Below, piece by piece: positions 1-47,334 of a stretch of 47,334 nt of DNA. The position numbers and the translations under genes were made by a program. Position 1 is the first letter of the stretch. Each line of letters starts with the position of its first letter. The notes beneath the pieces are model-generated. The model had not been told where the DNA came from. It worked only from the letters and a program-made list of their open reading frames with translations, and ran no database searches. The DNA is taken from assembly GCA_030649835.1 (NCBI GenBank), contig JAUSES010000073.1:1-47334 (forward strand), given 5' to 3'. Source of the stretch: a bacterium (GTDB lineage: Bacteria > Patescibacteriota > Minisyncoccia > Phycocordibacterales > UBA1550).

Positions 1-62
1 GGTCGAGAGAAATATATTTAAAATCGGGAATGGGTAAGCGCTATCTAAAAAGTAGACTCAAG

Positions 63-136
63 CGTTTCCTCCTGCCCGCCACTGCCTAATCGTCCTTTTG
101 GACAGTCAGGCGATGGCAGGCGGGGTCTCTAACGGG
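63..136. repeat. Dispersed hairpin repeat, family B, copy 1
   Basis: This GC-rich, self-complementary block just before ftsW has a diverged copy in the opposite orientation near 28585-28698. Both share a CCCGTTAGAGA end, a central GTCC...GGAC hairpin and a TGGCGGGC element. The copy runs right up to the likely ftsW start, so it forms that gene's leader. No protein is encoded in it. Confidence 0.55.
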
Positions 137-1231
137 ATGAAAAAGACAAAAATTGATAGACCGCTACTCATCCTCACCGTCCTTCTTGCCACTGCAGGAT
201 TTTTTATTTTTTCGTCTGCTTCCTTTGGACTTATTGCAAGGAAGGGATTCTCTCTCGAGGATTTATTATTTGACCAGGTGGTGTTCGGGCTTGTTTTAGG
301 AATTATTGTAGCAGCATTTGTTGCAATAAAGTTTCCATTAAAATTTTTACAAACCAACGCACTCTATCTTTTTATTGGTTCTATAATTCTCACATTACTG
401 GTGTTCGTCCCCGGTGTTGGTATGGAGCACGGCGGGGCGCATCGCTGGATTGACCTTCGGTTTATATCATTTCAGCCATCAGAATTTCTTAAACTTGGTA
501 CCATAATATACTTTGCCGCACTGCTACCGCTTTTCAGGGAACGCATCGGCACACTGAAGTACGCACTAGCTGTTACTGGGGGAATTCTTTTATTTCCCGC
601 GATAATTCTGCTCGCAGAGCCAGACACGGGAACATTTGCTGTACTTTTTGCGGCGATTATTGCAATGTTGCTCGCCGGAGGAATGAAAATTCGCCACTTT
701 CTACTCGTCTTTATTATCGGCGTTCTTTCAGTGGGCGTGCTCGCCATGACGCGCCCTTATGTAGGGGAGAGGATTCTCACATACCTCGATTCCTCACGTG
801 ATCCACAAGGGGCAAGTTATCAAATACAAAAATCACTTCTTGCTATTGGTTCCGGCGGTGTTACGGGGAGGGGATTTGGACAGAGTATCCAAAAGTTTAG
901 CTCACTTCCTGAGCCAACGGGAGACTCCATTTTTGCGGTGGCGGGGGAAGAGTTTGGGTTCATCGGAGGAGCCTTTATTATTATTCTGTTCTTTCTTTTT
1001 GGAGTTCGTGGGATACAAATAGCTCGACGAAACCCAGATATGTTTGAGTCGCTTTTAGCCGTCGGAATTGTTATACTGATCGTATCGCAGTCATTTGCGA
1101 ATATCGCCGCGATGCTGGGACTCATTCCTCTCACGGGTGTCCCCCTTGTTTTTATTAGTCATGGTGGAACAGCGCTCCTGTTCGCATTTCTAGAGGTCGG
1201 TATTTTGTTTAATATTTCTAAGAGAAATTAA
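137..1231 (+). CDS. ftsW: FtsW/RodA-type SEDS peptidoglycan polymerase
   Basis: A polytopic membrane protein of about 364 residues with roughly ten hydrophobic segments. The SEDS signature is clear: HRWIDL, FQPSEFLKL, and near the C-terminus LPLTGVPLVFISHGG-like residues (written here as GLIPLTGVPLVFISHGGTAL). SEDS proteins polymerise glycan strands from lipid II at the septum or side wall. An upstream ATG at 98 would add thirteen residues encoded by a repeat, so the start at 137 (MKKTKIDRP) is preferred. murG follows after a structured 208-nt leader, as in a division and cell-wall cluster. FtsW is favoured over RodA because of the murG neighbour, but the two are hard to separate by eye. Confidence 0.88.
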   Translation: MKKTKIDRPLLILTVLLATAGFFIFSSASFGLIARKGFSLEDLLFDQVVFGLVLGIIVAAFVAIKFPLKFLQTNALYLFIGSIILTLLVFVPGVGMEHGGAHRWIDLRFISFQPSEFLKLGTIIYFAALLPLFRERIGTLKYALAVTGGILLFPAIILLAEPDTGTFAVLFAAIIAMLLAGGMKIRHFLLVFIIGVLSVGVLAMTRPYVGERILTYLDSSRDPQGASYQIQKSLLAIGSGGVTGRGFGQSIQKFSSLPEPTGDSIFAVAGEEFGFIGGAFIIILFFLFGVRGIQIARRNPDMFESLLAVGIVILIVSQSFANIAAMLGLIPLTGVPLVFISHGGTALLFAFLEVGILFNISKRN

Positions 1232-1324
1232 AGAGCAAAGCGACTGTAATTTCCTTACCCAGTTAAATGATTTCAAATTAAATTGTAACTAAATCATATG
1301 ATAAAATCACATACTAGCAACAAA

Positions 1325-1384
1325 AAATTCTCCGTTGATAGAACAGAGAATTTGAAATCACGGTTTGAGAGTGCCCTCAAACCG
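1325..1384 (+). promoter_or_regulatory. Two consecutive hairpins in the ftsW-murG intergenic region
   Basis: Hairpin one pairs AAATTCTC (1325-1332) with GAGAATTT (1346-1353). Hairpin two pairs CGGTTTGAG (1361-1369) with CTCAAACCG (1376-1384), a perfect 9-bp stem with a 6-nt loop. Neither is followed by a run of T, so they are unlikely to be simple intrinsic terminators. They may protect the 3' end of the ftsW mRNA or belong to a structured murG leader. Confidence 0.45.
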
Positions 1385-1395
1385 TATTTAACCGG

Positions 1396-1436
1396 GTGCA
1401 GTTTTTCTAGACTCGCTGCACTCATTAAGAAAAACT
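1396..1436 (+). promoter_or_regulatory. Possible H-type pseudoknot just upstream of the murG start
   Basis: Stem 1 pairs GTGCAG (1396-1401) with CTGCAC (1416-1421). Stem 2 pairs the T-rich loop TTTTTCT (1402-1408) with AGAAAAA (1428-1434). The two stems interleave, which is pseudoknot topology. The distal strand ends three to five nucleotides before the ATG at 1440, where a ribosome-binding site would lie, so folding could control access to the start. There is no obvious Shine-Dalgarno sequence. The layout recalls small pseudoknot riboswitches such as preQ1-I, but no ligand can be claimed. Confidence 0.4.
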
Positions 1437-1439
1437 AGC

Positions 1440-2573
1440 ATGAAAGTTCTCTTTACCGGAGGTGGCACTGGCGGGCATTTCTACCCAATTATAGCCATTG
1501 CAGAAAAATTAAATAAAATTCTAGAGCGTGAAAAAATTGCGAGCGCGGAGCTTTACTATATGTCGACAGAGCCCTACAATGAGCGACTCCTTTATGACAA
1601 TAAGATAAAATTTATAAAAATAACTGCAGGAAAAAGGCGCACGTATTTTTCTGTACAAAATTTTTTGGACATTTTTAAAACCGCATGGGGTGTAGTCAAA
1701 GCGATTTTTCAAATTTTTGCATTGTACCCCGATGTTGTTTTTGGCAAAGGGGGGTTTGCCAGTTTCCCCGTTCTTTTTGCTGCGCGCCTTTTTCGTATCC
1801 CAGTCATTCTTCATGAGTCCGACAGCGTTCCTGGGCGTGTAAATGAGTGGGCGGGCAAGTTTGCGCAAAAGATTGCACTTTCATACGGGGAAGCAGCGCA
1901 ATTTTTTCCAGAAGGAAAAACAGCGCTCACGGGCAACCCAATACGTGCTGAAATTTTAGGTTTGTCTGGGAAAGATGCATGGAAAGAGCTCGGTCTTGAT
2001 CCACAAATTCCAGTGCTACTTATTCTTGGAGGTTCTCAGGGCGCACGCACTATCAATAGTCAAATGGAGACACTTGCACCACGACTGGTTGAAAAATATC
2101 AGGTTCTTCATCAAGTGGGTGAGACAAATAAGGATGACGTCCAGTTTACAATAAATGGACTGCTCGGAGATAATCCAAATAGGGCACGTTACCACGTGTA
2201 TGGGTACCTTGATTCTGAATCAATGAAACTTGCGGCGGAAGCAGCGACAATCGTAGTTTCGCGCGCAGGGTCAGCTATTTTTGAAATAGCAGCGTGGTGT
2301 GTTCCTGCGATCTTAATCCCCATCACCGAGTCAAACGGTGATCATCAACGAAAAAATGCTTTCGCATACGCGCGCGCAGGTGGAGCGATAGTTATTGAGG
2401 AGGCAAATCTCACCCCTAATATTTTGTTGTCTGAAATAGACCAGCTTATGATTGATGAACACAAACGATCAGCAATGAAAGACGCAGCTAAAGTTTTTGC
2501 ACGAACAGATGCAGCAGAGAAAATAGCAGAACAGATCCTACTTATTCTTCTCCGACATCAAATTTTAAAATAA
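1440..2573 (+). CDS. murG: UDP-GlcNAc:undecaprenyl-PP-MurNAc-pentapeptide GlcNAc transferase
   Basis: A 377-residue GT-B glycosyltransferase that adds GlcNAc to lipid I to make lipid II on the inner membrane face. The N-terminal glycine loop GGTGGHFYP (residues 7-15) is the MurG signature, the linker carries HESDSVPGRVN, and the C-terminal domain has GGSQGARTIN and the UDP-GlcNAc-binding stretch around SRAGSAIFEIA and DHQRKNA. Length is normal for the family. gltX starts 4 nt after the stop, so the two are probably cotranscribed. The gene is preceded by a structured leader rather than a normal ribosome-binding site. Confidence 0.96.
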   Translation: MKVLFTGGGTGGHFYPIIAIAEKLNKILEREKIASAELYYMSTEPYNERLLYDNKIKFIKITAGKRRTYFSVQNFLDIFKTAWGVVKAIFQIFALYPDVVFGKGGFASFPVLFAARLFRIPVILHESDSVPGRVNEWAGKFAQKIALSYGEAAQFFPEGKTALTGNPIRAEILGLSGKDAWKELGLDPQIPVLLILGGSQGARTINSQMETLAPRLVEKYQVLHQVGETNKDDVQFTINGLLGDNPNRARYHVYGYLDSESMKLAAEAATIVVSRAGSAIFEIAAWCVPAILIPITESNGDHQRKNAFAYARAGGAIVIEEANLTPNILLSEIDQLMIDEHKRSAMKDAAKVFARTDAAEKIAEQILLILLRHQILK

Positions 2574-2577
2574 TTAT

Positions 2578-3921
2578 ATGAGACAGGTAATTACACGATT
2601 TGCACCCTCACCAACAGGAGTACTCCATATCGGTTCCGTTCGAACCGCACTTTATTCGTGGCTGTATGCAAAGCAACATAATGGGAAATTTATTCTTCGT
2701 ATAGAGGACACCGACAAGGAGCGCTCAAAGAAGGAATTTGAGGACAATATTTTGGACGGATTAAAGTGGCTCGGACTCACACACGATGTTTTTTATCGTC
2801 AGTCGGATCGTGCGGACCTTTATAAAAAATATCTCGAAACACTGATTGCAAAAGGAAGCGCGTATATCTCAAAAGAAGAACCGACAGAGGAAGGGGAGCG
2901 CTCTGAGGTGATTCGTTTCAAAAATCCAAACGGTGTTGTCACTTTTCGCGATGAAGCACGCGGGGATATTTCTTTTGACACGACGGAGCTAAAGGATTTT
3001 GTCATTGCAAAAGATTTTGAAACACCTCTTTATAATTTCGCCGTGGTGATTGATGATTTTCAGATGGGCGTTACGCACATTATTCGAGGTGACGATGCTA
3101 TCTCAAACACACCAAGACAGATTCTCATACAAGAGGCACTAGGCGCACCTCGTCCTATGTATACACATCTCCCGATGATCCTTGCTCCTGATAAGACAAA
3201 ACTCTCTAAACGCCACGGCGCACTCGCGGTCACCGAGTATCGAGAGGAAGGCTACCTTCCTGAGGCAATATTAAACTTTGTTGCACTCATGGGATGGAAC
3301 CCAGGAAACGACCAAGAAGTTTTATTCTTGGACGAGATGCAAAAGCTTTTCACATTAGAAAAAGTCCAAAAAGGTGGCGCTGTCTTTAATATTGATAAAC
3401 TAAAATGGCTTAACAAGCATTATATGAAGCTTCTCAGTAAGGAGAGGGCTGGCGAAAGTATCCTCAATTTTTTTCCTGGAGTCCTTCGTACAAAGGCTGA
3501 AGATAACCCTGTAATTTTTGAGAAAATTGTGCCTATTATCATAGACCACGTTTCCCATTTTGGAGAAGTTCGTGCACTCGCGGAATCAGGGGAGTATGGA
3601 TACTTTTTTGATGAACCAACATACCCCCTTGAGGCTCTTTTGTGGAAAGATGATACAGACCGCACGAGAACCGCAGAAAAGTTACAGAAGGTTGTTGTGC
3701 TTTTACAAAGTGTAAGCGAGGAATCGTTTGATGCAGAGCACATAAAGGCCGCTCTCTGGGATTTTGCTACAGAAGTAGGGCGGGGGAGTGTGCTTTGGCC
3801 AATGCGATACGCTCTTTCAGGGCGTGAAAAGTCTCCTGACCCATTTACCCTCGCGGAGATCCTGGGCAAGGAGGTCACCGTCAACCGTGTCAATGAAGCG
3901 ATAAAGTTGCTCATGGTATAA
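2578..3921 (+). CDS. gltX: Glutamyl-tRNA synthetase
   Basis: Class I aminoacyl-tRNA synthetase of 447 residues that charges tRNA-Glu in the cytoplasm. The HIGH-type motif appears as FAPSPTGVLHIGS (residues 8-20) and the KMSKS-type motif as KLSKRHGA. The anticodon-binding all-helical C-terminal part is a little short relative to E. coli. With no glnS visible here it may be non-discriminating, acting with a GatCAB amidotransferase, but that is not shown by this window. It sits in a tight run with murG upstream and the M23 peptidase downstream. Confidence 0.96.
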   Translation: MRQVITRFAPSPTGVLHIGSVRTALYSWLYAKQHNGKFILRIEDTDKERSKKEFEDNILDGLKWLGLTHDVFYRQSDRADLYKKYLETLIAKGSAYISKEEPTEEGERSEVIRFKNPNGVVTFRDEARGDISFDTTELKDFVIAKDFETPLYNFAVVIDDFQMGVTHIIRGDDAISNTPRQILIQEALGAPRPMYTHLPMILAPDKTKLSKRHGALAVTEYREEGYLPEAILNFVALMGWNPGNDQEVLFLDEMQKLFTLEKVQKGGAVFNIDKLKWLNKHYMKLLSKERAGESILNFFPGVLRTKAEDNPVIFEKIVPIIIDHVSHFGEVRALAESGEYGYFFDEPTYPLEALLWKDDTDRTRTAEKLQKVVVLLQSVSEESFDAEHIKAALWDFATEVGRGSVLWPMRYALSGREKSPDPFTLAEILGKEVTVNRVNEAIKLLMV

Positions 3922-3922
3922 T
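3914..3922 (+). promoter_or_regulatory. Extended -10 promoter element (TGGTATAAT) for the M23 peptidase
   Basis: A consensus TATAAT with an upstream TG lies inside the last codons of gltX and ends 5 nt before the next ATG. A start site about 6-7 nt downstream would coincide with the start codon, giving a leaderless mRNA. It is the clearest example of a pattern seen at many genes in this window. Confidence 0.6.
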
Positions 3923-3927
3923 ATGTT

Positions 3928-5211
3928 ATGCTCATACGTTTTTACCAATTTACAATTTTTGCGATCCTAGGGGGGATTGTCCTCATCTCGGTGTCCTTTG
4001 TACACGCAGAAGTGGCTCAAACCATTGCAGATCTCGAGCAGAAAATAGCGACACAAACAAATGCTATTCAAAAACTCGAAGCTGAAATTGCACAGTATCA
4101 AGGAGATTTAACGACTCTTGCTACGAAGAAGAAGACACTTAAAAATGCTATTGCCACGCTAGAGCTCACGCGAAAAAAGCTTGAAACTGATATAAAAATT
4201 ACTCAAACAAAAGTAGATACAACAGATATGAAGATTCGCCAACTTGGGTCAGAGATTTCGTACAAAGAAGATGAACTTAATGCGCGTCGGCAATCGCTCA
4301 GGGAGGCCTTGCGCATAATACAAGAGAGTGACGAACGCTCCCTCGTGCATGTGGCATTTTCAAATCAAAGTTTTTCAGGGTTTTGGAATGATCTAGACAC
4401 TCTTGAGCAGTTTAGTGCGGGGGTAAATGAAAATGTAGAATTAATAAAACAGCTTAAGGCTGGACTAGAAGACAGAAATAAGAAACAAAAAACTGAAAAA
4501 GGAAAACTCCTCGATCTAAAAAGTAACCTTGGTGACCAGAAAAAAATAACAGAGGATAATAAGAAGCAGACGACAAAACTCCTTACTCAAACAAGTAGTC
4601 AGGAATCCCGATATCAAAAGATTTTAAAAGATAAACTTGTACTCAAGGATGCATTGGAAAAAGAACTTCGTGATTATGAGTCAACCCTCAAGTTTATTCT
4701 TGACCCATCATCTATTCCTCCACGAGGAACAAAGGTATTTTCTCCACCACTAGACAGTATACGCATCACACAGCAGTTTGGTAAAACGAGCTCCTCTGCA
4801 CGGCTTTATACATCAGGAACGCATAATGGCACTGACTTCGGCGCGAGTGTCGGTACGCCAGTCAAGGCGATGCAAAGCGGTGTTGTTGCGGACACGGGAG
4901 ACACAGATATTACCTGTTCAAAAGCTTCTTTTGGTAAATGGATACTGATTCGCTACAACAACGGTCTCGCAAGCGTGTATGCCCACTTGTCGCTCATAAA
5001 GGCTTCAAAGGGACAGGTGGTAAATGTTGGTGATGTTGTGGGCTATAGTGGTAATACTGGTTACTCGACTGGGCCTCATCTCCACATTTCAGTGTATGCT
5101 AGTGCTGGTGTAAATGTAGAAAGTCGCCCAAGCAGGGCATGTGGCGGACGAATATACACTATGCCACTTGCAGCCATTAATGCATATCTTGACCCAATGG
5201 ATTATATTTAA
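3928..5211 (+). CDS. EnvC-like M23 (LytM) murein endopeptidase with coiled coil
   Basis: A 427-residue secreted or membrane-anchored protein. Residues about 5-25 form a signal or anchor segment ending in VHAEV, residues about 30-255 are a long charged coiled coil, and the C-terminal 130 residues are a LytM domain. Zinc ligands are visible as HNGTD (His299, Asp303) and HLH (His384, His386), so the enzyme is probably active, unlike many EnvC regulators. This architecture matches amidase activators or septal hydrolases that trim peptidoglycan during division, in keeping with the ftsW-murG neighbourhood. The start is set by a TATAAT box 5 nt upstream. Confidence 0.92.
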   Translation: MLIRFYQFTIFAILGGIVLISVSFVHAEVAQTIADLEQKIATQTNAIQKLEAEIAQYQGDLTTLATKKKTLKNAIATLELTRKKLETDIKITQTKVDTTDMKIRQLGSEISYKEDELNARRQSLREALRIIQESDERSLVHVAFSNQSFSGFWNDLDTLEQFSAGVNENVELIKQLKAGLEDRNKKQKTEKGKLLDLKSNLGDQKKITEDNKKQTTKLLTQTSSQESRYQKILKDKLVLKDALEKELRDYESTLKFILDPSSIPPRGTKVFSPPLDSIRITQQFGKTSSSARLYTSGTHNGTDFGASVGTPVKAMQSGVVADTGDTDITCSKASFGKWILIRYNNGLASVYAHLSLIKASKGQVVNVGDVVGYSGNTGYSTGPHLHISVYASAGVNVESRPSRACGGRIYTMPLAAINAYLDPMDYI

Positions 5212-5226
5212 AGATAGAAAAATCAG

Positions 5227-6492
5227 TTATTTAAATTTAAGTTTCGTAAGTTCTTCGCGGGCAACTGTTGCGTCATCCCATGGAGTGCGAAGGCCTTTTG
5301 GCCCCATGATATACGGACCGGCGCCCTTTCCTGTCATAAATACTACCCATCCATTTCTTGCCATGTGAAAGGCTTTGTTTATTGCCATGCGACGGTCGGA
5401 GATAAATTCGTGAGAGTGTTTTGTGATGCCACTTGCGACATCGTTTGCAATACCCTCTGGGTCTTCATCATAAGGGTCTTCGGTCGTGAGGATGATATAC
5501 TCGCAATGTTTGTCTGCGATTTCGCCCATTATTTTTCTCTTTGCGGTATCTCGTCCTCCACCTGTTCCACCTAGAATACAAATCTTCTTTACGCCATGGT
5601 AAACACTGTATGCGCGATCTAGTGAATCAGCAGTATGTGCATAGTCTACAATTACCGAGAAATCTTGACCTTGATCTATTTTTTCCATTCGCCCGCGTAC
5701 AAGCGTGAATTTCTCTAGAGCTTTTTTTATAACTCCCTGCTTTACTCCACGACTTTCTGCAAATGTTGCTGCGGCAATAACATTAAGAATATTAAATTCT
5801 CCAGGGACATGGAGGTTAATCATTTCTTTTTTCCAGGTTATTCTTGAGCCACTTGTGGAGGTCGAAAACGGTCGCGCATCATTAAGGCCGTAGGGACATT
5901 TTATTCCCACAGCTACCGAAAGGAACGACTCGCCTTCAATATCGTCAATATTTGCTACGATTGTGTGTTTTTGCGCTTCTCCGTTCTCGAGTGCTCGTGC
6001 AAGATTTAGTTTTGCATCAACATATTTTTCATACGAACCGTGCGACTCGATGTGTTCTGGAGAGAGGTTAGTAAATATGAGCGCATCCATATTTAGAAAT
6101 CTGTGACGGTATTGTTTTGCGCCCTCAGACGTCATCTCAATAACCGCGTAGTCACATTTTGCATTGACAGCGCTACGAATAAATTTTTGAAGGAGTGCTC
6201 TTCCCAACATGCTTCTCTTTGTCAAATTTTTCTCTGTATGTTCAGCAATTTTAAACTGATTTGTATTTGCAAGGGCAACACGAAAGCCTGCCTCTTCCAA
6301 AATCGCTGCGGTTAGCTCGCTTGTGGTAGTTTTTCCCTTTGTTCCCGTAATTCCAACAAGATAGAGATGACGAGATGGAAAGCCGTACCGTACAGCACCC
6401 CAAAAAGCGAATAAATAATGATATATTGGTTGGGCAATAGAAAAGAGAGACTTCGGGATAAGAGACTTTATTTTTTTAAGTACCTTTTCCAT
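5227..6492 (-). CDS. Mur ligase family protein (MurE-like) lacking the N-terminal domain
   Basis: A 421-residue ATP-dependent ligase. The P-loop GTKGKTTT occurs already at residues 50-57, whereas MurE normally has about 90-110 residues of UDP-binding domain first. The central ATPase domain and the C-terminal ligase domain (GGTGGGRD, TTEDPYDEDP) are present. The DNPR motif that marks meso-DAP specificity is not seen; the equivalent region reads EDPYDEDP. It could add the third stem residue in peptidoglycan synthesis or be a paralogous amide ligase. Transcribed toward the M23 gene and divergent from asnB; a TGCTAAAAT element lies 8 nt before the ATG. Confidence 0.82.
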   Translation of the reverse strand: MEKVLKKIKSLIPKSLFSIAQPIYHYLFAFWGAVRYGFPSRHLYLVGITGTKGKTTTSELTAAILEEAGFRVALANTNQFKIAEHTEKNLTKRSMLGRALLQKFIRSAVNAKCDYAVIEMTSEGAKQYRHRFLNMDALIFTNLSPEHIESHGSYEKYVDAKLNLARALENGEAQKHTIVANIDDIEGESFLSVAVGIKCPYGLNDARPFSTSTSGSRITWKKEMINLHVPGEFNILNVIAAATFAESRGVKQGVIKKALEKFTLVRGRMEKIDQGQDFSVIVDYAHTADSLDRAYSVYHGVKKICILGGTGGGRDTAKRKIMGEIADKHCEYIILTTEDPYDEDPEGIANDVASGITKHSHEFISDRRMAINKAFHMARNGWVVFMTGKGAGPYIMGPKGLRTPWDDATVAREELTKLKFK

Positions 6493-6543
6493 TTGTTGCT
6501 ATTTTAGCATACACAGAGTGAGTTATGCTACAATAAGATAATT

Positions 6544-8379
6544 ATGTGTGGTATTGCTGGTATTATTCATTATTCTTCATCAAACGCTGGAGATATCCTC
6601 GACGAGATGCTTTCGAGAATTGTTCACCGTGGCCCCGATGATTCCGGGGTTTTTCTTGATGACGAAGTTGCTTTCGGGATGCGACGGTTGAGTATTATTG
6701 ACACCAAGGGGGGGAAGCAACCAATTTCTTCAGAGGATGGCTCCCTTGTGGTTGTGTTTAATGGAGAAATTTATAATTTTAAGAAAATTCGTGGAGAACT
6801 TATTGCGAGTGGACATACTTTTAAGACACACACTGACACTGAAGTAATTTTGCATCTGTACGAAGAAAAAGGCGATGCTGTTTTGAAAGAACTTCGCGGA
6901 ATGTTCACTTTTTTTATTTATGATATGAAAAAAGGAAAAGTGTTGATCGCGCGCGATCAGTTTGGTATTAAACCTCTTTATTATTGGATAGAAAAAGGTA
7001 AGGTTCGTGCTATCGCGTCAGAGATAAAAAGTTTGCTTATTCTTCCTGAATACAAAAAGGAAATAAACGATGAAGCAATTTTTCACTATCTTTCGTATCA
7101 GTACAATCCATTGCGCGAGACATTTTTTTTGGATATTTATAAGCTTCCGCCCGCGACATCCCTTCTCATTGATTTAAAAACTGGTGAAGCAGAAGAGAAA
7201 AAATATTGGCAATTTGGTTTTGAAGAAAATATAGAAATGTCTGAGAAAGATGGTGCGGAGGAGCTTTCAAAAGTACTTCTAGGCTCAGTTGATCATCATT
7301 TGGTAAGCGATGTTCCGGTGGGAGCATTTTTAAGCGGGGGAGTGGATAGCGCACTTATTGTAGGCGCGATCCGCGCAGTACACCCGCATGGTGAACTTAA
7401 AACATTTACAATCGGCGCGAAGGATACAAATGAGTTTGATGAGGCTCGTGAAGTAGCCCTTCTTCTAAAAACATCTCATAAGGAAATAATACTTGATCCT
7501 GATGAGTATTTCGCAGAGCTTCCTCGTATTGCATATCATTTTGATGAGCCTGTCGCAGACCCCTCTGCAGTAGCACTCTACTTTCTTGCGCGTGAGGCAA
7601 GCAAACAGGTGAAAGTTGTCCTCTCCGGCGAAGGAGCAGATGAACTTTTCGGCGGGTACAATATTTATCGCGAGCCGTTTTCTCTTGCAAAATTTAATCG
7701 TATTCCAGCATTTTTACGCACACTCATTTTTTTACTCCTAAAACTTCCTTTTGAAATACGGGGAATGAATTATTTGCGCCGTTATCAAAAAAAGTTGGAG
7801 AAGCGTTATATTGGAAATGCAAAAGTCTTTTCTCCAGAGGATGCAGAGGTTATTTGGAAAGGGAAGAAGTATGACCGTATGGACCTTTCCCCACTTTACA
7901 AAGAGACAGAGAAATATTCTGATTCAACAAAAATGCAGTATATTGATATTAATACATGGCTTGTTGGAGATATTTTGGCAAAAGCAGATAAGATGAGTAT
8001 GGCGCACTCATTAGAGGTCCGCGTACCCTATCTTGATAAAGAAGTTGCATCTTTTGCGCGGACTATCCCCGATAGATTAAAATTTATGAATGGCACCACA
8101 AAGTATCTATTACGAAAGGCCTCAAAAGCCTTCGTGCCACCGAGAACGCAGATGCGAAAGAAACTTGGCTTCCCCGTGCCTCTCGCAGTGTGGCTCCGCG
8201 AGCGTATAGACTGGAGGGAGAAGCTTCTTTCGCATCCGTTTATCATTTCACGTTTTAATATTGAAATAATAAAAAAACTAATTGATGAACATGTTGAGGG
8301 GAGTAAAGATAATTCACGGAAACTTTTTATATTTCTTATGCTTATGGCTTGGCATGACGCATTTTTTTATAAATCATAA
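6544..8379 (+). CDS. asnB: Asparagine synthetase (glutamine-hydrolysing)
   Basis: A 611-residue two-domain enzyme. The mature N-terminus is MCGIAG, giving the catalytic Cys2 of the class II glutaminase domain, with RHRGPD-type (HRGPDDSG) and FNGEIYNF motifs. The synthetase domain carries the PP-loop SGGVDS near residue 264 and the conserved SGEGADELFGGY. It converts aspartate, glutamine and ATP to asparagine, although AsnB-like paralogues also amidate cell-wall or surface intermediates. The start is preceded by TGCTACAAT ending 9 nt upstream. A divergent promoter region is shared with the Mur ligase gene. Confidence 0.93.
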   Translation: MCGIAGIIHYSSSNAGDILDEMLSRIVHRGPDDSGVFLDDEVAFGMRRLSIIDTKGGKQPISSEDGSLVVVFNGEIYNFKKIRGELIASGHTFKTHTDTEVILHLYEEKGDAVLKELRGMFTFFIYDMKKGKVLIARDQFGIKPLYYWIEKGKVRAIASEIKSLLILPEYKKEINDEAIFHYLSYQYNPLRETFFLDIYKLPPATSLLIDLKTGEAEEKKYWQFGFEENIEMSEKDGAEELSKVLLGSVDHHLVSDVPVGAFLSGGVDSALIVGAIRAVHPHGELKTFTIGAKDTNEFDEAREVALLLKTSHKEIILDPDEYFAELPRIAYHFDEPVADPSAVALYFLAREASKQVKVVLSGEGADELFGGYNIYREPFSLAKFNRIPAFLRTLIFLLLKLPFEIRGMNYLRRYQKKLEKRYIGNAKVFSPEDAEVIWKGKKYDRMDLSPLYKETEKYSDSTKMQYIDINTWLVGDILAKADKMSMAHSLEVRVPYLDKEVASFARTIPDRLKFMNGTTKYLLRKASKAFVPPRTQMRKKLGFPVPLAVWLRERIDWREKLLSHPFIISRFNIEIIKKLIDEHVEGSKDNSRKLFIFLMLMAWHDAFFYKS

Positions 8380-8431
8380 CCCAATGTTCAAGCCAATGGA
8401 CTATCTACAGAGTATAAAGTATAATCAAAAT

Positions 8432-8647
8432 ATGAATATAATTTCTAAAAATCGTGGGTTCATTCAAATCGTACTCCTTGCGATTGTCATCATTGCGGCG
8501 CTCGTATATTTTAATGTGGACGTACGTGGTTTTTTTGAAAATCCTGGTATTCAGAAATTTATTGCAATTCTCAAAGGTGCATGGACAAACTTTATAGTGC
8601 CACTTTTTTCATACCTTTGGACGAGTATAGCTGGGCTCTTTAACTAG
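8432..8647 (+). CDS. Small single-pass membrane protein, unknown function
   Basis: A 71-residue protein with one strong hydrophobic segment (IQIVLLAIVIIAALVYFNVD, residues about 10-29) followed by an amphipathic tail with a second hydrophobic patch. The start at 8432 is preferred to the longer frame beginning at 8282, which overlaps asnB, because TATAAT at 8420-8425 lies 6 nt before this ATG, giving a leaderless start. I do not recognise a family. It is followed 6 nt later by the DUF1653 gene and may be cotranscribed with it. Confidence 0.65.
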   Translation: MNIISKNRGFIQIVLLAIVIIAALVYFNVDVRGFFENPGIQKFIAILKGAWTNFIVPLFSYLWTSIAGLFN

Positions 8648-8653
8648 TAGGTT

Positions 8654-8986
8654 ATGAAAATCTCAACAAACATTCCCGAAGCAGGATTCTACTATCACAA
8701 CAAACACACTTCAGACAGTGTGAACAATTATGCATACGAACTGATGGGCGTAGGGATCCACACTGAGGATGACTGCACACCAGAAGATGCAAACATGGTG
8801 GTCTACAGGCCATTATATAAATCAGAAGTTTTTAACAATGAAAAGTTTTTCTGGTTACGACCTCTCGAAATGTGGACGGAAAAAATCACAAAAGATGGAA
8901 AAACATTTCCGAGATTTTCAAAAATTTCTGACCCTGAAATTATTTCAAAACTTGAATCAATCAAAAAAGAAATGTACGGGGATTAG
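8654..8986 (+). CDS. DUF1653-family protein
   Basis: A 110-residue soluble protein. The pattern GxYYHxK near the start, VVYRPLY in the middle, FFWLRPLEMWTEKI and the closing PRF match the DUF1653 family, whose members have this order of GxYRHYKG, VVYRALY, VRPxxMFxE and PRF. The family's biochemical role is unknown. Composition is like the neighbours. It is probably in a short operon with the small membrane protein upstream. Confidence 0.75.
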   Translation: MKISTNIPEAGFYYHNKHTSDSVNNYAYELMGVGIHTEDDCTPEDANMVVYRPLYKSEVFNNEKFFWLRPLEMWTEKITKDGKTFPRFSKISDPEIISKLESIKKEMYGD

Positions 8987-9017
8987 GACTTTAATCAAAG
9001 GATTTACGAAAGGACCT

Positions 9018-9054
9018 ACATTGCGCGACCTTTAGCAAAATGTTCGCACAATGC
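9018..9054. repeat. Intergenic imperfect hairpin
   Basis: CATTGCGCGA pairs with TTCGCACAATG around an A/T-rich loop, giving a stem of about nine pairs with one mismatch. It lies between the DUF1653 gene and the end of the convergent MFS gene and is not followed by a clear T-run. It may be an mRNA 3' structure. Confidence 0.3.
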
Positions 9055-9164
9055 AGGAGTCTTTCCTGTAATTAAGAATTAGTGCTATTCATGACGGGAA
9101 AGATATATTGTGCGACACACATATATAATAATAGATAATAAAACAAGGCTCCTTCCCCTTCATA

Positions 9165-10370
9165 TTAAGCCCTCTTTTCCTCTTTCATCACTATAGAGAG
9201 TGATGTGAGCGCGAGTGATGCGAGAGCTCCTATGACAAACGTCCAGTTGAGGCCGATGAACATCACCATCACAGCAACGGCACCAAGTGCTATGAGTCGT
9301 CCAATTTGCACTGCCATTTCACTGAGTACGGTAAACTCGTCTACATAGTGCCCTTGGTCTGCCGCAAGCTCGTAAAAGATGGCATCATAGGACGTGTCGG
9401 TCACCACCTTGGCAATTTTGTGGTAAAGACCGATGACAAATACATGAAATGCAGTGACCACAAAAATTTTCACAATCCAACCGAGTGCATAGAGAATGCT
9501 CCCAATTTTTAACAAATGATGCTTCTTCCCTATTTTTTCGAGATGATCAAGATAGTGTCCAAACATATATTGCAGGAGGACGGTTACACCCACGATGAAG
9601 CTAGAGAGAGCGCCGACTTTAAAATAATCCCCTTGTAGCAGTAAAAAAATAAAAATTGGCCAAATGATCACCCCAATCGTCTCCTCTGTACCCATAGCAA
9701 TTGATGCCCACACCACTGCCCTGTTCTTTTTAGAAAAAAGCTCTCGCCACGTGCGCACGTAGTTCCAACTAAATTTTTCATTGGTACGGGGCACAGTCGC
9801 AAATGGAATAGCTCCGAGCGTGTAAATAATGATAGCAATAAAAAAAAGTGCCTGCATTGTCCATGCTTCAATGATGTACCCCGCAACCATCGGACCGACT
9901 ACGCCAAGAAGCGTGATCGTAGAAAGCATGAGCCCGACCTGCCCTCCCCTTTTCCCTGTGTTGGTAAAGATTGCAAAGTCCACATGATACGGAATCCAAA
10001 AAAGGACGCGGAAGATAATCAAGAAAAGAATGGAGATAGGTAAAAGCTTCCACATATTTTCTGGCGTAGTAAAGAAATATGCAGTATTGATTACCACCGC
10101 AGAAAGACTGGCAAGTACGAGCGCCTTGCGAAACCCAAATCTATTTAAAAATTGCGCACCAAACGCGACCAAAAAAAGATATACCACTGTAGCGACGGCA
10201 TAGTATCCCATAACAAGGGACATGTTGCCCTTGAAAATAGTATAGAGAAAAATAGGAAGAAAAACGCCGAGGAGCCCCGTTGAAATAGCCATCACCATAC
10301 GCCCAAAGTAGAGCCCTAAAAAACCACTTCGCTTCTCTTTGTCCGTTAATAAATAATCTGAGTTTTCCAT
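9165..10370 (-). CDS. Major facilitator superfamily transporter
   Basis: A 401-residue polytopic protein with about twelve hydrophobic segments arranged as two halves, starting with a short soluble N-terminus (MENSDYLLTDKEKRSG). The loop after the second helix contains NRFGFRKAL, a degenerate MFS motif A, and the second-half equivalent reads YLDHLEKIGKKHHLL. Substrate cannot be told from sequence. The gene ends convergently with the DUF1653 gene and lies downstream of nth on the same strand, with its own candidate -10 (TGCTAAAAT) about 22 nt before the start. Confidence 0.8.
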   Translation of the reverse strand: MENSDYLLTDKEKRSGFLGLYFGRMVMAISTGLLGVFLPIFLYTIFKGNMSLVMGYYAVATVVYLFLVAFGAQFLNRFGFRKALVLASLSAVVINTAYFFTTPENMWKLLPISILFLIIFRVLFWIPYHVDFAIFTNTGKRGGQVGLMLSTITLLGVVGPMVAGYIIEAWTMQALFFIAIIIYTLGAIPFATVPRTNEKFSWNYVRTWRELFSKKNRAVVWASIAMGTEETIGVIIWPIFIFLLLQGDYFKVGALSSFIVGVTVLLQYMFGHYLDHLEKIGKKHHLLKIGSILYALGWIVKIFVVTAFHVFVIGLYHKIAKVVTDTSYDAIFYELAADQGHYVDEFTVLSEMAVQIGRLIALGAVAVMVMFIGLNWTFVIGALASLALTSLSIVMKEEKRA

Positions 10371-10388
10371 ACAATTATTGTGTTTGCA

Positions 10389-11015
10389 CTATATTTTAGC
10401 ATAATATTGCTTTAGCGGGCAGGTTGTATGCTTGCAGTGTGCCGGACAATATTCCCTACCGTAGAGAATAAGCAAATGAGAAAACCGTACCCAATCTTTC
10501 TTAGGAATTACCTTCATAAGGTCTCGCTCAATTTTTGCTGCATCTTTGTGTTTCGTGAGCCCAAGCAAGCGCGAAAGACGAATGACGTGAGTGTCCACAG
10601 CAATCCCCTCGGCCTTACCATAAAGTTCGCCCAGAACTACATTGGCAGTCTTTCTTCCTACTCCCGGAACCGTAATCATTTCGGTCATTGTTTTGGGGAT
10701 CACTCCTTTAAAATTATTTTTTATTACCTTCGCGCCCGCAAGGATATTTTTTGTTTTCGCGCGGTAGAATCCCGTGGAATAAATGTCTTTTTCAAATTCC
10801 AAAGGTTTTGCGCTCACATAATCATCTACATTCCTGTATTTTTTAAAAAGTGTCTTCGTCACTTCGTTCACTCTTTTGTCTGTGCATTGTGCAGACAAGA
10901 TGACTGCTACAAGAAGCTCAAATGGCTTTTTGTAGTGCAGCGCACACACAGGCTCCGGATAAAGCCGAGTGAGAATTTTTGAAATTTTAGGCAAGTTGAT
11001 ATGTTCTTTTTTCAT
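10389..11015 (-). CDS. nth: Endonuclease III-like DNA glycosylase/AP lyase, altered Fe-S loop
   Basis: About 208 residues of the HhH-GPD fold. The hairpin-helix-hairpin reads VPGVGRKTANV, giving the catalytic lysine, and VDTHVIRLSRLLGL gives the catalytic aspartate, so base excision of oxidised pyrimidines and strand incision look intact. The C-terminal loop that normally holds four cysteines as C-x6-C-x2-C-x5-C reads CPAHCKHTTCPLKQYY: three cysteines at other spacings and no fourth. The cluster is therefore probably absent or altered. The start at 11015 (MKKEHINLP) overlaps the end of mutY by 29 nt; a longer frame to 11078 is less likely. Confidence 0.88.
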   Translation of the reverse strand: MKKEHINLPKISKILTRLYPEPVCALHYKKPFELLVAVILSAQCTDKRVNEVTKTLFKKYRNVDDYVSAKPLEFEKDIYSTGFYRAKTKNILAGAKVIKNNFKGVIPKTMTEMITVPGVGRKTANVVLGELYGKAEGIAVDTHVIRLSRLLGLTKHKDAAKIERDLMKVIPKKDWVRFSHLLILYGREYCPAHCKHTTCPLKQYYAKI

Positions 11016-11805
11016 AAACGATGAGTTCTTCTTTTTTGAGCACTTCCAATGTATCAATGATGCGCGGATCATTGTCACAGGTTTGCTTTAGTTTATGTAG
11101 TGTTCGAGGACTGCTACTTAGTTCACGAATTATCTTCCCACGCAATTGTCGCAGTGACCCGGAAAATTTACTTTGTTTCGTGTAATGCTTGCTCTGTGTG
11201 TTTGAATTCTTGCGTATGACTTTTGGTAGATGCGCACCGTAGTCCATGAGCGCATAATACCACTGTCGGGGATTTTTGGTATCAAGTGTTGCTTCTACAA
11301 GTGGAATAATTTCGTTGTCTGTGACGTTATCTTTACTTTCGAAAAAATGGTGTATAAACACTCTCCGGATATTTGTTTCGATAAAGACACGAGGCTCATT
11401 GTGTGCGAAAGTAAGAATCGCGTTTGCCGTGTAGTGCCCGATGCCGGGAATTTCCAGCAACTCCTTTTCTGTTTTCGGTACGCGACCATTGTAATCGTGC
11501 ACAATTTTTTGTGCGCCTGAACGCAAATATCGCGCCCTACGATTGTACCCCATCCCCTGCCAGACTCGGAGAACATCACTAAGTGGCGCATTTGAAAGTG
11601 TCACTACTGTAGGAAATCTTTTCAAAAATTCCTTGTATTTTACAAGAACGCGGCTCACCTGTGTCTGCTGAAGCATCACCTCGGAAAGAAGAACTCGATA
11701 GGGATTCCTGGTTCTTCTCCATGGTAAGTTGTGTCGTCCAGAAGGTTCATAAAAGGCCCAAATTTGTGCCTGGAAGCGGCCTATTTGCCTAGAGGTCAGT
11801 TTCAT
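10987..11805 (-). CDS. mutY: MutY-like adenine glycosylase without Fe-S and NUDIX-like C-terminal domains
   Basis: A 272-residue HhH-GPD glycosylase. LPWRRTRNPYRVLLSEVMLQQTQV is the MutY start region with the catalytic Glu in SEVMLQQ, and IPGIGHYTANAIL is the helix-hairpin-helix. The usual DGN(V) catalytic-aspartate segment reads ETNIRRVF. The four cysteines of the usual cluster are missing, and after KHYTKQSKFSGS the protein ends with a short winged-helix-like tail instead of the 8-oxoG-recognition domain. It should remove A opposite 8-oxoG, but recognition must differ. TGTTACACT ends 6 nt before the ATG. nth follows with overlap, so this is a two-gene base-excision operon. Confidence 0.85.
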   Translation of the reverse strand: MKLTSRQIGRFQAQIWAFYEPSGRHNLPWRRTRNPYRVLLSEVMLQQTQVSRVLVKYKEFLKRFPTVVTLSNAPLSDVLRVWQGMGYNRRARYLRSGAQKIVHDYNGRVPKTEKELLEIPGIGHYTANAILTFAHNEPRVFIETNIRRVFIHHFFESKDNVTDNEIIPLVEATLDTKNPRQWYYALMDYGAHLPKVIRKNSNTQSKHYTKQSKFSGSLRQLRGKIIRELSSSPRTLHKLKQTCDNDPRIIDTLEVLKKEELIVYEKRTYQLA

Positions 11806-11824
11806 CAGCTCAGTGTAACATACG

Positions 11825-13720
11825 CTACTCGACCGTGACCGATTTCGCTAAATTACGAGGCTTATCTACATTGTTACCTAGGGCGATCGCATAGTAGTAT
11901 GCAAAAAGCTGAAGCGGGAGGATTTCAATTAGTGGATATAAAAGCGTATTTTTTAATGTGGGGATAATAATGATATCAACATCCTGTTCACTTAAATTCT
12001 TCGCACCAACTTCATCTGTTGCTACAATAACGCTACCGTTTTTTGACAGAATCTGTTCCAGTAAGTTTTTGTTTAATGCAAAGAGTTCGTCGTGAGGCAT
12101 GATGACAACCGAGAGTGCATCCTTATCGATAACTGCAATAGGCCCATGCTTAAGCTCGCCTAGAGGATAGCTTCCAGCCTCGAGGTACGTGAGCTCCTTA
12201 AATTTAAGAGCAGCTTCAATACCAATAGGCACATGAATCCCCCGCCCAAGAAAATTGATTGTACGGATGTTTTGTTTTGCATAGCGTAATGCAAGTTCGC
12301 GAACAACATCTTCTGTGTTTTCGATGGTGGTCGACATAAGGCTGGGGATCTCCTCGAGCTCAAGGAGAAGACCCCTTCCTTTTTGAGCGGTCATTCCCCT
12401 CTCGCGCGCAAGTTTTATCGCGAGCAAATAAAAAACTGCAAGTTGTGCCGTAAATGCTTTTGTTGACGCTACCCCTATTTCAAAACCAGCTCGTGCATAT
12501 ACCCCGGCATCTACTTCCTCTGCTATTGCACTTCCAACTACATTCACTATGCCAAATGTTTTGAACCCTTTGCGTTTTGCCTCCTTTACCGACTCGAGCG
12601 TGTCGGCAGTTTCGCCAGACTGGCTTATAGCAAAAAGTACCGTGTCAGCTGTGTTTAGAGGAATTTTTTTGTAACGAAATTCTGAAGCAATTTCGTTACG
12701 TACGGGGACACCTGCGAGAGCCTCAATAAGTGCTCCTCCAACCATCGATGCATTGTGAGCTGTCCCACAGGCGACAGTAAGTATTTGTTTTGCATTCCGG
12801 AGCACATCTTCATAATCAATGAGTCCTCCAAGCACCGCATCACCCGTCTCCTCATTAAAACGCCCGAGGAGAGTCGTGCGAAACACAGACGGCTGTTCAT
12901 GTATTTCTTTTTTCATAAACGACTCATAGTCCCCCTTTGACATATCTTCCAGGGACCGGTCGGTTATGATTGTCGCCTCTTTTTTTATAAATTCCTCACG
13001 ATCCAGAATAGTTCCAATTTTGTATGACACACTCCCCTCCTCAACCGAAAGGTCTGCATATTCGCCATCTGAAAGTGAGATAAAAGTATTTGTATAGGCA
13101 AGAATCGCATTTGTACTCGATGCAGCAATGAGGGTATTTTTGAGTACGCCAAAAAGGAGCGGGCTCCCATGCTTGACGAGGAGAAGACGGTTTGGATCAT
13201 CGGTGGAAATGATCGCTAGTCCAAAGCTCCCCTCCAGAGATGATGCGGTATCAAGAAAGGCATCCTTTATTGACAAGCCTTCCTTGATTTTTTGCTCTAT
13301 CATATGTGGGATGACCTCCGTGTCTGTTGTTGATAGAAAAGTGTGACCAAGAGTAATAAGTTCTTTCCGCAAATCTTCGTGGTTAAGAATAGTGCCGTTG
13401 TGTACGACAGCAATATTTCCCCCGCAGTCAAAATGGGGGTGAGCATTCTCCTTTGAGGGCTTCCCATGGGTCGCCCAGCGGTTGTGTCCGATAGCAATTA
13501 AAAAGCCCTCCTCACTTACGCGGAGCTCCTCTGTTATTTCCTTTGGTGGAAAAACATCACTCGGTGCACCAATACGACGCACGCGCTTAAGTTGCCCATC
13601 ATCAAGAATCGCAATTCCCGTACTGTCGTATCCTCGATACTCAAGATTTTTAAGCGAGGAAATAATCTCTGGTAGGAGATTTCTTTTTTCGTTTGTAATG
13701 ATGCCGACAATGCCACACAT
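11825..13720 (-). CDS. glmS: Glutamine--fructose-6-phosphate aminotransferase (isomerising)
   Basis: A 631-residue enzyme that makes glucosamine-6-phosphate, the first step toward UDP-GlcNAc for peptidoglycan. The class II glutaminase domain begins MCGIVGI with Cys2 as nucleophile and has GHNRWATHG. Two SIS domains follow, with CGTAHNAS, SQSGETADTL, STKAFTAQ and the C-terminal DKPRNLAKSVTVE that matches the family end. The stop lies 19 nt upstream of mutY, and the exonuclease gene ends 4 nt before the start codon, so the run exonuclease-glmS-mutY-nth may be cotranscribed. No glmS ribozyme is visible in the short leader. Confidence 0.96.
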   Translation of the reverse strand: MCGIVGIITNEKRNLLPEIISSLKNLEYRGYDSTGIAILDDGQLKRVRRIGAPSDVFPPKEITEELRVSEEGFLIAIGHNRWATHGKPSKENAHPHFDCGGNIAVVHNGTILNHEDLRKELITLGHTFLSTTDTEVIPHMIEQKIKEGLSIKDAFLDTASSLEGSFGLAIISTDDPNRLLLVKHGSPLLFGVLKNTLIAASSTNAILAYTNTFISLSDGEYADLSVEEGSVSYKIGTILDREEFIKKEATIITDRSLEDMSKGDYESFMKKEIHEQPSVFRTTLLGRFNEETGDAVLGGLIDYEDVLRNAKQILTVACGTAHNASMVGGALIEALAGVPVRNEIASEFRYKKIPLNTADTVLFAISQSGETADTLESVKEAKRKGFKTFGIVNVVGSAIAEEVDAGVYARAGFEIGVASTKAFTAQLAVFYLLAIKLARERGMTAQKGRGLLLELEEIPSLMSTTIENTEDVVRELALRYAKQNIRTINFLGRGIHVPIGIEAALKFKELTYLEAGSYPLGELKHGPIAVIDKDALSVVIMPHDELFALNKNLLEQILSKNGSVIVATDEVGAKNLSEQDVDIIIIPTLKNTLLYPLIEILPLQLFAYYYAIALGNNVDKPRNLAKSVTVE

Positions 13721-13724
13721 AATA

Positions 13725-14312
13725 TTAAATATGAATTATAGGAAACTTTGCAAACTCTGGTAATAAATTTTTACTATATAAAATGCGAGAAAATGCTTCG
13801 GCTTCGTAGAGAGCACCATTCAGTGCGTTGTGAGGTTTTGGCTCCTCTGGAAGCCCGAGATAAATGAGGAGTGATCCAAGGCTAATCTCCGCGCGATTAT
13901 TTTTTGTCGGAACACTAATACCACGTTTGACCATATCCATATAGACCATGGAGGTGAGGTCAAGAGTGCGATATGCAAAGTGCCAGCCAATGTGTGAGCG
14001 CGCAAATGAGTCGTTGAGAAAATCGCGGTCGAAGGAGGGATTTTTCCCCGCGAGCGTTTTGTCCTCACATGCATCCACCCACAATAAAAATTTATCCATG
14101 AGCTCCTTGAGTGACTGTTTTTTAGGGTCCGAGCACTCTTCCTCCGTGAAGCCATTGACCTTAATAGCATCACTCATAATACTTGCGCCATCCCACATTC
14201 TGCACTCACCATAAAACTGGTTTTCTGGATGCTCAAATTCCACCGCACCGATGCTTAAAATAGAATGCTTCCGTGGGTCGAGCCCCGTTGCTTCAATATC
14301 TGCGACAATCAT
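13725..14312 (-). CDS. DnaQ-like DEDDh-family 3'-5' exonuclease
   Basis: About 195 residues. The ExoI motif is VADIEATGLD near the start, ExoII is around KNPSFDRDFL, and ExoIII is expected near HNALNGALYEAE. In that last motif the residue five after the histidine is Gly rather than the usual Asp, so the fourth metal ligand is missing or supplied by a nearby Glu. Members proof-read DNA or trim RNA. The start at 14312 (MIVADIEATG) is chosen because TGGTATACT ends 9 nt upstream; the frame to 14342 would add ten unconserved residues. It is tightly linked to glmS. Confidence 0.8.
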   Translation of the reverse strand: MIVADIEATGLDPRKHSILSIGAVEFEHPENQFYGECRMWDGASIMSDAIKVNGFTEEECSDPKKQSLKELMDKFLLWVDACEDKTLAGKNPSFDRDFLNDSFARSHIGWHFAYRTLDLTSMVYMDMVKRGISVPTKNNRAEISLGSLLIYLGLPEEPKPHNALNGALYEAEAFSRILYSKNLLPEFAKFPIIHI

Positions 14313-14334
14313 AGTATGTGAAGTATACCACAGC

Positions 14335-15354
14335 CTACTCAAGTGAAGAGAAAACTTTATTTACCTTGCCCGTCGCAAGAACTTTCTCAGTAAAACCAAT
14401 ACTCTCCTTTGAAAAAGACTCATTCGCGACATATCGCTCGAGGTCTTCTGTGGTATGGGCATCGGAACCCCCAACAGCAAGTAAGTTATATTTTTTAGCC
14501 ATTTCGCGCAGGACACCACGCTCCTCATTCATCTCTCTTTCCCCATCAGTGCCGTAGTCGCGTAGTCCGTACACCACCTCCACACCATCAAGTCGCTTTT
14601 CTGAAAGAACCCGCTCGAGTGCTTCATAAGGCATTTTCGCTCGTATCGTGAAATAGTGTGCAAGCACTGCTACCCCACCAGCTCCACGGATGAGTGCAAC
14701 CGCTTCATCGAGATCTGGCATGTAGTCGTGGTCCTCATATCCTTTACGAAATGAATTAGGTGTTAAAAAAAGTGTGTACGGATATTGAATTTCCCCCTTC
14801 TGCATCATTTGCGTGTATCTCTCTTGAATTATGGGGTCACGCGAAGCCTCATCCGCCATCTCTTTTCGAATCTTTTCCATCACCAGATTATTCTCCGGAT
14901 ATTTTGCGAGTGCGCGGATGATGTGCGGGCGCCCCACCGACTCACCTCCCGACATTTCAAAACAATCCTCGTCATTAATACGAAATCCGAGATTCTGTAA
15001 ATTTCCAACAATTTTTTGCATACGCCGTACACGCGCCCCTTGAGCAAGAGTGCAATGGTTACGAAGCGCCTCGTTTTGCGGGTCCACAAAAAGCCCGATG
15101 ATGTGCATTGTTCCCGAGTCTGGCTTGAGTTCACTTGGAAGGTCTGCGGTCATCTCAATACCAACAATCCATTTCGTTTTCTGATGTCGCCATGTTTCAA
15201 GCTCGCTCATTGTCTCAGGCGAAGGCACCGCATCGTGATCGGTAAAAGCAATCACTGCAATACCAAGCGACTGCGCAAGCTCAAACATCTCACGGTGCGT
15301 AAGCTTGCCATCAGAAAGCGTGGTGTGGGTATGGAGGGATTCTAGAGGGAGCAT
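14335..15354 (-). CDS. PHP-domain metal-dependent phosphoesterase (TrpH-like)
   Basis: About 339 residues. The four PHP motifs are visible: LHTHTTLSDGKL at the start, FTDHDAVPSPE, later a His in VLAHYF, and SDAHTTEDLE near the end. Together they bind two or three metals. TrpH/RNase AM-type enzymes hydrolyse 3',5'-nucleotide bisphosphates or trim short RNAs; other PHP proteins are phosphatases. The start at 15354 (MLPLESLHTH) is favoured because TGCTACAAT ends 9 nt upstream; an ATG at 15384 lies inside the promoter region. Located just upstream of the exonuclease on the same strand. Confidence 0.87.
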   Translation of the reverse strand: MLPLESLHTHTTLSDGKLTHREMFELAQSLGIAVIAFTDHDAVPSPETMSELETWRHQKTKWIVGIEMTADLPSELKPDSGTMHIIGLFVDPQNEALRNHCTLAQGARVRRMQKIVGNLQNLGFRINDEDCFEMSGGESVGRPHIIRALAKYPENNLVMEKIRKEMADEASRDPIIQERYTQMMQKGEIQYPYTLFLTPNSFRKGYEDHDYMPDLDEAVALIRGAGGVAVLAHYFTIRAKMPYEALERVLSEKRLDGVEVVYGLRDYGTDGEREMNEERGVLREMAKKYNLLAVGGSDAHTTEDLERYVANESFSKESIGFTEKVLATGKVNKVFSSLE

Positions 15355-15438
15355 ATTTTCATCATTGTAGCACACTGTTTGCATTTATTAACGGATTCGG
15401 ACAAGGATGCAATATAAAGCAGAATTCGGCGAAATTTC

Positions 15439-15467
15439 TAGACATAATTATAGTTTCGTGTTAGTAT
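15439..15467 (+). promoter_or_regulatory. Sigma-70-type promoter for the 15501 gene
   Basis: TAGACA (15439-15444), a 17-nt spacer and TAGTAT (15462-15467). The expected start near 15474 leaves a leader of about 27 nt with the Shine-Dalgarno GGGAG before the ATG at 15501. This is an ordinary leadered gene, unlike most neighbours. Confidence 0.55.
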
Positions 15468-15500
15468 CTATCTTGGATTATAATAAATTGGGAGATAGCA

Positions 15501-16307
15501 ATGTACGTTCAAAATTCACTTTTTTTAGCAACTGTTGCAGTGAGCGATGGTCCTTTTTGTGGAGGATCTTTTGCAGTTGATCTTCTGTATTCACGGAAAA
15601 CACAAGACGGGCTTCTTATAAAGGACCGTAATGGAAGTGGAATAAAAATAAAGTTGAATTCCTCACAGAGAAAGACAAAAGAACATGTCATTCTGCACTC
15701 ATATCAAAAGTTATTTGGTGACGAGTGTGTGGGGGTAAGGATACTTGACGAACCCCTGTCTCAGAGACTCATCAAGTATATTAGATACTACTATGGTGAA
15801 CGAAAAACAAATTGTGCCTCCTTTGCTGAGTATTTGAGAACTGGAGACTTTGTTGAGTGCTGTGATGAAAATAACTACTTTGCATTTTCTGGTGGAATGA
15901 ATCAATACACAGGGCAGTCAGTGAAACCGGGAGATACTTTGTGTGTACTTTATTACAACAAAAGAGCAAGGAGCAGGAAAGTATCGAAATTGCTCCGTAG
16001 TCATTACAAAAAAGTCTGTAAAATTGTAGTTAACGGTAGCCTCAGTAAACTAAAGGGTGCTGAAGGCTCAATTTCCTCGGAACAAATACTCGGAATGTAC
16101 AAAAGCGGTTACATAGAGGATTATCATTTTATGTTTTGTATTGGCACAGAGAATGGACAGCCAATCTTTATACAGCAACTAGGATGGCAGGATCCATCAA
16201 TCGATACTGACCCAAAATCGAGTCCAATTATCGTTTCTGTGGGAATGAGGAACATCAGCCCAAAGGACACACCTTCCCATGTGTTTATTAAAAAAGGAAG
16301 GAATTAA
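15501..16307 (+). CDS. Uncharacterised protein, possible NlpC/P60- or LRAT-like cysteine peptidase fold
   Basis: A 268-residue protein without signal peptide. I do not recognise the family with certainty. The stretch NCASFAEYLRTG (Cys105), then VKPGDTLCVLYY, then DYHFMFCIGTENGQPIF (His209) follows the Cys, GD, His order of NlpC/P60-like enzymes, where the Cys and His form the active site. That is a weak match by eye and needs a profile search. The gene has its own sigma-70 promoter, a real ribosome-binding site (GGGAG) and a strong terminator, so it forms a stand-alone unit, and its codon use looks somewhat unlike the flanking genes. Confidence 0.6.
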   Translation: MYVQNSLFLATVAVSDGPFCGGSFAVDLLYSRKTQDGLLIKDRNGSGIKIKLNSSQRKTKEHVILHSYQKLFGDECVGVRILDEPLSQRLIKYIRYYYGERKTNCASFAEYLRTGDFVECCDENNYFAFSGGMNQYTGQSVKPGDTLCVLYYNKRARSRKVSKLLRSHYKKVCKIVVNGSLSKLKGAEGSISSEQILGMYKSGYIEDYHFMFCIGTENGQPIFIQQLGWQDPSIDTDPKSSPIIVSVGMRNISPKDTPSHVFIKKGRN

Positions 16308-16311
16308 AATG

Positions 16312-16351
16312 CGCCATTCAAGAAGCTGCGCTTCTTGAATGGCGTTTTTTT
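16312..16351 (+). terminator. Strong intrinsic terminator
   Basis: Perfect 14-bp stem, CGCCATTCAAGAAG (16312-16325) with CTTCTTGAATGGCG (16331-16344), then a run of T residues. It ends the 15501 gene 5 nt after the stop and lies just before the convergent end of the 16357 gene. Confidence 0.9.
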
Positions 16352-16356
16352 ATTTT

Positions 16357-16785
16357 CTACAACCCCTTGCATGTTGCCGATGCGGTGTAACCACGAGATT
16401 CGGCCTCGGATTTTGAGACGAAGTGAATGAGGTTTGCGGGAGATATTTTTGAGACACCGGAGCACCATGGGTAGTAGTATTTGGTGCCGTTTTTTGATCC
16501 GACGAGTCCTTCTCCACTCGTACTTGTGGTTAGTGTGAGCGCCACTTTCTCTGTATCCGCAGGCACTTTTCCAGAAAATGTATCGGCCGTTATCTCAGGC
16601 GCATTCTCTATGCGAATAGGTGTTTTTGAGCCCTCTATTTTTGAGAGCCTGCCAAGCCCAAATGACCCAAAAGCCACGAGAATGATAATCAGCCCGAGAA
16701 ACAGATCGTCGGGAATGATACGGATGTTGGGACGGTGCTCGTCCACGAAGCCCTTGATTTTTTCAATTATATTCTGTATACTCAT
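16357..16785 (-). CDS. Membrane-anchored protein with C-terminal Ada-like zinc-binding module
   Basis: 142 residues with a cytoplasmic N-terminal part, one membrane segment (LFLGLIIILVAFGSFGLG, residues about 28-45) and an outside domain. The last 48 residues, from GSKNGTKYYYPWCSG to GYTASATCKGL, resemble the metal-binding fold of the Ada N-terminal domain, with cysteines in PWC and ATC; in Ada this holds zinc. Such modules also occur fused to nucleases, but no nuclease is present here. Function unknown. Transcribed divergently from rpmA, with TATAAA about 13 nt before the start. Confidence 0.7.
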   Translation of the reverse strand: MSIQNIIEKIKGFVDEHRPNIRIIPDDLFLGLIIILVAFGSFGLGRLSKIEGSKTPIRIENAPEITADTFSGKVPADTEKVALTLTTSTSGEGLVGSKNGTKYYYPWCSGVSKISPANLIHFVSKSEAESRGYTASATCKGL

Positions 16786-16826
16786 ATCACTTTAATTTAT
16801 AAGCATTATCATAGCATTTTAACACC

Positions 16827-17099
16827 ATGGCAACACGAAAAGCCGGCGGATCCGCCAAAAACTTAACCGATTCAGGACCAAAGTACCTTGGGACCAAGCT
16901 TTATGCTGGCGAGGTTGCAAAGGCTGGCTCAATCATTGTGCGTCAGCGTGGTACAAAGATTCTCGCAGGAGCGAACGTTGCCATCGGCAAGGACCACACC
17001 CTCTACGCCCTCAAAGAAGGCATTGTAGAATTCTCCGAAAAACGCAAACGAAACTTTGACGGCACCACCACACGCAGGAAAGTAGCGAGCGTGAAGTAA
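16827..17099 (+). CDS. rpmA: 50S ribosomal protein L27
   Basis: 90 residues beginning [16 protein letters not shown], with the family core GVKLYAGE-type ([13 protein letters not shown]), [14 protein letters not shown] and [10 protein letters not shown]. The flexible N-terminus reaches the peptidyl-transferase centre. There is no cleavable N-terminal extension of the Firmicute type. L21 (rplU) lies about 8.5 kb away rather than next door, so the usual rplU-rpmA pair is split. A long perfect terminator follows directly after the stop. Confidence 0.97.
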
Positions 17100-17143
17100 A
17101 AATAAAAGAGATGATGTCAAAGACATCATCTCTTTTATTTTTA
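17100..17143 (+). terminator. Intrinsic terminator of rpmA
   Basis: A perfect 19-bp stem (17100-17118 with 17122-17140) and a 3-nt loop, flanked by A-rich and T-rich runs. The core is GAGATGATGTC with GACATCATCTC. It starts immediately after the rpmA stop. Confidence 0.9.
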
Positions 17144-17172
17144 CGGAATCCCAGCTTGCTCTAGATAATAAT

Positions 17173-17251
17173 GTCTTTGCGAGGAGGTACGACGAAGCAA
17201 TCTAGGATTCATCACACGTTCTCTGGATTGCTTCGCTTTGCTCGCAAAGAC
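17173..17251. repeat. Palindromic dispersed repeat, family A, copy 1
   Basis: 79 nt with ends GTCTTTGCGAG and CTCGCAAAGAC (11-bp perfect inverted ends) and inner arms with GACGAAGCAATC and GATTGCTTCG. The same GCGAGCGAAGCGAAGCAATC type of element occurs as a non-coding hairpin repeat in many unrelated bacteria. Two more copies are in this window. Confidence 0.85.
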
Positions 17252-17394
17252 AATGGCTATGATTTCTACAGAGCAAACCCATCTATAATTTCACTTTCCT
17301 CGGAATTACCCCAAAATATATTCTCAACCTTCATTGAACAAACAACTAAAAATCTGTTTCCTTAAAATTAGGGCTGGGTGAAGTAACCCAAACT

Positions 17395-17425
17395 AAAGAA
17401 ACCGCATACTATGCGGTTTCTTTAA
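17395..17425. terminator. Intrinsic terminator-like hairpin
   Basis: Perfect 13-bp stem AAAGAAACCGCAT with ATGCGGTTTCTTT and a 3-nt loop, A-rich on one side and T-rich on the other. No gene ends directly here, so it may stop read-through or mark a lost gene. Confidence 0.6.
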
Positions 17426-17466
17426 TTCCCATATTGACTCGTCACATCTGTAAAAATTTAAACACT

Positions 17467-17538
17467 GTCTTTGCGAGCGACAGCGAAGCAATCCATGGAT
17501 TAATTCTGGACTGCTTCGTCGTGCCTCCTCGCAGAGAC
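17467..17538. repeat. Palindromic dispersed repeat, family A, copy 2
   Basis: 72 nt, begins GTCTTTGCGAGCGACAGCG and ends CTCGCAGAGAC, with inner GAAGCAATCC and GGACTGCTTCG. It is more diverged at its right end than copies 1 and 3. Confidence 0.8.
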
Positions 17539-17587
17539 AAATAGGAACATTGCCGGCCTAACAATAAGCAGATATTTAATCTATTAA

Positions 17588-17947
17588 TTATTTTCCTATT
17601 CTACCTAAATTAGTATCCTTAAAATTTGTATCGAGTTTTAACCCATATCCAAGCATGCGATCCATACTAATATGAGCTATCCAGATAAGTGAGATTGGTA
17701 GAAGTATAGATATTTGAAATACTAAAAAAATAGCAAGAAGTATAAGTGGAGCTGTATAAGTATGTCCGATATTGTAAATCATCGCGCCAAGCTTGGAATT
17801 TTTTAAATACCCAATCATAAAAAAATCAGGGGTGAGGAGTAAAATAAAAAATAAAATCCAGCCTGCGTTGGTCGTATAGTAAAGCCACACTGCAAGAACA
17901 AAAAAAGCAAATGCTTCTGATTTTAAAATAAAGTTAATTTTATTCAT
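17588..17947 (-). CDS. DUF4260-family membrane protein
   Basis: 119 residues with about four hydrophobic segments. The pattern of a KSEAFAFFVLAVWLY start, LTPDFFMIGYL, GAMIYNIGHTYTAPL, WIAHISMDRMLGYGLK and a short charged tail matches DUF4260, a small integral membrane family of unknown function found scattered in many bacteria. rplI lies just upstream on the same strand with a 17-nt gap, but a shared job is not implied. A/T-rich compared with neighbours, which may point to transfer. Confidence 0.8.
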   Translation of the reverse strand: MNKINFILKSEAFAFFVLAVWLYYTTNAGWILFFILLLTPDFFMIGYLKNSKLGAMIYNIGHTYTAPLILLAIFLVFQISILLPISLIWIAHISMDRMLGYGLKLDTNFKDTNLGRIGK

Positions 17948-17964
17948 ACTGTTTTAAAAGTAAA

Positions 17965-18408
17965 TTATCTTAGTGCCTCCACCTCCACCGCAAACGTTAC
18001 TCGATTTTTTTCTATCACGACGGGGATTTCGTAGGCGCCTAGGGCTTTGAGTGGGCGGTCGAGGATGACATAGTCGGGGTGCATTTCGAGATGTGCGGAG
18101 CGCTTGAGCTCAGCCAAGACTTCCTCCTTGTGGATACTTGCAAAGAGATGTCCTTTTTCGTTCGCTTTGCCTTTTAGAGTAATCATAGTACCCGAAATAG
18201 CCTCAAGATTTTTCATCAGAAGCTCAGTGTGGACTTTTTTCATCGTGGCATCGGTTGCCATTTTACCCTGAATACGCGCAAGAGCCTCTTTTGTCGCGGG
18301 CTCTGCGAGCTTTTGCGCCACGAGGTGGCGACCGTAGCCATCGGCAACCTCCTTTGTCTCATACTTTTTACCAATACGGGGAATGTCTTTTAGAAAAATT
18401 ATGAGCAT
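17965..18408 (-). CDS. rplI: 50S ribosomal protein L9
   Basis: 147 residues. The N-terminal domain shows the L9 signature MLIIFLKDIPRIGKKYETKEVADGYGRHLV with conserved GYGRHLV, followed by the long connecting helix and the C-terminal rRNA-binding domain (VDLDRPLKALG-type, here ILDRPLKALGAYEIPV). L9 binds 23S rRNA at the L1 stalk base. CPR genomes often lack L9, so its presence limits which lineage this can be. It is preceded by a large inverted repeat. Confidence 0.93.
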   Translation of the reverse strand: MLIIFLKDIPRIGKKYETKEVADGYGRHLVAQKLAEPATKEALARIQGKMATDATMKKVHTELLMKNLEAISGTMITLKGKANEKGHLFASIHKEEVLAELKRSAHLEMHPDYVILDRPLKALGAYEIPVVIEKNRVTFAVEVEALR

Positions 18409-18429
18409 ATGGCTGATTTTAAAGGAGCA

Positions 18430-18573
18430 GAGCGACTATTAAAATCGCCACCCAGCCCCTTCTTATTTTGATAAGACTACACTTTTATTTTTCACTGTGC
18501 AAATTTTATAGGCTAGTCTCGAAAATAGAAACAGAAGGGGCTGGGTGTAAGTAAAATATAGTCGCTTCACTCC
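18430..18573. repeat. Long interrupted inverted repeat between rplI and the S41 protease gene
   Basis: The core arms CACCCAGCCCCTTCT (18449-18463) and AGAAGGGGCTGGGTG (18533-18547) are a perfect 15-bp inverted repeat. Outer parts GCGACTAT and ATAGTCGC also match, so the whole element spans about 140 nt. It begins right after rplI's start region and ends at the S41 stop. It looks like a small non-autonomous palindromic element; related GGGCTGGGTG words occur near 17371. Confidence 0.7.
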
Positions 18574-19794
18574 TTATTTTCCTAACAATACCTCCACGGC
18601 CTTTTCCATTTGTGCGTCAATTTTATTTTCAAGATCTTTTTTTGTCACCTCAACCTTGTAATCTGGCTCTAAACCATTTTCTGAAATAGACTTTCCGTTT
18701 GGGGTGAGCCACCGTGCGATGGTAACCTTGAGCGACGTCCCCGGAGTGATTTCCACCAGCTCCTGCACGGACCCCTTACCAAAACTTTTTTCTCCCACAA
18801 GTTTTGCGATGCCGTGTTCGCGAAGTGCACCTGCGAGAATTTCAGATGCAGAAGCAGATCCCTCGTTTATGAGGATTACCATTTTCAATTTATCAGTAAA
18901 AATATTGTACCCCCTACTTCGCTCAAACTGTTGTTTCGCTTTTGCGCCACTGTCCTCAATAACAACTATTTTCCCAAGAGGCAAAAAGAAGCTTGCCATA
19001 TCTACTGCGGACTCTAGGTATCCACCAGGGTTACTGCGTAGGTCTAGTACGAGCTTGTCTGAACCCGACTGAATGAATTCTCGAAGAGCACCACGAAACA
19101 AATTTGATGAGTTCGCAGAAAAATTATAAAGAGAGATGACAAACACCCCATCATCACGGAGTTTAGTATTAATAGTAGGAATATTTATCACATCGCGCGT
19201 AACTTTTACGTCCGTTATGTCACCGTTTCTTTTGACAACAAGAATCACTACCGTCCCGCGAGGACCACGAATATGCTTTATCGCTTCCTCTACCGTCATT
19301 CCATTTGTAAATACTTTATCAATTTTTAAAATTTGGTCGCCGGGCAACATTCCTGCTCGCTCAGCGGGGGTATCCTTGAGAGGTGCAACCACGGTGAGCA
19401 CCTTATCCTTGATAGCAATCTCCATTCCTACCCCTTCAAAATCCCCGCGTACCTCCTCAGCAAATGCGGTGGCCTCCTGTGGTGGAAAAAAGGTAGTATA
19501 TGGATCGCCATAAGCGGCAGTCAACCCCTCGATTGCTCCCCAAACCTGTTCTTCTTTGCTAGGCACTGATGATGAGGCTGTTGTTGCAATGAACCTATTG
19601 TTTAAAATATCAAGCGTCTTCCAAAATGGTTTAAGGTCAAGCTGGTCAGAAAAAGTAAGCCCCGAAGTGGCCTGTGGGGTATTTGTTGCAACGGCTCTGT
19701 CGTGCCCGGCTTTTACCCCAACCCCGAACACTCCCCCAAGCACAATAATAATTAAAAGTACGAAGAGTGCTGATTTACTATTTAATTGCTTCAT
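18574..19794 (-). CDS. S41-family C-terminal processing protease (CtpA-like)
   Basis: About 406 residues. An N-terminal anchor segment (ALFVLLIIIVLGGVFGVGV) is followed by an S41 N-terminal helical part, a PDZ domain (around GMEIAIKDKVLTVVAPLKDTP) and the peptidase domain with DLRSNPGG. The catalytic Ser lies in EGSASASEI (about Ser315) and the Lys in FGKGSVQ (about Lys340). It cleaves membrane or secreted proteins from their C-terminal end outside the membrane. The start at 19794 (MKQLNSKS) is fixed by a promoter whose -10 ends 7 nt upstream; the frame to 19830 overlaps that promoter. Confidence 0.93.
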   Translation of the reverse strand: MKQLNSKSALFVLLIIIVLGGVFGVGVKAGHDRAVATNTPQATSGLTFSDQLDLKPFWKTLDILNNRFIATTASSSVPSKEEQVWGAIEGLTAAYGDPYTTFFPPQEATAFAEEVRGDFEGVGMEIAIKDKVLTVVAPLKDTPAERAGMLPGDQILKIDKVFTNGMTVEEAIKHIRGPRGTVVILVVKRNGDITDVKVTRDVINIPTINTKLRDDGVFVISLYNFSANSSNLFRGALREFIQSGSDKLVLDLRSNPGGYLESAVDMASFFLPLGKIVVIEDSGAKAKQQFERSRGYNIFTDKLKMVILINEGSASASEILAGALREHGIAKLVGEKSFGKGSVQELVEITPGTSLKVTIARWLTPNGKSISENGLEPDYKVEVTKKDLENKIDAQMEKAVEVLLGK

Positions 19795-19801
19795 TGTCTG
19801 T

Positions 19802-19830
19802 AGTATCGCAAAAGTTTGAGCTCTGGTCAA
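19802..19830 (-). promoter_or_regulatory. Promoter of the S41 protease gene
   Basis: On the minus strand, TTGACC (19830-19825), a 17-nt spacer ending in TGC, and GATACT (19807-19802). The ATG begins 7 nt beyond the -10, so the start codon coincides with the expected transcription start. Confidence 0.7.
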
Positions 19831-19847
19831 TTTTTGATTCTCCGCTA

Positions 19848-19885
19848 CTGTCCCATTTGCTTGCTATAGCAAGCAAATGGGACAG
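19848..19885. promoter_or_regulatory. Perfect 38-bp palindrome between divergent promoters
   Basis: The half-site CTGTCCCATTTGCTTGCTA is followed at once by its exact reverse complement with no spacer. It lies between the -35 elements of the S41 gene and of corA. No T-run follows, so it is not a terminator. It could be a two-sided operator, a cruciform, or a small mobile palindrome. Confidence 0.6.
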
Positions 19886-19917
19886 CGAGGGAATGGGCTC
19901 TTATTGGTCCCTTAACA

Positions 19918-19946
19918 TTGAATATAAAATAGTGAAATGTTAGAAT
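19918..19946 (+). promoter_or_regulatory. Promoter of corA
   Basis: TTGAAT (19918-19923), a 17-nt spacer ending TGT, and TAGAAT (19941-19946). The ATG at 19955 follows after 8 nt. This supports 19955 rather than 19937 as the start, because the ATG at 19937 lies inside the promoter. Confidence 0.6.
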
Positions 19947-19954
19947 ATAAAGTA

Positions 19955-20872
19955 ATGATTTCCCGATACACATACAAAGACCTCGTCTGGGTGGACGTGC
20001 AGTCTCCCACACAGGAGGAAGTTCGTTCTCTCATGGAGGAGTTTAGTATTCACCCTCTTGTTGCAGATGAGCTTTTAGGCCCAACACTTCGTCCAAAAGT
20101 AGACCTTTATCAAGATTTTATTTATCTCATTTTACATTTCCCTACGATAACGCACAAACATGACGGCGGAGAAGATCAGGAGATTGACTTTATCATCGGT
20201 AAAAAGTTTATCATCACTGCGCACTACGACCTTGTGGATCAGCTCCACGAATTTTCAAAGGTATTTGAAGTAAACTCCATTCTGGATAAATCAATCATTG
20301 GTGACCACGCCGGCTTCATTCTTTTCTATATTTTGAAAGACCTCTACAAGATGCTTGACGGCGAGCTCGACCACATCAATCATGATTTTAATGAAATTCA
20401 AGATGATATTTTTAAAGGAAAGGAGCGTGACATGGTAAACTCCATCTCCCATCTCAATCGCGACCTCCTCAACTTCAAACAAATTCTGCGCCCCCACAAA
20501 GAAGTGCTTGAGTCATTTGAGGTTGCAGGGACGAAGTTCTTCGGTGAAGAATTCTCTTACTATTTGCACACTATCGTCGGTGAGTTTTACAAAATTTCCT
20601 CTATGTTGGACGGCCACCGAGAGACAGTGCTCGACCTTCGCGATACCAACGACTCTCTCCTCACCACAAAGACAAACGACATTATGAAGACGCTCACTAT
20701 CACCGCGTTCATTCTCCTCCCTCTTACGTTTATTGGGCAAGTATTTGGCATGAGCGTCCCGGGGATTCCCGCAGTGGACAACCCTAATGCATTTTGGATA
20801 ATTCTCTCTGCAATGGGCGTTGTCGGCGTCTGTCTTTTTGCGTACTTCAAGTTCTTCAAAAAATGGATGTAG
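19955..20872 (+). CDS. corA: CorA-family divalent metal ion channel
   Basis: About 305 residues with a large acidic cytoplasmic domain, a long helix and two C-terminal membrane segments (TITAFILLPLTFIGQVFGM and FWIILSAMGVVGVCLFAYF). The GMN selectivity signature reads GMS (FGMSVPGIP), a substitution that may change ion preference or selectivity. It forms pentamers that let magnesium or related ions in. The start MISRYTYKDLVWVDV is chosen from the promoter position. The last codons overlap cysS by 10 nt, so cysS is probably translated from the same mRNA. Confidence 0.9.
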   Translation: MISRYTYKDLVWVDVQSPTQEEVRSLMEEFSIHPLVADELLGPTLRPKVDLYQDFIYLILHFPTITHKHDGGEDQEIDFIIGKKFIITAHYDLVDQLHEFSKVFEVNSILDKSIIGDHAGFILFYILKDLYKMLDGELDHINHDFNEIQDDIFKGKERDMVNSISHLNRDLLNFKQILRPHKEVLESFEVAGTKFFGEEFSYYLHTIVGEFYKISSMLDGHRETVLDLRDTNDSLLTTKTNDIMKTLTITAFILLPLTFIGQVFGMSVPGIPAVDNPNAFWIILSAMGVVGVCLFAYFKFFKKWM

Positions 20873-22197
20873 CACTCTTCAACACCTTTTCGCGTTCCTT
20901 AGAGAAGCTCGAGCCACTTCACGACCATGAAGTCCGAATGTACCACTGTGGTCCCACGGTGTACGACTATGCGCACATTGGAAATCTTCGTGCATATATC
21001 TCGTGCGACATTCTTAGGCGCACACTTGAGTACGCTGGCTACAGTGTGAAGCAAGTGATGAATATCACCGACATTGACGACAAGACTATCAAAAGAAGTC
21101 ACGATGAAGGTCTTACCCTCTCAGAGCTCACCAAAAAATACGAAGCGATTTTTCTTGCAGACCTGCGACATTTAAATATCAATGTACCCGAGCATTTGCC
21201 ACACGCCACCGAGCACATTGCAGGGATGATAGCGATAATAGAAAAGCTTCTCCGCGATGATTTTGCATACAAAACTGATGATGGCGTGTATTTTAATATT
21301 GCAAAATCAAAAGGCTATGGAGCCCTTGCAGAGCTTGACCTCACCGCTGTCACGCAGTCACGTATTGCAAACGATGAATATGACAAAAAAAATGCGCGCG
21401 ATTTTGCTCTTTGGAAATTTTGGACAGAGGATGACGGAGAAAATGTTTTTGACGCATCATTTGGGCGCGGTCGTCCGGGCTGGCACATAGAATGTTCAGC
21501 GATGGCGATAAGTGAGCTTGGCGAGACCATAGACATACACACAGGTGGTGTGGACCTTCTTTTTCCTCATCATACAAATGAGATAGCGCAGTCAGAAGCA
21601 TTTACTGGAAAACCTTTTGCAAAAATGTGGCTACACAATGAATTTGTCATGGTGGACGGGCAAAAAATGTCGAAGTCACTTGGAAATATTATTACGCTTA
21701 GGACTATTGTTGAAAAAGATTTTTCTCCGCTCGCGTATCGCTACTTTGTGCTCGGTGCACACTATCGCGCGAAATCAAATTTTACATGGGAGGGGCTAGA
21801 AGGAGCTGAAACTGCACTGGCGCGACTCGAGAGTCATATCGGTGAAGAGATCGGAAAAATAAACGAGTCATACAAAAAACGTTTTGAGGAGATCATCTCA
21901 AACGACCTTGATACACCTCGCGCACTAGCACTCGCCTGGGAAGTTGCAAAAGATGCTGAACTTTCAAATGCCGACAAAGCTGCAACGCTCCTCAATTTTG
22001 ACCGCGTTCTTGGTCTTAGTTTGTCACCAAAACAAAAAGAAATAATTCCTGTTGAAATTGAAGCGCTTGTCCGCACCCGCGAAGAAGCCCGAAAAAATAA
22101 AGACTGGAAAAAGTCAGACTCACTTCGCACCGAAATCAATTCACTCGGCTATGAAATTTTAGATACTGAAGAAGGACAAGTGGTGCAAAGGTTCTGA
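20863..22197 (+). CDS. cysS: Cysteinyl-tRNA synthetase
   Basis: About 444 residues, class I synthetase charging tRNA-Cys. The start MDVALFNTFSR is at 20863; a longer frame to 20794 lies fully inside corA. Zinc ligands begin with MYHCGPTVYDYAHIGN, which includes the HIGH-type motif, and GWHIECSAM and HTGGVDLLFPHH follow. KMSKSLGN is the KMSKS loop. The C-terminal helical bundle is present and length is near normal. It ends at a bidirectional terminator shared with a divergent small RNA. Confidence 0.96.
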   Translation: MDVALFNTFSRSLEKLEPLHDHEVRMYHCGPTVYDYAHIGNLRAYISCDILRRTLEYAGYSVKQVMNITDIDDKTIKRSHDEGLTLSELTKKYEAIFLADLRHLNINVPEHLPHATEHIAGMIAIIEKLLRDDFAYKTDDGVYFNIAKSKGYGALAELDLTAVTQSRIANDEYDKKNARDFALWKFWTEDDGENVFDASFGRGRPGWHIECSAMAISELGETIDIHTGGVDLLFPHHTNEIAQSEAFTGKPFAKMWLHNEFVMVDGQKMSKSLGNIITLRTIVEKDFSPLAYRYFVLGAHYRAKSNFTWEGLEGAETALARLESHIGEEIGKINESYKKRFEEIISNDLDTPRALALAWEVAKDAELSNADKAATLLNFDRVLGLSLSPKQKEIIPVEIEALVRTREEARKNKDWKKSDSLRTEINSLGYEILDTEEGQVVQRF

Positions 22198-22211
22198 TTT
22201 TTTGGTTTTTA

Positions 22212-22405
22212 TTTAATAGGAAAAGGGGTCACGAATTAATCGCAACCCCTTTTTTACATTCAAGCAGCTCATCCTCTCTTACTGTCAGCTAAACATTAAG
22301 TACTGCCTTGAGTATGTTTACTGCTACCACTGTTTCGCTCCCTTGACCTCTTTTTAAGAGAGAGTCGTGCGAAGACCCGATAGTCGGCCCTCACGGGTGA
22401 ATCTA
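22212..22405 (-). ncRNA. Predicted structured small RNA (about 190 nt), family unknown
   Basis: The promoter reads TTGACA, a 16-nt spacer and TGCTATACT on the minus strand, close to consensus. The transcript would start near 22405 and end after the GGGGT...ACCCC hairpin and TTTTCC near 22215. Its two ends can pair, CTTTTTAGATTCA (22410-22398) with TGAATGTAAAAAAG (22262-22249), and an inner hairpin GACTCTCTCTT with AAGAGGTC lies within. No convincing reading frame is present. A closed-end rod recalls 6S RNA, but no signature of 6S, SRP RNA, RNase P or tmRNA was recognised. Confidence 0.5.
22224..22256. terminator. Bidirectional terminator of cysS and the small RNA
   Basis: AAAAGGGGT and AACCCCTTTTTT flank a loop of about 14 nt. 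The plus strand gives T6 for cysS, the minus strand TTTTCC for the small RNA. Confidence 0.7.
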
Positions 22406-22411
22406 AAAAGA

Positions 22412-22439
22412 AGTATAGCAGATTATAATTATTTGTCAA
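22412..22439 (-). promoter_or_regulatory. Consensus promoter of the predicted small RNA
   Basis: TTGACA occupies 22439-22434 and TATACT 22417-22412 on the minus strand, with a 16-nt spacer that ends in the extended -10 TGC. It is one of the two best promoter matches in the window and drives no protein gene. Confidence 0.7.
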
Positions 22440-22608
22440 GCATTTTTCAGTTTCTTTTTGCTGACCGTTAATTAAACCAGCAAATACAAGCATTAATTAG
22501 AAATCACCTATATTCTATATTCTATATTCCATCCCTATCCCCCGTGTATCCCCTACCTTTTCCACGACTATATTTTTAGGAGCTTTGGGTACGTGCTAGA
22601 ATGACTAA

Positions 22609-24012
22609 ATGACAAAGTTACCTGAACGCCAATTCAAATCACGCGAGCTCCGTATTCCTCCGCAGAATATTGAGACAGAAAAGGCGCTTTTGGGTGCGCT
22701 CATGCTTCGCCCCGAGGGAATGTACGATGTGGGCGACCTTCTCAAACGCGAGTCATTTTACGTCGACAAGCACCGCATGGTCTTTGACGCCATGCTCGAG
22801 CTTCACACACGACACGAACCCATTGACCTTCTCTCGGTATCCACACGTCTCAAGGAGCGCGGAAAGTTTGAAAGTATCGGTGGTGGAAGCTACTTGGCAG
22901 AGCTCGTGGACACTGTCCCCTCTTCCACAAATGCAAAACACTACGCAGAGATTGTTCAACGAAAATATATTTTGAGAACGCTCATCGACGCTGCGGCGCA
23001 TATTTCCGAGCTTGGTTACAATGAAGCTGAAGCTATTGAAAGTGTGCTTGATGAAGCAGAGAAGAAAATATATTCAGTTACAAATTCTAGCGTTAGTAAA
23101 AAGTTTATTAGTCTCAAAGATACCCTTGATGAGGCGTGGGAGCGCTTGGACAAAATGCATAAGGCCGGAGGAGAGCTTCGCGGTGTGCCGTCCGGCTTCC
23201 CCGCACTTGATACTTTGCTTTCTGGTTTTCAGAAGTCTGATCTCATTATTCTCGCAGCGCGCCCCTCGATGGGAAAGACTACACTCGCGCTCGATATCGC
23301 CCGTCAGGCTGCGATACAGCACAATATCCCAGTTGGAATTTTTTCTCTTGAAATGAGTACGCAACAGCTTGTAGATAGAATGCTCGCTGCGGAGTCGCGC
23401 GTGAACGCATGGAAGTTGCGAACCGGCAAGCTTTCTCTCGATGAAGACTTTGACAAGCTCCGTGGCTCACTTGAAAAACTTTCCAAGGCACCTATTTTTA
23501 TTGATGATCAATCTGGAAACAATATTATGAAAATGCGCTCGGCAGCGCGCAAGCTTAAAAATGAACATGGGCTTGGGCTCATCATTGTAGACTATCTCCA
23601 GCTCATGACCACATCCAAAAACCATGACTCTATGGTGAACCAAGTAACAGAAATCTCACACGCACTCAAGGGGCTTGCAAAAGACCTCGATGTGCCGGTT
23701 ATTGCGCTCTCACAGCTTTCTCGTGCGGTGGAGTCGCGTGGAGGGAAGCCACGCCTATCTGACCTTCGAGACTCTGGTTCCATTGAACAAGATGCGGACG
23801 TGGTAATGTTCATCCACCGCGAGGACAAGCAAGACAAAAATTCCGACAGGCCAAACATTGCGGAGATTTTGGTGGAAAAGCACCGCAACGGTCCCGTTGG
23901 TTCTATTGAGCTTTACTTTGACGAGGAGAAATCTACATTCATGACTATAGACAAGCAACATGACTATCAAGGTGCGACACGCAATGCTGGGGGTAACTTT
24001 GAAGAATTTTAA
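22609..24012 (+). CDS. dnaB: Replicative DNA helicase
   Basis: 467 residues. The N-terminal helical domain begins PPQNIETEKALLGALM as in DnaB, followed by a linker and a RecA-like domain with Walker A ARPSMGKTTLAL, Walker B LIIVDYLQLM, and QLSRAVE and DLRDSGSIEQDADVVMFI typical of the family. It forms a hexamer that unwinds DNA at the fork. The start is set by TGCTAGAAT ending 6 nt before the ATG; no ribosome-binding site is visible. No intein is present. Confidence 0.97.
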   Translation: MTKLPERQFKSRELRIPPQNIETEKALLGALMLRPEGMYDVGDLLKRESFYVDKHRMVFDAMLELHTRHEPIDLLSVSTRLKERGKFESIGGGSYLAELVDTVPSSTNAKHYAEIVQRKYILRTLIDAAAHISELGYNEAEAIESVLDEAEKKIYSVTNSSVSKKFISLKDTLDEAWERLDKMHKAGGELRGVPSGFPALDTLLSGFQKSDLIILAARPSMGKTTLALDIARQAAIQHNIPVGIFSLEMSTQQLVDRMLAAESRVNAWKLRTGKLSLDEDFDKLRGSLEKLSKAPIFIDDQSGNNIMKMRSAARKLKNEHGLGLIIVDYLQLMTTSKNHDSMVNQVTEISHALKGLAKDLDVPVIALSQLSRAVESRGGKPRLSDLRDSGSIEQDADVVMFIHREDKQDKNSDRPNIAEILVEKHRNGPVGSIELYFDEEKSTFMTIDKQHDYQGATRNAGGNFEEF

Positions 24013-24046
24013 TTTATGAGTTTTGTTTACGAAATTATATCTCCCT

Positions 24047-24136
24047 GTCTTTGCGAGCGAAGCGAAGCAATCCATCCCCCTAGATTGCTTCTGAATCAGC
24101 AGATTCACGTCTTGGACGCTATCTACTCGCAAAGAC
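24047..24136. repeat. Palindromic dispersed repeat, family A, copy 3
   Basis: 90 nt, with ends GTCTTTGCGAG and CTCGCAAAGAC and the inner GAAGCGAAGCAATCC. The right half carries an inserted stretch with its own small palindrome (CTGAATCAGCAGATTCA). It occupies nearly the whole dnaB-recR spacer. Confidence 0.85.
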
Positions 24137-24155
24137 GATTCATCACTAATAAAAT

Positions 24156-24767
24156 ATGAGCACCATAGATTCCCTCGCACAATCATTTATGAAATTTCCC
24201 GGCATTGGCACACGTCAAGCCAAGCGCTTTGTGTATTTTTTGCTTGCGCAAAATCCGTATTACTTAGATACACTTGCACGCGAGATTGCAGAGCTCAAAA
24301 AAACTATCACCCAATGCACAGGGTGCTTCCGTTACTACCCGCGTGTTGGTGAGTCCAGCCTTTGCAGTGTGTGTGTAGATGATGCCGACAGTGCAACCCT
24401 TATGATCGTAGAAAAAGACACTGACTTTGACAGTGTGCGGAGGAGTGGAAGCTACGCAGGGAGATATTTTATATTAGGAGGCACTATCCCCGTCCTTGAG
24501 CGTGACCCTGCGTCAAAAATTCGTATTCATGAGTTGCTTGCCCGCGTAGAAGAAGGCGCATCAGACGGACTCTCGGAAATAATTCTCGCACTTTCTGCCA
24601 ACCCCGAGGGTGACTTTACTCGTGACTATATTCTCAAAGCGCTCACCCCCCTTGCAGCGCGCCTCGGCATGACCATCACCACCCTCGGTCGCGGACTCTC
24701 CACCGGCACTGAGCTGGAATATTCCGATGGCGACACATTAAGACACGCGCTCAAGAATCGTTGCTAA
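24156..24767 (+). CDS. recR: Recombination mediator RecR
   Basis: 203 residues. HhH region KFPGIGTRQAKRF, a C4 zinc finger starting CTGCFRYYP and ending CSVC, a Toprim domain starting TLMIVEKDTDFD, and the C-terminal TTLGRGLSTGTELEYSD with Walker-B-like residues. RecR works with RecO and/or RecF to load RecA. It overlaps the convergent amidotransferase gene by 17 nt at the 3' end. Confidence 0.96.
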   Translation: MSTIDSLAQSFMKFPGIGTRQAKRFVYFLLAQNPYYLDTLAREIAELKKTITQCTGCFRYYPRVGESSLCSVCVDDADSATLMIVEKDTDFDSVRRSGSYAGRYFILGGTIPVLERDPASKIRIHELLARVEEGASDGLSEIILALSANPEGDFTRDYILKALTPLAARLGMTITTLGRGLSTGTELEYSDGDTLRHALKNRC

Positions 24768-25323
24768 CCTTTGAAAATAAATTCAGAAACATTTCATCGC
24801 CTGTTGTTTGATCAACAAAGTTTTCTGGATGAAATTGGAAGCCCCAAATTGGCCGAGAGTTGTGTTGGATAATCTCAGGACCGTCATTTGATTCAGTAAG
24901 AATTTTAAAATCTTCTGGCATTTTTTCAATAATCCATCGGTGACCTTCATACACACTTCGTGCCTCACCCCTCCTTAGTCCAAGAACCTCGTCGTCTGTA
25001 ATTGCAATAATTTCTCTAATCCCACTGTGCCTTTCGTCAAGTCGTCGCACAGTTCCACCGAAAGCCGTGGCAAGGAGCTCACATCCAAGACAAATGCCAA
25101 TCAGTGGTACCTGTGTGTTTTGAATCAGTTCGATCTCTTTACTAAAGTAATCTATGTCGTATTTTACAGTCAGATCCTTGCTCCCTGAAAGAACGATCAA
25201 ATCAAATGTTTTAGAATTCTCTATTGAAACTCTGTTTGGCTGTTGCACTATTTCGCTACCAGGAATAAGTGTCCGCAACTTATCTAGCAGTGTTGTCCCA
25301 TTATCAATAAGTAAAACTCGCAT
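24751..25323 (-). CDS. Class I glutamine amidotransferase-like protein
   Basis: About 190 residues. The nucleophile elbow is GICLGCELLATAFGG and the distal part of the triad is FQFHPE, so the triad Cys-His-Glu is complete. It resembles the free-standing glutaminase subunits of anthranilate/aminodeoxychorismate or GMP synthases, but no partner synthase lies nearby, so the ammonia acceptor is unknown. The start MRVLLIDNG at 25323 follows TGTTATACT by 6 nt; a longer frame to 25389 runs into the rplU terminator. Confidence 0.85.
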   Translation of the reverse strand: MRVLLIDNGTTLLDKLRTLIPGSEIVQQPNRVSIENSKTFDLIVLSGSKDLTVKYDIDYFSKEIELIQNTQVPLIGICLGCELLATAFGGTVRRLDERHSGIREIIAITDDEVLGLRRGEARSVYEGHRWIIEKMPEDFKILTESNDGPEIIQHNSRPIWGFQFHPENFVDQTTGDEMFLNLFSKVSNDS

Positions 25324-25337
25324 AGAAAGAGTATAAC

Positions 25338-25366
25338 AAAAAAATCCCACACAGTGGGATTTTTTA
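25338..25366. terminator. Bidirectional terminator after rplU
   Basis: AAAAAATCCCAC with GTGGGATTTTT around a 3-nt loop. On the minus strand it ends rplU with seven T residues, and that T-run abuts the -10 of the downstream amidotransferase gene. Confidence 0.85.
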
Positions 25367-25372
25367 GGAGAG

Positions 25373-25690
25373 TTACTTAATTGCGTCAATTGTTACCTTC
25401 ATAAAAGGCTGGCGATGGCCGTTCTTTTTGAAATAGCGGGACTTGTTGCGGTAGCGGATCACAATCACTTTCTTGCCACGGCCTTCCTCTGCAAGAGTCG
25501 CGTGTACTGTTGCTCCAGTCACCAATGGTGCCCCTACGAGAGTCTTCGAGCCGTCATTTACAAGAAGAACCTGGTCAAAGACGATCTTGTCCCCAACTTT
25601 TGGCTCTCCCGGGAGCTTCTCAATAACGAGGGTCTCGCCTGTGGCAACCTTGTATTGCTTGCCTCCTGTCTGTATTACTGCAAAATTCAT
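25373..25690 (-). CDS. rplU: 50S ribosomal protein L21
   Basis: 105 residues, starting MNFAVIQTGGKQYKV and ending in the basic stretch RYRNKSRYFKKNGHRQPF, which is the 23S rRNA-binding tail. No rpmA follows, which is unusual because rplU and rpmA are normally adjacent. TAGAAT lies 9 nt before the ATG. Separated from the next gene by a strong terminator. Confidence 0.96.
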   Translation of the reverse strand: MNFAVIQTGGKQYKVATGETLVIEKLPGEPKVGDKIVFDQVLLVNDGSKTLVGAPLVTGATVHATLAEEGRGKKVIVIRYRNKSRYFKKNGHRQPFMKVTIDAIK

Positions 25691-25766
25691 AGTCCTTGTA
25701 TTCTACACGAAATAAAACAAAATGCAAGCCCTTGCATTGGTTCAATCTGAGCATAATTACCAACCA

Positions 25767-25795
25767 TTGACACAGAATATCATGTCTGCTATTGT
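25767..25795 (+). promoter_or_regulatory. Consensus promoter of a second predicted small RNA
   Basis: TTGACA (25767-25772), a 17-nt spacer that ends TGC, then TATTGT (25790-25795). It points away from rplU and into a gene-free stretch that ends in a terminator. Confidence 0.7.
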
Positions 25796-25801
25796 AAATT
25801 T

Positions 25802-25935
25802 GTGCCAAACAACTTAGCGCTTCCCCCCCAGCGCTCATTTGTTGGCAGAGACCCCGCAGAACGCCCACATTTTACCATTGTGGCTGTGGAAAACATGGCT
25901 CCCCTGAGGCTCTCTTCGCTTCGGGGCATTTTTTA
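25802..25935 (+). ncRNA. Predicted structured small RNA (about 134 nt), family unknown
   Basis: A transcript starting near 25802 would fold first into a long hairpin, GCCAAACAACTTAGCGC (25804-25820) with GCGCTCATTTGTTGGC (25831-25846) around a C-rich loop. A second stem follows (GCCCACA with TGTGGC), and a GC-rich terminator hairpin with six T residues ends it at 25929-25934. No reading frame of note exists. It lies on the plus strand between two minus-strand genes, so it is not a leader of either. No known family signature was recognised. Confidence 0.5.
25898..25935 (+). terminator. Terminator of the second small RNA
   Basis: GCTCCCCTGAG pairs with CTTCGGGGC around a CTCTTCG-type loop and is followed by six T residues. 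It faces the convergent end of rmuC. Confidence 0.75.
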
Positions 25936-25953
25936 TGTGAATTTTTAGATCGC

Positions 25954-27069
25954 TTACTCCTCCTGAATTGGTTTATCAATAAGAAGCGGGTCAATACTTG
26001 CTGTTTCACCTGTAATTTTTACCATATCTTTGTCCACTTTTTTGAGTTCTTTGTATGCAGTATTGTAGTGATTCACCGTGGTACCGAGGGTGTTCCCAAG
26101 TTTTTTCATATAGTCTTCATATGCGACGAGGTGCTTGCGAAGCTCCTCCACACGCCCGATTATGAGTTGCGCAGACTCTTCAATTTTGAAAGCACGAAAA
26201 CCGTAAAGCACTGACTGCAAATATGCTGCAAACGTTGTAGGAGAAACAATAATCACCTTTTTCTCATTTGTTGCGTAGTCTATGAGGCTTCGTGTGTTCA
26301 CCTTCACCGCACCCACCTCATTGATAAGCAAATCGTAGTAAATACCTTCCGCGGGAATGAACATAAAAGCAAATGGAAGAGTACCTTCCGATGGTCGCAC
26401 ATACTTTGCTGTTTCATCTATGCGTTTTTTAAGATCATTTCTAAAATCCTTTTCAAGCTCTTCCTTGCGGACGGGATCATTTTCATTAACCACACGATTG
26501 TAATTATCCAATGAAAATTTGGCATCAACCGGTATCATGCCGTCTTTTGTAATAATAACCGCGTCTACCGTCTCCCCTCCCTTGAACTGGTGCTGGAGCT
26601 TGTACGCGGTAGGTGGGAGGATATTTGAAAGAATAAGCTCAAGCGCTTGCTCACCCAAGTTCCCTCTTTGCTTTTGGTGTGTGAGAACTTTCTCAAGGTT
26701 TTGTAGCTGGTCGGTAATGCCGAGCACCTGCTTACTTGTTTCATTTGCAGTGGTCATTTCTTTGGCGACGTTGCTCAGATTGCGTTCTACTTGCTCGTTG
26801 ATCTCACGAATAAGCTTTTGTGACTCGCTAAACTGCAGATGTACCGCTTGTTGCATTTCTTTGTTCGATGAGCCGACTTTTGCATCCACGGTTTTCATAA
26901 AGTCACCAAGCTGTGCCTGAAAGTTCCCCAATTGATTTTGAATAAGGAGGAGTGCCTCACCAGACTCCCCCTGTCGCCCTGTTTGTGGCTTGCGAAGAAA
27001 GGTAACAATCGCGAGTGCAACAATCGCACCAACAACGAGTCCAAGAAGAATAAGGGTGATTGATGACAT
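25954..27069 (-). CDS. rmuC: DNA recombination protein RmuC homologue
   Basis: 371 residues. One N-terminal membrane segment (ITLILLGLVVGAIVALAIVTF), a coiled-coil middle region, then the RmuC nuclease-like domain with RGNLGEQALE, VDAVII, IPVDAKFSLDNY and FMFIPAEGIY. The D...ExK-like core (GGETVDAVII and PVDAKF) fits the family's predicted PD-(D/E)xK fold. RmuC limits inversions at short inverted repeats, which this genome has in number. The small membrane gene lies directly upstream. Confidence 0.92.
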   Translation of the reverse strand: MSSITLILLGLVVGAIVALAIVTFLRKPQTGRQGESGEALLLIQNQLGNFQAQLGDFMKTVDAKVGSSNKEMQQAVHLQFSESQKLIREINEQVERNLSNVAKEMTTANETSKQVLGITDQLQNLEKVLTHQKQRGNLGEQALELILSNILPPTAYKLQHQFKGGETVDAVIITKDGMIPVDAKFSLDNYNRVVNENDPVRKEELEKDFRNDLKKRIDETAKYVRPSEGTLPFAFMFIPAEGIYYDLLINEVGAVKVNTRSLIDYATNEKKVIIVSPTTFAAYLQSVLYGFRAFKIEESAQLIIGRVEELRKHLVAYEDYMKKLGNTLGTTVNHYNTAYKELKKVDKDMVKITGETASIDPLLIDKPIQEE

Positions 27070-27073
27070 AGTA

Positions 27074-27271
27074 TTAAAGGCCGAGACTACTGCTCATTGT
27101 AGAAAGTAATACGGGTACCACAAACATAAGTCCAATGAGTGGCAAAACAAAAAGTGCAAGCGTAATGTAAAGCGTCCACATAAAGTACTTGCGAGTTTTC
27201 TCCGACGACTCATACACCTTTTGCAAAAGCTCGTCCTGCGCCTTGAGCTTGTTTAAAATTTCTTGTTCCAT
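27074..27271 (-). CDS. Small membrane protein upstream of rmuC
   Basis: 65 residues: an amphipathic, charged N-terminal helix (KLKAQDELLQKVYESSEKTRKY) followed by one or two membrane segments (YITLALFVLPLIGLMFVVPVL). I do not recognise a named family, although similar short proteins are common in Parcubacteria. TAGAAT ends 6 nt before the ATG. Only 4 nt separate its stop from rmuC's start, so they are probably one operon. Confidence 0.75.
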   Translation of the reverse strand: MEQEILNKLKAQDELLQKVYESSEKTRKYFMWTLYITLALFVLPLIGLMFVVPVLLSTMSSSLGL

Positions 27272-27307
27272 GTCACTATTCTACTATAATTATCATCAAA
27301 ATAAAAA

Positions 27308-27337
27308 CGAGCTTCCTTTGTGGGGAAGCTCGAATCT
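27308..27337. terminator. Bidirectional terminator
   Basis: CGAGCTTCC (27308-27316) pairs with GGAAGCTCG (27324-27332). T-runs flank it on both strands. It ends the GGDEF gene on the minus strand, 25 nt after its stop. Confidence 0.85.
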
Positions 27338-27357
27338 TTTTGCTTGTTTTGCGGTCC

Positions 27358-27951
27358 TTATTCTGGATCCGCCACTTTTTTCTCCTGTTTATTTTTGTAC
27401 ATCGCTTTGTCGGCGGCTTCAACTGTCTTTGCCGGATCTGGATGATGAGACATAAATGCGCATCCCATGGAAGCCTCGATGCGGAGTTCTGCGCCGCCTT
27501 CAATTATGAGGGGGGTTTCGGCAAGCCGTGTATTAAACAACTGAATGGCGTTGCCACAGTTTTCTTCGTTACTGTTTTGAATTAGTACGCCAAACTCATC
27601 CCCTCCGATTCGGGCGACCACATCCGTATCCCTATGAAAAACCTCTTTTAGGAGGTTCGCAATGAATACGAGTACTTTATCGCCAGTTTTATGACCGAGT
27701 GTATCATTTATTGATTTGAACTTGTCTATATCGATAAACAAAAAAGCGCAATCAATTACGAGTCCTTTGAAATTCGCTCTCTTCATTAGTGCATACTCAC
27801 TTTTGAGTCGCCTATTAAACTCACGAATATTCACAAGGTCCGTCAGTGGGTCATATATGCTGTCTTTCCTTGCCTGAGCGAGCTCAGAGCGTAAATAGAC
27901 ACAGTACACTACTAATACTAAACAAAGTAGCAACAATGTAATTGTCAACAT
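27358..27951 (-). CDS. Membrane-anchored GGDEF diguanylate cyclase
   Basis: 197 residues: one N-terminal membrane segment (LTITLLLLCLVLVVYCVYL), then a complete GGDEF domain. DPLTDLVNIREFN is the typical domain start, FIDIDKFKSINDTLGH holds the metal-binding Asp, and RIGGDEFGVL is the catalytic signature. RDTD sits exactly five residues before GGDEF and matches the product-inhibition I-site (RxxD). It should make c-di-GMP from two GTP. No sensor domain is present. It has its own promoter and a good ribosome-binding site (AAGGAG). No EAL, HD-GYP or PilZ gene is seen nearby. Confidence 0.93.
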   Translation of the reverse strand: MLTITLLLLCLVLVVYCVYLRSELAQARKDSIYDPLTDLVNIREFNRRLKSEYALMKRANFKGLVIDCAFLFIDIDKFKSINDTLGHKTGDKVLVFIANLLKEVFHRDTDVVARIGGDEFGVLIQNSNEENCGNAIQLFNTRLAETPLIIEGGAELRIEASMGCAFMSHHPDPAKTVEAADKAMYKNKQEKKVADPE

Positions 27952-28006
27952 TCAATTCTCCTTCTGTCTCAGGTTGTAAGGAATTGCTAAAACTAAGTCC
28001 TCGAGA

Positions 28007-28036
28007 ATCTTACCATAATTAATTATCATTTGTCAA
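28007..28036 (-). promoter_or_regulatory. Promoter of the GGDEF gene
   Basis: On the minus strand TTGACA (28036-28031), an 18-nt spacer ending TGG, and TAAGAT (28012-28007). The resulting leader is about 50 nt and carries AAGGAG before the ATG. Confidence 0.65.
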
Positions 28037-28099
28037 GCTTTTTTTAATGTCAAAAAACCCTTATAATGAGAGGGTTATTTCTAATATATTTTATAATTT

Positions 28100-28553
28100 A
28101 TGTCCTTACACGAAGAAATCAAAGCAGAAGTAAAGCCAGCAATGATGGCAAAGGATGCGGTGCGTCTTTCGGTAGTACGAAATATGATTTCTGCGTTTAC
28201 CAATGAACTTGTGGCCACGGGCAAAACTCCGCAGGACATGCTCGATGACGCAGGTGCGCTCAAGGTTATTAAACGACTTTCAAATCAACGCAAGGACTCT
28301 ATAGAGCAGTTTATAAATGGCGGACGCCCTGAACTTGCAGAAAGCGAAAAAGCCGAGCTCGTGATACTCGAGAAGTACCTCCCTACTCTCATGTCGCGTG
28401 AGGAAATTAAAAAAATCGCTCGCAAAAAAGGAAGCACTTGGTGTCACTGACAAATCCAAAGCAGGTCAGCTTACAGGAGCAATTATGAAAGAGCTCGCTG
28501 GTAAAGCAGATGGGAAAGATGTCAAGGAAGTCGTTGAGGATCTCTTTGTGTAA
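28100..28553 (+). pseudogene. YqeY/GatB-like protein interrupted by a one-base frameshift
   Basis: The frame from 28100 encodes MSLHEEIKAEVKPAMMAKD and the rest of a YqeY domain (related to the tRNA-binding tail of GatB), but stops at 28450. From a run of six A at 28424-28429, reading on with one base fewer continues as KEALGVTDKSKAGQLTGA and ends VKEVVEDLFV at the stop 28551-28553, restoring a normal length near 150 residues. So the gene has a one-base insertion in a homopolymer, or a sequencing error. YqeY-type proteins are thought to act near tRNA-dependent amidation, but the role is unsettled. Confidence 0.85.
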
Positions 28554-28584
28554 TATTGTTAGAAAGTTAAGATATGAAGAGATG

Positions 28585-28698
28585 CCTGCCCCGTTAGAGA
28601 TCGCGACCAGTCCGCTTTCGCCAGTGGACTAGGTAGGCTCAAGCGATGGCGGGCGGGGGGCTCCGCAGCGTGAGCCCAGCTCTAATGGGGTAAAGGCA
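28585..28698. repeat. Dispersed hairpin repeat, family B, copy 2
   Basis: A GC-rich element with outer arms CCTGCCCCGTTAGAG and CTCTAATGGGGTAAAGG and a central AGTCC...GGACT. It matches copy 1 at 63-136 in inverted orientation. It sits between the yqeY stop and a second, diverged copy of the yqeY tail. Confidence 0.6.
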
Positions 28699-28722
28699 GT
28701 AGTGGATGAGCTATTTGCGTAA
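28687..28722 (+). pseudogene. Diverged second copy of the yqeY 3' end
   Basis: These codons read GVKAVVDELFA and a stop, parallel to DVKEVVEDLFV and stop at 28518-28553. The short tail without a start is not a gene. It looks like either the original 3' end displaced by the repeat, or a target duplicated with it. Confidence 0.5.
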
Positions 28723-28744
28723 ATAAAGGACCGTCCTTTATTTT
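28721..28744. terminator. Hairpin at the end of uvrC and yqeY
   Basis: AAATAAAGGAC and GTCCTTTATTT form a near-perfect palindrome that overlaps the uvrC stop codon (28738-28740). A- and T-rich flanks would let it act in both directions, though its loop is very short. Confidence 0.5.
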
Positions 28745-29967
28745 AACTTCCCTCGAAGCTGTCTGTGAAATCCGATTGCAAAACGGTGAGCTTCGCTGTT
28801 GGCGAGGAGAATTGCGCGGTCATGTGTTTTAATAAGTGTTTTATCACCAAGAAAGCCTTTTGGCTTATGGTGCTCATCTTTTACAACACCGACAACGGGA
28901 ATCATAATTCCCCACTCCTTTAGGGCTTTTTCTGCTGTGTTTACCTGAGCCGTGCCACCATCAACCACAATAAGTTTTGGCATGGGCCATTCGGAGTGAT
29001 TAAATCTTCGTTCTAGCACTTCACGAAGTGATGCATTGTCGTCATTTTTGCTAGTATGGATTTTAAACTTTCTGTAGTCGCTCTTTTTTGGTTCATTGTC
29101 TTCCAATACCACCATCACTCCTACCACATTTGTGCCAGAAATATGCGCTACGTCGTAGGCTTCAATCCGAAAAGACGCGGACTCATGCGGACTTAACGCG
29201 GAACTACGCGGAAAATGACTTTTTAACAGGGCGATGTCCTGAATATGATTGAGCGCGAATATCATTCGCTTTATTTTTCCTGCCTCTTCAAATTTCAAAT
29301 TTTTTGCTGAAGCCTTCATGTCACGTTCGAGATTTTTGATGAGTGTTTTTTTCTTCCCCTCGAAAAAAAGTTTAATACGAGAAATAGTTTTTGCATATTC
29401 AGTTTTTGTTACTGCCCCAGAGCAGACTCCTGGACAAAGTCCAATTTGCGCGCTGAAGCAAGGTTTGCCCGACAAAGCCTTGCACTTGTCTCTGAATGGA
29501 AAAATCTTCCGAACAATGGTGAGTGCCTCGCGAAGCACGCCCCCCTGTGGAAAGGGACCGAAAACAGCTTTTAGTTGTTCGGTTTTAGGTTTTAGGTTTA
29601 ACTCGGCTAATTCTGTTCCTCGCATTGTCATTATGCGTGGAAATTCCTCTTTTGTGATTACTACATAATTAAAACTTTTATTATCTTTTTCCTTAGTATT
29701 GTATGCAGGCTGATATTTTTTGATGAGCGATGCTTCAAGAATCAGCGCCTCAAGGACCGAGTCGGTCTCAACATAATCAATTGTTTTCGCTTGTTCTACC
29801 ATTCCCACTAGGATTGCTCCGCGGGTGGCAATGAGATCACGCCGAAAATAGCTCGCTACCCGCATGCGAAGCGAGGTTGCTTTCCCAATGTAAAAAACCT
29901 TACGACGTGGGCCTCGGAAAATATAGACCCCTGGAGAATCTGGAAGCTTTTTACTTAATTTCTTCAT
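28738..29967 (-). CDS. uvrC: Excinuclease ABC subunit C, short form
   Basis: 409 residues against about 610 in E. coli. The GIY-YIG nuclease domain is at the start (PGVYIFRGP and VFYIGKATSLRMRVASYF), a cysteine-rich middle section and UVR motif (LKFEEAGKIKRMIFALN) follow, and the RNase H-like domain has AYDVAHISGTNVVGVMVV and VVDGGTAQVN. The C-terminal helix-hairpin-helix pair is missing, as in other reduced genomes. It makes the dual incisions in nucleotide excision repair. uvrA is 0.5 kb away on the same strand, uvrB is not in the window. Confidence 0.93.
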   Translation of the reverse strand: MKKLSKKLPDSPGVYIFRGPRRKVFYIGKATSLRMRVASYFRRDLIATRGAILVGMVEQAKTIDYVETDSVLEALILEASLIKKYQPAYNTKEKDNKSFNYVVITKEEFPRIMTMRGTELAELNLKPKTEQLKAVFGPFPQGGVLREALTIVRKIFPFRDKCKALSGKPCFSAQIGLCPGVCSGAVTKTEYAKTISRIKLFFEGKKKTLIKNLERDMKASAKNLKFEEAGKIKRMIFALNHIQDIALLKSHFPRSSALSPHESASFRIEAYDVAHISGTNVVGVMVVLEDNEPKKSDYRKFKIHTSKNDDNASLREVLERRFNHSEWPMPKLIVVDGGTAQVNTAEKALKEWGIMIPVVGVVKDEHHKPKGFLGDKTLIKTHDRAILLANSEAHRFAIGFHRQLRGKLK

Positions 29968-30034
29968 TGTTGCATTTTATAATTAAAAGAGTAGGATAAA
30001 AAGGGGTCTAGTTCAACTTACTGGGGAGGATGCC

Positions 30035-30412
30035 ATGAGTCCGCAAAAAATCAGTCAAATACCATCTTCGCTTTATTTAATGTTAATGGAGGAAGTTAAT
30101 CAGGCACTCAGGCGTCAGGAACCACTTTACAGAATTCATGATTTTGGGGAAGAACTCGCAAAAGATATTACCGGTACTGTTTATTCAAAATATATTGAGG
30201 GACAACATGTTGTGAAGGGAAAGAAGGTATCCCCTCTCCCCTTTAGTGAGATTCGTTATCTTACCGAGATCTCTTCTTTCCCTGAAAAGAAAGCAAATGT
30301 ACACCTGAAGACATTTCTGAAAAACAACAATCTCATTAAAATCATTGATGATACGACACGGGAGTGCACAAAAACATTCATAATATTGGGCAAAATTATA
30401 CAGGAGGTCTAA
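30035..30412 (+). CDS. Uncharacterised soluble protein
   Basis: 125 residues with no membrane segment and no recognised family. The N-terminal half is helical (SSLYLMLMEEVNQALRRQEP), the C-terminal half has FLKNNNLIKIIDDTTRECTKTF. It has a perfect Shine-Dalgarno (GGGGAGG) 6 nt before the ATG and a strong terminator, so it is a real, stand-alone expressed gene. Its expression signals resemble those of the 15501 gene and the two barrel genes rather than those of core genes, which may point to a shared outside origin. Confidence 0.65.
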   Translation: MSPQKISQIPSSLYLMLMEEVNQALRRQEPLYRIHDFGEELAKDITGTVYSKYIEGQHVVKGKKVSPLPFSEIRYLTEISSFPEKKANVHLKTFLKNNNLIKIIDDTTRECTKTFIILGKIIQEV

Positions 30413-30431
30413 TACACAGAAAAATAACATC

Positions 30432-30464
30432 AAATAGCCACCCCATGTGGCTATTTTCTTTTTA
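30432..30464 (+). terminator. Intrinsic terminator of the 30035 gene
   Basis: AAATAGCCAC pairs perfectly with GTGGCTATTT around a 5-nt loop, then TTCTTTTT. It overlaps the end of uvrA on the opposite strand. Confidence 0.88.
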
Positions 30465-33015
30465 ATACTTTTTTCAAATACTTCCCCGTGTGGGAAAGTG
30501 GACTCGCAGCTATCTGCTCGGGGGTTCCACGAGCCACAATCTGGCCTCCCCCCTCACCGCCCTCGGGCCCTATATCAATCACATAGTCAGCACTTTTAAT
30601 TACATCCATGTTGTGCTCAATGAGGAGCACGCTGTTTCCTTTATCCACCAGCTTTTGAAGAATCTCGATAAGCTTGCGCACATCCTCATAGTGAAGTCCG
30701 ACAGTAGGTTCATCAAGAAGGTACATTGTCTTTTCCACATGAGGGCGATAAAGCTCTGAAGATATTTTTACTCGCTGTGCTTCCCCACCAGAAAGCGTAG
30801 TAGCAGACTGACCAAGCTTCAAGTATCCAAGGCCCACATCACCGAGAGTTTTAAGTCGGTCATATATTGCAGGAATGTCCTCAAAGAATTTAATTGCCTC
30901 CTCAACAGTCATTTCAAGCACGTCGTAAATATTTTTCTTTTTATAGCGAATCTCAAGCGTATCTTTTTCAAATCGCTTTCCACGACATACATCACAAGTC
31001 ACGTACACCGTCGGCAAGAAGTGCATCTCGACCGCAATGGTACCGTTGCCCTGGCATGTCTCACATCGCCCACCCTTTACATTGAATGAAAATCTCCCCG
31101 GACCCCACCCGCGCAAACGCGCCTCAGCAGTCTCTGCAAAAAGGTCACGCATAAAGGTGAAGGACCCTGTGTATGTGGCAGGGTTGGAGCGAGGTGTGCG
31201 TCCAATTGCAGACTGATCGATGAGTACGGTGCGTGACAAATATTCGGTCCCTGTAAAGCTCTCGCAGTTAAATACATCGTTTGTGCGGTATTTGTACTCT
31301 AGCCGTGCCTGCAAGTTTTTGTGGATAAGCTCATACATAAAAGTAGACTTACCCGAGCCCGACACTCCAGTAATGGCGACGAGCTTGCCGAGCGGGATGT
31401 CTGCGTTTAATTTTTTGATATTAAAAATAGTTCCCTCTCGGATCCTCAAGTGACCGCGGTCTACGTCGCGCCGTTTTGGCATTGGCACAGAGACGTCTCC
31501 ACGCAAATAGTCGAGCGTAAGTGATTTGTACTTCTTTGTATTAGTAATGAGCTCATCCATGTCGCCGGAAACGACAATGTTTCCACCGTGCACACCCGCA
31601 CCGGGTCCAATATCCACCATATAATCCGCCGCAAAAATGGTGTCCTCGTCGTGCTCGACCACAATGATAGTGTTGCCGATATCGCGGAGTTCCTTGAGTG
31701 TTTTGATGAGGCGATCGTTATCACGCTGGTGAAGCCCGATCGTCGGCTCATCCAGCACATAGAGCGCTCCCACAAGTCGTGAGCCAAGCTGGGAGGCGAG
31801 GCGGATACGCTGACCCTCCCCACCAGAAAGTGTTCCTGCACGACGACTGAGCGTGAGATAGTTCAAACCCACTTCAAGCATAAAAGAAAGACGATTTTGG
31901 ATTTCCTTTACGACGGGAACAGAGATATCTCTGTCGCGTGCAGAAATTTTAAGATGTGCAAAAAAATCCGATGCGTCTTGAATGGACATGTTCACAAGCT
32001 CAACAATATTTTTTCCACTCACCAAAACGCTGAGTGCCTCTTTGCGAAGACGCGCGCCATCACAGTCGGGACAGTTTTCCTTACCAAAAAAATGTTTTGT
32101 ACCGAGCCCATTACAGAGAGCACATGCGCCATACGGAGAGTTGAATGAGAAAAGTCTGGGTTCTATTTCTGGATAGGAGAAGCCGTCGTTTGGACAGGCA
32201 AAACGGTTGGACATTATAAGGTCCTTCACATCACCTTTCTTATCTGCAAAAACAATTCGCACAAGACTCTGCGATTCGTCTATCGCTTTTTCAACTGCTT
32301 CACCGAGACGCTCTCTGCCCTTCTCTTTTCCTTTAAAATCGGCAAGTAAGATTTCATCCACGAGCACATCTATCTCGTGCTTCTTTGTTTTAGAGAGCTC
32401 AATCTTCTCACGGAGATTTTTTAAAACACCATCAATGCGCACCATCAAAAACCCTTTACCCAAAAGGTCGTAGAGGAGCTGGTAGTATTCCCCCTTTCTT
32501 CCACGCACGAGTGGTGCAAAGATACGAATAGAGACAGACTTTTTACCGGCGTCTCCTTTCACATCATCCATGATGAAATTGATAATCTCTTCGTTGCCGA
32601 GTCGCTTGATCTCGGTGCCACACACGAGACAGTGAGGCTTGCCGATACGCGCATAAAGCACACGGAGATAGTCGTACACCTCTGTGATAGTCGCGACAGT
32701 CGAGCGTGGGTTGGACGAGTGAGACTTTTGGTCAATAGAAATAGAAGGAGAAAGCCCAGTGATCTCGTCCACGTCGGGCTTCTGCATCTGGTTCAAAAAT
32801 TGTCGTGCATATGCAGACAAGGACTCAACATACCGACGCTGACCCTCAGCAAAAATAGTATCGAATGCGAGTGATGATTTTCCCGAGCCAGAAAGCCCCG
32901 TAAATACAATCATCTTGTCGCGCGGAATTTCTAAATTGATATTTTTAAGATTGTGCGTTCTGGCTCCTCGCACTACTATTTTATCAAGATGCTTCTGTTT
33001 TTTTGTTTCTGACAT
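30451..33015 (-). CDS. uvrA: Excinuclease ABC subunit A
   Basis: 854 residues, about 90 shorter than E. coli UvrA. Two ABC ATPase modules: Walker [15 protein letters not shown] and [14 protein letters not shown], signatures [12 protein letters not shown] and [11 protein letters not shown], Walker [11 protein letters not shown] and [10 protein letters not shown]. Zinc sites are seen as [14 protein letters not shown]...CALC and CETCQGNG...CDVC. It recognises damage with UvrB. TGCTATTCT ends 7 nt before the ATG, so the mRNA is probably leaderless. Confidence 0.97.
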
Positions 33016-33059
33016 TGGGCGTAGAATAGCACATTAATGAAATTCTGCATAACGAATAC

Positions 33060-33088
33060 TTGACTTTTTTATACAAAGATGCTACGAT
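33060..33088 (+). promoter_or_regulatory. Strong promoter of the first barrel gene
   Basis: TTGACT (33060-33065), a 17-nt spacer and TACGAT (33083-33088). The leader of about 65 nt carries CCCCCTTTCGGCATCCGC and then the Shine-Dalgarno AAAGGGTG before the ATG at 33158. Confidence 0.65.
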
Positions 33089-33157
33089 GTGTGCTGTAGT
33101 AAAGAACCCCCTTTCGGCATCCGCTGTTTGGGTAAATTGAAAAAAAGGGTGAAAAAG

Positions 33158-33889
33158 ATGAAAAAGGCATTATTGTTTGTACTGGTTACGTTTGTTTACT
33201 TATTTTCGGGCACTCAGGTATCCATGGCCTCTGACATCGACGAAATGCCACCATGTCCGGGGTGCCTCATAAAGGCATCCCCAAGTCTGTTTTACGGTGG
33301 TGTCGGCTTCGTTCAGCTCGGAGACGCAAAGGAAACTGAGGTTACAGCTCAGGAGGCGTCAATATTGTCTGCCCCAATTTACGGCGGTCATCGCGAAGTG
33401 CGAACAAAGAGGCTCGCAAAGGATATCTTCCTCGGCTACAAGCTTCCCCGCAACTTCGCAGCTGAACTAGGATACATTGGTGGCGATACTGGCGCAACAT
33501 CAACAGTAACTGGGGGGTATCAATGGATAGATTGGTATAATAATCCAGCAAGCACCACCATCACCTATTCTCAAAAGTCAATTGTTTCTGCGTGGCACCT
33601 GTCATTTATTAAAGAGTTGCCGCTGAATGAACATGTGAAGATTTTTGGAAGGGTTGGAATGATCAAGACGCATACCCAATGGGAGCAAAGATGGGCATAT
33701 GTCTCAACCTGCACCGGTTGTACAAACGACGGCTCCTATCAGGCCAAATCTAAAACAACAGACAAAACTGACGGACTCCTTGGTGTTGGACTATCGGCAA
33801 ATGTCCTCAGAAACATGAATGTTCGATTCGAAGTGACTAAGCACTCCTCGGTCTATCAGCCGAAAATTGCTGCGGTGATGAACTTCTAA
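33158..33889 (+). CDS. Outer-membrane-type beta-barrel protein 1
   Basis: 243 residues. The start MKKALLFVLVTFVYLFSG to a cleavage site near SMASD is a classic signal peptide. The mature part is built of alternating strands with repeated aromatic girdles and Gly (YGGVGFVQLGDA, FLGYKLPRNFAAELGYIGG, VKIFGRVGMIKTHTQWEQR, LLGVGLSANVLRNMNVRFEVTKH) and ends in Phe, the usual signal for the BAM complex. It resembles eight-stranded OmpA/OmpW-like barrels. Two CxxC pairs (CPGC, CTGC) may form disulfides. A start at 33089 would add a soluble extension, so 33158 with its ribosome-binding site is used. Unexpected in a lineage without an outer membrane. Confidence 0.8.
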   Translation: MKKALLFVLVTFVYLFSGTQVSMASDIDEMPPCPGCLIKASPSLFYGGVGFVQLGDAKETEVTAQEASILSAPIYGGHREVRTKRLAKDIFLGYKLPRNFAAELGYIGGDTGATSTVTGGYQWIDWYNNPASTTITYSQKSIVSAWHLSFIKELPLNEHVKIFGRVGMIKTHTQWEQRWAYVSTCTGCTNDGSYQAKSKTTDKTDGLLGVGLSANVLRNMNVRFEVTKHSSVYQPKIAAVMNF

Positions 33890-33908
33890 AACCGAGACAA
33901 AAGACTAT

Positions 33909-33942
33909 GGGCTAGCAACTACGTTGCTAGCCCTATTTTCTA
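33909..33942 (+). terminator. Terminator of barrel gene 1
   Basis: GGGCTAGCAAC pairs with GTTGCTAGCCC around a 3-nt loop, followed by TATTTTCTATATTTT. Confidence 0.85.
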
Positions 33943-34040
33943 TATTTTAGCGTACTTGCATCAATTTTACCAAAATGGTATTTTTAAAAAAGTAAATGTA
34001 GCAGTGTGTTCTTAAGTAAATTTAATGACATGGGGGCTTT

Positions 34041-34670
34041 ATGAAAACATTCTTTGTTTTATTGGCATTCTTGTTATTCCCGATGAGCGTGTTGGCAGAA
34101 GATACAGGCAAGCCATATTTTGCGCTTTCATTTGGAAGTATCCGCGCAAACAACCTAAAATTTTCCAAGTTGGAACAACGAGTGCTTGACAATAAGCACG
34201 TCACGGCTAGATCCTCAGTAAAAAATGAAAGTACGTATCGAGCATTTGCACTCGGATACTGCATTAATGTTTACTGGTGTCTAGAAGGCGCGTATCTTGC
34301 GGGTCTTGAATACAGCACGTCAGTTGCCGTAAGTGCTATATACGACCTTCCTATTCATTTTACAATTGAAAGGAGAGCAAACATAACGGCGATGCAATAC
34401 TCCATCACGAGAACATTTTTTCCAGAAAAAATAATATCACCATTTGTCCGACTTGGAGCAATAGATTACCAAGCAACAGTAAGTGCTCGCATTTATAATT
34501 CAAGTGGATATTATGTAGGAAAAGATGAGACCTATACAGGAACAGAACCGATGGGCAGTATTGGAATTGCAATAAACCCATTCAAAAGAGTCAAGTTACA
34601 AGTTGAATGGCAGGGATTCGGGCCAGTGACTACAAAATCGTTTAGTTTGATATATAGGCAGCCATTTTAA
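34041..34670 (+). CDS. Outer-membrane-type beta-barrel protein 2
   Basis: 209 residues with a signal peptide (MKTFFVLLAFLLFPMSVLAE, cleavage after LA). The mature part shows alternating strands (YFALSFGSIRA, YRAFALGYCINVYWCLEGAYLAG, ISPFVRLGAIDYQATV, MGSIGIAINPFKRVKLQVEWQG) and ends IYRQPF with terminal Phe. Similar in plan to barrel 1 but not an obvious duplicate. The GGGGGC ribosome-binding site is 5 nt before the ATG. Together the two form a separate pair with own terminators. Adhesin, porin or a surface target of attachment to a host are all possible. Confidence 0.75.
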   Translation: MKTFFVLLAFLLFPMSVLAEDTGKPYFALSFGSIRANNLKFSKLEQRVLDNKHVTARSSVKNESTYRAFALGYCINVYWCLEGAYLAGLEYSTSVAVSAIYDLPIHFTIERRANITAMQYSITRTFFPEKIISPFVRLGAIDYQATVSARIYNSSGYYVGKDETYTGTEPMGSIGIAINPFKRVKLQVEWQGFGPVTTKSFSLIYRQPF

Positions 34671-34686
34671 ATGCCTAAACATATAG

Positions 34687-34717
34687 GATGCGCGACCAAA
34701 AGTTGCGCATCTTTTTT
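34687..34717 (+). terminator. Terminator of barrel gene 2
   Basis: GATGCGCGAC (34687-34696) pairs with GTTGCGCATC (34702-34711), followed by six T residues. Confidence 0.88.
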
Positions 34718-34805
34718 GTAATCACTATACCAGTGAGTTTGGACTTGATATAGCGGTTACAAAAAATCAAAAGGCCGTAATACTACCGCATTCGATTTAG
34801 TATAG

Positions 34806-35065
34806 GGCCACAAGTGACTACGTATATTGCTTTGGGTACTTGCAATCTACGTAAGTGCTCGTGACCATGCTTCCGCCGTTCGATTATCATCGGTCACGAG
34901 TTACTAAGTCTACTCAGATGGGTACATCTTGTGCGGACTAAGTACTCTCGACCCCGTAATCCGGGTCTAAATTGACGAGCAAAGCTCGACTAGATCTTGT
35001 GTGGTCACGGATTACTAAGTCTCTTTATTTGCTTCGCAAATTGCGGGGACTAAGTATCCGCTACC
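34806..35065. repeat. Array of three related imperfect hairpins (61-63 nt each)
   Basis: Units at 34806-34866, 34892-34953 and 35003-35065. Units 2 and 3 start GGTCACGnnTTACTAAGTCT and end GACTAAGTAnnC...ACC; unit 1 starts GGCCACAAGTGACTACGT and ends in CGTGACC. The arms pair, but ACTAAGT faces ACTAAGT, so each stem keeps the same A-A mismatch and bulge while the rest of the sequence drifts. Apical parts differ. Conserved structure with drifting sequence suggests a functional RNA or single-stranded-DNA element. Confidence 0.7.
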
Positions 35066-35124
35066 CCGGCTCGTGGTTTTCTCTCTCAGTGGGTCGAGAA
35101 AACATCACTGCGCCCTCCACAACT

Positions 35125-35152
35125 AAAAAACGACGCGCAGGCGTCGTTTTTC
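35125..35152. terminator. Bidirectional terminator after the hairpin array
   Basis: AAAAAACGACGC pairs with GCGTCGTTTTTC around GCAG. It would end a plus-strand transcript covering the hairpin array or stop leftward read-through from the island. Confidence 0.85.
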
Positions 35153-35157
35153 TTTAC

Positions 35158-35215
35158 GTGGTGGACCGCAACAGGGCACATGTCGAACTTTGTGCGAGAG
35201 CCCGTCACCACCATA
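35158..35215. repeat. Imperfect hairpin next to the array
   Basis: GTGGTGGAC...GGGCACA pairs with TGTGC...GCCCGTCACCAC, giving a long interrupted stem. Its style resembles the array units though its sequence differs. Confidence 0.45.
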
Positions 35216-35566
35216 TATTGGACGAATTTCAGCCATTGCAAGAAAGGCATATCTTGAAATAATGAAAAACTGTTCGTCTTTCCCGGAATCATAACGGAGA
35301 CATCTGTCCACTCTGAAAGCATGCTGGATAAAAATGTACTTCACCGCAATTTATTGGACGCATTTTTAGCTGGGTCTTGGTTTGGAGAGAAGCCAAAAGT
35401 GGTCGAGGATTACCACAGGAGATGTCCGTTTCTCGGCCTTAGCAGACGGTTGCCCTCGTCTAAACCCAATTGATTGTGGGTGTCCGCTTTGTGGCAAACT
35501 ATCAGCTAGGTGCTATAGCTGCCACGTGCCATCTATCTACAGAATGCGACCTACTTCTATCCATTC

Positions 35567-36352
35567 TCAATAGGATGGTCGAATGGAAATCCGGCCATCA
35601 AAGCTTCTGATGATCTGTACATAGCTATCGTGCTGAATTAGCGCTGGGCTACGCTCCTTGCAAATCCACAGAACGCCCGCGTCTTCTCGAATCGTCCAAT
35701 TGGCTAGGTTACCGAATTGGTCGACGATCTGAATATTCCCAACCGGGAGCCCACAGCCTTTTGGAATACGAAGACAGTTATCAATTGCGGAGTAGCGCGC
35801 AAAGCCAATGCTTTCGGCCCTGGCAGCAAGTTTCCCCTCCACTTCATGCGCTGAGCGGCCATTTCTATCACGGTATACGGACACTGTCAGGTGTTGCACA
35901 TCTACCGCGCTCAGTGCCGATGTCCAAGCAGGATCAGGTAAATTGCCGACAACGGCGACATAGCGCGGCACGTACCGAAGTAGTGCTTCCGCATCTTCCG
36001 GCCTCAGTTCTTTAAACCCCCGAACTAGGCTAGTGACGCACGAAGACTCAGGTTCGCCATACCGAAAGCACCTGACCTGAGGAAGAACGTGCTGCTCAAA
36101 CGAGTGCCCCGCCAATTCGACTTCGACAACAAACCAATGCGAAAGGCTCTTATGAATGAGGGCAAGATCGGCCACGCGTCGATCACCTTCCAGTACAAAC
36201 GCACCAGCGAATACGCCGCAAAGGTACCCCGGTTGCAGGCAGGTGAGCGCTTTGACTACTTCGGCCTCAAAGTCGCCTTCGACAAATTGCGTTGGATCAA
36301 CGAGATGAAAAATGTTGTCCTCGTGACACTCACCGGTCACTAGCTTCTTCAT
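35567..36352 (-). CDS. PD-(D/E)xK-like nuclease candidate of the first defence operon
   Basis: About 261 residues. A nuclease-like core is visible: GDRRVADLALIHKS (Asp62), then WFVVEVEL (Glu77, Glu79), then a Gln-containing helix (SFEQHVLPQVRCF). This is the D...ExK order of PD-(D/E)xK enzymes, but the final Lys is Glu. The C-terminal 80 residues are probably a DNA-binding or partner domain. The start at 36352 (MKKLVTGE) shares an ATGA overlap with the helicase stop, a sign of coupled translation. I do not recognise the family by name; an inactive or altered nuclease is possible. Confidence 0.6.
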   Translation of the reverse strand: MKKLVTGECHEDNIFHLVDPTQFVEGDFEAEVVKALTCLQPGYLCGVFAGAFVLEGDRRVADLALIHKSLSHWFVVEVELAGHSFEQHVLPQVRCFRYGEPESSCVTSLVRGFKELRPEDAEALLRYVPRYVAVVGNLPDPAWTSALSAVDVQHLTVSVYRDRNGRSAHEVEGKLAARAESIGFARYSAIDNCLRIPKGCGLPVGNIQIVDQFGNLANWTIREDAGVLWICKERSPALIQHDSYVQIIRSFDGRISIRPSY

Positions 36353-37503
36353 GCTCGACTCCACGTGACGGTTGCAACGCCGTCTAGGTGCTCTTCCTCT
36401 TCCTTGAGGCGATCAATTTCTGGGCCAGTGGCGACTAGAGTATAAATTGACGCTCCCGCTTTCCCTTTCGCTGGGCGAACAACGCGCCCCAGACGCTGAA
36501 TCCGTTGCCGCCGCGTTGCCGTGCTCGCAGCGATGATGCCCACCTCTGTCTCGGGAACATTGAAACCTTCGTCCAATGCGCGGCATGTCACCAGAACGTC
36601 AATTTCGCCTCTACGGTACTGGCCGAGCATGGCCGCCTTCGCGCGCAGCGGCAACTTGGAGTGATAAACGCCGCACCTAACGCCATTCTCGTAGAGAACG
36701 CTATGGATCAGATCACATGCCTCGATATCTTCGTGGAAAATCAATGTGCGCTTGCCACGGTTGGCAGCGACCAACTTCAGCGCCAATCGAATGCGATTGA
36801 GACTGAGATTGAGTACACGCGCCCGCTTCAAGAACAACGCGATTGTCTCTTCGGCCTCGGTTCCGTGCTGACTGATTGATCGGGCGATTGATTTGCTGAG
36901 TTTGTCGTATTCTGCCTGCCGGTCTTCCTCTAACTCAAACACCACGTTCTTAAGTTCGAAGGGCACGATAACTCCATCACGCAGAGCATCCGCATAGCCA
37001 TAGGTGAATATAACCGGGCCGAGCGCGGGAATGAGTACATCTTTGAGTCCCTCATCATAGGGCCGCTCTGGTGTCGCTGATAGGCCAAGTGAGGCGAATG
37101 TGTTGATCTGCAAGGCAGTGCGAAACTGCTCAGAGGCGGCCTTGTGACACTCGTCAACAATTAGGAAGCATTTGTGCTCCTGTATCTTCTCCGCCAGCTT
37201 GGCAGCGGTATTGAGCACGGCGATATTGATGGCGCCTAAGCGGAACCGGAGGCTACCGGTCACGATGTTGATTTCATCAAGGTCAAGATCGAAATAACTG
37301 GCTGCCTCTTCCCACCACTGCTCCAACAACGCTGCTGTAGGCACGATAATAAGCGTTGCAATCGGTCGAATTCGATCAATGCATGACAGGGCGAAGACTG
37401 TCTTACCACCGCCCGTAACCACGCTCACAATGCCGCGATGGTTGGTTCGCTCCCACTCCGCGAGAGCCTTTATCTGCCAACCTCTGGGCATCAACTTAGG
37501 CAA
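36349..37503 (-). CDS. Superfamily 2 DNA helicase, XPB/type III restriction-like
   Basis: 384 residues with two RecA domains. Motif Q region PRGWQIKALAEW, Walker A VTGGGKT (29-35), Walker B/DEAH DECH (117-120), motif III SAT (142-144), and motif VI QRIQRLGRVVRP (333-344). The GGGKT loop and short length recall XPB-like translocases and the helicase subunits of ATP-dependent restriction systems. It would move along or open DNA for the nuclease. It follows the ATPase gene after 15 nt. Base composition is clearly richer in G+C than in the core genes, a sign of transfer. Confidence 0.88.
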   Translation of the reverse strand: MPKLMPRGWQIKALAEWERTNHRGIVSVVTGGGKTVFALSCIDRIRPIATLIIVPTAALLEQWWEEAASYFDLDLDEINIVTGSLRFRLGAINIAVLNTAAKLAEKIQEHKCFLIVDECHKAASEQFRTALQINTFASLGLSATPERPYDEGLKDVLIPALGPVIFTYGYADALRDGVIVPFELKNVVFELEEDRQAEYDKLSKSIARSISQHGTEAEETIALFLKRARVLNLSLNRIRLALKLVAANRGKRTLIFHEDIEACDLIHSVLYENGVRCGVYHSKLPLRAKAAMLGQYRRGEIDVLVTCRALDEGFNVPETEVGIIAASTATRRQRIQRLGRVVRPAKGKAGASIYTLVATGPEIDRLKEEEEHLDGVATVTWSRA

Positions 37504-37518
37504 TCATATCCCCTAGCA

Positions 37519-39117
37519 CTAACCAGCGGCTGGCTTGGCATCCTGACGAAATAGATTGGCCTCAGCTTGTGCCCGCACTTCGGAATCAGCGTTATCGATC
37601 TGGGTAGCACGTGCGCGAAGCAAGTCGTTTTTCAAACGGCGAACACTGTCCGGGTTCACCCTCGCGACAAGCTTGCTGGCTTTAAATTCAGCGACAGCGT
37701 CGAAGATGTACTGCTGAATGCATTCGTTAATCGAGTCTTTCGCTTCAAGGGTTTGATAGTAGGGATGCAGACCGTTGATGATCACATGGAGAATACCTGC
37801 CTCTGCTCCCGGTACAAATGTGACATGAGGCTCCCACTCGCTCGTTTCCTTCAGAGACATGATGACCTTTAGGTCGGGGAGGATTTCCAGGCGGCCAATC
37901 TCGTCCTCAGCGGTAAGCGAGTTGAGCTGTATCTGGTTGTTGGCGGCCAGAGTCTCCGGTGGGGGCAGAGCCGCATTGTTCAGCGCATCCTTGATCTCAG
38001 GGCTGGTGAACTCGTCCTGCATGCTCTTAACGAGGTCACGCACCTGTTCCCTTGACCATTTCTGCCCTCGGCCAGGCCCGCGTCGGCTCTTCGCATATTC
38101 AGCGTAAGCTCTCGTTTCCTGCACTAGGAACTGTTCAAGTTTATCTTCCTCATCGCCTTCAAAGAGGATTGCATCCTTCGTGTGAGATACGACAAAACCG
38201 TCAAGCTGCAGAATTCCAGTCAATCGCTGCGCGACTAGGTTGTTGGCACCCTCATCGTCGACACCACCGAAGATCGACTTCGGCTTCCACGCATTGGGAA
38301 AGCCTTGAATTTGTCGGCCATTCTGGAAGAGAGAGAAGCCACCGAACTTGCGTCCACCCTTGCGTAGTACGCCAATCCAACCATTGATGGTCTTCCCATC
38401 AATTGTCAATTCTGACAAGTCACGTTTCATGACTATGCCTGCCGGATCAGTGTCCCAATCACTTTCTTGTGGTGGGGTAACTTCCTCGCCGTTGTAGGTC
38501 AATTTCAATGCGACTTTACCTTTGTCGTCCGGGCGAAGGTCGAACATGTACATTGACCCAAGATATATCTTGATGGTCTCTTCAGAGCGCTTCTGAATCA
38601 CGCGGCGTAGTCCGCTGATAGTAATCCGTGTGTAGTGTTGGTCTTTATCGACTGTGCGAGTGGTGAGTGGTACCTTGGCGTTATGGTTTGCGATTGCATC
38701 CACGTCAACCGTTGCTGTCCACTCCTCACCACTGTCCCACTGGCAGGTGGTCACGGTCCATTTGCTTCCAATCCAGCAAGCTGCAGTCTTCATACCCATG
38801 CCATACTTGGAGCGTCCTTTGCTGTCAGGGGTTGGGATGGCAATGCGTAGCGCGGCCACAAGGTCAGCCTTATCCATCCCAATCGAGTTGTCCTCAATGA
38901 TGATTTCCTTGGTTTGCCGGTTGTGAACGATTGAGATGGTTAAAGGCTGGCCTTCGTTTTTAAGAATATCATTTACCAGGCTGCCGTAATTGAGGCGAGA
39001 TTGCGTTGAGTTATCAACAAATTCGGCCAGTGCAAACCACATCGTGTAACTCAGTCGGCTGTAAGCATCGATTGATTTTGGCCCAACGCTTAGTTCCGCT
39101 TCAAAATTTTGCGTCAT
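37519..39117 (-). CDS. GHKL (Hsp90/MutL/MORC-like) ATPase
   Basis: 532 residues. The Bergerat ATP-binding fold is seen in order: ALAEFVDNSTQS (Glu32, Asn36), IEDNSIGM (Asp76 to Met81; the usual DNGxGM with Ser), and GRSKYGMGMKTAA (lid, 101-113). A second domain with GGRKFGGFSLFQNGRQIQGFP and a C-terminal helical region follow. ATP binding should dimerise the N-termini to clamp DNA, as in MutL and MORC. MORC/MutL-type ATPases with helicases, nucleases and methylases have been predicted as restriction-modification systems (work of Iyer, Abhiman and Aravind). Good ribosome-binding site GGGAGC. Confidence 0.85.
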   Translation of the reverse strand: MTQNFEAELSVGPKSIDAYSRLSYTMWFALAEFVDNSTQSRLNYGSLVNDILKNEGQPLTISIVHNRQTKEIIIEDNSIGMDKADLVAALRIAIPTPDSKGRSKYGMGMKTAACWIGSKWTVTTCQWDSGEEWTATVDVDAIANHNAKVPLTTRTVDKDQHYTRITISGLRRVIQKRSEETIKIYLGSMYMFDLRPDDKGKVALKLTYNGEEVTPPQESDWDTDPAGIVMKRDLSELTIDGKTINGWIGVLRKGGRKFGGFSLFQNGRQIQGFPNAWKPKSIFGGVDDEGANNLVAQRLTGILQLDGFVVSHTKDAILFEGDEEDKLEQFLVQETRAYAEYAKSRRGPGRGQKWSREQVRDLVKSMQDEFTSPEIKDALNNAALPPPETLAANNQIQLNSLTAEDEIGRLEILPDLKVIMSLKETSEWEPHVTFVPGAEAGILHVIINGLHPYYQTLEAKDSINECIQQYIFDAVAEFKASKLVARVNPDSVRRLKNDLLRARATQIDNADSEVRAQAEANLFRQDAKPAAG

Positions 39118-39170
39118 ATCGCTTGCTCCCGGTTAAAAAAGAAATAGTGCTATGTTCTAATGGTAATACA

Positions 39171-40163
39171 CTAAACTTCAGGAAATGAATCTTGGGTTAT
39201 ACGGTCTCCAAAGCGGCCGCGCGAACCTTTGATGTAATCCTCCGACGCTTCGATACTGATCCAAAAGCGTTCAAGCTCTTCAGCTGCGGCACCGGTCGTA
39301 TTACTACCACCAAAAGGGTCAAGAACGATATCGTCTGGCTCCGTCAGGAACTTGATGAAGAACTTTGCCAATTCGCTAGGCATCCGAGCTGGATGAAGTT
39401 GAAGCTTGTTTTCTCGACAATAGGTCTGGTAGGCATCGGCACTTTGCGTGTTTGCGTAGGTAAGCACATTAGATGGAATGGCTCCGCCGTTGTCACGCAA
39501 AAAGGCAGTTTTGCTGATGTTATGTTCTGACGGTCGCTTACCCGAGTTGTAACTCCCTTTCTTTAAGAGTTCTTTCATCGCTTTGCTGTATTCTTGCAGA
39601 ACGTGCTGATTGTTTGCCTTTGGCCTCTGGTTGGGTGACATCCACCACAACTTCGTAAAGCTATCTTTAACGCGAATGCGCTCTATATTCACCCATTGGG
39701 CGGGCGAAGGTAACCTGGCTGGATTCTGCCAGATGAACTCTTGACATAGATGGAGTTCGTTCTTCGCCTGAAATTCCAGCAATGCGCGAAGCGCAAGAGT
39801 TGACATAACGGGTGCGCCAGGTTCCCATGAGTTCCCCATTTCGATAACGATGGAACCATTCGGGGCCAACATCTTCTTGAAGAAAGGGCCAAAGGCGCTG
39901 AGCCATTGGATGTAACTGTCACCTGTCTCGTTTCCATACCGCTTCTTCCGATTCAGCGGAAACGGAGGTGACGTGAAAATCAAATTCACTTTTCCCTCAA
40001 ACCGCGAAAGCGATCCATCTCCGAGCAACTCGTCAGATTTACCCAATAGCATCCGGCCCTGGCGCGTAGAATAGGCGACGTTTGCAGGGGGGCGCCCTAG
40101 AAATGGACTGGAGAGAGGGGGCGCAACCTCATCAATGTTGTTCTTAAGTATATTATTTTGCAT
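39171..40163 (-). CDS. Type II-like DNA methyltransferase, SPPF (beta) class
   Basis: 330 residues. The catalytic motif IV is TSPPF (64-68) and comes before the SAM-binding motif I, LDPFGGSNTTG (about 281-291), the order of beta-class methylases; SPP(F/Y/W) is most common in N4-cytosine enzymes but also in some N6-adenine ones. A target-recognition region lies between. It is the first gene of the operon, so it would protect host DNA before the restriction parts are made. A candidate promoter lies at 40207-40235. Confidence 0.9.
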   Translation of the reverse strand: MQNNILKNNIDEVAPPLSSPFLGRPPANVAYSTRQGRMLLGKSDELLGDGSLSRFEGKVNLIFTSPPFPLNRKKRYGNETGDSYIQWLSAFGPFFKKMLAPNGSIVIEMGNSWEPGAPVMSTLALRALLEFQAKNELHLCQEFIWQNPARLPSPAQWVNIERIRVKDSFTKLWWMSPNQRPKANNQHVLQEYSKAMKELLKKGSYNSGKRPSEHNISKTAFLRDNGGAIPSNVLTYANTQSADAYQTYCRENKLQLHPARMPSELAKFFIKFLTEPDDIVLDPFGGSNTTGAAAEELERFWISIEASEDYIKGSRGRFGDRITQDSFPEV

Positions 40164-40564
40164 GCAGGCTACGGGGAATTATGCCCTGAGTTATATTTAT
40201 CTACCCATTCTAAATGGGAGGGGATTGCAAGGCAATCATAAAGAAACTGGCAAGTTAGATAGCTATTGGCGGCGTCTAGCGACTTGCCCGCTACAAAGCG
40301 GTCATCCAAAGATAATTGATCCTGGCTTGATTGGCCGTCTGGTTTGGCCGAGGAGCAGCCCCTCCCTCTTTCCAATGTAAGTGTCCTGAATTCGCCAAGT
40401 CGAGGGAGGTACTTAGGGGGTGTTGCAATTTAAAGAATTAGTGGCGCCCCCAAAAAATTCCTCATAGCGAGATGAATTCAGCAATGGTGGCATCTTTCAA
40501 ATTTCATTCACACGAGATAGCTGATTTTGATACGTAGAAGTAAATATGTGACACATGGGGAAAT
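40164..40564. other. Gene-free interval between the two operons
   Basis: About 400 nt without a complete gene. It contains a probable promoter of the methyltransferase operon and a 10-bp inverted repeat. Short frames here look like chance. Confidence 0.6.
40207..40235 (-). promoter_or_regulatory. Candidate promoter of the methyltransferase operon
   Basis: On the minus strand TTGCCT (40235-40230), a 17-nt spacer and TAGAAT (40212-40207), leaving a leader of about 37 nt before the ATG at 40163. Confidence 0.45.
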
Positions 40565-40603
40565 TCACATCCTGCAAATGAGGACACCAAATTCTTCTAC
40601 GTA
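40531..40603. repeat. Inverted repeat TACGTAGAAG / CTTCTACGTA
   Basis: Perfect 10-bp arms at 40531-40540 and 40594-40603 with 53 nt between them. The right arm lies inside the mini-gene after the kinase operon. It could be an operator or transposon scar. Confidence 0.4.
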
Positions 40604-40645
40604 AATTGCTATAAACTCTTGGAGATCAGGATCGCTTATCTTCAT
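40565..40645 (-). CDS. 26-residue mini-ORF coupled to the NDPK-like gene, probably truncated
   Basis: It starts with an ATGA overlap on the NDPK-like stop and reads MKISDPDLQEFIAIYVEEFG followed by six more residues and a stop. From memory this beginning resembles a family of small acidic proteins common near accessory genes in Parcubacteria, which normally run to about 45-60 residues. Here the frame ends early, so it is a remnant or a leader-size peptide. Below the usual length cut-off for gene calls. Confidence 0.4.
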   Translation of the reverse strand: MKISDPDLQEFIAIYVEEFGVLICRM

Positions 40646-41607
40646 GGTTGCTTAATGATAGGCAAGTCAGATAGCATTTTAACGACCGCACCCGTATCTA
40701 ATTCCTCCGTTGCATCAAATGATGAAAGTGAGCGACCATTTATCGTCAACATGCAATTTGATGCGAACGATGCAATAGCACTTTCAGGAATGCCCACCTT
40801 TCCCAACTCGCTTCCAAGCAGGGTATTTTTGTAGGCAATTACCTTCCCATTCGAATGGTCACTGAAAAAACGCTGATACTCAACCATTCCTTCCAGCGGC
40901 CCAGCTGAAAGGTGTACACCGTTCACGCCTTGACTAACTTCTGCCATTCCGAGTTCTTGCTGACGCTGAAGCAAAATCTGCCTTATAGAGCCCACAGAAG
41001 CCACTGAGGGGTTTGTCGCACCTATCAAATCTTGCCTGATATCTTTCCAAGAAGTATCCGTTAAGCATTCCAACACAATGATTGCTCTATTAGGGGTAGT
41101 AAAGTGGCAAAGTTGGTGTGGATGGAAAGGATTCAAGAGAGTCATATGCTCTCCCCCAACGCGTGCCGGAATATAGTATGTCCCACCCCCTAGTTTCTTT
41201 GTTCCAACGCTATCGGATAAAACATTTAGTGCAAAAGGAGAGAAGTCAGAAAAACGCTCTAAAAATTGATGCCCGCCAAAGACGAGGCGTTCCTCACCAC
41301 CGCTTTGTTCAGCAAGTCTCTTTTTTGCATCATCTGATAACGCGGCGATACCTAAACGAGAAATCTGATTGATAACACCATAGTGCGCATCCATGATGTT
41401 GTAATTTTTAAGATATGCACCATTAAGAATTCTTACGCCTCCCACCACAACATGACTATCTTCAAGTGCACACGCAATAATATCTATAATTCCCTGGACA
41501 TTCACTCCATCGGACAACGCAGTTGCTTCGGGCTTTAGAAAAAGAACACACTGGTTGCGGAAGTTGGTGTTTAAAGAGGGGGGGCGCAATCCAATCACCT
41601 CTTGCAT
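40642..41607 (-). CDS. Nucleoside diphosphate kinase-like protein with a large insertion
   Basis: 321 residues. Start and end of the NDPK fold are clear: VLFLKPEA (Lys25) at the first strand, then HYG (Tyr76), RQDLIGATNP (Arg191, Thr198), VGSIRQIL (Arg209) and NGVHLSAGPLEGMVEYQRFF (Asn229, His232). These match K12, Y52, R88, T94, R105, N115 and the phosphorylated H118 of NDPK, so activity looks preserved. About 80 extra residues lie in the middle and about 70 at the C-terminus. NDPKs swap phosphate between NTP and NDP; an extra domain suggests a special substrate. Last large gene of a five-gene run. An upstream ATG at 41665 is in another frame (see finding). Confidence 0.75.
   Translation of the reverse strand: MQEVIGLRPPSLNTNFRNQCVLFLKPEATALSDGVNVQGIIDIIACALEDSHVVVGGVRILNGAYLKNYNIMDAHYGVINQISRLGIAALSDDAKKRLAEQSGGEERLVFGGHQFLERFSDFSPFALNVLSDSVGTKKLGGGTYYIPARVGGEHMTLLNPFHPHQLCHFTTPNRAIIVLECLTDTSWKDIRQDLIGATNPSVASVGSIRQILLQRQQELGMAEVSQGVNGVHLSAGPLEGMVEYQRFFSDHSNGKVIAYKNTLLGSELGKVGIPESAIASFASNCMLTINGRSLSSFDATEELDTGAVVKMLSDLPIIKQP
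41578..41584. repeat. Seven-base homopolymer at the start of the NDPK-like gene
   Basis: G7 on the plus strand, C7 in the gene. An ATG at 41665 with AGAGAG upstream opens a frame (MTTTLDLAFQQLPSVLKDSN) that joins the NDPK frame only if the run is six long. Either an error, an inactivating slip or a phase-variable tract. Confidence 0.6.
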
Positions 41608-41683
41608 TACTATCTTTTAACACGCTAGGTAACTGTTGGAATGCCAAGTCGAGTGTGGTCGTCATTCTCTATTTTCTCTCTAT

Positions 41684-42379
41684 CTAGTTGGTCGTACTAT
41701 CATCATAACCGAGGCGGAACATCGCCATAGGGCGCGCATTATAAACGACCTCTTGTCCATAATTGTTCTTTTTAACCCAGTCTTGAGCTAATCCATACAA
41801 TGATTGTGGCGATATTGGGTTTGCGAAGCTAGGGGGGCCAAGGTCTTCGCCAAAATCTATAGCAAACACATTTTGCCCATCTGTTCGTAAGTCACTAAAT
41901 GCATCAGTGGGGCTAAATTTATATTTAGCCAGCACCCCCGCATAATAAAATACTTGATCAATGAGTTTGTCATTATTTATCTCAGACTTTTGTAGTTGCT
42001 CTGCCAAGCTATGTTGCACAAACTGTTCAAGGATGACTCCCTGCCCAGCAAAGAACAACGTAGGCGTAAATACCCCAGCATCATTTAGCAGATGCCTTCG
42101 CGAAAGCCGATCATTTAGAAGATCATCTAAAGTACGCGACGGGGAATAGGCTACAACGGCTTTAAGGATCAGCTCGCGGCAAAAACCTGAGGAGCTGACG
42201 ATGCAAAAGGGAAAAATGTACGTCTCAGCACCGCCACGCTTCCAGTCGCCATAAGTTTTCACCGTTATGTTGTCGTGACCAACCGGGATAAGATTTAAAA
42301 CTGAAATAGCTTCGTTGACTGTCCTAGAGTTGGTTAACTTCAGAAGTTCTTCTTCAATACTCCATTCTTGTGCGCCCAT
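41684..42379 (-). CDS. Small kinase-fold (APH/choline-kinase-like) protein
   Basis: About 231 residues. The order Lys (LILKAVVAY, Lys74), hinge VILEQFV (Glu119), catalytic-loop-like SDLRTDGQNVFA (Asp164, Asn171) and AIDFGEDLG (Asp176) follows the kinase fold used by aminoglycoside and choline phosphotransferases. The His before the catalytic Asp is Ser. It is shorter than typical APH enzymes. It could phosphorylate a nucleoside, a small molecule or a protein. The start overlaps the end of the phosphoesterase gene region (GTG at 42382 or ATG at 42379), so translation is coupled. Confidence 0.6.
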   Translation of the reverse strand: MGAQEWSIEEELLKLTNSRTVNEAISVLNLIPVGHDNITVKTYGDWKRGGAETYIFPFCIVSSSGFCRELILKAVVAYSPSRTLDDLLNDRLSRRHLLNDAGVFTPTLFFAGQGVILEQFVQHSLAEQLQKSEINNDKLIDQVFYYAGVLAKYKFSPTDAFSDLRTDGQNVFAIDFGEDLGPPSFANPISPQSLYGLAQDWVKKNNYGQEVVYNARPMAMFRLGYDDSTTN

Positions 42380-42382
42380 CAC

Positions 42383-44173
42383 CTAGTCAATAGAAGGGTT
42401 GGAGTGGAATTGGGGTTGAAATTTAAATTTTTCTGGTGGCATATCAAACTCCAAATTATTTGGTACGTATTTGTGAATTTCGCACTCTAACCCCTTGGAA
42501 AATGGCTTGTATAGACGGATAATATTCCCCACCCCGTCTGGCAAATCTTTAGAGCCTGCAGTGCCGGCTCCAAGAATACCCATGGGTAATATTTTCTTCT
42601 TCTCAAAATCATATATCCCGCATAAGGAAGTGAAACATGTATGCTGGTGCCCATGCATGACAAAATGTGTTCCAGCTTTCGCAAAATATTTTTCTGCGTC
42701 AAATGCATCTAGTATAAATCCGTATCTATCGGATAGCGCATAATTAGCCACCGGTTTAATATGATGATGCATTACAACAAAATTCATTTCTTCCCTCTCT
42801 AATAATTTGTCCTGGGTTAACCCATCCTTATTTAAGAGAGCAATGTAGTCCTTGTAAAAAATATGCCCGCCCAAATACCCATTTTCGGGTGTGCCCACTC
42901 CATTGTGTCTGTATGAATTTAAACATGCAAAGCGAACCAACCAACCATTAACCAATCGAAATTGCCTAAATGAATTTGATTCAGAAGTTTTTATTTCATA
43001 GAAGGTATCCACAAATTTTCGATAATGAGCTTCAGCATCTCGACGCTCCCTAGAAATTTTCAGAAAACGCTTATCTAAAATAGCCCTATTTAACCCTTTT
43101 AAACTTTCCTTTTGATGTCGCTGCGAAGCATTAGTTAGTATTTTATGTTTTTCCGTTAAAGTTAAGGTCGTTAAGTAGTCTCCCTCGAAGTATTTTTCAC
43201 TTTTTTTAAATAGCTCTTTATTTTCAAGTACACGGTTAAGCCATTTGATAGAATATTCTTTCTTCGGTAGCCTGCTGTAGCTTTTGTATATATCGTCACA
43301 AAATCGATGAAATTCCTCTAGAGGCAAATCACTAAAATCTTTATCATAATAATTATAGTCATCACGAGTTAAATCGTGATTTCCAGGAACCATTACTACT
43401 TGGGATTTCTGTATCTTTAGCTTGTCACATAGCTGCTCAATCGCGGTTTTGGCAACATTAAAATCTACCCCGTCTTTTCCGCCACCGCGCGATACAATGT
43501 CTCCTGAAATTACAAGAACACCGATTTTTTTAAATTCCAGCCTTGTTTCGATGTATTCCGCTAATGTCGTTGAGAATTGTTCTGTGCCAAAACCATGATC
43601 CTTGCCGTAGTGTGTATCTGATATATGAAGTATCCACTCACCGTTAGTTGTAATTGGTTCTTTGTCTATGTACGTTCCGATTTCTGGCGTTGGACGGCAC
43701 ACCGTTGTTTGATCGAGCTTATCGGTAAGGCAAATGTTCTTTACAGCTACGATAGTGGCGTCACAATTAGCAACGCCACCAAATTGTTCTTCAAAGTCCC
43801 TGGTCTCTACCAGATTGATTTCTGACAACTTGAACCATGCGGATAATTCCGCTTTGGCATAGTAAGTTGGGGTTAAATTTTGATTCGGTGACGAAATGGC
43901 TTCGGCATTAACGCTACCAATTCTAATTTCCATACATTTGGCACTATAACCACGGTTTTCATTGCGATCATATAAGCCGATTACTATGGGCGCTTTGCCA
44001 GAGATCGTGCGTAGAAGTTCGAGGGGGATTTCTTCTTCTGGCCTCTTGAACCAGCCCCACCAGACAGTTCTCTCATTGTGCAGTATTTGACTGTGTGCCT
44101 CGATAGCGGGATGGTCAGGGTTAAAGTTATCACGAAACCTAAGAATAACTGTTTTGATTTCATTGTTTCCCAT
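42383..44173 (-). CDS. Large calcineurin-like metallophosphoesterase with N-terminal domain
   Basis: 596 residues. Residues 1-175 form a domain I do not recognise (contains HNERTVWWGWFKRPEEEIP). Then the five metallophosphoesterase motifs: HISDTHYG (183-190), VISGDIVSRG (Asp225), VPGNHDL (Asn265, His266), VVMHHH (469-471) and MHGHQH (His509, His511). A helical insertion of about 150 residues lies between motifs III and IV. All metal ligands are present, so it should hydrolyse phosphoester bonds in nucleotides, nucleic acids or proteins. Good ribosome-binding site GGGAGGGG. Central member of the operon. Confidence 0.82.
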   Translation of the reverse strand: MGNNEIKTVILRFRDNFNPDHPAIEAHSQILHNERTVWWGWFKRPEEEIPLELLRTISGKAPIVIGLYDRNENRGYSAKCMEIRIGSVNAEAISSPNQNLTPTYYAKAELSAWFKLSEINLVETRDFEEQFGGVANCDATIVAVKNICLTDKLDQTTVCRPTPEIGTYIDKEPITTNGEWILHISDTHYGKDHGFGTEQFSTTLAEYIETRLEFKKIGVLVISGDIVSRGGGKDGVDFNVAKTAIEQLCDKLKIQKSQVVMVPGNHDLTRDDYNYYDKDFSDLPLEEFHRFCDDIYKSYSRLPKKEYSIKWLNRVLENKELFKKSEKYFEGDYLTTLTLTEKHKILTNASQRHQKESLKGLNRAILDKRFLKISRERRDAEAHYRKFVDTFYEIKTSESNSFRQFRLVNGWLVRFACLNSYRHNGVGTPENGYLGGHIFYKDYIALLNKDGLTQDKLLEREEMNFVVMHHHIKPVANYALSDRYGFILDAFDAEKYFAKAGTHFVMHGHQHTCFTSLCGIYDFEKKKILPMGILGAGTAGSKDLPDGVGNIIRLYKPFSKGLECEIHKYVPNNLEFDMPPEKFKFQPQFHSNPSID

Positions 44174-44189
44174 ACCCCTCCCGTTAATG

Positions 44190-45359
44190 TCAGGTTTTAT
44201 TAGTTACGACCAAGCACTGATGGTTGCTGTCCCACCAAAGAATATCGCGATCTCTACGATCATGGCGGCTGATACTCAAGAAGCTTTCTAGCCGCGAGGG
44301 CTGGTGTCCAATAAACTCGCCAAGGTTCCCTCTAAAAACGACCGCAGTATTTCGGTCGCCATACCTTGCCCAACATTGCGGCTCCAAGTTAAATTTTGTG
44401 GCTTGGTTTTTAGCTCGATGTGCATCAAATTTAAGGGCTCGCATCTCTGCCATTCTCCAATCAACAGGAGGAGTTGCAATGCCCTGCCGCTGCAATATTT
44501 TTTCCTCAAATCCGGGCATCAAAAAGCGCGCGATCATTGCGAGTTCGTTTTCTTGGCATCCCATGACCACCAATTCTTTTTGTAGTGCGAGTATGTCTTT
44601 TCTTGCTCCGTGGCGAGAGAGTTCTGGAAAAATGGGGCATAAGATTTGCCCTCCTTTCTTGCTTAGTATCGTGGTCGCACGAGCAAGAAAAGCGCGGTAA
44701 TAGTCCAAATACCATGGCGGATCCATAATGACCACGTCGGCAATATTTTCCAAGTGGTCTGGCAGGATGTCTTGCACGTCGTATGTTTGGCTTGAGAAGT
44801 CTGCCTTTTGATTACGCGCATAGCTGTCGATCATTTCCACTAGCGGAGTGTTTATATCTAGTAAAACGATTTTTCCTTGCCAGCCACGTTGAACAAGTTC
44901 AATGGCAATCGTTGGGCTTCCCAAACAACATATAGTTTTATCTGGCGAATTCTCCAAGTGCTTGCTGACATAATCGGCGATATTACGGGTAGTCTCGGGT
45001 GTAAAACGCCAGTCATAGTTTGCTGGGTGTTCTGGCGGCAAGCCTATTTCATCCGCTATTGCCAACCAACCATCTCTCGATATTTTCTCCGATACTTTCG
45101 TGCGCACCACCTCTAGTCCTTCGGAGCGCAGCAGGTCATCTATCACAGAAGGGAAGGCACCCAACATTTGTTCAAGGATGGCATTAAAATGCGGTGAGCC
45201 ATCGGGAGTATTCAGGTGGCGATATATACTCCGCAGACGTTCTCGCGCAAAAGACTCAAAAGTCTCTTCTTCGCTTGTAGGGGTAAGATTTGATCCTTCC
45301 TCGCAGGCGGCAATGCTTGCAGAGAAGTTATCTAATCGGATTGATCGAAAGTCGTTCAT
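44190..45359 (-). CDS. Rossmann-fold SAM-type transferase with DPPW motif (BpsA-like)
   Basis: 389 residues. A helical N-terminal part (1-120) precedes a SAM-type Rossmann fold: CLGSPTIAIELVQRGW (146-160), the acidic end of strand 2 IVLLDIN (Asp168) and VVIMDPPWYLDYYRAFLA (DPPW at 213-216). The order and the short GSPT loop in place of GxGxG resemble branched-chain polyamine synthase BpsA, which uses decarboxylated SAM and a DPPY motif; DPPW also occurs in amino methyltransferases such as N6-adenine enzymes. So it is a predicted methyl- or aminopropyl-transferase on an amino group. It overlaps the NUDIX gene by 4 nt (ATGA). Confidence 0.7.
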   Translation of the reverse strand: MNDFRSIRLDNFSASIAACEEGSNLTPTSEEETFESFARERLRSIYRHLNTPDGSPHFNAILEQMLGAFPSVIDDLLRSEGLEVVRTKVSEKISRDGWLAIADEIGLPPEHPANYDWRFTPETTRNIADYVSKHLENSPDKTICCLGSPTIAIELVQRGWQGKIVLLDINTPLVEMIDSYARNQKADFSSQTYDVQDILPDHLENIADVVIMDPPWYLDYYRAFLARATTILSKKGGQILCPIFPELSRHGARKDILALQKELVVMGCQENELAMIARFLMPGFEEKILQRQGIATPPVDWRMAEMRALKFDAHRAKNQATKFNLEPQCWARYGDRNTAVVFRGNLGEFIGHQPSRLESFLSISRHDRRDRDILWWDSNHQCLVVTNKT

Positions 45360-45946
45360 TTAGCGTATTTGCCCTTGTTTGGAAAAATCCAGGACTCGTC
45401 CGACAAATTTCGCACATCAAAGTCACCATAAGCAATATCCATCAAATATTGCTTGGTCATATTGCATTTTGCTTCTTGATAATTGGTAACCGATACAGCT
45501 GTCGGCGGTATAAAAAATCCTCTAATTGCAATAAGTGCATTTCTTACGTGCACTTCCATACCATAAATGGTGCGTTGGGTTTCTACATAATCAACAACCT
45601 CTTCAGGCAGTATCCACTCATGCTTGCTTGCACTAGTCTCATCTATAACGGTTTCAGGTGTGTCGGTTCTCGCGAGAAAAACCAAACCCTGCGTTGACGA
45701 CCCGTCTTTCCGAGTAAATTTATATGCCGACAGGAAATGAAGGTTCGTGAGATGAACAAGTCCGACTTCTTCTCCAAGTTCCCTTAACAATGCTTGGATT
45801 ACATCTTCGTTCGCATCCACCTTCCCCCCGGGGAATACCCACTGTCCACTATATTCTCCTGCTGTCGCAGGACGCTGGATAAAAAGAAATCTCCCCTCGT
45901 GTTCTACAAGTGCGGTAACTGCTATTGTGTGTTGAGTGCTTGTCAT
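45356..45946 (-). CDS. NUDIX hydrolase with C-terminal extension
   Basis: About 196 residues. The complete Nudix box (residues 41-63, GX5EX7REUXEEXGU) reads GKVDANEDVIQALLRELGEE and VGL, with all acidic metal ligands. NUDIX enzymes cleave nucleoside diphosphates linked to another group. The last 60 residues after the fold are extra. The start MTSTQHTIAV at 45946 is chosen because TAGAAT lies just upstream; a GTG at 45985 gives a longer version. First gene of the five-gene operon. Confidence 0.88.
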   Translation of the reverse strand: MTSTQHTIAVTALVEHEGRFLFIQRPATAGEYSGQWVFPGGKVDANEDVIQALLRELGEEVGLVHLTNLHFLSAYKFTRKDGSSTQGLVFLARTDTPETVIDETSASKHEWILPEEVVDYVETQRTIYGMEVHVRNALIAIRGFFIPPTAVSVTNYQEAKCNMTKQYLMDIAYGDFDVRNLSDESWIFPNKGKYAK

Positions 45947-46077
45947 AAATATTCTAGTAGTTGATTTGATAAAAAATGAATTCACCGTACTGAATTACCT
46001 TAATTTAATGCGTATTATAAAATAATTACTTACCCCCAAGTTTAGTAAAGCATATTGCCATATAAAAAACAATGACA

Positions 46078-46102
46078 AAACCCCCGCATCCAGCGGGGGT
46101 TT
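46078..46102 (-). terminator. Terminator of the RadC-like gene
   Basis: AAACCCCCGC and GCGGGGGTTT around a 5-nt loop, with a T-rich end on the minus strand. Lies about 9 nt beyond the RadC-like stop. Confidence 0.85.
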
Positions 46103-46110
46103 CACACTCA

Positions 46111-46677
46111 TCAAATTACCCCTCTCTCTGCCAGACTCACCACCTCCACGCCAGCCACCACAAAGTGATCCAGGACTTTTACATCCACAAGCGCAAGCGC
46201 CTGTTTCAGCGCATGCGTGAGCACCTCGTCTGCCTTGCTTGGCTCCGCCACTCCCGAAGGATGGTTGTGAGCAAAGATAACAGCGGCAGCATTGACTGCG
46301 AGAGATCGCTTTACCACCTCCCTTGGGTACACTGATGTTTGCGTGAGCGTACCACGGAAGAGCTCCTCGGTTGCAATAAGGCGATGTTGTGAATCCAGGA
46401 AAAGTGCGACAAACACTTCGTGCTCGCGGCCATTCAAAATTACTTTGAGATAGTCGCGTACTAAGTGGGGAGACGTGAGCGCATTCCCCTGAAACAAATT
46501 CTCTTCCAGGGAACGCCGTACTAACTCCCTTGCTATGGCAAGCTCAGGTACATAGTCCTCACTTCCTGATTCAATAAAGAGAAGAGTGCTGAGCGGTGTT
46601 TTGTACAGTTCCCGCGCTTTACGCTTCCCCAAGAGGAGTGCGAGTAAATCTTGATTTGAATGTTTCTGCATGGTCAT
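46111..46677 (-). CDS. RadC/JAB-domain protein
   Basis: About 188 residues. The JAB/MPN metalloprotease-like site is [16 protein letters not shown], with the two His and the Asp, preceded by [19 protein letters not shown], the RadC signature. The N-terminal half is a degenerate HhH region. RadC-type proteins are widespread on plasmids, integrative elements and next to defence genes; a role in recombination is unproven. The start at 46677 (MTMQKHSN) has AAAGGGA just upstream. It is closed off by its own terminator. Confidence 0.88.
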
Positions 46678-46795
46678 GTCGGTTCCCTTTCGTAAAGATT
46701 CATAAAGAACAGCCCGACACTCATAATTAACCATGTGAGACTTTTAAAAACGACGGGAGAATGTGACAGGTGGGCACGCTGGGGAGAGATATAAA

Positions 46796-46822
46796 AACCC
46801 GGCCATTTGGCCGGGTTGAAAA
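46796..46822 (-). terminator. Terminator of the ArdC-like gene
   Basis: AACCCGGCC pairs with GGCCGGGTT around a 4-nt loop; five T residues follow on the minus strand. Confidence 0.85.
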
Positions 46823-46828
46823 GGAGTG

Positions 46829-47334
46829 CTAGGACATCGCTTTTCTTCCTACGATATTTTTTGATGCAAGCTCACTGAGATAGCGGGTTGCAGTCATCGC
46901 AGCACTGGAAGCAGTAATGATCGCTGACTTCTCTTGCCTGAGCACAACAAGCCAACTGCGAAGATACGCGGCATGATCCATTCTTGGCGTGACACTGATG
47001 CCAAGATCGGCACAGAGAAATGCTGCACCGAGTTCGGCTACCAACTCTTCTATCGCATACGCACTGGTACCAAACCGTCCCGAGAGATCACGATTCAAGC
47101 GTTTTGTATTTCCCGTCCAGTGAATATGCTCATGGAGAAGTACTGAGTAAAATGACTCGGTTGCGGAGCTTGTTTCTGTTTCGATAAAACGGTGGGGTTT
47201 CGGCATATTGATACGGTCAAAGGCTTTGCTGTAGGAGGCGGTAACACCACCATAGCGTACCGTCGCACCTAAAGACGAGACGAACATATCCACAGATTCC
47301 AGCCGCTCAGTGAGGTCAAGTTGTGGTGTCTCGG
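46829..47334 (-). CDS. ArdC-like antirestriction / zincin-type protein (partial)
   Basis: The frame runs off the right edge of the window: codons before the ATG at 47293 continue as ETPQLDLTERLESVD, so the real start is outside. The visible 168 residues are the zincin half, with the metallopeptidase site LLHEHIHWTG (HExxH) and downstream EELVAELGAAFLCADL giving the third ligand. The N-terminal ssDNA-binding domain of ArdC is not in the window. Plasmids and conjugative elements use ArdC to protect incoming single-stranded DNA from host restriction. Confidence 0.85.
   Translation of the reverse strand, partial: ETPQLDLTERLESVDMFVSSLGATVRYGGVTASYSKAFDRINMPKPHRFIETETSSATESFYSVLLHEHIHWTGNTKRLNRDLSGRFGTSAYAIEELVAELGAAFLCADLGISVTPRMDHAAYLRSWLVVLRQEKSAIITASSAAMTATRYLSELASKNIVGRKAMS

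What the first reader, a model, noticed from the sequence alone, without database searches (positions are those of the whole stretch)
40642..45946. Five-gene operon of nucleotide-chemistry enzymes: NUDIX, DPPW transferase, phosphoesterase, kinase-fold protein and a catalytically intact NDPK-like protein
All five genes lie on one strand with overlaps or very short gaps. The NDPK-like protein keeps all active-site residues (Lys25, Tyr76, Arg191, Thr198, Arg209, Asn229, His232) yet is more than twice the normal length. The kinase-fold protein could supply the nucleotide monophosphate, NDPK the triphosphate, the DPPW enzyme the modification (methyl or aminopropyl) and NUDIX plus phosphoesterase the clean-up. 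I know no described system with this set. It could make a modified or chain-terminating nucleotide against phages, or modify nucleic acid. Location beside a restriction operon and ArdC supports a conflict role. The pathway is inference.
Basis: partly seen in the sequence, partly recalled or inferred. Interest (0 to 1): 0.85.

Follow-up and report, generated by a model that had tools for sequence, protein, structure and literature searches.

The report
DS-9-like defence operon with nucleotide enzymes
A tiny-genome bacterium carries a five-gene operon whose two central genes form a recurring mobile pair related to a proven anti-phage system, here joined by a NUDIX hydrolase, an orphan protein and an unusual long nucleotide kinase of a type otherwise found in another bacterial lineage.

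Summary
The five genes are real, co-directional and tightly packed, with a strong terminator-like hairpin just upstream of the first gene and none in the junctions. Four of the five assignments hold. The NUDIX has a perfect box. The DPPW protein is Rossmann methyltransferase-like. The phosphoesterase is a Pua-like + calcineurin-like protein of the DS-9A family (DS-9 is a proven anti-phage system). The long NDPK is a true NDPK fold. The 'kinase-fold' protein has no detectable relative and could not be confirmed.

The DPPW-phosphoesterase pair recurs: in five other mobile loci the two genes overlap by 19 bases, and the phosphoesterase tree separates DPPW-paired from HAD-paired (DS-9) forms. The full five-gene order was found nowhere else. 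The NDPK is not peculiar to this operon: relatives at 44-48% identity are the apparent sole NDPK of some Verrucomicrobiota/Kiritimatiellae.

Best reading: a DS-9-like defence module in which a DPPW enzyme replaces the HAD phosphatase, with accessory nucleotide enzymes. The proposed pathway to a modified or chain-terminating nucleotide is not excluded but has no direct support. New variant of a known kind.

The parts
45356..45946 (-). NUDIX hydrolase with C-terminal extension; possible GTG start at 45985
   Evidence: PF00293 1.6e-17; perfect Nudix box
44190..45359 (-). DPPW protein, class I (Rossmann) methyltransferase-like; predicted modifying partner of the phosphoesterase
   Evidence: PF01861 2.5e-10 and PF10237 1.8e-9, both over cut-off; family-wide DPPWY and HP-x4-WR type motifs
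42383..44173 (-). Pua-like + calcineurin-like metallophosphoesterase, DS-9A family; predicted effector
   Evidence: PF24405 1.6e-25, PF00149 8.3e-13; NF053862 DS9_1_antiphage 1.8e-75, 254.6 bits against a cut-off of 420; intact metal motifs
41684..42382 (-). Orphan 232-aa protein; kinase-like motifs by eye (Lys74, Asp164, Asn171, Asp176 in IDFGED), fold unconfirmed
   Evidence: no family, no PDB relative, model pLDDT 40, no convincing homologue
40642..41607 (-). Long nucleoside diphosphate kinase of a type found as apparent housekeeping NDPK in some Verrucomicrobiota/Kiritimatiellae
   Evidence: AF2 model pLDDT 87.2, best PDB fold matches all NDPK, 44-48% identity to chromosomal relatives
46075..46105 (-). 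Intrinsic terminator-like hairpin ending the upstream RadC gene; marks the upstream edge of the operon
   Evidence: 13 pairs, T tail

Best explanation
The operon is an anti-phage defence unit built on a two-gene core: a Pua-like-metallophosphoesterase effector of the DS-9A family and a DPPW methyltransferase-like partner that stands in for the HAD phosphatase of DS-9. The likely mechanism is that the phosphoesterase cleaves a phosphodiester in a nucleotide or nucleic acid during infection; the DPPW enzyme, made first and translationally coupled in the relatives, modifies a base-bearing molecule that the Pua-like domain reads, so that the effector is restrained or directed. NUDIX, the orphan protein and the long NDPK are accessory: they plausibly clean up and re-charge the nucleotide pool around the effector. 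Shown by computation: the gene pair, its recurrence in mobile elements, the intact catalytic motifs, the NDPK fold and its relatives. Shown by others: DS-9A catalytic residues are needed for defence. Inferred: the substrate, the direction of control, and the accessory role of the other three genes.
For: The phosphoesterase matches NF053862 (DS9_1_antiphage) at 1.8e-75. DS-9 protects E. coli and needs the metallophosphatase residues (PMC13092281). DPPW lies directly upstream of the same phosphoesterase family, overlapping by 19 bases, on plasmids of Loktanella, Agrobacterium and R. leguminosarum, in a satellite-like contig carrying a P4-type primase gene (L049) and in a prophage contig (L061). 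The HAD-paired (DS-9) form occupies satellites and prophages and lies beside Hachiman on p22Q34-1. The phosphoesterase tree separates DPPW-paired from HAD-paired forms, support 100/99. A Loktanella DPPW-paired phosphoesterase passes the DS9_1 cut-off, 443.8 against 420. A second DPPW cassette, with radical SAM, ASCH and a P-loop kinase, again puts DPPW beside a base-binding-type (ASCH) domain. The window operon lies in an island-like stretch with restriction-type genes, RadC and an ArdC-type peptidase.
Against: The window phosphoesterase is below the DS9_1 cut-off and sits on a very long branch (3.61), so its place in the DPPW clade may be unreliable; its best BLAST scores are to HAD-paired forms. 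DPPW identity to the paired homologues is only 21-24%. No experiment exists on any DPPW-phosphoesterase pair. The five-gene order is known from one genome. The NDPK (76-base gap, Verrucomicrobiota-type) could be an unrelated passenger.
Confidence: 0.5

Rival explanations
1. A modified-nucleotide pathway: gene 4 phosphorylates a nucleoside to the monophosphate, NDPK makes the triphosphate, DPPW modifies the base, NUDIX and the phosphoesterase remove self-damage; the product poisons phage polymerases or marks nucleic acid.
For: All confirmed members act on nucleotides or phosphoesters. Distant relatives of the NDPK lie in a conserved plasmid cluster with inositol-phosphate synthase, methionine adenosyltransferase, SDR and NUDIX that looks biosynthetic. 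DPPW cassettes elsewhere carry radical SAM, ASCH and nucleotide-kinase-like genes. The Rhizobiaceae DPPW loci carry a kinase-adenylosuccinate synthetase fusion and a YfbR-like HD protein.
Against: Gene 4 is not shown to be a kinase. The order is not conserved elsewhere. The NDPK type looks housekeeping in Verrucomicrobiota, and the host already has a canonical NDPK, so no special substrate is implied. Metabolite chemistry was not tested.
Confidence: 0.13
2. A toxin-antitoxin or restriction-modification-like pair only: DPPW methylates host DNA, RNA or nucleotide so that the Pua-like-phosphoesterase nuclease spares it; the other three genes are unrelated cargo.
For: Modifier-then-effector order with overlapping genes in five loci; DPPW motif and PF10237 (N6-adenine methyltransferase-like) match; SbcD/Mre11-type nucleases are among the phosphoesterase's distant relatives.
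Against: The same effector family works with a HAD phosphatase in DS-9 (and PMC13092281), which does not fit simple modification protection. The best solved relative is Lmo2642 (2xmo), ahead of the SbcD/Mre11 group.
Confidence: 0.22
3. Chance packing of unrelated cargo genes in a mobile island, with no common function; any defence role belongs to single genes.
For: NUDIX, gene 4 and NDPK never co-occur with the pair in other loci; NDPK is separated by 76 bases.
Against: Overlap and short gaps from NUDIX to gene 4, no terminator in the junctions, all on one strand; the DPPW-phosphoesterase pair recurs.
Confidence: 0.15

Closest known systems
DS-9 (DefensePredictor discovered system 9; NF053862 for its first gene)
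   Same: Pua-like + calcineurin-like phosphoesterase of the same family, intact metal motifs, mobile-element setting, two-gene core
   Different: Partner is a DPPW methyltransferase-like protein upstream, not a HAD phosphatase downstream; three further genes, two of them nucleotide enzymes; window phosphoesterase scores below the family cut-off
DS-8 (metallophosphatase-NACHT)
   Same: Homologous metallophosphatase domain (2.9e-9)
   Different: No NACHT domain; separate Pua-like domain
Long single-domain NDPK of Kiritimatiellae/Verrucomicrobia (loci L025-L032)
   Same: 44-48% identity over about 300 residues, same catalytic residues and same long insert between Tyr76 and Arg191
   Different: There chromosomal, mostly beside RsmB/NSUN-type methyltransferase or aspartate aminotransferase genes, not beside defence genes
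PF10237 N6-adenine methyltransferase-like / PF01861 BpsA_C
   Same: Class I Rossmann core with DPP[FWY]
   Different: No BpsA GDDD motif; extra family motifs (HPLD[FY]DWR, SRR); the other members tested match no Pfam model

Membership tests
DS-9 anti-phage system | First gene is the DS9_1 phosphoesterase over the NCBIfam cut-off (420 bits) | tested here: not met
   254.6 bits, E 1.8e-75; related but below cut-off
DS-9 anti-phage system | Partner gene is a HAD phosphatase | tested here: not met
   No HAD gene in the operon; DPPW protein is the partner
DS-9 anti-phage system | Intact metallophosphatase active site | tested here: met
   All motifs present and conserved
DS-9 anti-phage system | Protection against phage | not testable with these tools
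   needs plaque assays
Nucleoside diphosphate kinase (PF00334 superfamily) | NDPK fold | tested here: met
   model pLDDT 87.2; best 50 PDB matches all NDPK, TM by target 0.53-0.77
Nucleoside diphosphate kinase (PF00334 superfamily) | Catalytic His with Lys, Tyr, Arg, Asn of the active site | tested here: met
   K25, Y76, R209, N229, H232 invariant in 11; R191 is one residue out of canonical register
Nucleoside diphosphate kinase (PF00334 superfamily) | Pfam gathering score of 27 bits | tested here: not met
   16.6 bits, E 0.0074; the Verrucomicrobiota relatives also fall short but for one
Protein- or aminoglycoside-kinase fold (gene 4) | Profile or fold match to a kinase family | tested here: inconclusive
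   no match; structure model unusable, pLDDT 40
Class I methyltransferase, N6-adenine-like (PF10237) | Profile score over cut-off | tested here: met
   37.9 bits against 23.2
Branched-chain polyamine synthase BpsA | GDDD active-site motif (from my own knowledge) | tested here: not met
   GSPT in the window, G-x-P-[SG] in the other rows of the family alignment; PF01861 itself matches, 40.5 bits against 27
NUDIX hydrolase | Nudix box Gx5Ex7REUxEExGU | tested here: met

The most novel reading that the evidence does not exclude
The operon makes, protects against and recycles a modified nucleotide that stops phage replication: DPPW modifies a nucleotide base, NDPK (and possibly gene 4) charge it, NUDIX limits it in the host, and the Pua-like phosphoesterase recognises and releases or destroys it during infection. 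I know of no described system of this make-up.
Probability: 0.1. Interest if true: 0.85.

Novelty: new variant of a known kind. Interest (0 to 1): 0.47.

Why it matters
DS-9 was validated only recently and its substrate is unknown. Its effector family has at least two alternative partners (HAD phosphatase or DPPW methyltransferase-like enzyme), the DPPW partner also travels with ASCH, radical SAM and nucleotide-kinase-like genes, and one copy has gathered NUDIX and NDPK genes. Together these point towards base-modified nucleotides or nucleic acid as the substrate, which can be tested directly. The case also shows a housekeeping-type long NDPK in a defence-island setting.

Tried and rejected
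Finding the five-gene order elsewhere: gene 4 was searched in 240 genomes of the host phylum, 241 of the Verrucomicrobiota sample, plasmids, phages and viral contigs, without a convincing homologue (only weak E 0.002-0.003 matches). DPPW and phosphoesterase profiles found no close relative in the host-phylum samples (287 and 240 genomes), and DPPW none in the Verrucomicrobiota sample. The NDPK-like protein was absent from phages and viral contigs, and only short matches to its NDPK-type C-terminal region appeared among 380 genomes of the host phylum.

A misbinned Verrucomicrobium contig was considered because of the NDPK. Judged unlikely: positions 1-33 kb hold ordinary chromosomal genes and no Verrucomicrobial synteny. 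No phylogenetic test of the flanking genes was made.

That the double length means a fused domain was rejected: it is one NDPK domain with a long insert. The roughly 400-aa NDPKs common in Verrucomicrobiota are tandem two-domain proteins and gave no match to the profile of this family.

The single-sequence model of gene 4 failed, so no fold search was run on it. A search of E. coli genomes for the L049 pair found nothing. Paper searches for the DPPW cassette domains and for long NDPKs gave nothing relevant.

Full report
OBSERVATION. The five ORFs lie on the minus strand exactly as described. Spacing is a 4-base overlap, 16 bases, 0 bases and 76 bases. A strong terminator-like hairpin (13 pairs, T tail) ends the upstream RadC gene at 46105-46075, and none falls in the junctions. 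So a single transcription unit is likely, with NDPK the least tightly attached.

SETTING. The window is contig C67 of a 1.06 Mb assembly whose congeners have 0.6-0.8 Mb. Positions 1-33 kb hold chromosomal genes (ftsW, murG, gltX, asnB, cysS, dnaB, recR, uvrA/uvrC-type). Positions 35.5-47.3 kb look like an acquired island: an N6/N4 DNA methyltransferase, a HATPase protein, a PbeA/Dnd-restriction-type helicase, a small protein with a possible nuclease motif, the five genes, RadC and a zincin-like peptidase of the ArdC type.

WHAT EACH GENE IS. The NUDIX protein is ordinary (PF00293, 1.6e-17, full Nudix box). The DPPW protein matches PF01861 and PF10237, both over cut-off. Its family shares HP-x4-WR, G-x-P, DPPWY and a C-terminal S-R motif. 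The GDDD motif that I know from BpsA is absent, so methyl rather than aminopropyl transfer is the better guess (inference). The third protein is Pua-like plus calcineurin-like phosphoesterase (PF24405 1.6e-25, PF00149 8.3e-13) and matches NF053862, 'anti-phage phosphoesterase' DS9_1, at 1.8e-75 but below that model's cut-off. Gene 4 has no family, no PDB relative and no usable model; the kinase reading rests on short motifs only. The fifth protein is an NDPK: its nine-sequence model has mean pLDDT 87.2, and all fifty top PDB folds are NDPKs. Five active-site residues are invariant in 11 sequences. Two are less firm: Thr198 is lost in distant relatives, and Arg191 is one residue out of canonical register.

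THE NDPK IS NOT A DEFENCE INVENTION. Eight Verrucomicrobia/Kiritimatiellae loci encode it at 44-48% identity, mostly beside an RsmB/NSUN-like methyltransferase or an aspartate aminotransferase gene (read by eye from the ORFs), never beside the other four genes. In those eight genomes the best PF00334 match is weak and fits the long gene itself; no canonical NDPK appears. In a 145-genome sample of that phylum four genomes have this type, and 110 have another recognisable NDPK (about 46 canonical, about 65 long two-domain places); the four have none of the others. So it is probably their housekeeping NDPK. The window's host also has a canonical NDPK (G000:C12, 4.1e-46), as do most congeners. The operon copy is therefore an extra one, probably acquired horizontally (inference).

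THE CORE IS A RECURRING PAIR. The DPPW gene lies directly upstream of the same phosphoesterase family on plasmids of Loktanella, Agrobacterium and Rhizobium, in a satellite-like contig with a P4-type primase gene (L049) and in a prophage contig (L061). In all five the two genes overlap by 19 bases (with the family's conserved start). The HAD-paired form, which is DS-9 by make-up, occupies satellites and prophages. In a tree of twelve phosphoesterases the partner type needs one change only, support 100/99, with no shuffle of 500 as low for the DPPW label. The window branch is very long, so its own place is less sure. A DPPW-paired phosphoesterase (L015) passes the DS9_1 cut-off. DS-9 was shown to protect E. 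coli, its metallophosphatase residues are needed, and its substrate is unknown (PMC13092281).

WIDER LINKS. DPPW proteins also sit in a conserved plasmid cassette of cyanobacteria and alphaproteobacteria: DUF6932, XRE regulator, DUF4186, radical SAM, DPPW, ASCH, P-loop kinase. In both Rhizobiaceae loci the DPPW-phosphoesterase pair is accompanied by a P-loop-kinase-adenylosuccinate-synthetase fusion, a DUF7002 protein and a YfbR-like HD protein. These links make a nucleotide or base substrate plausible.

MECHANISM. Most likely (0.5): phosphoesterase as effector, DPPW as the enzyme that sets a base mark which the Pua-like domain reads, the rest accessory.

VERDICT. Observation confirmed; interpretation partly supported. 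New variant of a known kind: a DS-9-like module with a different partner and an expanded operon.

Noticed in passing
L002 1333-12241 (Parageobacillus plasmid NZ_CP040554.1) and L003 4619-9852 (Paraburkholderia plasmid NZ_AP023181.1): Distant relatives of the long NDPK lie in a conserved cluster with inositol-1-phosphate synthase (46% identity between the two), methionine adenosyltransferase (41%), SDR (39%) and NUDIX; it looks like a biosynthetic cluster, perhaps for a carbocyclic nucleoside or SAM analogue.
   Followed up: partly
L016, L017, L018, L019, L024 (plasmids, about 5.3-11.3 kb in each locus): Conserved cassette DUF6932 - XRE/M78 regulator - DUF4186 - radical SAM - DPPW protein - ASCH - P-loop kinase on cyanobacterial and alphaproteobacterial plasmids; no description of its role turned up in the paper search.
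   Followed up: partly
L020 7994-14938 and L021 5666-12694 (Rhizobiaceae plasmids): DPPW-phosphoesterase pair beside a P-loop-kinase-adenylosuccinate-synthetase fusion (533 aa), a DUF7002 protein, a YfbR-like HD protein and a protein of about 455 aa; rearranged but conserved in both.
   Followed up: partly
window 35567-40163 (-): Four-gene restriction-type set: N6/N4 DNA methyltransferase, HATPase_c_3 protein, PbeA/Dnd-restriction-type helicase and a 265-aa protein without a family (possible PD-(D/E)XK-like motif by eye); GC up to 0.545, above the rest of the contig.
   Followed up: no
window 33089-34670 (+): Two genes with outer-membrane beta-barrel matches (PF01389 6.3e-11; PF13505 7.9e-6, the latter below its cut-off) in a contig of a very small genome, surprising if the organism is a Patescibacterium.
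   Followed up: no
L074-L077 (Verrucomicrobiota genomes G477, G434, G483, G413): About 65 NDPK places in a 145-genome sample of this phylum lie in roughly 400-aa proteins made of two NDPK-like halves, the C-terminal one keeping the catalytic region; unrelated by profile to the long NDPK of the window.
   Followed up: partly
G000 (whole assembly): The assembly is 0.3-0.4 Mb larger than its congeners at 98% completeness and 1.2% contamination, so mobile DNA or undetected foreign contigs may be present.
   Followed up: no
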